Source: Loxodes magnus (Eukaryota; Ciliophora; Karyorelictea; Loxodida; Loxodidae). From it: DNA of 64,000 bases. The first letter of the stretch is position 1, and each line of letters begins with the position of its first letter. This document shows, in pieces, positions 1 to 64,000 of this stretch. A program made the translations under genes and the position numbers. Below the pieces are notes generated by a model. It saw only the letters and a list, made by a program, of their open reading frames with translations, did no database searches and was not told the origin of the DNA. The DNA lies in NCBI GenBank assembly GCA_946699065.1, contig CAMPDV010000501.1, positions 1-64,000 on the forward strand, written 5' to 3'.

Positions 1-699
1 CTTCTAATCACTGAACAAAACATGAGGTTTCTATTAAAAAATATATAAACTCAAATCCTCTAATTATACATTTTTACTTTAAAAAATTTTTAGATTCAAT
101 TTTATCAATTTTTTTGTTAAATAATTTCATTGAAGTTTTATTCACAAACATTAAAAAATGTCTTAAATTAATTTAAAAAACTTGATAATTTATAAAAAAA
201 TAATAGAATGGAAAAATTAAAAAAAAATTAATTTTAAAAATTGTATTAAAATTAATTTAAATTGACACTTTAATTTCTAAAATCAAAATTATTGTTACCA
301 TCAGATAATATAAATACCATCAGAAAAATCCCTTATAGTATAAAATGCTGAACGAAAAGGGTCTAAAAAAATTTTGGAAATTTTCGCAATATTTAAGTTG
401 TCACTTACATTTAAAAGAAGCACTTTTAAAATTCCTTTTTATGATTAATGAATCAATTAAAACTTATATTACAAAAATAATTTTATTTAATTATATTTTC
501 ATTATTTAAATACTTATAGATATATCTAAATTCTCCTTTATAAAGTACTATATATACAATGACATATTCTAAATCAGTAATTAAATTGCACTACAATATC
601 CTTAAATAAAATACATAGCATTAAAAAACTTAAAAGCCTTTTAAGCTTTATAAATCTTAACTAATATAAAATTAAATATATTTATTAAATATAAGTAAA
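1..699. other. AT-rich stretch, no gene seen
   Basis: Very AT-rich DNA with A and T runs. I see no recognisable protein motif, RNA gene or repeat in it on either strand. Confidence 0.5.
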
Positions 700-1546
700 A
701 TGGCTTCTAGGAAATAACAAAACTTTGAACAAATATTTAAACAGGAAAATCTCTAAAAAATAAAAAAGCGAAATAATTACAATGAGTGAAAGTGAGAAAT
801 ATGATTGATACGATGAACATTAACCACTTGGAAATCCAGAATTAAAAAAACTTCCGACACAAACTCAAATAGAAATATTATCTAAGTCATTAAAGAGTTT
901 ATGTTTAAAAATAGATACCTCACTGATAAAGTAGAAAAATTAGAATAACTTAATAACGTCTTTACTTGAGAAACAATATTAATCATCATAAGAAATAGAA
1001 AACAAACTGGAACAAAGAATTCTTTAAATTTAATAATAAATTCAGGTTACGTCATTTTCGTTTTAACAGAATTAATCCGATCCTATGGAAATAGGAAATG
1101 AAGCCTCAAATTAAAATAAAAAGTAAACGTTTATTTAAAATAAGTAGTAAATTTAAATTAAATAAGTGTTACAGAAATAATAGTTTAAAAGAAGAATAAA
1201 ATGCTACGTGTGCAATAAATAACACCAATGAAAATACTGCTACTAACTAAGCGAAATTTAAAGAAAGAATAAATAAGATATTTTTAGAAAACTATTTAGG
1301 ATATATCCAACATAAAGCGAAAAATTGATAGAAAAAAATTCTTTAATTCAAATCTTAATCCTTGGATAAATAATTGGGAACGCTAAGTGCAAGATAAAAA
1401 CTATTCAGAATATTAAAGGATGGTGCAGTAATGAAGTGCTACACCGCCTAACTAAGCCTAGTAGGAATTCAAGACAAACTAATAGAGAAAAGCTGATAGA
1501 ATAGATTAGATGGCTGACTACTAAGGCTTTAACAAAGCTTTTTAAC
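700..1546 (+). mobile_element. Zinc-knuckle Gag/ORF1-like element, left copy
   Basis: With UAR read as Gln and UGA as Trp, this stretch encodes a basic, Gln-rich protein of about 280 residues. It has a CCHC zinc knuckle (CYVC...H...C, near 1,200-1,245) and the short motif DPMEIGNE upstream. Such knuckles are typical of Gag proteins and of ORF1 proteins of non-LTR elements; no reverse transcriptase or integrase was recognised beside it. It is a close inverted copy of 18,263-19,117, with similarity running from the ATGGCTTCT start to GGCTTTAACAAAGC at the end. This copy looks nearly whole, with perhaps one break. A host gene with a knuckle that was duplicated is possible. Confidence 0.55.
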
Positions 1547-1574
1547 TTTAATTTTTTATATATATTTTTTTTAA

Positions 1575-1902
1575 AACCGCCATAGTTGTTCGAAGGTGAA
1601 CAACAAGGTCATCTTCTTTAGAGGTGGGGAATTTAAGTACCCATAATTGACACATGCCGTCCTCTGCTTTGGTGATGCAATGAGACACAATCCTGCCATG
1701 TCCTTGGACCTCCAGCAAGTATTAAAGATTACGAGTATTCTAAAATTATATCAGTATTGAACATTTTTATCAGTACTGAATAATTATGCCAGTATTGAAC
1801 AAGGTTTATCAGTAACAAACATTCTTGTCAGTATTAAACTTTTTTTAAAGAGCTGCGCACCAACGAGAGTGCTATGTGCTCTATAATCAAATTTATTTAT
1901 TG
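1575..1902 (+). repeat. S1 repeat, short copy (SINE-like)
   Basis: Starts at AACCGCCATAGTTGTTCG with a hairpin (GTTGTTC / GAACAAC). A run of degenerate TCAGTAYTGAAYA units follows. It ends in the shared tail AGAGCTGCGC...GCTCTATAATCA followed by ATTT repeats. The same sequence occurs inverted at 8,253-8,763 and 47,285-47,799, where the body is about 180 bp longer because a segment is present twice. GC content is clearly above the flanks. A defined 5' body with an ATTT-repeat 3' tail suggests a SINE-like retroposon. Alternatively this and the 8.3 kb copy are the terminal inverted repeats of one roughly 7.2 kb element. Confidence 0.7.
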
Positions 1903-1924
1903 AATTAAGTTCTATTTTATAATT

Positions 1925-2213
1925 GAAAAGATGGTGGGAGCTGAGAATAACCTTCGTGACAGCACTTTCTGTTTTTATGGCTAGGAACAAATTCCTTTCC
2001 TGTAGCTGAGTAAGTCCCTGGTCAGAGTCATTTTCTGAAGGGAACACTGTCTTTGAGATTATCCGCTCTTGGTAGGGGCTTGAAGCCTGGCTGCTCATAG
2101 CGATGGAGCTCCCTAGCAGCTGTGCCTGGAGCACAACAGGATATCCCCGTTATTCCATAAAAAGAGAGCGTAGGGTCATGCGATCGGAAAGGAGTTTCCG
2201 GTCCAAAAACTTT
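1925..2213 (-). repeat. R290 GC-rich dispersed repeat, copy 1
   Basis: About 290 bp, strikingly GC-rich against its surroundings, and highly similar to 29,262-29,556 in the opposite orientation. It begins (minus strand) at GGACCGGAAACTCC and ends at CTCCCACCATCTTTTCAATT. A frame is open through both copies (contains SSPYQERIISK and SENDSDQGL), but many differences between copies alter the protein, so coding is unproven. It sits about 25 bp from the tail of the S1 repeat. Confidence 0.75.
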
Positions 2214-4190
2214 TATAGTTTGAAATTAATTAATTAATTAAGTTCTATTTTTTTAATTAAAGCAAACTTGATTAACTTGAGCTAGATTGAGTTTTACAAT
2301 ATCTTTCTCTTCAAAGACTCTAATATTTACTAAAGATTTTTATTATTTAATTCTTTAGGTCTCGTCTAGCAATTACTAAATTTTATATTCTAATGGAAAA
2401 TTTTTTTTAGCTGATTTCTTAAATGAATAGCTGAGTTCCTTAGTGATTTAATTATCTTTATAGTAAATTTAGCGAGTTTAACGACTATTTAATCGTCTTC
2501 GTTATTTACTATAATTTTTTTCGAAGCAATATGCTATCCTTAAAAGCGTAATCATTTATGTGATAGATAACTTACTAAATAAAATTATTTTGCTATTCAG
2601 CAAGATAGTTGAGAGCTGATCTAACTCTAGTATCTTATTCTACAAAAAAAATTAATCTTTAACAGCATTTTTTATTCAAAGCATGCTAGTAGCTTTTTGT
2701 CTTTTTTAAACTTCCAGGACGGATATTATATACTTACTAACAGTTTTGCTAAACTAATCTGTGTTTTCTTTTTTACTATGAATCACTGATACATGTTTAG
2801 AAGATGTTGTGCTAGCATGGTAATATCATTGGAAATCTCTCTTAGTTATTAAACTCGCCTTTAATGATTGATATATAACAACCAAAGAAATTTCCATTTT
2901 TGTTGTCCTTAAAAATTAAACCTTAAAGCATCATAAAATCTAAAGAAAAACAGCAAAAAAGGTAAATATTAGCTTTAAAACCTATTTTAGCATATATTCT
3001 TATTATCATCCTTAAAATAAATAATTTAGATCACTATAAGCAGGAAAAAACTATTCAGAATATTAAAGCATGATATACTAATATAGTACTTCACCTCCTT
3101 CCTAACTCTAATAGAGATAATCAGATATAATAGATCTGAAATTTAGCTATTAAGACTAAAAATATTTAAATTTACTAGTTATAGGCTGAGAACAAAAAAC
3201 TAGAAGATGCAGCACAGCAAAGAATATAGTATATAAACAACCTATATATAAAAATTATCTAACTCTAAAATGATAAAAAATACAAAATATAGAATTGAGA
3301 GTAAAAGATTCTATATATCTATTTAATTAAGAAATTTAAAAGACAAGACAAAGTATATGAAATTCAAAACTTTATTAAATAAACCTTGAAAAAATTAAGA
3401 TTAAAGTAAAACACGATTTAGGCGAGATTAAGCAATCAAAATTAATATAAATCAAGCAATAAATATTAGAAAATTAAGCAAGTAATAAAAAGTGACTAAG
3501 TATATGCTGATTTTGTAGAAGGCTAGGGAATTTAAAAAATATGTTGGATTAAACAAAAATCGCAAAAAGTGAAAGTAATAAATCTCAAAAAATAGCAAAA
3601 AATGAATAAAAGCCTGAATGTGAATTATATAGAAAAAAAATTCAATCCAGCAAAGAATCTTTCTATATTTAAAAAGCAGTCAATTAATTTAATAAAAATT
3701 GATTGATATTTGACATATAAGAAAAATTTAGTAAATAGCATATATTTTAAAATCATCAAGAATTATGATAAAGAAGACCCAAACAAATTCCATATTAATA
3801 ACTTTATTAAGCATAAAAATTTTATTTAGTGATTAGACAAAAAAATTAAAAAATAATCTTAAAAATTATTACTATTGCTATCGAAAATAATTAAAAGAGT
3901 TTCTTTATTGAACAATAAATTAAAAGCTTAAATTTAAAAATAATAAAGGAAACTAGTAACGAAAATTATATTAAAATAAAATTTATCAGATTATAATACA
4001 AATATTATCCTTGAATAATGTGTGATATAGTAGTTAGCATAAATAATTTCAGGGAAACATACTTTAATCATTGTCTATTTTGCCTACAATTTTTTATTCA
4101 GTTGTCGAGATTTGTATCTTTAGAGATTTTCTTTAAAAATTTTTATTTATCTTTTTATTAATTAATTTATTAATTTTAATTAAAAGAGTT
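2214..4190. other. AT-rich stretch with scattered element remnants
   Basis: No gene recognised. The only clear structure is a diverged copy of the end of the zinc-knuckle element near 3,040-3,160 (listed separately). Confidence 0.4.
3040..3160 (+). repeat. Diverged copy of the zinc-knuckle element's 3' part
   Basis: Resembles 1,380-1,510: both carry AAAACTATTCAGAATATTAAAG followed by an alignable segment (CTTCACCTCCTTCCTAACT here against CTACACCGCCTAACTAAGC). Divergence is much higher than between the 0.7 and 18.3 kb copies, so this is an older fossil. Confidence 0.5.
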
Positions 4191-5600
4191 GGAGACATCT
4201 TTCATAGAGGAAAATGTTTCCTCAAATTAAAGATAATAAATATTTTTATACTCAATGCTAAACTGTACATATCTTCATCTGAATCAATTTCAAACTGAGA
4301 TAATTTTTCTTTCTCTTCAATAAGCTCATAGAATTGTTCTCCTATCTTCTTGTAATTTTCTCCAGTTTCTCTAAATAAATTCTAAGGTCATCGTTGGCCT
4401 TTTGAAGCCATTTATTTTGTTACTATTAATTACCAAGATCCTACTTGAGTCAACTAGTACTAGTTTCTTTCTGTAAATAACTCCAAAGCAGTTAAAATAT
4501 ATGCTCCTCAATGTTCCAAATTCTTGTCGATGCTGTTCAAATACTCTTCTTCACTTCATACATTATCTTCATAAATATCCAGTCTTTTGACAGCAATAAC
4601 AACGTTTTATTAAGGACTTGAAGTAAAATTTTATTTTGTTTAAATTTTTTGTTCAATTTCCAAACTATCTGTTTGAGGTTATATTTTTAAATTGATAATT
4701 GAACTTATTCTTTAATTTTTTATAGATTTGCTTCTAGGTTTTTTTATATTTTTACAAATTTGGAAGTTAAGGCTTCAATTTAAAATTAAATTTAACTTAC
4801 CTAGACTTGGTTTTCCTTTTTTTATTTTACAAAAGAATCCGAAAGATTCTAGTTTTCCGCTTTCAGAATCTATAGTTCAGTATTCATTTTCTCAATTAAA
4901 GAATAAAGTTAAATAAAGTTTTGCTAATGGAATTTCAATTTTTTTAAGTTTGTTAGGAAATTAAGTATTTCTCAATCCTTAGCAAGAGTAGATTTATCTT
5001 TTTTGAATTCTTGGTTTTTGTTAGTTAACTGAGATTTAAGTTTGATCTGTTAGGTCTAAATTTAAGGATTAAATTCCCGCAGCCTCTTGATTGCTCTAGA
5101 GGCTTAATATAAAAGTCTGAAACTCTACAACTCTTCTCTTTGCCATGCATGTTATTCTTTTATTCTTCTTTCACTTAGATGCTAGTTGTCTTTTTTCTTG
5201 TAAATTTTCCCAAATTCGTTACAGTATAATCTTTCTCTTGATAGCTTTATTTGTTATTATTTTTTCCTTTTGTTCTCCAACTACTTCTAATACTTTTAAT
5301 ATTTTTACTTGAAATTGAGAAATTTCTAGCATCTTTTCCACAGATGCTTTTAAGAGTTACAATAGTAACATCTTTTCGGTAGTCGTTTAGGTTTAAATCT
5401 TGAGTTATTTTCACCTTCAATTATCATTGGATCATAAGTCAATTCAGATAAATCAACCAAGACTCAATGAATATCGATACTACGATCTGAGATCCTATCT
5501 TCCATAGACTTATGCAGTTTAATAATTTGTTAATTTTTCCTTTTAGTTGTTGAATGTCAATCATGGATTAATGTCGTTCACATAATCAGCTTTAGACAAA
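4190..5600 (-). mobile_element. Zinc-knuckle ORF1-like remnant
   Basis: On the minus strand a knuckle CYYCNSQKHLWKRC lies near 5,327-5,373, downstream of an acidic segment (PMIIEGENN). It closely matches the knuckle of the element at 36.2-38.1 kb (CYYCNSEKHLWRRC). Further downstream, around 4,411-4,200, a Glu/Lys-rich helical stretch (GEQFYELIEEKEKLSQFE) begins with MASKG, echoing the MASKK start of the 19.1 kb copy. Overall this looks like a broken member of the same family; I cannot define its ends. Confidence 0.45.
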
Positions 5601-7320
5601 ATAAAAATTATAAAAAGAGTTCTAAAGTTTAGTATAAAATCCATATCATATTTTAAAAAATAGAGAAATAGTTCTAATATAGCTATCCTATATTTAGAGA
5701 CTACTGTTGAGTAATGTAATTTTTAATTTTATTTGCTTCCTATCTAATATCCTAAATAATTTGATTAGTCCTTTTTATTTATTTTTCAATCCATTATGAT
5801 TTAAAGTAATAGTATCCAATCATCCTTTATTATTTTTTTCCCATAATTTTTATTCCTTTGTATTAAAATTTATTATTTTCAAGCTTTACCATTCTAAAAA
5901 TATGACTAAGGTCTTTATAAGTCTTTTAAGTATTTTTCTAGTTTTTTAATTAATTAAATTTGTTACTAACATGAAATCTGGATACAATAATTTAAACTGT
6001 ATTTTTAGTGCAAGGTTTCTTATGGTTTTTACTGAAATTTTTGTATTTAATTATTATTATCCATTAAATACTTAAGAAAAGTTTGGATTTTTATCTTTTC
6101 CAGCGTTCCATTTTTATCTAGATTGAATTCCTCGACCATTTTTTCTATGGATGGTTATCACTCCCTTAGTCTAACAATAAATTATTCCGTATAGACTTTT
6201 TTGCTATTTATAAAAAGTCTTGTTAATTATTTTCAAGTTCTTAAGTCCTCTTGTATTTTAAATCATTTACAGCCAAAGTAGTGCTTTATTATCTACTAGG
6301 AAGACTTGCAGTATCGGCATTTTTTTTTTCTTCTATTTCTGTTTTTATTTTGAAAAATTAAAGTTCTTAAATTTTTCAAATCTTATTTTTATCTTAGTTC
6401 TTTAAAATCTATCTTAAGATTTTGGACTTCCAGAAGTCTCTAAATCCAAACATAGTATCTTCATGAAAAGTTATGTTTGAGGATTGATCTTTTTTTTTCT
6501 TCTGATTCTATGGTAATGCCAAGTCACCATCGACTCTGATATCCAATGCAGACAATTGTAAAGGATTATACTACAATCGTCCTTTTCGCAACCTCAACTT
6601 ATATGAATAATTAAATAGGCATATCTCCTCATAACAGCCCAAAGAGCTCAGTAATCAAAATAGTAATTTAAATTTGCTTCCTTGCCCCATTCCCTTTCGA
6701 TGCCATATTTAATTATAATCTCCAACCTTTGCTTAAGTCATTCCCTAATATAAATAGAAATTACAACCCATGGTATGTTCAAATTTATTAAATCCTCATC
6801 AAATAAAAAAGGAATTTCCAACCGGATAATGACGATCTTTGAGATCCTTGCGAAATCCATAAGATCGCATCCTCATTTTACATATACTAATAATTTCTCT
6901 TTTTAATTTCTTATTCAATATTGTATATGTAACATAAGCAAACTTTTAGATACTTAGAAATGATTATGAATATATTTTTGTACAGTAGGCTTTCTAATAT
7001 ATTTTTAAGTTGCAGTTCTTTAAAATTAAATCTCAATTTTGTTTATTACATACCTATTAAAGTCTTTATGCTGTAGTTGTGTTCTTAACTTTCAAATTTG
7101 ATATTATATAATCCGGATAATTTGCTAAGTATCATCATAGTATTGATTTCTTTTTAAATTATTTCTAAATAAATTTATAATAGTTTATTAAGGAAATTCC
7201 GTACTTTCTTCTCGAAATTTATCAAAAAATTAAAAAAATCATAAGCTTATAATATGTTCGAAAGGTATTCAATTAAGATCTATAAAGCATGATTCATTAA
7301 AGATTTATCCACATGATATT
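5601..7320. other. AT-rich stretch, no gene recognised
   Basis: Pyrimidine-rich on the plus strand, which hints at old minus-strand coding. I found no motif I can name. Confidence 0.3.
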
Positions 7321-7329
7321 AGAAAGAAG

Positions 7330-8000
7330 ATTTAAAGATAATCATACTTATTAAGATTGAAAAAGATGTCGGATTTCAGATAGGAACTCTTTTCCATTCT
7401 AAAGAAGAAGGAATCTGGAACCTAATAGAACTAAAAGAAGCAGAAAAGGAGCAAAAAATGACTTAAGCGGCATTAACACCAACCAAAAAAGTAAACGAAA
7501 TCTTCCCTACACCAGGAGGTCTCAGATTTCAATCTTTCGATCAGATAGATATGGAAAAACTCATCAAAGTAGTAATAAACCTCTAGGAAGAGATAAAGAA
7601 ACTCTGTAAAGAGAACACGAAATTGACAGAGTAGATTTGGAATGAACTTTAAAATATACTAGGCCTCAGAATGGCTAATCAGGAGAGGGAACTTGATGCC
7701 TTATGGACTTTCCAGGAGAACAGTCCATCCAGACAAACTCGAAACCACAGAAGATTCAAGACTAAAATTAGTAGATTAAAAGTATTTTAAAGAATTAGAA
7801 GAGCATCTAAATTTAACAGAATGAATAAGGCCATAACATAGATATTGAAAAGATAAAGATAGAAAGACCTCACAAAAGCGAAGAAAGTAGAATAAATATT
7901 TAAGATAAAGAAGTTATGTTACTAGTGCAAGAGTAAACAACATCTATGTAAGGATATGTGTATTTAAAAAGGTCAATAACAGTCATGCAAGAATAAAGTG
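7330..8000 (+). mobile_element. Zinc-knuckle ORF1-like element with coiled coil
   Basis: Read with UAR = Gln, this gives MTQAALTPTKKVNEIFPTPG (from about 7,458), a coiled-coil stretch (LIKVVINLQEEIKKLCKEN) and a knuckle CYQCKSKQHLCKDMC (7,918-7,962). The coiled coil aligns with that of the 36.2-38.1 kb element (LIQVVLNLQEEVKRLKKDN), so the two are members of one family. The order coiled coil then CCHC knuckle is typical of LINE ORF1 and Gag proteins. It lies between the two inverted S1 repeats. Ends are uncertain. Confidence 0.55.
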
Positions 8001-8252
8001 TAATAATAAATAAGAAAAGGAAAGAACTAAATCTGATATTGGTAAAATTGAGAATTTTTATAGACTGAAGAAAGAGTTTGAAATAGCAGCACTTAGAGAT
8101 ATAAATAAAGCAATTTCCAATGGGAGAAGAGAGATTAAAAAAAAGATTCGCGAGTTACAGAACTCGGAAAAACTGGGATTATAATTTTATAAACTTCTTT
8201 TAAGCGGTTGCTGAAAAAAGACTTGAACATTTTTAATAAGAATATATTACTT

Positions 8253-8763
8253 ATAAATAAATAAATAAATTTGATTATAGAGCGCGTAGCACTCTCGTTG
8301 GTGCGCAGCTCTTTAAAAAAAATGTTTCATACTGACAAGAATGTTTGTTACTGATAAAATTATCAGATACTGGTAGACCTTGTTCAATACTGGTATAATT
8401 ATTCATTACTGATAAAAATGTTCAATACTGATATAATTTAAGAATACTCGTAATCTTAACTACTTGTTGGAGGTCCAAGGACATGGCAGGGTCGCATCTC
8501 ATTGCCTCAACAAAGCAGAGAACGACATGTGTCAATTATGGGTACTTAAATTCCCCTCCTCTGATGAAGCTCGCAATATTATTTCTTTTTCGTTCCAGGA
8601 TTAAAAATTAAAATAAGTCAGTGCCGAAGGTCAAACTAGCAGATGTCTCGAGACCAAGCCAAAGCAGAGGAAGACATAAAGTCGATTATGGGTACTCAAC
8701 TTCTCCAACCTCTAATGAAGATGACCTTTTTGTTCACCTTCGAACAACTATGGCGGTTTTAAA
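8253..8763 (-). repeat. S1 repeat, long copy (SINE-like)
   Basis: Inverted relative to the 1.6 kb copy. It begins on the plus strand with ATAAATAAATAAATAAAT and the shared tail, and ends with GAACAACTATGGCGGTTTT. It contains two tandem versions of a segment with AAGCAGAG...ACAT...TCRATTATGGGTACT, of which the 1.6 kb copy has one. Nearly the same as 47,285-47,799. Confidence 0.75.
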
Positions 8764-8879
8764 ATATAATATAATTAATAAAATATATAAATTATTTGCT
8801 AAAAACTCTTTTATAATATAAAATCTCACATTCTAATTAAAAAAATCCAGAAGATATGTATTGCTAAAGTTAAAAAAAT

Positions 8880-9590
8880 AAAAAAATTTAATTTTATTAA
8901 TTAAATAAAAAAAATGGAAAATTTCTTGTAAAAACCTCTTCTCAAAAGGATTCATCTTACGAGCAATAAAATATATTTTAAGCACTTCAATTGCTGTAAT
9001 AAGAAAATTTCAACCTCCTAAGAACAGTTCAAGAACTAGAAAGAAAAATAAAGCACCTTATGTACAATTAATAAGAATAAATGAAAAATGAAAATAAATA
9101 GACAGGAAACAACAAAATAGAAGAGCTAGAGAAAAAATTCGACTAATTCGTAGAACTAACTGAAACCATATTTTTGCAAAATATACAGGGGAATGATCCT
9201 ATGGATGTGGAGAAACAGCCTGCAATAAAAGATATTCCCTATAGGAAAATACTACGATGCTGATACTACAAGAGACCAGGACACAAAGTTAGAAATTGCT
9301 TCTAATTCCAATAAAAACAGAAAGCGGAAAATTTAAAGCTATGAAGAACCATAAGTAATCTATATTGCACTGCGGAAGGAAAAATTTATAGAAGAAAGAT
9401 GTACGCAGGGCATGAAATTCTAGAAGACGTGATATAGCAGGACAAAGAAGAAATGAACAAATGCTTGGAATGAAGATTGATTGAAGCAAGATTACGAAAA
9501 TAAAAAAGGGAGAACACAGCACAGATAGATATGTGCTTCAAGAAGAAGACCTAGAAGAAGACTGGAAATGGAAATTTTAACAAAACTATT
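8880..9590 (+). mobile_element. Zinc-knuckle ORF1-like element
   Basis: One long plus-strand frame encodes a Leu/Glu-rich helical region (LLRTVQELERKIKHLM), a motif NDPMDVEKQP, then a knuckle-like segment at 9,258-9,300 (C...KRPGHKVRNC), then a basic Lys/Arg-rich C-terminal part. DPMDVE resembles DPMEIG of the 0.7 kb element and TPMEIE of the 50.3 kb ORF, so all three may be relatives. It lies just downstream of an S1 repeat. Broken or diverged; exact ends not defined. Confidence 0.5.
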
Positions 9591-9869
9591 AAACTTTAAA
9601 AAGTGACGAACCTTATTGATAAGTGGAATCACTGTAATTAATTATTATTATTATAATTAGTTGAAAAATGTCATATTCAAAAGAAATAAAATGCTTGAAT
9701 AATTTATACATTATTAGAAGAAATAAAAAACCAGAATAAGCATATTTAAAAATATTAAGAGAAAAAAGAGACAAAGCAAATAAAATAATTAATCAGAAAA
9801 TTTGCTTAAATTATTTATTAAATGAATATAAAATATTGTAAAAAATAAAAATTTAACGATATCTTTCAA

Positions 9870-12800
9870 TCAATGCTACTATATTTTCGAAACTAGACTA
9901 TTATTTATCCAAAACTCTTCAAAAATATCTCCATTTTTAGTGATCAATTTCCCTTATCCGTGCTTTTTGCCTTTTATCCAATCACCTTCATAAATATCCC
10001 CATTTATATAAAAGCAAACTCCCCTTCCTTATTTTTTTGCTTCATATCAATATCCTTCATAAATATCGCCGTTTTTAAATTTATATTTTCCTTATCCATA
10101 TTTTTTGTCTTAAAACCAATCACATTCATAACTATCTCCATTTATATAAATTTCCCATCCCTTACCTTATCTTTTTGCTTCATACCAGAATCCTTCATAA
10201 ATATCTCCGTTTATAAATTTATACTTTCCTTATCCATGTTTTTTATCTTAAAACCAATCACCTTCATAAATATCCCCATTTATATAAAATTCGATTCCTT
10301 TTCCTTATTTTTTCCCTTCATATCAGTACCCTTCATATACATTTCCGTTTTAATATTTATATTTTCCCTATCCATGTTTTTAATCTTATAATCAATCACC
10401 TTCATAACTTTCTTTATTTATAAAAATTTCGCTTCCTTTTCCTGTTCTTCGTCCTTCATGCAAAAACCTTCATAAGTATCCCCGTTTTTTTTAAAATATT
10501 TTCCTTAACCATGCATTTTGTCTTAAAACCATTCACCTTTATAACTATCTCCGTTTACAAAAAACTCGCTGCCTTTTCCTTATCTTTAAAGCTCATATCA
10601 CTTATCTTCAAAAATATTTTTATTTTTAGATTTATACTTTTCAAAACAAATTGTTTAGTCTTAAAATAATTCAACTTCATAATTGTCTCTATTTCGAAAA
10701 GGATTTCTTGTTTTTTCTTATCTTATTCCTTCATATCATAATCCTTCATATATATTTCCGTTTTTAAATTTATATTAACCTTATCCATGCATTTTGTCTT
10801 AAAACCAATCACCTTCATAACTATCTCCGTTAGAATAAATTTAAATTCCTTTTCCTTATCTATTTTCTACATTCCATTGTCCTTCATAAATATCGCCGTT
10901 TTTAAATTTATATTAACCTTATCCATGCATTTTGTCTTAGAATCAATAGCCTTCATAAATATCTCCATTTATATAAAAATCGATTCCTTTTCCTTATCTT
11001 TATTCTTCATGCCAAAATCCTTCATAAATATCTCCATTTTTAAATTTATATTTTCCTTATCCATGCATTTTGTCTTAGAATCAATCACCTTCATAAATAT
11101 CTCCATTTATATAAAATTAGATTCCTTTTCCTTATCTTTATCCTTCATTTCATTATCCTTCATAAATATCGCCGTTTTTAAATTTATATTAACCTTATCC
11201 ATGCATTTTGTCTTTTATCCAATCACCTTCATAAATATCCCCATTTATATAAAAGCAAACTCCCCTTCCTTATTTTTTTGCTTCATATCAATATCCTTCA
11301 TAAATATCGCCGTTTTTAAATTTATATTTTCCTTATCCATATTTTTTGTCTTAAAACCAATCACATTCATAACTATCTCCATTTATATAAAACTCACTTC
11401 TTTTTCCTTATCTTTTTCCTTCATACCAGGATTCTTCATAAATATCTCCGTTTATAAATTTATACTTTCCTTATCCATGTTTTTTATCTTAAAACCAATC
11501 ACCTTCATAAATATCCCCATTTATATAAAATTCGATTCCTTTTCCTTATTTTTTCCCTTCATATCAGTACCCTTCATATACATTTCCGTTTTAATATTTA
11601 TATTTTCCCTATCCATGTTTTTAATCTTATAATCAATCACCTTCATAACTTTATTTATTTGTTTAATACTGAATTACTTTTTAAATTTCATTTTTCTAAG
11701 ATAATATTCCTACTATATTTTTTTCATTTTTATATAAAGTTAGACCACTTTTAATTCATGTATTTTAGTTTTCTGCATTGCAAATTTTTTCATTTTTACA
11801 CTGTTACTATAAAAGATATTTTTATGTTAAATTTGGTTCCAATATTTTATTTAATATCATAATTTTATAAACATTTTATTCATTCTTATTGAATCACACT
11901 TTTCCAAAATTTTATCTTTTTTACTATAGTATTTAAACTTTTTGCTTTGTTTGCTTTTTTAAAAATTTCACCTGATTTCAATAATAATTTAGTTCTTCTT
12001 TAATATTTTAAAATTTCATACTTCTTTGATATTATTTATCAAATTCTAGTTATTAATCTAAGAAAAATTCAATTATTTTACTTAAAAAAAATTGGTTTAC
12101 ACTTCCATTATTTATTATTAATTGTTTATTTTATTTTATAATATAAAGCTATCATAAATATAGCATTTAATTTTCCTTTTCGACTACTTAAATTGTATTT
12201 TTCATTGTTTAAAACATTCACTAAAATAATTCGTTTTAAATTGCATCTAAATAGTTTTTATCGATCCTATTAATTTAAATAATTCTCTATGTTTATTGCA
12301 TTTTTCAGTTTCTTATATTAGCAAGATCATTTTACAAACTTATTATCTAATTTCCTTTTATTTTCAAAATAATTTGCATCTATTTTAATTTTATTAATTT
12401 TAAGCTTATCAAATATATGTTTTACTATATAAATTTCTTAAACTTTCAAATCTATTAAAATACCTTTTCCATGTTTTTAGCCATTCATAAAAAATCCCTA
12501 GAACAATATTTTATCTGATTAATTAAATATTTTCCCATAGCCATGTGGTTTTTAGTATGAATCTATTTCTCCTTCATAGATTTCTTATTCATTTATATTT
12601 ATTAAATAAATTTCTTTGCTTTCAATACGCGCTTTCGTATGCATTATTTCTCTAAATCTTTCTATAAGATTAGAAATTATGTTATCATTTATTTATAATT
12701 GAGGAAATTAAACGCTTTGATTTAAAAACTTTATGTCTAAGCTCTAATTTGGAATTAGTATTAGTTAGGAGTATACTTTTTTATCAAATTCATAGTAAAC

Positions 12801-15800
12801 TCTTTCTATTGTTTTACTTTCTAAGTTTATTAGAAGTCCATTTCCATTTTTAAATCCGTTTTTAAACTCTCCTTCATAGTATATTTCTTCTTATAAGAGT
12901 CTTCCTATACCCTCGGGAAACATCTATTAATTAACTTATCCAACGTAAACCTTTTATTGATTAAAAACTTAGCTAGAAATAAAGTATTTAGTATATTGCT
13001 ATGTATAAAGCTTTTATTACTATAAGTATATCAAATAAAAAGATTAAGAGTAGATAGAATCTATATCATCTAGTTTCAGATAAGCAATTTTTTCTATTTT
13101 CCTTAAAATTTGCAAAGCCTTTTTTAAACTATAAGATAGTTATGTTGTTTATGTGGATTTAGATGTTTCTAATATGGTATTTCATTATCTTTTAAAACCA
13201 GATGATTAGGAAACTTTAATTGTATTAACTAGCTAAATTTTATTATAGTTTAGTCCAAAATCTTAAGCTTCCTAGCAATTATGACTTAATATTTATTAAG
13301 ATTCTCTTTTATTTTCAATATTGAAAGGCTCATCCTTTTATATTTCTAGCCTTTTATTTAAATTAATTAACTTTATATTATACTTTAGATAATCTATAGC
13401 TTCACTCTTATAGATTTGCTATAGTTATATAAAATCTTATCTCATGTATTCATCAAACTAAAGCATTATAAATAGAATTCATTATAAGTGTTCACTATTT
13501 TATTTTGGATAATTCTCTTCTATTAGCCATCCTATCTAATCATATAAGTCCTAGTTATCTCTTTTTACTTTATTCAATTCTAGCTGATCTTAGCTTTTAA
13601 GAGTAATCACTTCGAGTAAAGTAATTCCTAAGGAAAATACATCTGATTTGTATATATTTCTAGCTTTATTGAATATTTATGGAGATTAGTAGCCTTAAGT
13701 ATAGATAGCAAAATTTTTATCTTAAATAGAGCTTTAAGGCTCTGAATAATCAAAATCTCCTATTTTTAAATTTCCTTCATTATCTACAAAGATGTTATGA
13801 GGCTTGATATCTTAATGAGAAATTTCTAAATGCTAAAGAAAAGCAAATGCATCTATAAGAAATGCAGTGATTTGACTTATTCAATCAAACTAAAAATTTT
13901 ATCGATTTCTATCTTTTATGAGTTGATGCAAGGATCCTTACTCGCAGAATTACATTTCTATCCAATATTGATTTTTTTAAGATATATCATAGTTATAAAT
14001 TTAAACACAATATTATTTATATTCCTCATTATAATTTCAAAGCTTATTTATAATATATTCAATTCTTTTATGACTTCTAGCTGATTTTATAAATTTAATA
14101 GCCCTAATTTCCCCTTATCAGTTTACTGCTTTTAAAATATATACTTTGCTTGTTTCATATACCTTCTCAATTAAAATATAGCCTGGGAGTTTATGCTAGA
14201 ATGTTCACAAAATATCTTATTTACTAAACTGATTAAAATAAGCTTCTACTATATTACTTGATGATAATTAAGAAATTCTATATTCATATTAACGAAACTG
14301 TACCAACATTTATTTTCATTTATATTTGTTTCGCTCTAGAATATCAAAAATGATTTTAGGATCATTTTATCCCAGAAAGTAATGAGATATAATGTTTTTG
14401 TTTTATCAATCTAAAGAAATTCAATAAGATATTTACTGATTGTCTATAAAGAATAGATGTCTTGGATTATTATAAATATCTCTTAACTTTTGTTCAACTA
14501 TAGAGTAAAATTATTCCATTTAATTATTTCTTAGCAAGTCTATATATGTTTAGTTTTGATCCTTTATATTATAGAATTAATTTATAATGTCTATTATTTA
14601 ATTTAATTCTTCTATTTCTTAAAAGGAAATTAGATAAACTAGATGTATCAAGTCAAAATTATTAAGTTTCTGTATAAATTCTTCCTTTTAAGTTTCTTCT
14701 TCTAAATAATCTCTACAGAGTTTTAAAATTTCTTTATTAGGTATTTTTCTAAAGTTATATCAGTTATTATTGTATTCAACTCTTTAAAAAATCAAGAAGT
14801 TACAATATTTTTATTACTAAAATATAAGTGAAATTGTAAGTCACACTACTAGTTTATCTTTCCTCTATGCTTCGTTTAAATTCATTTCTAATAAATCTAA
14901 TTTAGAATATTAAGCAACTGTATTTTTTTGAATAACTTCATTAACAAGTTAACAGACTTCCTCTATCTTCTATATATTACTTTCTTTCAATTTTTTATAA
15001 ATTAATTTTATAGATTTAAGTAATTTATTAGTATAAAATTAGATCTTCTTACACAAATCTAAAAAATTACTTTTAAGATCTATCTTCCTTTTATATTCCA
15101 TCTATCTTTGCTTATATTATTTTGTATACTACTTCAAATCAATCTTTTTGTCTATCATTTTATAGAACAAATAAATTGTTTTCAACTAACTATTCTATAT
15201 CCTTTTATGATTATTCTATTATCATTAACCTTTTCTTGAATTAATTATTTTAATTTTATATTCAATCTTCTTGATTATCATCTCTACTTATTTATTTACT
15301 TTCAATGAATTTACAAATTTTTAAGCTTTCTTTTTATAAAATTTCGTTTTTTAGTTCTTGACATAAATATTTTTTTCTTTCAATCAATTTTTATTCCCAA
15401 AATTCTAAATAACCTATTTCATTTATTTAGCTTTAATAGCATTTCCTTTAGTATTTTAATTGCCTTCCTTTTTCATATAAATTTACTTAACTAGCATCAT
15501 TTTTAACTTCTATTTTTTCTATGTTCCTTATATCTTAATTAATCTCTAATTCTTCTAGATTATTCATTAGAGTAAACTTTTAAGTTTTTTTATTTGCCTC
15601 TCTATAAAATTAAGTCATATAGAATCCTCAAAATTACATTCTGTATTTTATTTTTTCCTGATCAAATAGATAGAAACATCTTAACATTTCGTTCTACTAT
15701 TATGTAAATTAATCGATTAAGTAATGCTTCAGTTCTTATTTTTTGTAATCTTCTATCATTTAAATGATTCATTATTTATCTAATACATGTTTTCTATTTC

Positions 15801-17230
15801 CTTTGGGAAATTAATTTAAAACACGCTCAAGATTATGCAATTATTTGTCGCACAAAGTATATGCATACACAATATAAAGTAGAGAGTAGTTATGCTCTAT
15901 ACATAAAATTAAACTCTTAGTTTGATATTTTAAAATTACATCTAAAGTATTAGATAAAAGCTTTATATCGATTTTAATATAATTAGTTTAATCTTAATCT
16001 TATTTTTATTCCTTAAAAACTTATATATTTTATGTACCAGTTTAATCATCAAACATTTGATAGCTATTACTAATATTCTGCTCTACTTTTAGTAACTTTA
16101 TGTATAGATAATGCTATCAGTAATAGCAATTATATAGCTTTTCTAGAATTTCATAAGTAGAATATTATCTTTCCTCTCTATTGAATTTAGATTACTTTTA
16201 ATATTTATTTTCTAGATAAAAGGCCTTTACTTGCCCATTATGTCCTGTTAAGTTTGTCTTTACTATTACAGGATTTCCTTCTCAAATGATAACACTATGC
16301 AGGTTTAAAGATTTAAAATTCTAACTTTTTAAATCTTTTTTATTTCTTAATTTTAAGAGTTTCCACTCTTAGTTATCAAAGTTATAAAGATCTATAGATT
16401 TCTAAGTAAGAAGAATTAGATAAGGGGGATTCTGTTTCCCAAAGATGAAAATATTCTTTCTCTTTCTCTTTTCTTTAGATTCATTTATTAATTTATTCTT
16501 AAATCCCTTTCAGCTACTTGATTAAGTCTTATTAAATACTAGTAGTTATTTCTTAAGAAACTACTGGATCATCGTATGAAACCCTTCATTAATCTAGAAT
16601 TTCTGTAGCCTTTATTTATAAAATGTCTTCAAGTATCAAAGCGTATAGCACTTTGATGAATCCATAGTTTTATTCCAAGTAATTGAGTAATTTAAATTAT
16701 AAGTCTGAGCTTTAAATTTATTTTCACTTTTCTATTAGTTTTGATTCTTATATCATCCTAAAACTCATTTTAGAATCACTCAATAAATTATGTTCTTAAT
16801 TTTAGTAAAAGACATAAAACTTTTCTTTTAAAATAATTGATTAACTTTAAGAGCCAACCATAGTTTCATCCTTTTACTTTATTTCTTTTACATTCTAGTC
16901 TATTTAATAGCTTTATTATTAAAGATCTTCTATCTAAATTAGCTTCACCAGATTTCTTTTTTCTACTTATTTTGAATCTTTTATTTGATCCTCTCAGGCA
17001 GGTTAATTAGATATATTTTCCTAGCTTTGGTTATCTTCCTTAGCTTTTTTCTTTTTATATTTTTATAATAAATTTATGAAAATAGTTTCTTTAACTTAAT
17101 CTGAGCTAAAATATTTATTGGTAACAAGATAATTAAAAGTTGATAAGACCTTTGATTGATACTGAGAGGCGCTTTAATTTTCAAAGAGTATTTGAGCGGA
17201 GATATTTAAAGGATTGGATAAAATAGCCAT
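9870..17230 (-). CDS. Large protein kinase with C-terminal MORN-repeat array
   Basis: The chosen start (17,230) opens MAILSNPLNISAQILFENQ. Helical and coiled-coil stretches follow, with a possible propeller-like blade (SIDLYNFDNQEWKLL) near 16.4 kb. The kinase domain spans about 14,195-13,590: G-x-I-L-I-E, Lys in IRAIKFIK, hinge EMQFCEQGSL, catalytic loop ISHQDIKPHN (HQD for HRD), IGDFD for DFG, SPQ for APE. MORN repeats (YEGDW..D..HGQGKYKFKNGDI, 69 bp period) occur near 12.9-12.4 kb and densely at 11.65-9.94 kb. In-frame TGAs lie at 13,881, 14,037 and 14,118 in the kinase and at MORN tryptophan positions (11,081; 11,150; 11,564). The first base of the ATG and the catalytic loop are in different frames, so short introns or indels must lie between. 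MORN proteins often bind membranes or cytoskeleton; substrate unknown. The end at TGA 9,870 is inferred. Confidence 0.75.
9971..10415 (-). repeat. Duplicated block within the MORN array, copy 1
   Basis: Nearly identical to 11,212-11,655, offset by about 1.24 kb. Both start at CTTTTATCCAATCACC and end after CAATCACCTTCATAACTTT, with a short divergent part in the middle. Indicates a recent duplication or gene conversion of roughly six MORN units. Confidence 0.8.
11212..11655 (-). repeat. Duplicated block within the MORN array, copy 2
   Basis: Partner of 9,971-10,415. Its outer edge coincides with the N-terminal edge of the dense MORN array and with a change of best reading frame just upstream, so the duplication may have set that boundary. 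Confidence 0.8.
15111..15132 (-). other. Candidate very short intron (19-22 nt)
   Basis: On the minus strand the best coding frame changes by +1 here. Upstream it reads IEQLVENNLFVLQNDRQKD; downstream it reads KIDLKSNFLDLCKKI. A segment beginning GTA(GTA) and ending ATATAAG, of 19 or 22 nt, would restore the frame exactly. Introns of about 15-20 nt are known in heterotrich ciliates. No transcript evidence is available. Confidence 0.35.
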
Positions 17231-18262
17231 AATAAGTTAATTTCCTTATGACATTTTATTTATTTTCTTAAATTACCGTTAAAGCTGCTTAAGCCATTTA
17301 AAGCTAAGACTTATAATTAAATAACTAAAGACTTAATTTATACTATTTATCAATCTAATTTACTATGCTTATATCTCTTAAATGCTATATACCTTACAAT
17401 CTTAATCTTATTTAGCTTTATCTATAAAGTAATATTTCTCTTCTGCTTTTGCCTACAAAAGGTAGATAACTGCATAGTGAATATAGTAAGGCTAATATTG
17501 GATAGTTAAACTGATAAGTGTGGAAATAATTTACTTAATTGAAATAAATGGAAGCAATAGTTGATTTCATGTTAAACTAACTATTAAGGATATTTACTTA
17601 ATTTCCTTTATTTTAAGTAGTTTCAGTAAAATAAGAAAATAATTAATAAACTAAAATCTTAAGAGATTGATCCGCCAGAAAACCTACTATACAGAAATAA
17701 ATTTTCGTTTAAATAATACACAAAACTCTCTTAATTTAAAATCGAGTTTTAGTACTTAATTCGTTGCTAAAACTGAAGAAATTATTTTATATAAATAATC
17801 CAAGCAAACTTTCCGTAATTTTATGACTATAAAATTATATAAGCTTAATATCTATAACCGACTATATAACACTAATTATTTTAATCTCTTAAACTTATAT
17901 TTAAGATAGTAATTATATAAGGTATATATATAATCCTAAATATTACTTAGCTTGCTTATCAATTTATTTTATAATTAATCTCTTTTCTTTATTTTTCTGC
18001 AGATAATTAAGGTGAAAAGTTAAGACATATCTCTCTAATAAAGCTTTATTCATTTTTGTATCGTAAGCCTTAGTGATTTAGTAAATTCTATAAGTTAATT
18101 CTTAATATACTTGATAGTTTAATCTAACTGCTTATTAAGATTAATTGAGGACATTAATTATTATATCCGATAAATGGAAACTTAAATCCATTGAAGCTTG
18201 TTCAATTCTTAGAAAATTCCAAACGAAGTCAAGTAATTTAATTAGATAAAGCTAAAGTTAAA
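17231..18262 (-). other. Possible minus-strand coding, unresolved
   Basis: Between the zinc-knuckle copy and the kinase-MORN start. The minus strand can be read as helical protein (for example ALLERYVLTFHLNYLQKNKE near 18.0 kb), and a second ATG (MAQAALTV) lies at about 17.3 kb. It could be an upstream part of the kinase-MORN gene, a separate gene, or chance. A TTAACT 6 bp tandem run lies at about 18,250-18,275. Confidence 0.3.
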
Positions 18263-19117
18263 GTTAAAGTTAAAAAGCTTTGTTAAAGCCTTAGTAGTCA
18301 GCCATCTGACCTATTCTATCAGCTTGTCTCTATTAGTTTTTCTTGAATTCCTACTAGGCTTAGTTAGGCGGTGTAGCACTTCATTAGTGCACCATCCTTT
18401 AATATTCGGAATAGTTTTGGTCTTGCACTTAGCGTTCCTAATTATTTATCCAAGGATTAAGATTTGAATTAAATAATTTTTTTCGATAAATTTTTCCGCT
18501 TTATGTTGGATATATCCTAAATAGTTTTCTAAAAATATCTTATTTATTCTTTCTTTAAATTTCGCTTAGTTAGTAGCAGTATTTTCATTGATATTATTTA
18601 TTGCACACGTAGCATTTTATTTTCTTTTAAACTATTATTTCTGTAACACTTATTTAATTTAAATTTACTACTTATTTTAAATAAACGTTTACTTTTTATT
18701 TTAATTTGAGGCTTCATTTTCTATTTCCATAGGATCTGATTAATTCCGTTAAAACAAAAATGGCGTAACCTGAATTTATTATTAAATTTAAAGAATTCTT
18801 TGTTCCAGTTTGTTTTCTATTTCTTATGATGATTAATATTGTTTCTCAAGTAAAGACGTTATTAGTTATTCTAATTTTTCTACTTTATCAGTGAGGTATC
18901 TATTTTTAAACATAAACTCTTTTAATGACTTAGATAATATTTCTATTTGAGTTTGTGTCGGAAGTTTTTTTAATTCTGGATTTCCAAGTGGTTAATGTTC
19001 GTCATATCAATCATATTTCTCACTTTCACTCATTGTAATTATTTCGCTTTTTTATTTTTTAGAGAATTTTCCTGTTTAAATGTTTTGTTCAAAGTTCTGT
19101 TATTTCTTAGAAGCCAT
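18263..19117 (-). mobile_element. Zinc-knuckle Gag/ORF1-like element, right copy
   Basis: Inverted, closely similar copy of 700-1,546. The minus-strand frame opens MASKKQQNFEQ at 19,117 and runs through MSESEKYD, the acidic DPMEIGNE motif, the CCHC knuckle and a C-terminal WSATPPNQAQQEF segment. This copy looks whole. The two copies flank about 17 kb that includes the kinase-MORN gene. High similarity over the whole length implies a recent transposition or an inverted segmental duplication. Confidence 0.6.
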
Positions 19118-20552
19118 TTTAAATTTAATATAATAAAGGTTTCTTATTTTTTTATTTTGAAGAAAAATAAAATATTTTATAATAATTTCCTTAAAATTAT
19201 ATAAAGGTATAATTTTTATTTTTATTTAATTTTTTATCATATTTTTCATAACTGTTTGATCTAAAATTATTGGCTTATTATAAAAATATGTTTATAAGTT
19301 TAATATTACTGTTTATATAATGCAATATAAATTTAATAGAAGAATAGAAATTTGTTTATTTTATTATATTTTTATTAGATTTTTTAAATTAAGAGTTATA
19401 AATTTTTATTTCTTTAATCAAATATTTAATTATTCTTGTGTTTTTTAATCTCATTATATTATATTATAATTAATAGTTAAAATTAAATACAAACAAATAG
19501 TTTTAATTTTTTTATATATAAGAATTTAAACTAAAAATAGAAACATAAATTTTTTATTAAAAATTAAAATGTAATTAATTAGATTTTTGTAATAAATTAT
19601 GCTTTGGTAAGTCTTTTAACATCATATATCAAACTTTAGATAAACTAATATATCTTTATAAAATAATTAAAAAAGGCTAATAATTTTTCTTTAGTTTTAT
19701 CATATTCCAAAGATAAGATTTTCATATTAGATAAAATTTAATAGTATAAAATATTTTATAACATATTATATGAAATTAGAAAAGCAGTTAAAGCAAGATA
19801 GATAAAAACAAAATAATTAAAATAATATTAATTGAAGTATTACACTCAAAACAAAAAAAACTAGCGATAATTTTTTAATTTTATATAATTGAGTGAATAA
19901 GAAGAGAATATAGAAGAAACAAAAGAACAGGAGTAAGAAGAATTAACTAGAGGTTGATAATAAGCTTACATAAGCTCTTATACTTAACATAATTCGCATG
20001 AAATTAAGTAGTGAATTTATGTTCCAATACTCAAAGTATTTTTTATCTTATTATTATTATATAATTGAGTGAAGAAAAAATTAATTTATTTATGAAAATA
20101 TAAAAAATTTTATTTAAATGAATTGAACATAATATAAAAACTTTTTTCTCACTTATATTTTTTAAAATAGGAAATAGTTAAAATATAAAAATACATAAAT
20201 TATTATAATTTAAATTTAAAAGATTAAGATTAAAAAATTAAAAAATATATAAACCTTTAAATTTGATGCTTTTGTTATAATATCAAAAATATATAAAATA
20301 GGCATAAATAAAAAATTAAAATATAATGCTTTATTTGAAAAATTGATGAATTTTATAACTATAAGTAATAATTTCATTAAAATTAATTTTAATTTAAATT
20401 AATATTTATTTTAATTTGAAGTTAATAAATTAAAAAAAAGGAAATTAAAATATGTTATTACTTTTAATTTAATGAATAAAATCTGTTGAATTATAAATTT
20501 TTTTTAATTTAATTATTATTATTATATTTGATTAATTAGTTGATTTTCATTA
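19118..20552. other. AT-rich stretch, nothing recognised
   Basis: Very high AT with long A and T runs; no motif, RNA gene or repeat could be supported. Confidence 0.5.
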
Positions 20553-20608
20553 TAAATAAATAAAATTGATTATATAGCACGTTGCACCTTGTTGGCACAG
20601 CTTTTTTA
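20553..20608 (-). repeat. Isolated, diverged copy of the S1/S2 shared tail
   Basis: AAATAAATAAAATTGATTAT followed by ATAGCACGTTGCACCTTG and TTGGCACAGC matches the common 3' tail of the S1 and S2 repeats, with several differences. No S1 or S2 body follows, as expected for a 5'-truncated retroposon copy. Confidence 0.6.
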
Positions 20609-20961
20609 TTTATCCTTATTATTAATATTAATATTAAAAAAGTGTTCTCATTAAAAATAAGCTTATTGTAGTTTTATTTTTATTTCAACTTTAACAAAAT
20701 ATTATATCTTTTATTCAAAATTTAAGAAAAGAGTAATTTATAATTGTCCTAGTCAGTCTAAGAGTTTTTTATTTAAATTATTTAAAAGGATTAAATTGTT
20801 TATTTTGTATTTGAATAATCTTCCTTAAATTTAAATAGATATATTTTATAATAAACATTTGTATTTTTAATATTTAGCTAATTCTAAATAGATTAAATTA
20901 GAATAGATAGCTTTCTTTATTATTAACATATTTAAATACTTTTTATTACTATTTAATTAAA

Positions 20962-21033
20962 TCCGCATTAGTCTAGTGGTCAGGATATTCGGCTCTCACC
21001 CGAAAGACCCGGGTTCAAGCCCCGGATGCGGAA
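20962..21033 (+). tRNA. tRNA-Glu (CTC)
   Basis: Full cloverleaf: acceptor TCCGCAT/ATGCGGA, D arm TAGTCTAGTGGTCAGGAT, anticodon arm TTCGG-CTCTCAC-CCGAA with anticodon CTC, T arm CCCGGGTTCAAGCCCCGG. No intron. A second copy is at 32,390-32,461. It faces the tRNA-Lys 37 bp away. Confidence 0.95.
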
Positions 21034-21070
21034 CTATTTTGTTATTTCTAATAAGTAATAATATTAAAAA

Positions 21071-21143
21071 CGCCCAACGTGGGGCTCGAACCTACGACCA
21101 CCAGATTAAGAGTCTGACGCTCTACCGACTGAGCTAGCCGGGC
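21071..21143 (-). tRNA. tRNA-Lys (CTT)
   Basis: On the minus strand: acceptor GCCCGGC pairing with GTTGGGC, D arm TAGCTCAGTCGGTAGAGC, anticodon loop ACTCTTAAT with anticodon CTT, T loop GGTTCGAGCC. It differs from the 32,280 copy by one base in the T stem (GTAGG here, GTGGG there). Convergent with tRNA-Glu. Confidence 0.95.
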
Positions 21144-21180
21144 TTTACTTTATAAAAATGAAATAACTTAAATAATAAAT

Positions 21181-23221
21181 AAATTTATCTAAATTAGAAA
21201 TTATTATTTAACTAAGTTATTTATTTAATCTCCTATTTTTGCTTTACACACTAACAAAATTATAGCTAATATTTAGATATTTAAAATAACTTTATTTAAA
21301 CCTTAGTTATTTAAGCTTATTTTATAATTAAGTTAAAGAGTTTTTTTTAAATAAAATCTTATAAAAATAGATAATTTCTAATTAATTAATTTTAGTTTCA
21401 TAATTTTCTTTTATACTTTAAAGTTATTTTTTATTTAATATGACAAAATGTTTGGAAAATCAAATTTACTATAAATCCATTTAGTAATTATTATCGCAAT
21501 CCCATAAATATGCCAAGTTAATTTATTAAAGTTATGGAGTTAGGATGTAAATAATATTTAATATTTGAAAGCAGAAGAAAAAAATATAAAACTAAGCGTA
21601 TTTTATCTTTAATCAGTCTAAAAGTTTCTTTCTAAACATAAGTTTAGTTTTTTCTAATATTTTATTAAATAAAAATAATAGAAAGATAATTATTTTTAAG
21701 CTTTACTTTATCAAATGATTTATAACTTTATTTATTTATTTTTATATTAGAAGATAATATTAATTTTAGATAAAAGATAAAGTGATTTAAAAGTCTGACA
21801 AATTTTGGATTAGATGCTTTCTAATTTCTTTAAAGTAAAAGATAGTAGTTTATTTATTATTAAAGCTATTACTTGACTTTTTTAAAATAAGCTGACAAAA
21901 TAAAGGAATCATTTATCTACATAATCAAATAACTTTTATTTATAAAGTATTAATTTAAATTAAATTAACTAATTAAGCAGCACTATTATTTCAACAATAG
22001 CTTTGATAAACTTTGCATTTATACAAAAAAAGACTTTATAAGTTAAAGAAGCGAAATTGATAACTGAACAATTTATTATAAAACTCAAACAAAACATACA
22101 AGTTCTTCTGCTTTATAGCAAAGCAAGATATGAATTAGTTTTTAAATAGAATTTTTAGAAAAAAACATTAAAAGTGAAAATCTTCTAAATTTTGATTGCT
22201 AAGTTGTTTCTAAATTTTTATGAATTGAAGATATTTATAACTCTTCATCAAATAAAACTTAGGTAATAAAGGAGACTGAATATGTTTATATAAAACTTAA
22301 TTTAATCTTAGCGCTTTGGTTTTATTACAAGTGAACATAATTAGAAAACTAAGTTCGTCAATAAATTCCTTGTTTTTCTTTTATATTTTAATTAATTTAA
22401 AATAAGCTATAAGTATTTGATATTTTTTAGTTATAATAAGCTTCTTTGCGTAAATAAATTATTAAAAGCATAAAAATTTAAAATTTTTCTTTTTTTGTTT
22501 ATTTTTTAATTAACTAAATCTTTAAATTTTTTCTTTAATTTGGAGTCTTAAAAAAATTATTTTGAATATGCTTTTTAAATATAAGTTACTAGTTTTGCAT
22601 AATATCTTTTAAGTTCTAGTAAATAATTATAAAGATAGAAAGAGCTATCTACTAGTAATTTAGAATAAAAATTAAAAATTAAAAGAATCTTATTAAATCA
22701 AAAAACTTTGCCAGTTTAATATATATTTATTTTAATTATTCCACCTAATAATTATTAATTATTAATAGATGCTCGATTGTAAGAATTTTTATTTTATAGA
22801 TTATGAAATAAAAGAAATAATTATTATTTTAGCCTATTATAAGATTCTTTCTTATGCTTATTTGTTTAACCATTAATTAATACAGTTCTTTATTTAAAAA
22901 ATTTTATAAAAAACGTGTAGTACAAGATTCATCTAAGAAATTTAAGATTTTTATTTTAAATAATTTTGATTTTCTTCAATTGAAATGTTTCTTATCTTAT
23001 ATTAATCTCTCGAAATTTAAATAAAACTTAAATGTAAAAAAAATAAAAATAAAAATTGATAGATATTGTCTTAATTGTAATTTGTAAGCTATTAATTAAG
23101 ATTTTTTATTAATTTGTTGTTTATTTTCTAACTCTTTAGTTGATTTTAATTTCTATCAAATAATTAAGAATTAAATTAATAGCTCAACTTTAAATTTGAT
23201 ATTTTTTATTTATTTTATAAA
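21181..23221. other. AT-rich intergenic stretch
   Basis: No gene, RNA or repeat recognised. It separates the tRNA pair from the kelch gene and must hold the latter's promoter; no specific element could be picked out. Confidence 0.5.
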
Positions 23222-24187
23222 ATGAATTTTCATACTAAGTCAGAATTGATTGTCAAGTCTTTGTGTCTTAGAAAAATTTGCAAAAAGTCATAGAAGGCAA
23301 ATTAGCTTGGATTATTCTTTAGTAAAATACCTTTGATGATCAAAAAGTACGAAATATGTCCAAATTTCTGCTAATAAAAGTTTTAAATGCACTCTACTAT
23401 TCTGTATTCATCCAATACCTTGTCTTCCTTCAATTTTAGAAGTGGCTTATTAACAAAATCTACAGTAAAAGAAATTTCCGAAACTTATAGGGATAATTAT
23501 TACGTTGAATAGATAAAAGATAACTTATTAATCATTTCTGGAGGAAGTGAATCTTCAAAAAGATTCACTATTCTTCAGATAGAAAATGATTAATATAAAG
23601 CCTAAGAGTTGGAAACTCTTTTTAGTAGAAAACACCATAGAACTATATTTGATAATAAAGCTTCGGTTTATTTAATAGGAGGAGAAACTACCAAATCACA
23701 TGAAGTTTTTAGCATGAAAACTTTAAAGTTTACTCCTTGTTTCGAAGACTTTCCAATAAGACTAAGAACCTTTGGACTTTGCCTAGTAAAAGAAGATTTC
23801 TATGTTTTTGGCGGGTTAGACTTTGATAAAAGTGCTGCTTAAAATTCTATTTATACTTATTCAAATATTGACTAGAAATGAAGACTCTTATAAATTTAAC
23901 TTTCGGATAAAAGTTCATCAAGTGCTGCTTATTCAAAAAAAGATTAAAGCTGCTATATCTGATGTAGTGGTGGGGATTTAAGGAGAACTTTTGCTTATGA
24001 TTTCAAATAGCTAGCAGATCATGGAGAAAAAATGGATGAACCTTCTTATATTCCAAGCCTATAGTTCAATGAGATTACATATTTTTCTTTAAAAACTCAG
24101 GAGAACTATGGTTATATGAAATAAAAGGAGGAAAATGGAATTGAGCGAATACTTGTTGGGAAAAGATTAGAATTTGATAAAATATGA
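23222..24187 (+). CDS. Kelch-repeat protein (321 aa), complete
   Basis: Single uninterrupted frame from ATG to TGA under UAR = Gln. Kelch signatures: LLIISGGSESSKRFTI, VYLIGGETTKSHEVFSM, DFYVFGGLDFD and IYTYSNIDQKWRLLQIQ (double Gly, hydrophobic strand, then Tyr...Trp). The conserved blade tryptophan (residue 220) is a TGA at 23,879, and another TGA at 23,960 gives YIWCSGG. Both lie well upstream of the terminal TGA (24,185-24,187), so UGA must be Trp inside and stop at the end. Only three to four blades are evident, fewer than the six of typical kelch propellers. Kelch propellers mediate protein-protein contacts; the partner is unknown. AT-rich DNA flanks it on both sides. Confidence 0.85.
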
Positions 24188-24927
24188 AAATGAAAATAAA
24201 CTAATGTATTAACTTAAATTATATTAAATAGTTAAAAAATATTTATTTAATGTAGAATATTTTATTATCTTTTATTAAGATAAATCAGATTTAAGCTTTT
24301 CAATAAATTAATTAAAACTCTCTTTAATTGCAATTATTTAAATTATAAGAATAAATATATAAAGCATAGTGTAGATTCAATAAATAGCTTAGCTATCCTC
24401 ATATATCTTAATGCTTATATAAAATAGTTTTAACATTAAAATTAAAGGAGAAATTAATTACCCATAAATGTTTTATTCTTAGTAAAGAGATAAATAAAAA
24501 TTCTTAAAAGTTTAAATAATTATAGAAAATAACTATTTACTAAAGTTTATAAATTAAATTACTAATAATTATAAAAGTCTTACAACTAACTAAAATTAAA
24601 TAGATTTAGTATGCAATGCTTGTATAAGTGAATATATAAGCTTTTTAATATATTATATTTAATCAATAATAATTATTTAAGAGATAAAGCTATTTTATTA
24701 TATTGCAATAAAGTAACTTATAAAATATAAAGATAAGCTTTTATGGAGAATTTAATTAATAAAACTTATTATTATTTGAAAATTATTTTTATTTCATTTT
24801 AATTTAGCTATTTATTTAGAAATATCTTAAGTTGTTAATTATTTTAATATGTTGAGAATAAAGCTATTAGCTTTAATGTATAAAATAAATAGTAAACAAT
24901 TAATTAATAAATCTTTTATTATATATA
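24188..24927. other. AT-rich 3' flank of the kelch gene
   Basis: No gene or repeat recognised. Confidence 0.5.
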
Positions 24928-25364
24928 AAATGGATGTCGGTCGCGTCAGTCAAACTAGTAGGTAATCTGGTGCAGTGTATACTGCATTGCGAGTAATCTC
25001 GCACTAGATGCCACCACGGGGAAGGGTGGATAAGCTCCGTTGAGACATCCCTAACTTATTCTGAGGGTTCTCTCTAGCAGTATGAAAGTTTGACTGATGG
25101 GCCTTCTAATTACCAACTTAATAACTATCTCTTATTTGGACCTTATTCAAGAAGACTGAAGCATTTGACTCAAGATTTTAGAATAATTTTTAATAAGAAG
25201 ATTCCCCATTTGGAGAAGCTGACATAACTCATCGGACCTCTAGGATTTTAACAAGAATCATGAGAACATTTTCTTAATATTAAATATTAACATTGAAAGA
25301 GCTGCGCGCCATCGAGGTGCTACGCGCCCTATAATCATTTTTATTTATTTATTTATTATTTATA
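24928..25364 (+). repeat. S2 repeat, copy 1 (SINE-like)
   Basis: About 435 bp, much more GC-rich than its surroundings. It starts ATGGATGTCGGTCGCGTCAG, contains ACCACGGGGAAGGGTGG, and ends in the tail GAGCTGCGCGCCATCGAGG...ATAATCA plus TTTA repeats. A near-identical inverted copy lies at 31,238-31,672, including the exact form of the TTTA run. The tail is shared with S1 although the bodies differ. Confidence 0.8.
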
Positions 25365-25828
25365 ACCTTTTTTGTTCTTTGTCCAAGAGTTAAGTATTAC
25401 TATCAAATGTTTTTTTAAATATATCTATCAAGATAAATTTTGTGCTTCAAAGTGTTTTTTTTGATTTTTATAACGATAAAGTAAAATAATAGATTTAATA
25501 AAAATTTTTATAATTACTCATAAATTGAGGAATTGCTTTATAAAAGTTTTTGAGAACTTCAAAAGACTTAAATTAGATAGTAGTAATAATAAATAAAACA
25601 ATCATATAATTAAAGGATTAAATTAAATACAAATTTAGTTAATAATGCTGTATACAGTAGATCTCTTTTAATTTATAATATAATTAAGTTTTTTAATTTA
25701 ATATGTCTTAAAACTTAAAAATGTGGTTGATTAGAAGAACTTATAAATGATTATTTAATTTTCTTCATCATAAAAGAATATATTAGGAAATTTTTTAAGA
25801 TAAAAGATAAATAATCAAAATGGAAAAA
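25365..25828. other. AT-rich stretch, nothing recognised
   Basis: Between the S2 repeat and the tRNA-Leu-like gene; no supported feature. Confidence 0.4.
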
Positions 25829-25912
25829 AGCATACGGTGAGACTTGAATTCCCACAGAATTTATTCTACTCAAACTTGAGTCTAGCACATAACATTGCTC
25901 GGCTATACATGC
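25829..25912 (-). tRNA. tRNA-Leu (CAA)-like gene, somewhat degenerate
   Basis: On the minus strand an A-box-like TAGCCGAGCAATG, anticodon region GACTCAAGTTT (anticodon CAA), a long variable arm as in class II tRNAs, an intact T arm (GTGGG-AATTCAAGT-CTCAC) and a six-T terminator right after the gene. The acceptor stem has about one mismatch and the anticodon stem one. It could be functional or decaying. Confidence 0.6.
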
Positions 25913-26837
25913 CTTATTTTATTAATTTGTCAATTGCTTATTCCAAATCGCAAACACGCAGTGACAAAGTTGGAAATACTTAAGATGGAATGGAAATACT
26001 TAAAATTATAGATTTATATCTAGTGATAATTTATTTTGTAAATAAATAAATCAGATATAACTTAAGATTTTATTTAATTAATTTAAATCTTAATAAGGAT
26101 ATAAATAAAAATTAACAATTTTATAAATTATTGTATTAAAGCTAATTTATTTGATATTATTTCCTTTTAATCATAAATATTCTTTAGAATTAGTTTAAAT
26201 TACATCATCAATTTTAAATTAGTTTATTTTTAATTTAAGCACTAAACAAATAAAAAATAAGGTATTTTCTTATAAAGGCATTTTAAATTTTTCTAAGAAG
26301 GTCAAATTTTAAACTTTAATATATTCAAATTAAAGGTATTATATTTACTAGATTCTGTCTTTGAGAATTATTAGGTTAGAATAATTTAAAAAGACAATCA
26401 TAATGTTTAAATAAATCTAATTAAATTTTTAATAATCCAACTTTTTCTTTTCTAGAAAGTTTTATTTTAAATTTTAGCAAAATAAATATTAAAAAATGAT
26501 AGAGATATACAATATCAAAAGCTATATAGATTTATTTCTTTATAATATTGATTAAGCAACCACTTATTCTTAATAATTTAATTAATTCTATATAATTTAT
26601 TTAAAACTAATAATAGCTGATTTATACTTAGATATATAATATATGATGAACTACTAACTATTTGTTTTATAATTTTGTTTGTTTTGTATATTTTTAATTT
26701 AGCTTAATGATTCTATAATAAAAATATATAATATAACTATTTATCTAAACTTTCCTTTATTATTTTGTAAGTTATAGTTATATTTAAAACTTTTATTTAA
26801 GTCTAGTTTAAAGTTTATAATTATATCCAAATCTAAA
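25913..26837. other. AT-rich stretch, nothing recognised
   Basis: No gene, RNA or repeat supported. Confidence 0.4.
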
Positions 26838-27150
26838 TATCTCAAGCTAATTTGCAATTAGATTACTTTAATCAACTGCAAAGAAAATTGCACCAAGATA
26901 TTACTCATCAATCAGTACCAAGTAATCTTTAAGTATACAAAAAACAAAATCAGATAAAGAAGAAATATAAGAAGAAATGGAAGAGTATAATAAGATATAG
27001 GATACACTTAATTAATTAGTAAAACATTTAAAAATATATGAAAGAAGTAACTACGAAAGTTCACAATAAATGTTTAGATAATTATAAGAAAAAAAGGATA
27101 AAATGAAGCTATAATGGAAGATGATGGAAAGTAGATGCGAATTATATGTA
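26838..27150 (+). CDS. Possible coiled-coil protein, fragmentary
   Basis: Plus-strand reading gives LQLDYFNQLQRKLHQDITHQ and then, in another frame, EEIQEEMEEYNKIQDTLNQL and MFRQLQEKKDKMKLQWKMM. These Glu/Lys/Gln heptad-like stretches stand out from the flanks. The frame change could be bridged by a GT...AG segment of about 32 nt near 26,930. No clear start or stop. The 3' part (about 27,100-27,215) recurs at 44,540-44,680. Confidence 0.3.
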
Positions 27151-29261
27151 TAAAGCTAATAATTTAATTTATTTATATTTTTAATTTTAATGTTTAGTGT
27201 ATTAAATAGATAATATTAGTTTTCTCTTTATTTTTAATAATTAATAATCTTAAGAGTTATATAGAAATATACAAATAATTAAAACTTAAATTTAATATAA
27301 ATTATCTTCTTAAGATTCATTTTTTTTAATTTATATAATATGATAAATTACTAATAGAAGTTAAATTATAATAATTCTTAATTAACAAAAATAATGTTTA
27401 AAAATATAAAAATTAGCTTTATTTCTTAAGATTATAATTTAGAGAACATTTTAAAATTAATTATTTGTAATCCTAATAAATAAGAAAATATAAATTTTAA
27501 TTTTAATTAATTATATAAGAAAATAAATATATTAAAGAATGAGTAATTAATTTAATTACACATACAACAGTTATCTAACTTAAAACGTCTATTTTTTAAT
27601 TTTAATTATTTCTTATTCTTTCAGATATATATTTAACTTTTTATTTTTAATATCAATTTAGTTTATAGATTTATCGAAAGAAGATTATTGCATGTATAAT
27701 TTTAAGTTTATTTTATATATAATTAATTCTAATTGCAATGTGATTTATTATTCAAGTATACTTTTATTTTTATATACCATAAAAAATTAAAAACTTTATT
27801 TATTTGTGATTATCTTAAAGTATTGAAGATAAAGACTATTAATAAATAATCTATTAGTAATATTTTAAAGAGCTTGTAGAGCTTTTTTCTAATTTTATGA
27901 AGAAATAAAATGCATTTAAATTAATTTAATTTAATTACTTAGCTTTATTTAGAAAGCATTAACTATTTAATCTTAGAACTAAAGTATTTATATTTAGATT
28001 TATTATTTAAATAAGTATTACATAATTCTAGTAAATCATATTTATTTATGTTTCTTCTTAAAGCTATCCTAATTAATTAATCTTTAAACTAAACTAACTA
28101 AAGAAAAAAATGATATAAAAGTAAGATATAAAGTTAATTATTTTTATTTAACTTTAATTTTTTATACAATATTAAGTTTGATGTAGGTCTTATTTGAATA
28201 AAAGCTAACTATAATTTTTTAATTTAATGTCTAAAGCAAATAACTTAATAACTATAAGCATATTATACTTAAATCTAAATTATTTTTATTTATTCAAATT
28301 AATTTATAAGTAATTTAGAATAAATTAGTATATTTATTTAAGTTTTCTTTTAATGACAATATTATTTGATGGAGTGATCAGATTGAAAAAGTTCTTAAAT
28401 CCTTTTATAGATTAATATCTTTAGCAGTAATAATTATGAAACTAATTAAATAAATTTTATATTTTAAGATGTTTTATTATAAAGTTTAATAATATAGATA
28501 ATTATTAAGAACTATGCCTCTATTTTTATATTCTTTATAATTTGGAAATAATATAATATTATAATATTATACTTTTTATTCTTAACTTTGATATTAAATT
28601 TAATTAAACTATTAAAAATAAATAAATTAAATTTTTCTTTTCTTTATTTAATTAATTAGTTCAAACATTCTACCTACATTGTTTTATCCCTCATCTAATT
28701 AAATATAACTTACTAACTAAGGAATATAATATTTATATTTATATTTAATTTCTGTTTATGTTATTATAATATTAATATGTATCTTTCAGTTATATGCAAT
28801 TTTTCTAGATTTAATATTCTATTTTATTTTTATGTTTATAATTTTATAAGTTAATTATTTAAAGAGTAAATTGTATAAACTTAATTATTTTCTTAATGTT
28901 TATTTATTATTTTAGTATAATATTAATAAAATAAATAACTTATTATATTTATTATTTTTTATATATTATTTTAGCATTTTCCTGTATTTATTATTATTTT
29001 TCTGATATATATAAAATCATATAAAATATTAAAAAATGTAATAATTATATATATGATAAAATATAATAAAAATACGATGCTTGATACATAATCAAAAACT
29101 TAAATATTTTACTAGTTTATATATATAAATAGATCCATAGCTTATAAACATTAAGCATAGTAAATTAAGAAATAAGATAAAATAACTTATATTAATGATA
29201 TATACACTAATTTATTTAAAAACATCCTTAAAGTATTTTAATTAATTAATTTCAACTAAAA
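27151..29261. other. AT-rich stretch, nothing recognised
   Basis: Mostly A/T homopolymers and simple patterns; no supported feature on either strand. Confidence 0.45.
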
Positions 29262-29556
29262 ATGTTTTTGGACCGGAAACTCCTTTCCGATTGCACGACC
29301 CGACGCTCTCTTTTTATGGAATAACGGGATATCCTGTTGTGCTCCAGGCACAGCTGCTATGGAGCTCCATCGCTATTAGCAGCCAGGCTTCAAGCCCCTA
29401 CCAAGAGCGGATAATCTCAAAGACAATATTCCCTTCAGAAAATGACTCTGACTAGGGACTTTCTCAGCGACAGGAAAGGAACTTGTTCCTAGCCATAAAA
29501 CCAGAAAGTGTTGTCACGAAGTTCATTCTCAGCTCCCACCATCTTTTCAATTCCCT
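29262..29556 (+). repeat. R290 GC-rich dispersed repeat, copy 2
   Basis: Starts GGACCGGAAACTCCTTTCCG and ends CTCCCACCATCTTTTCAATT. High similarity to 1,925-2,213 over the whole length with scattered substitutions. It lies inside the interval bounded by the inverted S2 repeats, as copy 1 lies inside the interval bounded by inverted S1 repeats. Confidence 0.75.
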
Positions 29557-31237
29557 TAAAGTATTTTATTTTATAAAGTTTTATATTAATTAGAAAAATT
29601 AAAAATTAAAGTAATTTTAATTAAATTTTATCTAAATTAATTAAATCCATTTATCAAATTAAAAAAAATTAAATCTATCATTAATAAGTCAAATCTTAGT
29701 TTATATGTGAAAAAAATGTTCTAGAAGCAAAAATAATATCCACTATCTACTATTTTAAATATTCTAACTATTAAATTATTAAGAAAAGATATTATTATTT
29801 TTAAGAAGTAAGCAATAGAAAGATTTTAAACTAAAATAAGCTTAATTATAATATTTTAATATATTTTCTAATAAATAATCTCTATTTAATATTTTTAGGA
29901 CTAGTTATTAATCTCTTAAATTTGTTTTATATAATTAATTTAGTCGCTTTTATTTTAGAATAATCCATTTTTTAGTATTTTTACTAAAAATTTGATTATT
30001 TTTTTAATTATTAAACGATTAAGGTTAAACCTTAGATCTTCTATTATTGGGTTTGTATATATTAAAGTAATTTATCTTTTATTTATTTACTTTCTTATAT
30101 TAAGTAAAATCATATTTATTTCTTAGAAAAATTTGAACAATTAAAAGAAAGCCATATAATTTAAGTAGATATAATAGATTTATAGAAATAGAGTAAAAAG
30201 CATACAAAAAAAGGATATAAAAGGTGTGTTACCAGCATCTCAATAATTATAAGAGAAACTTGAAAGGCTGCAATGATAAAAGAAAATACATGCAGCATAA
30301 TTTATTTATCTTATAATTAGTAAATTACTTATTACATATCTTTTTAGTTTAATATAAATTAAATAGAGCCAAAACTTACTCTGTTGTATGTGAAAAATTT
30401 TTAAACATGCAATCAAGAAATGAGAAATAAATTATCTTATGTAGAAAATTATTAAATAGAATGCTAAGTAAAGAATCTTCAAGACAGATAATTTTTCTGA
30501 AATGTAAATTAACAAAGCTAACAGAATAAAATATATAGACTTTAAATCTAAATTAAATAGGAATATCTATTAGAGCAAGTGCTAAATTTAATGAAAATGA
30601 TGTAAAAACATGGAATGTGTAGCCTAATAATATATGGAAAAATAGAAATATTTTAGACAGAAGAATAAGCCTCCTAAAAAATAGAGAAATATGTAATTTA
30701 TAAAAAAATAACAAGCATTTCTATTAGATTAAATAAAGTTTTAAAACTTTAATTATAAATAAATATTAAGAAAGAGATATAAAATATATTAAAAAGTAAA
30801 TAAACTTAATTTTTAGATAATTAGTTCATTTATGTAAAAAAATTAATAATTGATGCAGAAAATTTATCTAATAAAATATGCTCATAATTATAAAATAAAT
30901 AAATTGATATATTTATACTAAAAGGCTAATGTTGCTAATATAGAAATTAAAATATTTTAGAAGAACTATATTCAAGGTATTGGCCTATAAAAAGCGTAAA
31001 ATTATCTGATCTTTTACTATGTATAAACTTAAAAATATTGAATCTTTGATATATTGATTTGGAAGATTTAAATTTAACTTTCTTCTAAAATTTAGTAATT
31101 TTAAAATACATTTATTTATATTTTTCAGATAATATAACAAGCTAGTTTTTATTATATTATTGCTTTAAATTGAATCAAAAAGAGATATAAATCAAAATAA
31201 AAAATCTGAATAGTAATACTCTAACACAAATATAGAT
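29557..31237. other. AT-rich stretch with weak plus-strand coding look
   Basis: Around 30,130-30,730 the plus strand reads as basic, helical protein segments (for example EQLKESHIIQVDIIDLQKQ and LLNRMLSKESSRQIIFLK) in changing frames. I recognise no family and cannot set ends. Confidence 0.25.
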
Positions 31238-31672
31238 AAATAATAAATAAATAAATAAAAATGATTATAGAGCGCGTAGCACCTCGATGACGCGCAGCTC
31301 TTTCAATATTAATATTTAATATTAAGAAAATGTTCTCATGATTCTTGTTAAATCCTAGAGGTCCGATGAGTTATGTCAGCTTCTCCAAATGGGGAATCTT
31401 CTTATTAAAAATTATTCTAAAATCTTGAGTCAAATGCTTCAGTCTTCTTGAATAAGGTCCAAATAAGAGATAGTTATTAAGTTGGTAATTAGAAGGCCCA
31501 TCAGTCAAACTTTCATACTGCTAGAGAGAAACCTCAGAATAAGTTAGGGATGCCTCAACGGAGCTTATCCACCCTTCCCCGTGGTGGCGTCTAGTGCGAG
31601 ATTACTCGCAATGCAGTATACACTGCACCAGATTACCTACTAGTTTGACTGACGCGGCCGACATCCATTTTA
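31238..31672 (-). repeat. S2 repeat, copy 2 (SINE-like)
   Basis: Inverted, near-identical copy of 24,928-25,364, with the 3' tail and TTTA run toward the interior. About 6 kb separates the two. Small differences include CGGCCGCG for CGGTCGCG near the 5' end and a base missing in the tail hairpin. Confidence 0.8.
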
Positions 31673-32244
31673 TTTAATAATTATAATAATAATTAAAATT
31701 TTTGTTTTATTTATTTATGTCCTAATTTAAATCAAATAAGTCTAAATAAAGAGTAAATAAAAATGTTTTTAAATATATATATATAGTTAGAAAATATAAA
31801 TTAAAAGAGATTATAAATAACTACTAAAAATATAATAATTAATAAATAAATTATTTAATATGCTGTATTATTTAAGATTTAGCTAACTTTTGTAATTTTA
31901 TTAAGTAAGCATATTTAGTTTATAAGATTAAATTTTTAAGGAAACAATTGAAAAATATTATTTATCAAATTAAATACTTTCAAGTATTTTAGTTTGAAAA
32001 GTAGGAAAACTAAAAAAATATAAATAAAACAATAAAATTTGCTTAATTTAATTTTAAAATTTTATAAACTTTTAAATCTAAATCTCCTAAACTGAAATAT
32101 TAACTAAATTTAAAATAACTAAGATATAAATAATTATGATTTAAAGGTCTTAATATATGTAGAAATATTGTTAATTTAATTAAATAAGTTTAATTATTTT
32201 AAACAAAAAATATAATTTATATAAACATTTCTAATATTTAGGAT
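31673..32244. other. AT-rich stretch, nothing recognised
   Basis: Only simple AT patterns, including a short TA run near 31,777. Confidence 0.45.
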
Positions 32245-32279
32245 ACTTTATTTAAGTTATTTCATTCTTATAAAGTAAA

Positions 32280-32352
32280 GCCCGGCTAGCTCAGTCGGTA
32301 GAGCGTCAGACTCTTAATCTGGTGGTCGTGGGTTCGAGCCCCACGTTGGGCG
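32280..32352 (+). tRNA. tRNA-Lys (CTT), second copy
   Basis: Same cloverleaf as the 21,071 copy with T stem GTGGG-TTCGAGC, which pairs better than the GTAGG of the first copy. Anticodon CTT. Confidence 0.95.
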
Positions 32353-32389
32353 TTTTTAATATTATTACTTATTAGAAATAACAAAATAG

Positions 32390-32461
32390 TTCCGCATCCG
32401 GGGCTTGAACCCGGGTCTTTCGGGTGAGAGCCGAATATCCTGACCACTAGACTAATGCGGA
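32390..32461 (-). tRNA. tRNA-Glu (CTC), second copy
   Basis: Same sequence as the 20,962 copy as far as I can read, anticodon CTC, convergent with tRNA-Lys at the same spacing. Confidence 0.95.
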
Positions 32462-32497
32462 TTTAATTAAATAGTAATAAAAAGTATTTAAATAAAC

Positions 32498-34619
32498 TTG
32501 ATATAAAGCAAGTCTATTATTCTACCCCCTAGTAATCTTTTAAATCTTGAAAATATTTAGTAAAAAATAATTTAATAAGTTTCATTGTATGAACTTTAAA
32601 ATAATTAAAAAGGCTTTTTATAGAATTTTTTAATTTTTAAAGAAATAAAAAATATTTAACTACATAATAATTAAAAAAATATAATATAAAATTTTTTAAT
32701 TCATTTTTTTCATATCATTTACGAAATAAAAAATGTTGAAATAAGAATTTTAATAGTGTTAATTTCTTAATAAAATTCGGTATCTTGACAAAATATTCTC
32801 AATCTATAATTAAAGAGCTAAATTATTTTATATTAATTATATTGCTATTTATTCTCTATAAGTTATAAAAGCATTTTTGATTTAAGAAATATAACTTAAA
32901 CATATTTGTTATTTCTTCAAATAAATAATAAATTTCTTATATATCTCTATTAAGATATAAAGTTACAAATCATTTAAGTATATATTTTATAATAATAATT
33001 TGTATTTAAAATTAAATATTTCAAGTACGATGGAAAAACTAATACTTAATAAATAAGCCACTCTTTAATTTATTTTAGCTTGCCTCATATTAATAATATT
33101 TTTAATATATAGTTCCCAGACATATCTATATACTATATTTATATTCTATTTATTTTTAGTTTCTTAAATATTTTTTTAAAATTATATCTAAAAAAGAATG
33201 TTGAAAATCTTTATGCTATGTATAAATACATATAAAAAAAGAAGACATGTGTAATACTTTTTCTATCAAAGATTTATTAATAATTAAATTTTATTGCAAA
33301 AAACTCTATTTACTTTAAAAAATGTAAATATTATTCTTTTATCAAATAAATTTAAGTAAGAAGATTAATATTTATATAACTTAATTTAGAAGGTATATTA
33401 AAATACTGTGAATAAATAGAATGAAATAATTAAAAACAATTAAGTAAAGTATAAATAGAATTTAAATTAAATAATTAAAAAATGTAAAAGTATTAAGTTT
33501 GAATAGTTATTATAATAATAACAGACTTAGTTCTTTATTTTATATTCCTTTCTAAATCAACTAATATACTTCTCTTTTTTTATATAAACCAAAAATTATA
33601 AAAGTTAAAGAAATTCTTATATGAATATTAAAATATATAAATAAAAGCTTTGAAGGGCTATAAGAAAAGATTCTTCATGATATAAAATGCATATTTTAGC
33701 AAATATAATCTTTCAATTTCTTGAGCTCAAATCCTATTTATTACTCATATTTAAAGGTATAAGGTTTATCTGCTATATTTAAAAAATAACTAAAGCTTAA
33801 GCCTAACTAATAATTTTTGTGATATAGCCTATAATCTCGAATAATATACTAATGTATATTAATTAAATGTTTGAAGATTATATTATTTTAATACTCCAGC
33901 ATTTAAAAGGTCAGAATTTACATGATTGTTTTACTATCTTTGAAAGACTTATACAAAGAATATTTTAATTTACGATTGAATTTTATTTATGAAGTATGAA
34001 TGGTATTACCAAACTAAATATTTATTTCATAGTATTAAATTAAATTTGCATCATAATACAAACTTTTTTAACTTAAGAAAGCAAAAGTTTTTAAATTTAA
34101 TAATGAAATGGTATTAAATTAAATTTTATTTGTACTATTTAGCATTTTAAGATGATAATCATTACATTTATTTAATTTCTTCTTTAAATCACACAAAATT
34201 CTTTTCTAAAATTTATTATAATGCATGGAATAAAATTTCCAGTATACTTATATCATAAAATATTAGTTTAAAGATGAAAATGAAATAATTTATTTTTTAG
34301 ATAATTGAGATTTATATTATTAACTTTATAATTTATTTTACTAATTACTAAATCTCTTTAAAATGTTTTTAAATTTGTTAGATTAAATATGTTCATTTGC
34401 CTTTTTTATAATTATAATTAAAATTTTTGAATGAAGATTTACTAGAATATTTAAAAAAATAATTAGATTTTAGTATTAAAATAATAGTAATTCCTATTTC
34501 AATTAGATATTATTTAATTAGTTACTGAATTTAAATTTTTATTTAATTAATATTTTCCAAAATGTATATTTTGCAGTTAAATTACTGAATATTTTAAATT
34601 CAATTAAAAGAAATAATTT
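32498..34619. other. AT-rich stretch, nothing recognised
   Basis: No gene, RNA or repeat supported. Confidence 0.45.
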
Positions 34620-35445
34620 TCATACTAAATTTTCTAGTTGTTTGCACAACATACTCACACAATCGACACAGTCTGAAACTACTTCTTTCTTTATTTCAAC
34701 AGTCTTATGACTAATTATGAATTTAGCTTCTCCCATTGTCTGATATTATTTATATTTATACTTTAACATTTTGTAAGAATAAGGCTTTAACTCTTTCTTT
34801 AGTTTGATCCAATATCTACGACTTGAATGATAATACTTCTATGATATTTTAACAAAAAGCATTGCTTAATTTCTATTCCATTCATCGGCTAATAATGGTT
34901 TAAATACATATAATCATCTTCGCTTTATTTGTTTTTCTGTCTTTATAATTTCTCCTTAGTGTATATTCTTATTGAGATGTCTAGCTATTTTAGTCCATCT
35001 ATAATAGAAGTTGCGAAGTTTCATTTTGTCAATGACAAACTAATCTTCTTCATACAACCATTAATCTACAAGCTGTTTTAAGTTTTTAATATTCTAATTT
35101 TAGATGATTTAAATTAAATAAAATAATTAATTTAAACTAAAGTTTTAAATTAAATAAAACTAAATTAAATAGTTATACTTTAAATGTATAAGCATTTCAA
35201 CTATTCTTATAAAGATAAAAACTAACTACCAAAATTTATCTATTTATAGTTTAAGCTAAAGTAATTAGATATTCCTCATAAACTTAGTTATCTTTATTAG
35301 TTATTTTATCTTAACTTTATATTAATTTAAGATACCAATCATTTAATACTCTTATAATATCACTAATTGAATAATCTTAATCAACTTATTTTTTAATTTT
35401 CTAATTAATATTCCTTCTATCATCCTAAAGTAATAATTAATATTC
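34620..35445 (-). CDS. Myb/SANT-like DNA-binding protein
   Basis: The main exon (35,093-34,620) contains two Myb-type helical repeats: QWLYEEDQFVIDK...RWTKIARHLNK...KQIKRRW, then LLADEWNRNQAML...RRYWIKLKKELKPY. The spaced tryptophan/aromatic residues and EED are as in Myb repeats, with QIKRRW matching the third helix. It ends ENLV followed by TGA at 34,620-34,622. Upstream, a helical exon (VLNDWYLKLIQSQDKITN...EEYLITLAQTINRQ, to 35,230) joins in phase through a GTAGTTAG...AATTAG segment of 136 nt, a plausible intron. The start is not defined. A nuclear DNA-binding role (transcription factor or telomere/chromatin protein) is inferred from the fold; one in-frame TGA reads as Trp in the KRRWLYVFKP region. 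Confidence 0.6.
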
Positions 35446-36159
35446 TTTAATCTAATAAATTTTAAATTATTATTTATGCATAAATAATAAAAAGTAAATG
35501 TTTAAATAGAATATTAGCTTATATATTCACTAGTTTATTCTAAATATTTTATTAACTAAATTCTAAGATTTAATTATTATACTTATACCTTTATTAAATT
35601 AATTATATTATATTGCTAATATAGTTATTTAAATATACTTTTTAAATAATTTATCTATTTTATTACATTTTATTTAAAGTTAAGAAATTTAATTAAATCA
35701 ATTTTCATTTAAATAGTAAAATAAATTAGTTTATAGAATAAGTTAAAAATAATGAGAGTTGCATTATAGAAATATTTTATTTTAGTTTTCTCAAGTAAAA
35801 TAAAAGTTTCTTTATTTTAAATTTTGTAAATAAATAAAATTATAAAATAAATTTATTTAAGCATCTATAATCTTAATAATTGCTATTAATTTTACATTTT
35901 ATGGTTTTATTTTAATTTTTAAATTAGCAAGTGTTAAGTTATGAGATAAGGATTATTTTATTAAATTAATATAATAAAAATTTTTAATGAATAACTAGAA
36001 ATGCTTAAAAATAATTAAATAAATAAAATAATTTTAAATTTAAGAGTTAACTTAGTCTTTGTATATTAGTTTATGTTTAAAATTAATTTTTATTTTTTAA
36101 ACCTTTAAATAAAATATTGACTTGAATAATAATAATATATAAATTTAAGTTTTCCTTTT
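35446..36159. other. AT-rich stretch, nothing recognised
   Basis: No supported feature; would hold the upstream region of the Myb-like gene. Confidence 0.4.
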
Positions 36160-38055
36160 TTAGATATTTCAACCCCATCCGGAAGGCGGCAGTTCATACT
36201 CCCTGCTATTAAATAGAACTGTTTGGCAGCGACAATTTTAGCGAGATTGGAACTCGGAATTTTCCATGTTAGCCTTCCTCTCCTTTCCTGCTCTTGTCTT
36301 ATCGCATCTTTCTTGAATTTATAAATTTATCCACTTGGACTGCAATACATTCGATTTAATCTTGCTTCTTCTTGATTCTTTCTTCGTTTTTCTTGGATCC
36401 AATAGTTCAATTTTTTCTGCTAGAATTTTTTACATTTCCGATATAAATGTCACAAGCTTCCACAAAAAAAAGTATTTTTTTGTTAATCTTTATTTACCTC
36501 TATTTTCTTTAAGGCTTTCTGATAATTTCTTCCTCAATCAGCATTGGATCACTTTTATGCTCTCTTATCTCCATTTGAAGTTGTAATTTTACAAGCTTTA
36601 TTCTATTTTCTCTATTATTATTATCATTAAAATAGTAAAGTTTGGCAAATTTCGAGGATTTTCACCTCTTCATACCGTTCCCAGATTATTCCGGGATTAA
36701 AAAAAGGTTTATAAATCTCTACTCCTCTCCCACACTCTTGTTCTTGTTGTCTCTAACTATGTCTTCCGTTAAGCAAAGGTTTCTTCCTATAAATATTTCC
36801 AAGCTAGTTCATGAATAGTCTCTCTCTAATTTTCCTTTGTTATAGTTGTCTCTTATTCTTTTGCTAGGCTTGCTATTTCCTTTATTTTCTCCAATGCTGG
36901 TTCTTAAAGTTTAGAAATTACTCACATCTTCTTCATAGGTGTTTCTCCGAATTACAATAGTAGCACCTTTTAACTACTTTGATTGGCTTAATCTTCTTCT
37001 TCTTGTCAATTATCTCTATCAGCATTGTATCACCTTTTACCTCATTAAGTTTCATTTGCTGTTGCAGCTTCTCTTCTATTTCTCCAAGCTTGCTGCCAAA
37101 CTCCATCTGTTTCTATTGCTAATTTTAGGATTAGTAGTTCTGACTCTGTGATATGTTCCAAAATGCACTTAATTCCTTTTCTTAAGACCTAATTCTTGAC
37201 ACGATTTCCTCTTGCTTGCTCAGATTCTCCATTAGCTTGTCGTTATCCTTCTTTAGTCTCTTGACCTCTTCCTGGAGGTTTAGTACAACTTGGATGAGCT
37301 GTTCCTTACCCATCTGGTCAGAAGGACTAAATTCTGACACCTACTGGTGTAAAGCAGACTTTTCCTGCTTTCTGGGCTTCTCTAGTGAAGTCGGTGTTTC
37401 AGTATGCTTGCTTTTCTGAGCCTTCTTCTGTTCCTCTTATTAAATTCCAGGTTGTTAATATTAAGAAAAAGGTTAAAGTTGTGAGGAAGATGACTACCAA
37501 GAAGTGGTTTCCTGCTTCCTCCCTTCCTTTTTAGCTTAGGAAGAGGTGGTATAGAAACCTTCCACCGTTTTTTTATAATTATATTCTATTTCCAATTTCT
37601 GTCTGCTTCTATTGCTAGCTTTAAGATTGGTTATTTTGATCTTATGAAATGTTTCAGAAAGCATTTAAATATTTTCCTGGGACATGAGTCTTGATTCGAT
37701 TTCCTCTTCCTTGTTCAGATTCTCCATTAGTTTGTCATTGTCTTTTTTTAGCTACCTGACCTCTTCTAGAGGTTCAGTACTACTTTGATGAACTATTCAA
37801 TACTCATCTGGCTAGAAGGATTAAACTTTTAGACTCCTAGTGAAGAGCAAACTTCATCTGCTTCTTTGGTTTCTCTTATGAGGTCGAAGTTGTTGCATGT
37901 GCTGTCTTCTAAGCTTGTTTCTGTTCTCCAAGTTATTAAGTTTAAGAAAAAGGTTAGGGCTAAGGGAAAGAAGACTATGTAATATTGGAATCAGGTTTCC
38001 TCTTCAATTTTTTTGGAGGTGGTATAGAAACCTCTTTTGAATTCTTCCATTTTTT
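36160..38055 (-). mobile_element. Zinc-knuckle ORF1-like element with internal tandem duplication
   Basis: More GC-rich than its flanks. The minus strand encodes a coiled coil (MGKEQLIQVVLNLQEEVKRL, from about 37,300), a Gln/Lys-rich linker, and a knuckle CYYCNSEKHLWRRC near 36,925-36,966, followed by a basic tail. The upstream part is present twice: the block around 37,560-38,050 repeats the one around 37,150-37,560, each with the GTTTCTATACCACCTC and LIQVVLNLQ/FIKVVLNLQ segments. Same family as the remnants at 5.3 and 7.3 kb. Broken; ends set by the drop in GC. Confidence 0.55.
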
Positions 38056-39939
38056 ATTTTATTACATTGACGTGAATATATAATACCAAAATATTATTTT
38101 AATGAAAATGCTAAGTTAATATAATTTTAATTTTTTGAAAAATGCTTATTATTCAGGTAGATTATAAGTTTTAATAATAAATTATAAGATGATGCATATA
38201 TAGCACTTAAGTTACAATTTGCAATAAAATTGTTTCTCTTTTTTAATTAATAAAATGTTTATTTTTTATTCTTAAAAAAATTATAAAACCTTACAATATG
38301 AAATAACTTTAATTTAGCATTTTATTACTAAGAACAATATTTAATAGTATAAAGTAATTTTAACTATTTATTTGTTTACTTTATATAATTATTTCATTAT
38401 AGCATAAATTTTGAGCACATATTTTAAAATTAATTGTTTTTACCAGCAATATAAAATTTTAATAATGCTAAAGTGAAAAATTTTTAAATATAAATAAAAA
38501 ATCATAAAGCTTCATAAATCTTTAAAATTTTTATTTATAATTAAATCCAAATTTTATTCCTTTTGTAAACTCTTAAGAAATTATTGATTTATAAAATTAT
38601 TTATAATTATATTAATTTATTTTGAAATTAATTAATTTTTTAAATAAATCAAAAGCTAAAATTAAAACTAAAATTAGTCGATCCCAATTAGATAAATTAA
38701 GAAAAGCTTAGAATCACAAATTATATTGTCTTTATATAAAATAAATTAATCAAACTCTCTTTTTTTATTTATTTCTAATTAAAGGCTTTTAAGAGTGAAT
38801 TTTATCTTATTTTTTATATTTTTATTTAGATAAAGAAATTATTAAAATTTAGAATATCTAAGTTTTTAATTAGTATAAATAAAATAATAAATTATAATAA
38901 TATTCTTAAATTTTCATTTATAATTTCCTGCTTATATTAAAACTAATAAAAATAAGCAAAACATCCGTTTATTTATAGATGTAAAATAAAAAACTTACAG
39001 ATAAAAGGAAATTAGCATACAGAATGATAAATGAAATAAGCTACACCAAAGATCCTGTTACAGACTAAATTTTATAGTACCTCAAAGCCTTTTATTATAA
39101 TTGGAGGAATAATTAGGATTCAATATAAAAGGAATTAAAATAATAGATAGATTTACTTATTCTTTTATTTAGATGGCAGATAGCTTTCATTGTTGAGAAT
39201 CGATGTAGAAAATTTATAAAGTGAGATAGAAGTCTACTATGTTTTAATAGTGTCTAATAAATGTTTAATAAAACATAAAATTTATTTTAAATATACACTT
39301 CTTTCTTTAAATTATCTAAAATTAGAGTAAAACATAATTAAAACGTAAATTTCATAATAAAATTCTATCTATAGTTACTATAAAATTTTATAAAATAGAC
39401 GAGAAAGTTAGAGACTATAATGACTATAAATTAAAAATATTAAAAATAAGAGATAAAATAATAACTAACAAAAACTAAAGAAAATAATTAATATTATAAA
39501 AATAATATAAAGTAATGCATATCTATTCATTGTTAATTATATACATTTTAAGAGTTTTTATTTATTTAGTTAAAAATTATAAAAAATATAGGTAAAATTA
39601 AATAAAAATTATGAAAAATGTATTTTTTAGTTTGGTAGCATGTAATAAATTAAGGATTATAGCTAAGAATAAAAATCTAAAATTTTAGGTTATATCATAT
39701 CAATTTTTAATGTACCTCTGAGATTTATTTTAATAATTATCTTTTAAATAAATCAACTCAAATAGTAAAAGTTAAATTATATTAATAAAGCATTTGCATA
39801 TAAAGAAAATATGTTGTATGGCTTTATCTTTAATAGATTAAGTAAAGTTTTTACATAATTTAAAATTTAGAGTTTGTTAATTAAGAAATGTGTGTATTTA
39901 TAATTAATATAAACTCCTTATCCAATAAATTAGTATTAT
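38056..39939. other. AT-rich stretch with one short coding-like patch
   Basis: Near 39,010-39,240 the plus strand reads QRSCYRLNFIVPQSLLLQL and IIDRFTYSFIQMADSFHCW, which looks protein-like but matches nothing I know. The rest holds nothing I can support. Confidence 0.25.
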
Positions 39940-41900
39940 TATTATTTAAGTCATGATAGATTAATTGAAAAAATTAAAGTTCAAATTATAAAGCTAAATT
40001 TTATAAAAAAATTTGAATTTTTCTCAAATTAATAGAATAAAAATCTAAATAAATTTACAATCCAATCTTTAATACAAAGGTTAATGAAGGAGATATGCAG
40101 TTTATAATATTTTTTAAACAATTTAAAGCATAAATTAATTTTAATCAGCAGAATTTAAATAGCTCTTAGTTTTTTAAGCAAGAAACAAATCCTCAAGTTT
40201 AGAGAATTTAGATTGAAAGAAATATAGTTAAGCATTAAAAATAAAAAATGATAAAATTTAAAAAAGTTGAAACATTTCTTTTTTATGCTAAATAAAAAAA
40301 TTATGCGAATTAAAATTAAAAAATAATAATTTTAGAAGTTATGCAATCTCTATAAATTTTAAAATTATCTTCATAAATAAAAAATTAAGTTATATGAAAA
40401 AAAATTATACAAAAAGGACTATTTATAGAAGAAAAATTTAGAAGAAATAGTCGACCAAGATATAAATTCTTAGCAATCAGGAGAACTACTTAAATAAAAA
40501 ATTTAATTGATCTCTGCATTAATTTAAAATGATGATCACATTTAAAAAGTTTTGGAGCTTTATTAATTGTATAATAATTTCTAGATAAATGAGACAATTA
40601 AAATATTTTAAAGTTAATACCTTTAAGACAATTAAATAGAATAAGCTAGCTGAATTTAAATTTTAGTAAAAATAGGTACTACCAAATCCTTTAATTAAAT
40701 TCATCAATTGATATAATAAAATTTATCAAATAAAAATATCTAAAAATTTTAAAAGAGCCTTTTTATCTAAAACTTAGTTACACATTTAAAAGAAATTTCT
40801 CAATTTAAGTTTATAAAAGAATATAGGAATTAATGCTTATATAATTCAGGTAAATAATTAAAAGCAGAATAAGATAATGCTCTTCCGATTTCTTACAAAT
40901 TTTCATAGAAAAAATAAAAGATAATTCAAAATAAAATAATTCAAATTTTTTTTCTATTTAAACTTTAAATATTTTAAGGTTCTTTTATTTAAGAATCATT
41001 ATATTTGGGTTTTAAAGTCGAAAACAGATGGAATAATATGTGAAAAAAATTTATAAATACAGAAACATTATTAAACTTATATAAAGTAAATTTTTATTTT
41101 GATTTAATTATTTTCTTTTTTATATTTTAGAAGGTAAAAGGTTTCTAAAAGATGATATTTTTCAAATTTATGTAATAAAGATAAAAGGTTATCTTAATTT
41201 AAAATATTATTATGTTTTTATTTTTATGCTTCCTCAAAAATACGTTATAGGACTCAAATATATAAACAACTTAGAATTATATGGTGACAAAATTAAGCTA
41301 GTAAGTCAAAAGATAGAGTCAATTATTATTTAAGAATTATGAAATTTTAAGTCTAATAGAGAGTAAAAAGACTTAAATATAATATAAATAAGAAATACTT
41401 CCAACTAACTAAAACTCAAAGAGAATTACAAAATAACTCAGGATTTGACATTGTCGAATAAATTAAAGGAAGAAGAGATATAAATTTATAAATGGATAAT
41501 TATAAAAGTAAACAAATCTTATAAAAATTAAGTTATAATTATTGCCAATATCTGATATAATTTTGGCTTTAAATAATTTTATATCCAAAAAGATAAAAAT
41601 GCTAAATAAGATAATGATTCTAGTCCCTAAACTAACTAATCTAATCTAAATATGCTTCATAAAATAAAAAAAAAGATATTTCTTAATAAATTTAATTATT
41701 TTAGTTTTAAAAAAATTTAAAGCAAATATGAGCTATAAAGTTAAGGATTTTAAAAATAAATTTTGCTGCAATCAATAAATATAGCAGATTTAAGAAAAGA
41801 TGCATAATAATTTATTTATTATTAAAGTTAAGACAAAAATTATTAGTAAGGCTTGCTTATTCTAAACTTAAGCATTATAATTTAATATAAAGAAATTAAA
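39940..41900 (+). CDS. Possible helical protein gene, unrecognised
   Basis: Plus-strand reading with UAR = Gln gives long helical stretches: FTIQSLIQRLMKEICSLQY, then GELLKQKIQLISALIQNDD, QASWIQILVKIGTTKSFNQI and FIQNLVTHLKEISQFKFIKE around 40,450-40,870, and a Gln/Lys-rich part to about 41.5 kb. The alternating hydrophobic helices recall armadillo-like repeats, but no family is assured. No start or stop can be fixed, and with no unconditional stop codon this could be partly chance. Confidence 0.3.
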
Positions 41901-44900
41901 AGCAAAAATAATAAATAAAAATACTAAAATCTCTTTATTTAACTTAGGCTTATTTTAGTTCTGTTAAGAGTTGTAAATAATTATTTTTTATTAATATAAT
42001 CATAATCATAATATTAGCATCATTATATATAATAAGTTTAAATAATTGTATACTGAATAATAATTATTAGTTCCTTGTCATAATTTTTCAAGAGAACATT
42101 GCTTCTTTATGTTAAATAAATAAAATTGCTTATACATCTCATATACTTATATAAATGTATTTAGTTTAAATATATATAGCACCTAAAAATAAATAGATTT
42201 CCTTCTTTATAGATATAAAAAAGAATTATCATAGCTTAAAATCCATTTCGTAAATCAGAATTTTGTTTGAGTATTTGAAGTTAAAAATTAATTTATATCA
42301 ACATGTAAAATTTATATTAATGAAATCAAAATATTAAATATTAAACAGAACAAAGATAAAATAAACATAACTAATGAGCTTTTATGTAAAGGAAATAGAA
42401 AAGTAAACTAGAAAAAATCAGAATTTTTGCAGTTCTTTCATAAAGCATAAGTAATATATTTATCTTTATTTATTATGAATATCTTAGTTCTTTTAGACAT
42501 TTAAAATAAAAATATAAGGATCTCAAGACTGCTAATTCATTTGGTTAATAGCTTTAAAATTTTATAATTAATTTAAATTTTATTATATTTGCTGAATGAG
42601 CTAGAGTTCTTTAAAACTAGCTTGAATGGTTGGAAATATTAATGCTTTTAAATTTTAAATAAATATTAAAAAGATTTATTAGGGTTTTTAAGTCCTTAAT
42701 TATTAATCTATAATTAATAGCGAAATAATTATTTATTTTTGTCTATTAGTACATTAAGAGAAAGCTATATGAAAAAAAGCTTTAAAAATATTAAGTTGAT
42801 TTTATTTTTAATAAAATTTTCATTTAAAGCTTCTCTAGCTCACAATATTATTAATAGTAAGCATCAAAATCCTTTTTTCTTTCCCCATAGTTATTCTTTT
42901 CTTGATAAAATTCTGAAAAATATTACTCGAACAAAAATTAGAAATATGAGAAAATAAAAAAGCAATAAATATATATAATGATAGTTCTTTATTTATTCTA
43001 TTAAGTTTTAAGAATTAAAAGGACATTGAAGTTTAGTTGAAACTTAATAATTAATTAATAACTTAAAAATTATTAATTATATGACTGTATCATTTCTAAT
43101 AAAACATTCTAAAATAAAATTTTAAGCGAATATACTTTGTTCTTTTATACGCCTTTATAATTTAAGCCTTTAAATTAGAATCAACCTTTAATATATGGGT
43201 AAATATAATTATTTTCTCTTTTAATTTAATTAAAGAATATTATGTAGTCAGTGTATAAAAGAAATTATATTTATTATGTATAATGTTTAATTAAATTTAA
43301 AGTACTTAAATTTTAAACTAAGAGTGTGGAAATAATAAAATAAATAATAAAATAAATAAATCATGTTGCTAGTATTTCCTTTTATTAATATAGCATAATT
43401 TATTTCTCTTATTATTATTAAGTTACTTGTAGTTACTTGTAACATTTCTTTTATATTATAATTTTGTATGCTTTTTACCTTTTTTCCATAAGTCAATTAT
43501 ATCTACTTTAATTGTTTGTCTTTATTTTAGTCTTTTAAATTATTAAAAATTATATTAACTTAAAGTAGGAAAGCTTCAGAAAAAATTAATAATTTCTTTA
43601 TATATTGACCTTACAATGAAATTCCATGAATTTATTATTATTTGTTTATTACTAAAATACATTTTTTAAGCGAAAATACTAAAAAAGATTAAATTAAACC
43701 AAAAATTCCAAATTTTTATAAAAGGGGTTATGATTTAATTTATAATCTTAAAGATATGAGATTGTAATTAATTAATTTAAGAAAAGTAGTTTATAGATAT
43801 TTTATTGCCAATTTTAGTTAAAAACTTTATGTTGGTTGTTTATCTAAATTAATAATGCTTATTTTTTAATATATAAGTTTTATATAAGCTCTAAGTTATT
43901 TTTAATTTTAGAGTTTGTTTGTTTCCTAAATAAACAAAAATTGGTATGATATTTATAATATTTTATATCTTATGAGAAGATTTACTTTGACTTAAGATAA
44001 ATTTAATAATAATTTTTCTAATTTTTATGCTTTTTAATTAATAAATAACTTTTATAAAAATGAATCCTTTGAGTGTATTTAAATGGACTTAATAATGATA
44101 TCATTAATATACTCTTTATCTACAATTTTCTTTCCTTAATAATTATACTAAATGCTTATAAAATAAATAAAACCTTAAAAAAGCATAAAGCTTGCTTATT
44201 CAATTTTCTTATATTTCATTTGCTAAAGTTAATTTTAGATTCTCATTCATTAAGTTATCATAATAATTTTCTATTAATAATTTTCAATAATAATCTACAA
44301 CAATAGTTAAATATAGAAGCTAGCAAATAGAAATTTTAAAGAACTGTAATAAGTTATTTAGAATTTAATCCTCTAAACTTTTAATTTTAACTCGTCTTAT
44401 AAAAGGGGTTAAATTATTGGGAAATGTATTTATTTTGACTTAACTTTTATGTATTTTTTAATTTATGTTCAAATTATTATTTAAATTCTAAAAATAAAGT
44501 TTTCTATCTTTATCTTAAATATTATATACATACAGGCTATTATAAGATAAAAATGGTATAATGAAATAGTATTGGCAGATGACGGAAAGTGGATGTTAGT
44601 TATTTGTATAAAGTTTTTAATTAAATTTATTTATATTTTAGAGTTTTAATATTTAGTGTATTAAATAGAAAAAATTAAATTTATCTTTTTAGTTTTAATG
44701 CTAAATATATTTAATTTAAGAGGCTATAGAGTTGTATGTTTAAGAAGATAAAATTATTTAGATATTTGTTTAAAATATTTTAAACATAGGTAGAAAAAAC
44801 CTTTTTAGAATCTAAAAATAAAAGATACATAATTAATTACATGGGCTTAAATTTAGAGCTTTAGCATTTGTTTTTCTAAATTAACTAATTCCAATGCTTA

Positions 44901-47061
44901 AAAATTCTAATAATGCACTTTATTTATTAACAATGTTTATAGGCTTTAATACTATTTTGTAAACTTAATAAATGAAAGAATAAAAAGAATTTATTTTATG
45001 CTTATACGATAATTAACTTACTTAAAGTTTATATTTTAGAAGATAAATTATTTCATATCCTTTGATTTAATAGATTAACTCTATGCTTTTATATTTTTAA
45101 TTAAATTGGTTTTTTATCTTTTTCAATAGCAACAGTAATGATATATTGTTATAATTTTTAGGTTTAAGTTAAAAATTTCTTTTTATGATATGATTTAATA
45201 GCTAAGTATAATTCTAGCTTTCTAGTCCCAAATATCTAAAATATTAATTTATTGTGAATATCTTAAATATATTTAAGATAGATTTATTAATAAAAAGGCT
45301 ATTATTATTATTTATATGTGGCTTTCTTTAGTTTACTAACTTTATTAGTATTAAATCTTCTTAAAAGTAAATATTCTATCTTATTACTTAAATGTATTTA
45401 AAAGACAAGAGATACTTAAATCTCAAAACTAAAGAGATTATTATTAGCATATTTATATATTTTATTTATTTCATCAAAGTCTATTAAGCTTTATATTTAC
45501 TATTATTCCTACTTTAAAAAATACTTATATTTAATTAATAATTTTATATAGATAAGCAAATAAAAACTTGTTATGACAAAAAATAAATTATTCTTATAGT
45601 TTTTAACTTAAATCAATTTAATTTTTTTTTATATAAGTGTATATTTGAATAAATGGACTGCTAGAGCTTCTTCATTTAAAGATTAAAATAAATAAATAAA
45701 TTAATTAATTAAAAAATAAACATTCCATTCTTAAATCTAAATTAATCCTTTAGTTATTCAAAATAATTTGTAATTGAAGAAGATTGCTAGTTTTTTATTT
45801 TTATTTTAGTCAATTAATTTGCTTGTAAAACAGCTTTATTTTAAGTAATCATAAAAAGCTTTAATGATTTAGTTTATTAATAACAAAAATAGAATCTAAT
45901 TAAATAAACTCATATCTCTTAAGGATTTTTAGATAAAAAATAAAGGATATAATCTAACTATTTAGTAATTTTTATGTGGTTATATCATGTTTAGGTTGGC
46001 TTGGAATATTGCTTCATTAAATAGTTTTGGTCTTCACTTTTTTATTAAATTTAATAGAATTTTTTAGTTTCATTAATATTCTTTTCTCCTTATCTAATTA
46101 TTAGATTCTGAAAATATTTGTACAATATTTTCTTCTTAGTTTAATTAATTTTATCTAATAATTAATAAATAAAAGGAATATATTAGCTTATTTTTATTAA
46201 TTTTATCATATCACTTAATTTGCGAATTTAAGTTCTTTGTAGTTTTTTTTAATTTTTATTCTTCTTTAATTTTTTCACTATTTAATTTATTGGCAAAAGT
46301 ATTGAAATTTTATTTATTTCCTTTATTTCTTTTAGCATAGATATTAAGAAAAAAATATCATACTAAATGTAGTTGTCTATTAGATATTATTTTGTATGTG
46401 TATTTCCTGTATTTAAAAAAAATTAATTTTCTGAAATGTAAAAAATCATTTAATTTCTTTAAGAACCTAAAATTAAATCGTAGTATAACGCTTAATACTC
46501 AATAGAATATTATGTTCTTATTGATTTTTTTAAAAAATTATTATATTTAGTGAATTTCATAATTAACGAACATTTTAAATAAATAATATTAAGATAAAAT
46601 AAAATAATTAATGAGTACCTATTGACTTAATAAAAAAATTTATAAAGCTTTTATTTTATAGAGCTATTTATTAACTATGAAAAGTAAAAAAATTGAGAAA
46701 TAATTATTAAACTATTTAAGAAAATGTATTACCCATGAAATATCAAGAAATATGAATATCTTTAATCAAATTTATAATTTATTTATGAAAATAATAGATT
46801 TCTATTAATCTAAAATATAATGAAAATAAATAAGCTTTATACACTCTAACTTTAAAATTGCTTAAGAAAAATATATTGGTATTTTTATTAGTTAAACATT
46901 ATAAAATATTTAACTAAATTTAACAATTTTATGATCCTTAAATAACTTTTTAAATTAAATAAATTATAAAATCTTAATTTTAAGACTAGGAATTTAATAT
47001 AAATTTATTATAAATAATTAATTTTTTGTTATATATCAATTATTAATAATCATGCTTTATA
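41901..47061. other. Long AT-rich stretch, essentially featureless
   Basis: The only repeat seen is at 44,540-44,680. Several short ATG-to-stop frames exist (for example 42,739-42,957 and 44,073-44,306), but their composition is that of AT-rich noncoding DNA. Confidence 0.4.
44540..44680 (+). repeat. Second copy of the 3' end of the 27.1 kb coding-like region
   Basis: Aligns with 27,100-27,215: GATGACGGAAAGTGGATG against GATGATGGAAAGTAGATG, then TATTTGTATAAAG against TATATGTATAAAG, then GTTTAGTGTATTAAATAGA-like text in both. A diverged duplication of a gene end or of an unnamed repeat. Confidence 0.5.
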
Positions 47062-47235
47062 TCATTATTTTTTCTTCTTTGAAATTATTGGAAAAGAAAG
47101 GATAAAATTAAAATCTTTCATGGCTTATTAGAAAAATTCTCAGATCAGTTCCATATTGCTTCAAGTCTTATCCTGTAAATTTATTTCTCTTAACATTCTT
47201 TTAATTCCTTTTCCAGTCTTTCCATCATCTTTCAT
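47062..47235 (-). CDS. Short ORF (57 aa), unrecognised
   Basis: ATG at 47,235, single frame to TGA at 47,062-47,064: begins MKDDGKTGKGIKRMLREIN and ends with a Lys run and Gln. Two internal TGAs would read as Trp (DKTWSNMELIWEFF). GC is higher than the flanks. It may be a small gene or the last exon of a lost one; it ends just outside the lone S1 repeat. Confidence 0.4.
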
Positions 47236-47284
47236 TGGTTAAATTAAAATATATTTTTATAATTGGGTTTTCTTGTAATAGTTG

Positions 47285-47799
47285 TTATAAATAAATAAAT
47301 TTGATTATAGAGCACGTAGCACTCTCGTTTGTGCGCAGCTCTTTAAAAAAATGTTTCATACTGACAAGAATGTTTGTTACTGATAAAATTATCAGATACT
47401 GATAAACCTTGTTCAATACTGGTATAATTATTCAGTACTGATAAAAATGTTCAATACTGATATTATTTTAGAATACTCGTAATCTTTAATACTTGCTGGA
47501 GGTCCAAGGATATGGCAGGATTGTGTCTCATTGCATCACCAAAACAGAGGACGACATGTGTCAATTATGGGTACTTAAATTCCCCACCTCTGATGAAGCT
47601 CGCAATATTATTTCTTTTTAGTTCCAGAGTTAAAAATAAACGAAACCAAGTCAAGCCAATGTCGAAGGTCTAAGAATCTTATGTCTCGAGGCCAAACCAA
47701 AGCAGAGGAAGACATAAAGTCGATTATGGGTACTTAACTTCCCCAACCTCTGATGAAGATGACCTTGTTGTTCACCTTCGAACAACTATGGCGGTTTTA
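47285..47799 (-). repeat. S1 repeat, lone long copy
   Basis: Same orientation and length class as 8,253-8,763, from the ATAAATAAATAAATTTG tail side to GAACAACTATGGCGG. No inverted partner is seen nearby, which favours a free-standing retroposon over a terminal inverted repeat for this copy. I could not find a convincing target-site duplication. Confidence 0.75.
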
Positions 47800-49439
47800 A
47801 AAAATGTTAATATTAGGACTAATTTAAAAGTTAAATAATTAAATGGTTTCAATTAAATAGTATGTTCTTATGGAATTCCAATGATATAAATGATTGCATA
47901 AATCTATAAAAATATAGTGTATATTTCTATTTGATAAATAAATGAATAAGATTAGAGTTTTTAGTTTTTTATTGGTATGACTAAATAAAGTATTCTTAAT
48001 AAGTAAAGATAAATTTATTATGTACTTAGAATGAACAATTTGCTTATATTATAATTTTTCTAAAGTTTAACTTTCTGTGTCCCTTTATTATAAATAAAAG
48101 CTCATTATAATTTATTCTAGCTATCAGTTGGATAATTATATTTTTTTATAAAAGCTAATTTTATAAGACTGACGCTTATGCCTTTTCTATAATTGTGTAT
48201 AAAGGAAATTCTGAATAACTAAGTTTATTTACAGCTAAATTAGATTCTTTTATGACCTATAAAACAACAATTTGATTTAGTTTTTTGTATGTAGGAATTA
48301 AAGTTGATTTTATTAAAACAAGCGTATGATTACTCGTAATAGTATTATGCTAATTAAAGTTAAATTAGAATTAAATCTAAAATTCTTATTTTATTTATTA
48401 AGCATAACCATAAACATTGTACTCTTTATATAAAAAATAAATGATAATCATGTATTTAGGTATTAAAAACTTAAGTTTATCACTTATAACTATTATTATA
48501 TTGTGATTATGATGATTTAATAATAACTAAAATTTATTTTAAAACTTTAAAAATAAACACAACATAAGAAAAGATAAATAAAAACAGTTAAATACATTTA
48601 TTTCCTTTTTAGCTTTTAGATTTTCTTTATTTAAGTTATTTCTAAAAATTAAGCCAATAAAATAAATTAATAATTATTTATCTTATTTTATATATCTATA
48701 TTTTAATTAAAGTCTAGTTATTTGTAATTTGGAAAACCTTGCTAATCATATCATATTTTTCTTTTGCTTTTTAAAATTAAAGTTGTAATATACCAAAAAG
48801 AAATATTATTTCTATATCTTAACCATTTTTTATAATAGATCAGTAGATTTAAAATCTAATATCAATTTAACTTTTAAATGTATTAAGATTTTATTATTTA
48901 AATTAATAAAATTAAAGATAGCTATCTAAAGAAATATTATAAACAAGCTTTGAAATATTTATAATTTCATTAAATTATCGGTTTAGATAAATACCCTTCT
49001 TTATCTTTAATTAATATTTTATATTTTAATTATATTATCTTTTTTAATTTTATCCTTATGCTTTAATTAGTTTAAACCTTTCTTAACTTTTAATCATCTT
49101 CAACATTCTTTCTTCTTCTTATACTTACAATTTTCTAGGATTTCATTTTAAGGAAGTAAATGATAATAATTTTAGATTTATTTTACTATTTTAACATGAC
49201 AACCAATTTTAATACCATAAAAATCTAAGTTTTCTTGCTATATCTAATATCCAAAAGATTTTATTTGATGAAAAATAAATTACCACATTCAATTAAAATT
49301 GCTTAAACTTATATTTCTTAATTTCTAAAGAGTTCGTTACTTTGATTAGCAGCATCTTACTTCTAATAACAATTTAGCTTATATCAGTTTAAAAATAATT
49401 ATTAATTAGATGCTAGAATCTGTTAATATTCTAACTATT
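47800..49439. other. AT-rich stretch, nothing recognised
   Basis: No supported feature. Confidence 0.45.
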
Positions 49440-49900
49440 TCATTTATATCTAAATAATCATACTTTAAGAACATCAAAGTTAGAATATCTCTATATTGCT
49501 CTACCATCTCGCTCTAGAACTTCTACAGCCAGTCAAGTCATACTACTCTACCTGAAGTAGTTAGTATTACAATAGAATCTGTTGGAAATTCATGCAAAAC
49601 TAGAGAGACCACTGGAAGATTTTCGAGCTAAAGCGGAGTGAAGTTAAAAAGGTCAGGAAAATAAAGCAAAGACAAAAGTTGTATTATTAGAATAAGTTAA
49701 TCATTAACTGGTTCTAGGATTTATAGAAAATGCTAAAATTTTGAGATGTATGAAAACGAGCGAGAGCACACGTTTATCTTCAGAATTAACTAAAAATTAG
49801 TCTTAAAGCGATATATATTCTTGAAATCTATCGCATTTGAAGGTAAACAGGAGCAAAATCCGTTGAAAGAAGTATAGACTTTAAAGTATATATCAAAAAC
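49440..49900 (+). CDS. Probable coding segment, unrecognised
   Basis: A GC-richer patch whose plus strand reads, in one frame, EYLYIALPSRSRTSTASQV, LKQLVLQQNLLEIHAKLERP, FRAKAEWSQKGQENKAKTKV and FIENAKILRCMKTSESTR. Composition is protein-like (Ala, Ser, Glu, Arg) unlike the flanks. No family recognised; ends unknown. It may belong with the ORF at 50,329, 430 bp downstream, as parts of one gene or element. Confidence 0.35.
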
Positions 49901-50328
49901 TTTTGCTTCGAATAAAAATTTAATTTAACTTAGAGAAGATCATATTAAGATAGAAATTGAGTTTGATAATAATTAAGCTTTTCCATTTAATCAAATAAGA
50001 ATAATAAATATAATAAAGTTGTAATTCATTAAATCATTTGTTTGACTAACTAAATTTTTATTGACTCTCACTTTTATGTATCTATATTATATATGTAAAC
50101 AGTTTGAATCTATTATGTAAATATTCCTTTTTGCAGTTTAAGCACAAACATCAACTTAATTTATTTTATCTAGTTTTCTAGTTGATATAATTCATTCAGA
50201 TTAAAAATTTTAATATTTCCAGTTCCTTCATTAAAAATATAAACTTACTTTTAAACTAAAAATGTATAGGATCATTCGTTTACGTAAATCTTATTTATAG
50301 TGTTTTTCAAGTTTCTTTTTCGAATTAT

Positions 50329-50766
50329 ATGTAATGATTGCTGCAAGAGCAAGACGTGAAAAACTGAGTGAAATTAGATTCAAGACTCAAATTAATAGAA
50401 GAAAACCTGTAGAAACTTTCTTAAGAAACTCCAATGGAAATAGAGAAACAAGAAAAGACATTTCCTAGAGCAAAAAAAGAGGTTACATTTGAAATAGAAC
50501 TTGACATTTATGACGGAAATATCCCCAATAGAAAAAAATAAGAATGGATATCTGGAGAAATGTTAACTAATAAAAATTAAAGTAACGAGCAATGGAATTC
50601 TTCCCATCGGGAAATGGTAAAATTTGGAAAAAAAATTCTCAATTCAGATTATATAAAAGAGAGAAGTCAAGGAAAAAGTGCAATGCAAGGACAGAACATG
50701 CAGAAACGGAGATTTATTACATTTAAAACTTCAATTAAGCCGGAAGGCGAGCAGTTATTTTAATGA
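50329..50766 (+). CDS. 145-aa ORF of unknown function
   Basis: ATG at 50,329 opens MQWLLQEQDVKNWVKLDSRL; the frame is uninterrupted to TGA at 50,764-50,766 and ends IKPEGEQLFQ. Residues about 34-45 (ETPMEIEKQEKT) resemble the DPMEIG and DPMDVE motifs of the zinc-knuckle elements, but there is no knuckle here. Acidic N-terminal part, basic C-terminal part (QKRRFITFKTSIK). Two internal TGAs near the start read as Trp. It may be a diverged element protein or a host gene. Confidence 0.5.
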
Positions 50767-51299
50767 TTAATGATTATATGCATGATTGCATTTTAAAAGT
50801 CTTTAAATCATCCTCCAAATACATATATTTCACTTTATATTACCTAACCACTTGCTTTTTTTGCTTCATTTGGAAAGACACAAATTCTCTTTAATTTATG
50901 CGTTTTTTGCATTAAAAGCTTCACATTCAGATAAATAATCTAATCATTTACCTCCTATTATAAAAATAAATTACAGTTATTTATGAAAATAAATATAGGA
51001 TCCATACCTTATTACTTGAGATTCAAGTTCTATAACGTTATTTTCACTTATATATTCAATCTATAATCTCTTTAATTCCTATTATATCCACCAACTGCAA
51101 TGAACTCCTTATTAGAATACTGAATAGATCTACAATATTTATCTAAATTTTTTGTTTAAACTTTAAAAGATGTGAACTTCTGGGTTACTTTCATAAGTAA
51201 TAAATACAATTAATAAAAGCCACTTAGATCTTAAATCCATTATATTAATTATAAGCTAAATTGTAAGAAAAATTTAATTAATGAAGGGTTTTTTAGTTT

Positions 51300-51596
51300 A
51301 AAAATTGGGATTTTTTATATTTAAAATCAGTCTTATTTGCTGGCTTTTAAAAATATATAGTTACTATAATAGAATCTTTAATAGGACTATATTAAACTAA
51401 TTTAAAAACTATTCAATATAAAAATAAAACATTAGAATCTTTAAATAAGCTCCTGTCTACGGATTTTATAATCAAACTAATAAAAAATATGAAGAATAAT
51501 AATTTGCTATAAACTCAAGAGATTGAATACACAAAGATCAGTTTAGATGGAACACATCTAAATGTATAGAAGATTAATTAAAATTGTTACTAATGA
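51300..51596 (+). CDS. C-terminal part of an unrecognised helical protein
   Basis: Plus-strand frame reads YIVTIIESLIGLYQTNLKTI, KTLESLNKLLSTDFIIKLIK, then MKNNNLLQTQEIEYTKISLD and stops at TGA 51,594-51,596. An ATG lies at 51,489 in frame, but the helical part upstream suggests a longer protein. Possibly armadillo-like; not assured. Confidence 0.35.
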
Positions 51597-51952
51597 CAAA
51601 AAATGTATTTAATGGAATAGTCATATTTAATGTGACTTTTAAACAATAAAGTAGATTAAATTTAATGAAGTTTCAACAATCATTATTTTCATACTTTAAG
51701 TCATAGTCTCTAGGTTTACAAAGATAATGTAACTTTTCTAAATTAAATAATAGCTTCTGATTAAACATTTTATTCATTTAAATTTGGATTTTATTTCTAG
51801 TATTTTTTAAATAGTTAAGTTTAACTTTATACTTATGTTGCTTTTAAGCTGTTTTAACATTAGAAGAAATGAAAGTATGTAGTGATATAGTACTAGCTAA
51901 AAAGTAGAAATTATAATATTAGTATTTAAAGAAGTGATTCAATAATAAATAA

Positions 51953-52012
51953 ACCGGTTTAGATCAGTCGGTAGAGCGCCAGCCTTTTAAGCTGGTGGTC
52001 AAGGGTTCAAGC
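51953..52012 (+). pseudogene. 3'-truncated tRNA-Lys (TTT)
   Basis: ACCGGTTTAGATCAGTCGGT carries D-arm and A-box features, the anticodon arm CCAGCCTTTTAAGCTGG has anticodon TTT, and the T stem and loop (CAAGGGTTCAAGC) run straight into unrelated AT-rich DNA. The 3' half of the T stem and the acceptor strand are missing, so it cannot fold. Confidence 0.75.
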
Positions 52013-52102
52013 AGTTAATTAAAGTAGTAATTAATTAGCAAGAAGAAGCTAAGTATTTAAAGTAAATTTATTGAATATGTTAGCAAATAGGAAGTACTTA
52101 GC

Positions 52103-52552
52103 TCAATAATTTATATAAACGATGCTGAAAGCTGAAATATATTTCATCCAAAAATTATTATAAAAAAATACTGAAAAATTAAAAAGATAGCTCTATAATT
52201 AGTATATTAAGTTTATTATTTCTAAATTAAGCAGATATACCTTATAAAATTTAGCATTTTTTATAGCAGTTGTTCTTGCTTTATTATTGACTAGAAAAAA
52301 GCAGAATACTTCAAATGAAAAACTTTAATTTCTAGATTCACTATTCTTTAGATCTTTTATTTAGGTTAATCCTTCTTTTACATAAAAAGTAAAAAATTTA
52401 CAAGCTGTAGAGCAGGAATCCTTTATTCTTATAATTTTAGAAAGCAGGAAAACTTTTTCCATCTCTATTTAAAATTTCTAAACTATTACTAAACCTTTAT
52501 CTATATTTCTATATCAGAAATTTAATTTAGTTTTAGTTTTGATTTTTCCCAT
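52103..52552 (-). CDS. 149-aa ORF of unknown function
   Basis: ATG at 52,552 opens MGKIKTKTKLNFWYRNIDKG, and the frame is uninterrupted to TGA at 52,103-52,105 (449 bases plus one, exactly 150 codons). Middle part VFLLSKIIRIKDSCSTACKF and FTFYVKEGLTQIKDLKNSES looks protein-like, with a hydrophobic C-terminal third (FNFSVFFYNNFW) that may be membrane-associated. One internal TGA reads as Trp. No family recognised. Confidence 0.45.
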
Positions 52553-52799
52553 TTTATTAATTCATAATTTTATAAAAAGATTAGTAGAGAAATACTTTAT
52601 CAAATAAATATAGAACTTATTTAAATTCTAAAGAATAAGGATAAAAGATGAAGTTAAGAGATTATTCTAAAATAGTATAGAGTAATTATATAATTTTAAT
52701 ATAAAATATATATTAAAAGTTAACTATAACTTAATACAAACTATTAATACGCTTCCTATTTCTATCTTTTATCTCCTACATTTTAACTATTAGGCTCGC

Positions 52800-53030
52800 T
52801 TACAAATTATAATGTCTTTAGATTATTCACTAGCAAAAAACCTATTTTTATCATGAGTCACTATATTTTTTTCTTCTAAGGATAATTCTAAATCAATGAT
52901 ATTTTAGACTTCACAGTAATCTCTTATCGAAGTGTGGGTAAATTAAATTCTCTTTTTGTAGCTTTACTCTTCTATCTATATCAAACATCCTATATAAATT
53001 TATTTTTATTGAATTACTCTCTTCACTTTT
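52800..53030 (-). pseudogene. Fragment of a NACHT-family gene
   Basis: Minus strand reads IGCLIQIEEQSYKKRIQFTH followed by TSIRDYCEVQNIIDLELS. This aligns with IGCLIQIKEENGQKRFEFIH and ASIRDYYVARNIVNLVL of the complete NACHT gene (around 57,990-57,860). The nucleotide sequence is alignable too (TATCTATATCAAACATCCTAT in both). No NTPase core or WD40 repeats follow, and a zinc-knuckle element adjoins upstream, so this is a truncated paralogue. Confidence 0.65.
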
Positions 53031-53299
53031 AATTTCATTCTTCAAAATTTCTAGCAGGCACTGATATAATCTATAGTACATGGATGCTTTTACCTTATTT
53101 GAAAGCGCTGTTTATTCCTTATATTATCCCAATCTATCATGTGCGTCAGATAATAATAATAATAATAGTAAAAAAAAAAAAAAAAGTTTAGCATACCTAG
53201 ATTTTCAACCAGGTTTTTGCTACCATTTTTTTAGCTTGGGTAGAATGACTGAGAATCTTCTGTTTTTTATGCAAATAATTTTTTCTTGTATACCTTTGT

Positions 53300-53930
53300 T
53301 TGAGTAATTCAGAGTCTGCTGAACATGCTTAACGTTCTTCGTTGTTCTTTTATCTAAATTTACCTTTATTGATCGCAATTTTGTAATAAGTGTCACTTTG
53401 ATTTGCAATAATAGCATTATTTAATTTGTCTTTTCTTTAATCTATTCAGAAATAATTTTTTCAAATTAGCTAATTCTTTTGAGTAAGTCTATATTAATCT
53501 TTTCGTCATTCTATTTATGGATTTTTGCTTATGTAAAAACTTTTTCAATTATCATATTTTGTTCTTGCTTAAAATTCGATTGAGATTATTCATATAGTTA
53601 CTATTTCGTGACTAAATTATTCTAAATCAATTGTCGTCTAATTATAAGTAGCTCATTATTTGCTAGTATTCATTAGTTTTCTTAGTTTTTCCCCTTGATT
53701 GTAAATTGTTTCCTAATAATTATGTATTATTGTTTTCATTTATTCAAGTTATATTAATAATTATGATTAATTTTACACCTTTATTAGATTTGTCTCTATT
53801 GTTCTAACTATGATTTTTCCTTCAGATGAGGAACTTGATTTATCTTCTTTCTTTTGTTGTCTCGCGTTTGTTTCGCTGCTTTCCTTTTTGCGTTCTTAAT
53901 TAGGTTTTTGGAAAGGCGAATAGAATATAC
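53300..53930 (-). mobile_element. Zinc-knuckle ORF1-like remnant
   Basis: Minus strand encodes a Lys/Asn-rich segment and a knuckle at about 53,373-53,415 (CYYCKSK-HLLQNC pattern), with a Ser/Lys-rich start near 53.9 kb. It belongs to the same loose family as the other knuckle elements. It adjoins the truncated NACHT fragment and may mark where that paralogue was disrupted. Ends uncertain. Confidence 0.4.
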
Positions 53931-54740
53931 AATTTTTTTATACACATCAAATAAAAACAATATTTTATAAACTTAAAATTTTATTTCTCTTAAATTGTAC
54001 TATTTTAAAAAGCAAATTCTTTTAATTTATTTTCAAATGCTTTAATGGTTGGAATATATTAATATATATAAATATTCATTATTATACTCTAGATACTTTA
54101 AAGTTAGAACTTCTAATTATAAATTTTTCCAGAACCAGAATCTCAAAAAGTAATAATCCTGTTTACCTATCATTATCTAAAAATTTGAAAACTTCAACTG
54201 CAGATTATCCTTAGTCATAAGCTTGGATTTAGAGAACATTATAAACTTAAGAAATATTCTTATTTCTTTATATATCATCTTTTTTATTTTTTATCATATT
54301 TCTATAGATACTTTTTTTACATTTTAAACCAAGCCAATTCTATTCTATTGTTTAAGTAAACAAAAAAGCAAGCTCTAGATTTGTTAAAATTCAAGTTTAT
54401 ATAAAGTATTAATTTCCAAATGACACAATATTTTAGAATTATAATAATCCATCTTCGATATATTACCTTGCTAGATCATAAGCAAGAATATCTAAGATAT
54501 TTAACATTAAAATTGTTTTCTTATGGATTTTTTCATTTATCTATCCATAAATCCTTAAAAAGAAATTCTTTAAGATGGAGATAACATTAGTATCCATAAT
54601 TCCAACTCAAAAATACAAAGAAAACTGCCTTCTGGCAATCTAAATAACATTACAGAACTTTCAAAATAGTTATTTAATATATTACTTGGAACAATATTAA
54701 ATTAAAAAATTAGATTTTTTATCTTGAAGTGTTAAACAAA
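53931..54740. other. AT-rich stretch, nothing recognised
   Basis: No supported feature. Confidence 0.4.
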
Positions 54741-54915
54741 CTTTTAAAATTTTATTCCATCCCAAAATATTTTGTTCCATCCCAAAAAATTTTATTCCGT
54801 CCTAAAAAATTTTGTTTAGTCCCAAAAAAATTTATTCCGTCACAAAAAATTTTATTCCGTCCCAAAAAATTTTATTCCGTCACAAATTATTTTAGTCCGT
54901 CACAAAAAATCTCAT
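54741..54915 (+). repeat. 20 bp minisatellite
   Basis: About nine tandem copies of AAAATTTTATTCCGTCCCAA with small variations (CCGTCACAA, CCATCCCAA). A short open frame across it is a by-product of the unit length and is not a gene. Confidence 0.9.
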
Positions 54916-55004
54916 ATAGTGCTAAACGCTGAGCAAAAAACAAACTTTTTATTTTCACTTCTTTTACACACTATTAAATACCAAATTCAAAAAAAAACTT
55001 GCGC

Positions 55005-55090
55005 ACTCATAACCTAACATACCCTACATACCCTACATACCCTAACATACCCACACATACCCACACATACCCACACATACCCACACTTAA
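55005..55090 (+). repeat. C-rich telomere-like tandem tract
   Basis: Runs of CATACCCTA-type 9-10 bp units (CCCTACATA, CCCTAACATA) passing into four CCCACACATA units. The strand asymmetry (C without G) and the CCCTAACA unit recall ciliate telomere repeats (CCCTAACA in Blepharisma), but this tract is internal and short. Confidence 0.75.
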
Positions 55091-55575
55091 ATATCTTCTT
55101 CCAAATTCCTCTTAAACCTTTCCTTTCTCTCCACCTAAACACTTAACCCTTCAATAAAAAAATGTATTCACCACACTCACACACTTTTTATTCAATCCAT
55201 TTAAATTCTAAAATTAATATATAGTAATTCACTAACAACCATACTAATACTTTATTTCTCACACTTTCTCTAATTTTATTTTTTCTCTTTTTGAATTCAA
55301 ATACTACACTAATTTATCCCTTTTAATAACCTCAAACACTAAATTTTTTCACTTTTAATTTGTTATTTTTCACACACCCTTTCTAAAATACTTTTAACTA
55401 CTCTCTTTATTTCCAACTCTTTTTATATTACTCAATTAACTTTTTAAAACACTTATTATCTAACACTATACATACCACTTGTCTTATTAAATACTTTTAA
55501 TCAAAAAAACATATATTTATAATTTACTTATCTTAATTCAATTATTATTATTTGTTAAAATTTATTCAAGTCTCA
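55091..55575. other. AT-rich 3' flank of the NACHT-WD40 gene
   Basis: Distinctly C-rich on the plus strand relative to other intergenic DNA here, with no gene recognised. Confidence 0.4.
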
Positions 55576-58500
55576 TCACAATGAAAGATACCTCTCTCCC
55601 ATTAGTCTCACATTCATCTACTCCATTGCCACTCCCTCAAAGTCACATTGATGCACCTTCAAACCATGCCTTCCTATCATCCTCTTTAACACATAATCCC
55701 GATGATCCTTTGATGCCTCCCATATTTTGATTGTTTTATCATGGCTTCCCGATATTAAATACTTAGAGTCACTTGATAATACCAGAGAAGAAACAGAATT
55801 AGTATGACCCTCTAATGTTCTTATAAGTTCATATGATTACATGTCCCATATACTTATTGTTTTATCCCAACTTCCAGATATTAAATACTTAGAGTTACTT
55901 GATAATACCAGAGAAAGAATAGGTAAAGTATGACCCTCTAATGTTCTTATAAGCTCATATGTTTACATGTCCCATATACTTATTGTTGTATCACTTCCCG
56001 ATATTAAATACTTAGAGTCACTTGATAATACCAGAGAAAGAATAGGTAAAGTATGACCCTCTAATGTTCTTATAAGCTCATATGTTTACATGTCCCATAT
56101 CACTATTGTTGTATCACTTCCCGATATTAAATACTTAGAGTCACTTGATAATACCAGAGAAGTAACATAAGAAGTATGATCAAATATTGTTCTTATGAGC
56201 TCATATGTTTACATGTCCCATATATTTATTGTTCTATCATCACCTCCAGATATTAAATACTTAGAGTCACTTGATAATACCAGAGAATTAACATAAGAAG
56301 TATGACCCTCTAATGTTCTTATAAGCTCATATGTTTACATGTCCCATATCCTTATTGCTGTATCATAACTTCCTGATATTAAATACTTAGAGTCACTTGA
56401 TAATACCAGAGAAGTAGCATAAGAAGTATGACCCTCTAATGTTCTTATGAGCTCATATGTTTACATGTCCCATATATTTATTGTTTTATCATCACTTCCT
56501 GATATTAAATACTTAGAGTCACTTGATAATACCAGAGAATTAACAGAAGAAGTATGTCTTTATAGAGGCTTAGTAAGATTATCTACCTACATGTCCCATA
56601 TCCTTATTGTTTTATCATAACTTCCCGATATTAAATACTTAGAGTCACTTGATAATACCAGAGAATAAACAGAACCAGTATGACCCTCTAATGGTCTTAT
56701 AAGCTCATATGTTTGCATGTCCCATATCCTTATTGTTGTATCCTCACTTCCTGATATTAAATACTTAGAGTTACTTGATAATACCAGAGAAGTAACAGAA
56801 CTAGTATGACCCTCTAATGTTCTTATAAGCTCATATGTTTACATGTCCCATATCCTTATTGTTTTATCACGACTTCCAGATATTAAATACTTAGAGTCAC
56901 TTGATAATACCAGAGATTTAACAGAACCAGTATGACCCTATAATGTTCTTATAAGCTCATATGTTTACATGTCCCATATCCTTATTGTTTCATCACGACT
57001 TCCAGATATTAAATACTTAGAGTCACTTGATAATACCAGAGATTTAACAGAACCAGTATGACCCTATAATGTTCTTATAAGCTCATATGTTTACATGTCC
57101 CATATCCTTATTGTTTTATCACTTCCTGATATTAAATACTTAGAGTCACTTGATAATACCAGAGAAGTAACACGATGAGTATGACCCTCTAATGTTCTTA
57201 TAAGCTCATATGTTTACATGTCCCATATCCTTATTGTTTCATCACGACTTCCCGATATTAAATACTTAGAGTCACTTGATAATACCAGAGATTTAACAGA
57301 ATTAGTATGACCCTCTAATGTTCTTATAAGCTCATATGATTACATGTCCGATATCATTATTGTTTTATCCCAACTTCCAGATATTAAATACTTAGAGTCA
57401 CTTGATAATACCAGAGAATTAACACCATCAGTATGACCGACTAAGGTTGGCATTTAACCAAAATTAACCTAACTCATATTTGCATCATTGAATTTACAAT
57501 TCCTCAACCAAGCTCCTCTAAAATTCACCCCTGATAAATTAGCACCACTCATATCACAACCATCAAACACCGAATCACTCAAATCCGCCCCAGGCACCTA
57601 GATCTCCCGAAGATCTGTCATCTACGTAAACTGATAATCCATCCAATTCAATATTGTTATAAAATTAGCACCCACTGTTTATAAAGCTTTATTGGATCTT
57701 GTCCACTTCACTATCTCCAATAAATTTTATTGAAATGTAACTGAACTATCAATCTCACTTATAAACTACTAGATCTCCTTATTATCCACTATCGAATATC
57801 TGTTTATTTCGTGAGCCTCTATTGAATTTATGCTATTTTGCTAATTTAAGACTAAATTTACTATATTCCTTGCCACATAGTAATCCCTTATCGAAGCATG
57901 AATAAACTCAAACCTCTTTTAACCATTTTCCTCTTTTATCTATATCAAACATCCTATGTGGTTGGAACTCTCAGTTATTTTCTTTATTCATTCTATATTT
58001 GTTTTTTCAAAGCCTTCCCAATTTACCTAACCAGTTAATAATTACCATGATGCTTATATTTATATACCTTCAAAGATTTTTGGCTTTATCTCAATTTCTT
58101 AAGCTTCCTTTTGTTATTCTTATAATTTTCCTTTCGTTCTTTCATTTCATTGATCTATAAAAATCTGATATATTTAAGCCTTAGTTATTTACTTAAAATT
58201 TCCACATTTTAAATGCTTTATTATTACTTCCTCCCTTAAACAGATATTTATTAAAAAGGGGTTTTCTAATATTTCGATTAAACCAGGAATACCTTTAATA
58301 AAACCCATTACTTCTTCAATAGATTTCCATTTCGTAGGTTACTCTCTTTATGTTTAACTTTAAGTTTAGCTTTACTCTTAGCTTTGATTCTTCAATACTA
58401 GTTAAACATAATTTTCTATTTACTAACTATTAAAAGGCTTAATGAATAATTCTTATAACTCTTGCGTTTAAGCTTCTTCATTTTTGTAAGGTGAAAAATA

Positions 58501-60645
58501 TTTTTAATAATCTTAAGCTTTTAAAGCATAGTTTATTCTACAAGTAATTATATATTTCGCCTAAGGAAATTTCTACTTAAGTTTACTTGCTCCTATTATT
58601 GCTATATACTTTCCTATTTCATCATATGCGTCAAATAGGAATAAAATTTTTCTAAATATCAGTCTTTCATTAGTCTCAACGTTGTAATCTTTTAAAACGT
58701 TTTGCAAGAAATTATTATCGAATGTTTAAATTATTGGAAGATAAACATATACTAGCAAATATTCATGCTTTCTTGTTAAATAGTCCAAAGCTAACTTTTT
58801 CATAAATAAAGTCTTGCCTCCTCCTGAATTTCCCAGAAGCAACAAGCCTGTTTTCTGTTAATTATCCAAGAACTTTTACACTTCCTCCTCTAGGTCTTTC
58901 TACTCTTCAGAACTTGCACTAGGTGCACAGAGTAAACTTACATAGTATTCTAGTTTTTCTTAAATTTCCCCTTTTAAGGTTTATATCATTTATTCATAAA
59001 TTTTGCTGTTAAGACCCTTAAGTGCAAGCCAATTTTGATCGATTGTTTAGTTAAAATTAGATAAATTTTCAGGTTTAGTTAATAATTCTATAATTACTTA
59101 TTTTTCCTTAGTGTTTTATTTTATGTTATTTGTTTTTTTTATCACGATACTTTCCTTGGCTGCAATAGCTTCACTTATGTTATCGTTACTCAACTCTATT
59201 AAGGTTTTTAAAGCATAGTACCTTACTCTCCAGTCTTTATCATCACATAGCTATTATAAGAAATCACATGAACTTTATTTTAGTTATGTACTGGTCTTAA
59301 AATTTTTAACTATGCTTTTAAGTAAAAAGCAAGCTCTAAATCTGATTTCGTAAGCTTCACCTTAAACAATTGCTTGGAAATCTGTGAAATCTTAAGGAAG
59401 ATTTGTTTGATTTAAATTTAAGGATAGTGCTTCCAGATAACGAATTTTTAAATTTTTGTTTTTGTGAATTATTTCGTAGATTTTATCTTTTCCTTTCATT
59501 AAAACGTTTTTAATAATAGTCATCGCTTCAGTATCTATAGCACCTACTCCAAACGATAAGGCGACTATTCATTAAGCTACTTTTATAATTTTAAAAAAGA
59601 TATCGAAGTAGTCCTTCTCTTCTATACTAGGTAAGTTCTCAAGAATCATTTTACTACGCTCAAGAGCAAATTCTAGTTCTGGTCCTCCTAAAGCTTCCCT
59701 TTTTACCAAAATTAAACTTACTTTAATTTTATTAATAAGGTTACCTTAAGTCTAACTATCAATAACTGTCTTTTATTACTCATTCTTTTACAGTAGAATG
59801 TCCAATAACTCAGGTAAATATCTCACTATTTGCTCTTTTAAAAGCTAAGACCAACCTTTGGCTATTTCATTAGATATGATATCAATAAATTAAATGCATA
59901 GTTCAAAAGGTTTATTAATATTTGAGAAGTTATTATCTTTGAATACTTAGAAACCTTCCAGTATTTTTTCCATACTTTTCTCATTTAAGCCCTCTTACAT
60001 AAGATTTAGTCCTTCTTAATAAATCTTTTACTCTTTAGTTGATATTATTTGATCAATTACTTCAGTTTATTAAGTTTTTTATTTTTCGTCAATTACTTCT
60101 TAACCTTTTACTTTTAGAGTGGCTGTTATTTTATTTTGATTGGAGCTACCACAGCCTCCTCCTTTTAAACCCATGCTTAAATAGATCCCTTACTTTACTT
60201 GTTCATAGTTTATTCTAGTTGCTTTCTTTGCATGCTGAGATTATTTAAATAGATATAGTTTGTCGAATTTATTTGCAAGACCTTTAATATCATTTTAAAG
60301 TTTATTTTCCTCGAGAGAATAACTTTCAACCTCTTATTAATACAACAAGGAGAAATTTTCCCTGAGTGTTTCATAACTCACATTTAAGATGATTGGTTTA
60401 TTTTCCTCATTGTTATACTCTTAGAGAACAGAGAAGCAATTTGAAATAGCTGAATGCTGATTCTCAATTTTTCCTAGTGAAATTATTGCATTTTGTTCTT
60501 TTTGAGATAAAGAGTTTGTCTTGAAGGTTATAATTGCTCCAGGCATTCTAAGATAGAAGCCTGTTTGAGACTAAAAGCTTGAACAGCTTTATAGTTTAAG
60601 TTAACCGAAAATTTCTTATTTTGTTTTGAAACTCTCAGTTGACAT
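55576..60645 (-). CDS. NACHT NTPase with HEAT-like, pentapeptide and WD40 repeats (1,689 aa)
   Basis: One frame holds exactly from ATG (60,645; MSTESFKTKQEIFG) to TGA TGA at the end (55,576-55,578). Order: helical N-terminus; a HEAT-like unit near residue 465 (DKDWRVRYYALKTLIELSND); NACHT NTPase with Walker A GNSGGGKT (residues 605-612) and Walker B LFLFDAYDE (about 670); a post-NACHT helical module with FIHASIRDYYVAR (about 915); pentapeptide-type repeats (GADLSDSVFDGCDMSGANLS, about 1,020-1,060); then 14 WD40 repeats of 42 aa (GHT..V.SLV.S.DSKYLISGS.DKTI.IWDM). It is a STAND-class signalling ATPase in which WD40 repeats usually sense a ligand; ligand unknown. In-frame TGAs at residues 359, 833 and 886 read as Trp; none occurs in the last 800 codons, where Trp is TGG. 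Divergent from the gene at 61 kb. Confidence 0.92.
55690..57445 (-). repeat. 126 bp tandem array encoding 14 WD40 repeats
   Basis: The unit GATATTAAATACTTAGAGTC recurs about every 126 bp (some 123) with near-identical DNA including silent sites. Differences cluster in a short stretch of each unit just after ACCAGAGA, and in the base of the GS(R/W/H)DKT strand. Such uniformity points to recent expansion or gene conversion. Confidence 0.9.
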
Positions 60646-61189
60646 TTTATTTTATTTCGTCAGCATTAAAGAAGAAAAATAGCTAATAAGAATTTAAAAG
60701 AGTTAAAAGGAAAAAAGTTAAATTAAAGATTTGAAATTTCTATCTTAATGCTTGATTAATCTTTCTTTCGGTTATTCGTTTCGTCTTCCTATCGTTTCTA
60801 AACCTCGACATTCTATCTCTAGTTCTTGTATTAGTAGGCTGAGATTAAGCATGCTTAGTCTTTTTTCTTTAGTATTTTTAAATAACCTACAACAAAGCCA
60901 CCCTAAAATGACTGTAGCTTAATATAACTTGATTTTTAGTAGGCATAATATAGAATATTGATCCTAACTTATAATACCTCTGATGTCATTTAAGAATATT
61001 AAGCTTTAAACTATATGCCTATTTTATTAGCATCTAAGCACCTTTCTTCGACTAAGGCTATTTTACTTTTACTCTGAGAATCCTTTCTCAATTAGCTCTC
61101 TTCTCTCACTTAATTTGATTAAATCTTTTCACTAAACCTTAATATTAGTACTTCTTTCTTTTAAGTCTTTCTTAAATTGCAGCTAAGGT
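60646..61189. promoter_or_regulatory. Divergent intergenic region between two genes
   Basis: About 540 bp separates the minus-strand NACHT-WD40 start from the plus-strand coding region that begins near 61.2 kb. It should contain both promoters. I could not identify a specific promoter element. Confidence 0.35.
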
Positions 61190-64000
61190 GTAATATAGGC
61201 TACTCAAAATTAGGCTGATAAAAGAGGGGATTTGAAATAAGAGAATTAAGAAGATAATATAGGTTTTTTAGGTGCAAGAGACTATAATATAGGACTTTTT
61301 TTAAGAACAGCTAGAATCAATATTAGACATAATTAGTAACTTAAAAATGGATACTTTTAACTAAAGGATATATAACCTGGTTAACAAAGTTTAGTCATCT
61401 AATTAAGTCTCTATTTAGCTTTTATCAAATATATTAGAAATTTAAGTATCCTAAAATTACAGGAGTTAAGTAACTATATAATATCAGAGTTTTTTAAAGT
61501 AGGAATTTCTAGCTGATTATGGAGAAGAAAGATAAGAAATCTGAAAGAGATTTCAAGTAAATTAAAAGAAGTGAGTGAGATTCGATAGGCTTAAGAGAAA
61601 TAAAGATATGAAGTTTACTAGAATCTAAGTCATTTTATCAAATAATAAATAACTAGAAAAGAAATTAATAAAGGATCTTAATCAAGAACATAAGTTATAC
61701 CTAGCTACCAAAATATTCTTGTCGTTTCTCTTTATTATCAGTTCTTTTATAATCAGAAACAAGTAGAGAAGATTTTCTATAATAGTTAAAAGTGGAATAG
61801 AAATGTTAGTCAGCAATACTATAGGATAGAGATATGTATTTTATTGAGTGAATTTGTTAACTTAAAGCGTATAAATTAAGACATTCACAAGAAGCTTAAG
61901 AAATAAATCTCATCTCATTTTAATTAAGCGTAAACTAATTGATCGTACTTTAAGGTTCTCTAAGGCTTTAGAGTATCAGAAGACACAATTCCTAAATTAT
62001 TAAATAAGATCCATTCAACTAAATTAAAGCTTAAAGATAAATTCATACAAGAGAAGAGTTAGTTGAATAAGATTTCATCTAAGGGGAAGCAGAATAAAAA
62101 GGGCAGAGCTAGTAAGATATTAGCAAAATATTTAAAGAGTAGCTAAACTAAGCAAGAAATATATTATAAACCAACTTTAGAAATATCGATTTCTTTTATT
62201 TGTTCTCAATACTTAAAGAACTAAAACTTCGAAATTAGAGAATCCAACAAAAATTTAAAAGCTTGAGTTCTACGAAATTTCAATCTGGTAAAAACAAATA
62301 TTCTTGGAAAAATAAATTTAAAATAAAAACCATGATACAAGCATATCGACTTGCAGTTTTACTTAGAGTGGAATATAAAGAAAAGATTCTAAGAAACCAG
62401 AATTTAGTATAAGTATATTCAAAACTCAAAAAGAAGATTTTAACAACTTTTAACCATTTTGAATGAAGAAACTATCTGATTAGAGAGAAAAACATATACA
62501 ACAAATAAAAGCTTTCAAGGAAAGCATTACTACTGTAGTAGTGTTATATTAAACTTATATTTGAATTGTATTTAAAGCTTATAAATTTTAATAATCTGAT
62601 ATAATTATATAAAGCAATGAATATTCAGACTCTATTTTAACAATATATTTATAGTTAGTAGAATACGAGATAATCTAATTAGATCTATTTAGATGGTAGT
62701 ATGAGTAATTAATTAGATTCTATAAATCTTAAAAATTAATTTCTAAAATAATCATAATAGCCGTATTCACTATATCCTTACATTATCACATGGTCCACTC
62801 ATATCTAGTCTATATGCTTTGCTTTATTAAACTTCATCTTACACTCATATCACGCTATTATTCAGTGCTAAGCTGTAAAAATCCAAATTTAATCTCATTA
62901 TTTAAGTGAATAATCTAAATTTTTCCTTTCTGTAAGAGAAAGCAGATACATTCCTACCTTTATTAATGTTTCTACAAGCTACTAATAGAATCTTTTCATT
63001 TCCATTTAATAAACTCCTGAAATTCTCTTTCCCTTAGCTAGATTTACTTACTTCTTTGATTTATCCTTAGAACCTTAAAACTTTGTCTCGAAACTAGTGG
63101 TTATTATATCTTATTTAATTTGAGGGTAGAAATAAAAATTCTGTTACTTGTAAAGAAACTTTAACTTGATGATTGAAACAAAAGCTTAAATCAAAATAAG
63201 ACAAAATATTGGAAAGAATCCCATCCAAGTAAGATTGAAAATTATAAATTTGTTTAGTTTCAAAACCCCTGATAAGAAAACAGAGCTAGCTATCTTCTAG
63301 CACTCACTACAGATATATAAAATAAAAGGAAATAATCAAATGGTTGAAGCATTTTAGCTATGTTAATGATAGTTTAAAAGATAAGAGGTTTTATCAGGTC
63401 TTAAATCTAAAGAGTAAGGAAGAAAACTGATATTGATGGATCTTGTTGTTGCTATAAAGAAATAAACTGGGATTAATTTTTGTTTCGATGTAAGAAATTT
63501 GAAGGCTAGCTGAATTAATTAAAAAAGGGTAGATTTAGCTTCATTTTGTAAAATCGGAGGTAAACTTAAGTGTAGGTGAGTATCAGGAGGTTTAGAGAAC
63601 AAGTTCTTTTTTGATTAACTTATAAATAACTAAAAGCATAGAAAACTTAGATTAGTGATTAATTAAGAATTTTTATGATTTATGGTTTATTATAAATCAA
63701 GATGAATCGCTCTATCCATTTTTTATTTATTTTAAATAGTAAAATTGATCTTTGATATAAAAGAAAGAGTCAAATAGCTTTTATTTATAAGATAGATTTA
63801 GTAAGCTAAGTCTGCAAGAGACTGAAGAGTAAACAAAGATTTAGTAGCTAAATTATGAGATAGCAAAATGAATAAGCCTAGTATATGCTAGCAACTTTGG
63901 AGCATAAAAAGGATAATCGAGGAAAAATAATCTAGCATAATAATGGAGAAATAGGCTTTATCAGGTGAAAAAATATAAATGAGATAGCTTAGGTCGCTTA
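61190..64000 (+). CDS. Large unrecognised gene, runs off the window
   Basis: A plus-strand frame is clearly coding from about 61.25 to 62.45 kb: NIGFLGARDYNIGLFLRTAR, KNGYFQLKDIQPGQQSLVIQ, SSKLKEVSEIRQAQEKQRYE, YYRIEICILLSEFVNLKRIN, FKVLQGFRVSEDTIPKLLNK and KGRASKILAKYLKSSQ. Protein-like text continues (RYIPTFINVSTSYQQNLFIS near 62.95 kb; GRKLILMDLVVAIKKQTGIN near 63.4 kb) to the window end (NYEIAKWISLVYASNFGAQK). Frames change between blocks, so introns or more than one gene are possible. Alternating hydrophobic and helical blocks suggest a large, possibly membrane-associated protein. No start ATG is convincing. No family assigned. Confidence 0.5.

Follow-up and report, generated by a model that had tools for sequence, protein, structure and literature searches.

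The kelch-like reading frame at 23222-24187 of the window (the whole 64,000-nucleotide stretch of Loxodes magnus DNA analysed here, positions 1 to 64,000 of the forward strand of contig CAMPDV010000501.1) is very probably a recently duplicated copy of a large L. magnus kelch-repeat family, frameshifted at a TA tract and probably non-functional. The original prediction had presented this frame as one complete gene in which UGA serves both as tryptophan and as stop. The organism does use UGA in both ways, as already published for L. magnus, whose 706-Mbp macronuclear assembly is described under NCBI table 27, UGA serving as Trp or stop (PMC11441545). This single gene does not demonstrate the two uses, because the copy is frameshifted at residues 276-277. 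The principal features of the locus are as follows.

23222-24187, plus strand: kelch open reading frame, with ATG at 23222, 321 codons and then TGA at 24185-24187
23222-24046, plus strand: first 275 residues of the kelch copy, in the frame native to the family, as in the single-frame copies
24047-24051, plus strand: TA tract shortened by four bases relative to other copies (alignment and tract counts); the frameshift point, residues 276-277
24053-24187, plus strand: out-of-frame tail, residues 278-321, with the TGA at 24185-24187 (peptide scores in nine distant single-frame relatives)
21723-25574, no strand assigned: duplicated segment around the kelch gene, at least this long (alignments of L003, L004 and L005)

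Translation with table 27 gave what had been described, namely 16 in-frame TAA or TAG codons, TGA at residues 220 and 247, and a terminal TGA. The frame is open under this code, and to that extent the description of an uninterrupted kelch frame stands; as evidence its openness carries no weight, because all three stop codons may be sense, and TGA was absent from 5116 of 9115 sampled plus-strand stretches of 46 codons in the window (56%). The encoded protein scored above the Pfam cut-offs for Kelch_6 (36 bits, cut-off 25.3) and Kelch_4 (24, cut-off 21.6) and below their own cut-offs for Kelch_1 (18.9), Kelch_2 (19.1), Kelch_3 (18.2) and PF24681 (38). A search of the assembly (705,730,643 bases in 7843 contigs) with this protein returned at least 131 matched stretches, window included, a figure drawn from the best 124 of 2076 candidates, and most of these contain in-frame TGA, TAG and TAA. 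For codon comparisons, 60 places were fetched by rank, with evident duplicates skipped, and together with the window make up the 61 family sequences used below; one of the 60, L044, is the window's own locus on another contig. Long TGA-free frames of 1126 codons on the plus strand and 803 codons on the minus strand also occur in the window, overlapping long tandem repeats at 9917-11660 and 55718-57448 whose units of ∼138 and 126 bp are multiples of three.

The break in the frame is visible at the DNA level. In an alignment with 19 close copies, the TA tract is four bases shorter in the window alone, all 19 keeping these bases, and genome-wide, with up to two mismatches allowed, the short tract was found at 2 places and the long tract at 30. 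The two short-tract places are the window and contig C3149, which represent one locus on two contigs. After the long tract comes YIYSKPIVQWDYIFFFKNSGELWLYEIKGGKWN, a peptide that is shared by the distant copies L042, L051, L052 and L062 and, more loosely, by L059, L060, L064 and L067, each in the frame of its own upstream part. When six probes along the protein were used, 37 of the 61 sequences held one frame and 24 broke, with the window among the latter. In nine single-frame relatives (44-61% protein identity) the frame is held through a kelch-like blade at the C terminus, a region that the window copy enters four bases out of phase.

The same distinction is seen in the scores of the two possible C-terminal peptides, the native one reaching 101-182 in nine distant single-frame relatives compared with 39-98 for the window's shifted one. 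Relative to L011, changes per position in the native C-terminal frame were 0.131/0.117/0.179 over 20 mid-distance copies and 0.270/0.233/0.445 over nine distant copies, with the third position highest in both; L043 was additionally left out of the mid set, and the nine distant copies are those of the pN/pS comparison given below. It is the other frame that distant relatives conserve, which places residues 278-321 and the TGA at 24185 out of frame. Judged by its homologues, the window copy consequently lacks a single frame reaching from start codon to stop, and with four bases missing from the TA tract relative to the close copies it is not the complete gene proposed. The TGA at 24185 is not the stop of the family, and the 75 codons counted from the last internal TGA measure only the distance to a TGA in the wrong frame. 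An intron at the break was considered, introns in L. magnus being reported as 16-25 bp long (PMC11441545), and was rejected by eye, as no GT able to open an intron of that length occurs in the 75 bases preceding the tract.

The gene belongs to a duplicated segment, because similarity runs on into the flanking DNA: L004 aligned over 21723-25574 and L005 over 21723-25529, both at 99.3%, and L003 over 21714-25685 at 95.3%. As the compared loci extend 1.5 kb beyond the gene, the length of the segment is a minimum. The ATG is lost in seven of the 19 close copies. The pN/pS ratio against the window was 0.48 over the 19 close copies, 0.42 over the mid group and 0.23 over the distant one, rates by which neutral decay is neither shown nor excluded; 49 of the 60 fetched copies were used, without L012, L020, L032, L033, L044, L046, L050, L058, L061, L065 and L068, some of them being near-duplicates. 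Because 0.48 is below 1, plain neutrality is not indicated for the recent copies, some of which may be functional.

The stretch C3149:47000-53481 (L112, L044) corresponds to window 18100-24531 as its second contig. Beside the short tract, the alignment of 4.7 kb of C3149 with window 18100-22756 shows 3 mismatches and opens 49 gaps, and in the gene part C3149 differs from the window only by indels of one or two bases, alignment ends apart. This stretch has hardly any substitutions but numerous small indels, and is probably an unpolished assembly duplicate. Two further repeats were observed in the surrounding sequence. An inverted repeat of 484 bp (95.7% identity) joins window 24883-25363 and 31236-31716, and its arm at 24883-25363 may be a small mobile insertion, L007 being without ∼430 bp there. 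A divergent tRNA-Glu(CTC)/tRNA-Lys(CTT) pair at 20899-21175 has an inverted copy, 96% identical, ∼11 kb away at 32248-32524.

The two internal TGAs lie upstream of the break, and both are best read as tryptophan codons.

23879-23881, plus strand: predicted sense TGA, residue 220, the conserved kelch blade Trp (61 family sequences, PDB matches)
23960-23962, plus strand: predicted sense TGA, residue 247 (61 family sequences)

Across the 61 family sequences, codon 220 is TGA in 55, TGG in three (L060, L061 and L064, the first two apparently near-duplicates), ATG in one, AGA in one and unaligned in one, and codon 247 is TGA in 57, TGG in one (L052), AGA in two and TTA in one. At two further Trp columns, 298 and 307 in L011 numbering, the commonest codon is TGG (28/61 and 57/61), with TGA in its place in three copies each, one of which is the poorly aligned L043. 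In the best-aligned stretch, Trp stands opposite residue 220 in all four of the solved kelch proteins matched, with chain E-values that are weak (0.0008 to 0.009). The interchange of TGA and TGG at columns 220, 247, 298 and 307, together with the Trp of the PDB kelch structures at 220, supports the reading of UGA as Trp. The identification of residue 220 as a conserved blade Trp was borne out, as was Trp at residue 247. The comparison with homologues, which the original prediction had itself named as one check that could overturn these assignments, upheld them, TGG replacing TGA in relatives.

The expected tRNAs were sought genome-wide, as had been suggested, and genes of the predicted kinds were found. 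A tRNA-Trp(CCA) pattern gave 136 matches against 32 for the reversed pattern. Forty-eight of these run head-to-tail in ∼187-bp units at C67:482323-491172 (L075-L101), and at least 45 run head-to-tail in ∼241-bp units at C148:157295-167902. The C67 copies read (loci L075 and L090) have a 4-bp anticodon stem, with A27xC43 and the anticodon CCA, and in the single gene C148:155464 the 27-43 pair is likewise broken (T27xC43); the 4-bp stem is established for these genes. The genome thus contains tRNA-Trp(CCA) genes of the 4-bp-stem type, defined by a broken 27-43 pair and a CCA anticodon. Two dispersed tRNA-Trp(CCA) genes on C110 (L102, L103) keep the fifth pair, giving a 5-bp stem, and have weaker T stems. 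For a UCA anticodon in the CTTCARA loop form, the genome gave 23 matches compared with 40 in the control and so no excess; a tRNA-like repeat from this pattern (L105-L107, three of the 23 places) had no ARAGORN or Rfam match.

For the reassigned UAR codons, the UUA pattern gave 199 matches against 28 reversed and the CUA pattern 86 against 12. ARAGORN folded one UUA and one CUA gene, which it labels tRNA-Stop and tRNA-Pyl, and found no tRNA at the third place tried (L111). The 16 UAR codons of the frame and the UUA and CUA genes, multi-copy by pattern, are as expected if UAA and UAG are read as Gln by cognate tRNAs. With TGA/TGG interchange and the expected tRNAs present, the karyorelict code that had been proposed (UAR as Gln, UGA as Trp or stop) agrees with that published for L. 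magnus. On the side of termination, three matches to PF03463 were found in the genome, the best on C2 and two on C196. The C2 match was rejected as eRF1, its translation reading by eye like Pelota instead. The C196 match L070 is eRF1-like and has GRAQNIKSR where TASNIKS is the usual eRF1 motif; the other, L071, has a similar score and lies 35 kb away.

Three other explanations of the locus were weighed against a frameshifted duplicate. The TGAs at 220 and 247 could be nonsense mutations, if the gene is dead and the ciliate uses UGA solely as a stop, a view with which the frameshift and the position of the copy in a repeated segment agree. The same TGAs are nevertheless present in distant relatives at a pN/pS of 0.23 against the window (nine copies, eight of them single-frame), TGG takes the place of TGA at the same columns, and the 4-bp-stem tRNA-Trp is present. 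In an outside control, in-frame TGA was also found in 15 of 33 dynein matches (UAR in 32 of 33). This explanation is accordingly very hard to sustain. The four-base difference could also be an assembly or consensus error, the true locus being in frame and a normal gene of the karyorelict code. The change does sit in a dinucleotide repeat, and the 4705 bases of C3149 aligned to the window, with as many as 49 gap openings against 3 mismatches, demonstrate that the assembly contains indel errors. The short tract is however identical on both contigs, unlike the scattered one- and two-base indels of C3149; since both contigs represent the same locus, this is weak evidence against a shared error, and we regard an error as unlikely though not negligible.

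Alternatively, the shifted tail might be translated, yielding a variant kelch protein with a new C terminus that ends at TGA 24185. There is no TGA in the shifted frame before 24185, and L009 and L010 end in the same tail frame through other indels, which counts against the frameshift reading, even if their high rank is partly owed to a query that included the shifted tail. Against a translated tail, a TGA-free run of this length occurs at more than half of the sampled positions, in distant relatives the native peptide far outscores the shifted one, and the shifted tail displaces a kelch-like blade. A translated variant is for these reasons improbable, and a frameshifted, probably non-functional duplicate remains the preferred reading.

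On that reading, UAA and UAG would be decoded as Gln by cognate tRNAs and internal UGA as Trp by tRNA-Trp(CCA) with a 4-bp anticodon stem, each tRNA presumably being charged to match, and termination would take place at a UGA close to the end of the mRNA, proximity to the poly-A tail being reported to decide between stop and sense UGA (PMC11441545). The TGAs at 220 and 247 would be ordinary sense UGA codons. A four-base contraction of the TA tract would have shifted the frame at residues 276-277, and TGA 24185 would be the first that the wrong frame reaches, placed by chance 10 bases past the likely terminal TGA of the family. Beyond the frameshift, the native frame holds three TGAs of its own.

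24070-24072, plus strand: native-frame TGA past the frameshift (residue 285 of L011), TGA in 51 of 61 sequences
24142-24144, plus strand: native-frame TGA (residue 309 of L011), either a sense codon or a premature stop (codon column, 61 sequences)
24175-24177, plus strand: native-frame TGA (codon 320 of L011), likely stop of the subfamily

In L011, a native-frame copy, in-frame TGAs stand at 220, 247, 285, 309 and 320. Since L011-like copies carry several in-frame TGAs, a statement on dual UGA use can rest on copies other than the window's. At column 285, TGG was found in no well-aligned copy among the 61, only in the poorly aligned L043, so that Trp is unsupported there. The candidates for the native stop are the TGAs at 24142 and 24175. 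Codon 309 is TGA in 19 sequences, TCA in 28, TTA in five, TAA in four, TGG in one, TGT in one and unaligned in three; the close subfamily has TGA here, unlike most relatives, whose codon is TCA, TTA or TAA. The likely stop, TGA 320, follows 11 codons downstream, and codon 309 falls within the reported zone of coding-UGA depletion. It is conceivable, at rather long odds, that decoding of the UGA at 309 is split between Trp and termination, so that two C termini result, which would make it a natural test site; the frameshift of the window would then add a third, new tail.

Taken together, these data give a known code and a broken example of it, and what they yield is a corrected reading of the gene and a caution against trusting open frames in codes with few stops. 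That L. magnus uses UGA in both ways is genuine and remarkable, but already known. In a code that reads two or three of the stop codons as sense, a copy that has been frameshifted remains open and appears to be a complete gene, so that homology, and not an open frame, must show completeness. The kelch family itself offers natural TGA/TGG sites and near-stop TGA sites at which the effect of position on UGA reading could be tested.

The code followed here is the karyorelict code of NCBI table 27 as reported for L. magnus (PMC11441545), with the same UAR as Gln, internal UGA as Trp and UGA as sole stop; compared with that account there is nothing new in the code, and the window copy is frameshifted. 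The protein shares the GG and Trp blade motifs of kelch-repeat proteins (Pfam Kelch_6 and Kelch_4; KLHL3, 4ch9; KBTBD10, 2woz). Unlike known kelch-repeat proteins, it belongs to a large family of members of ∼320 residues each inside one genome, with 24 of 61 sequences frame-broken, and the window copy has in addition lost its last blade. A tRNA-Trp(CCA) with a 4-bp stem is reported in Blastocrithidia nonstop, Condylostoma, Blepharisma and Loxodes (PMC13092985, PMC12005148), and the C67 genes read and one C148 gene similarly are without the 27-43 pair; what differs from those systems is that tandem arrays are found here, together with two dispersed genes that have a 5-bp stem.
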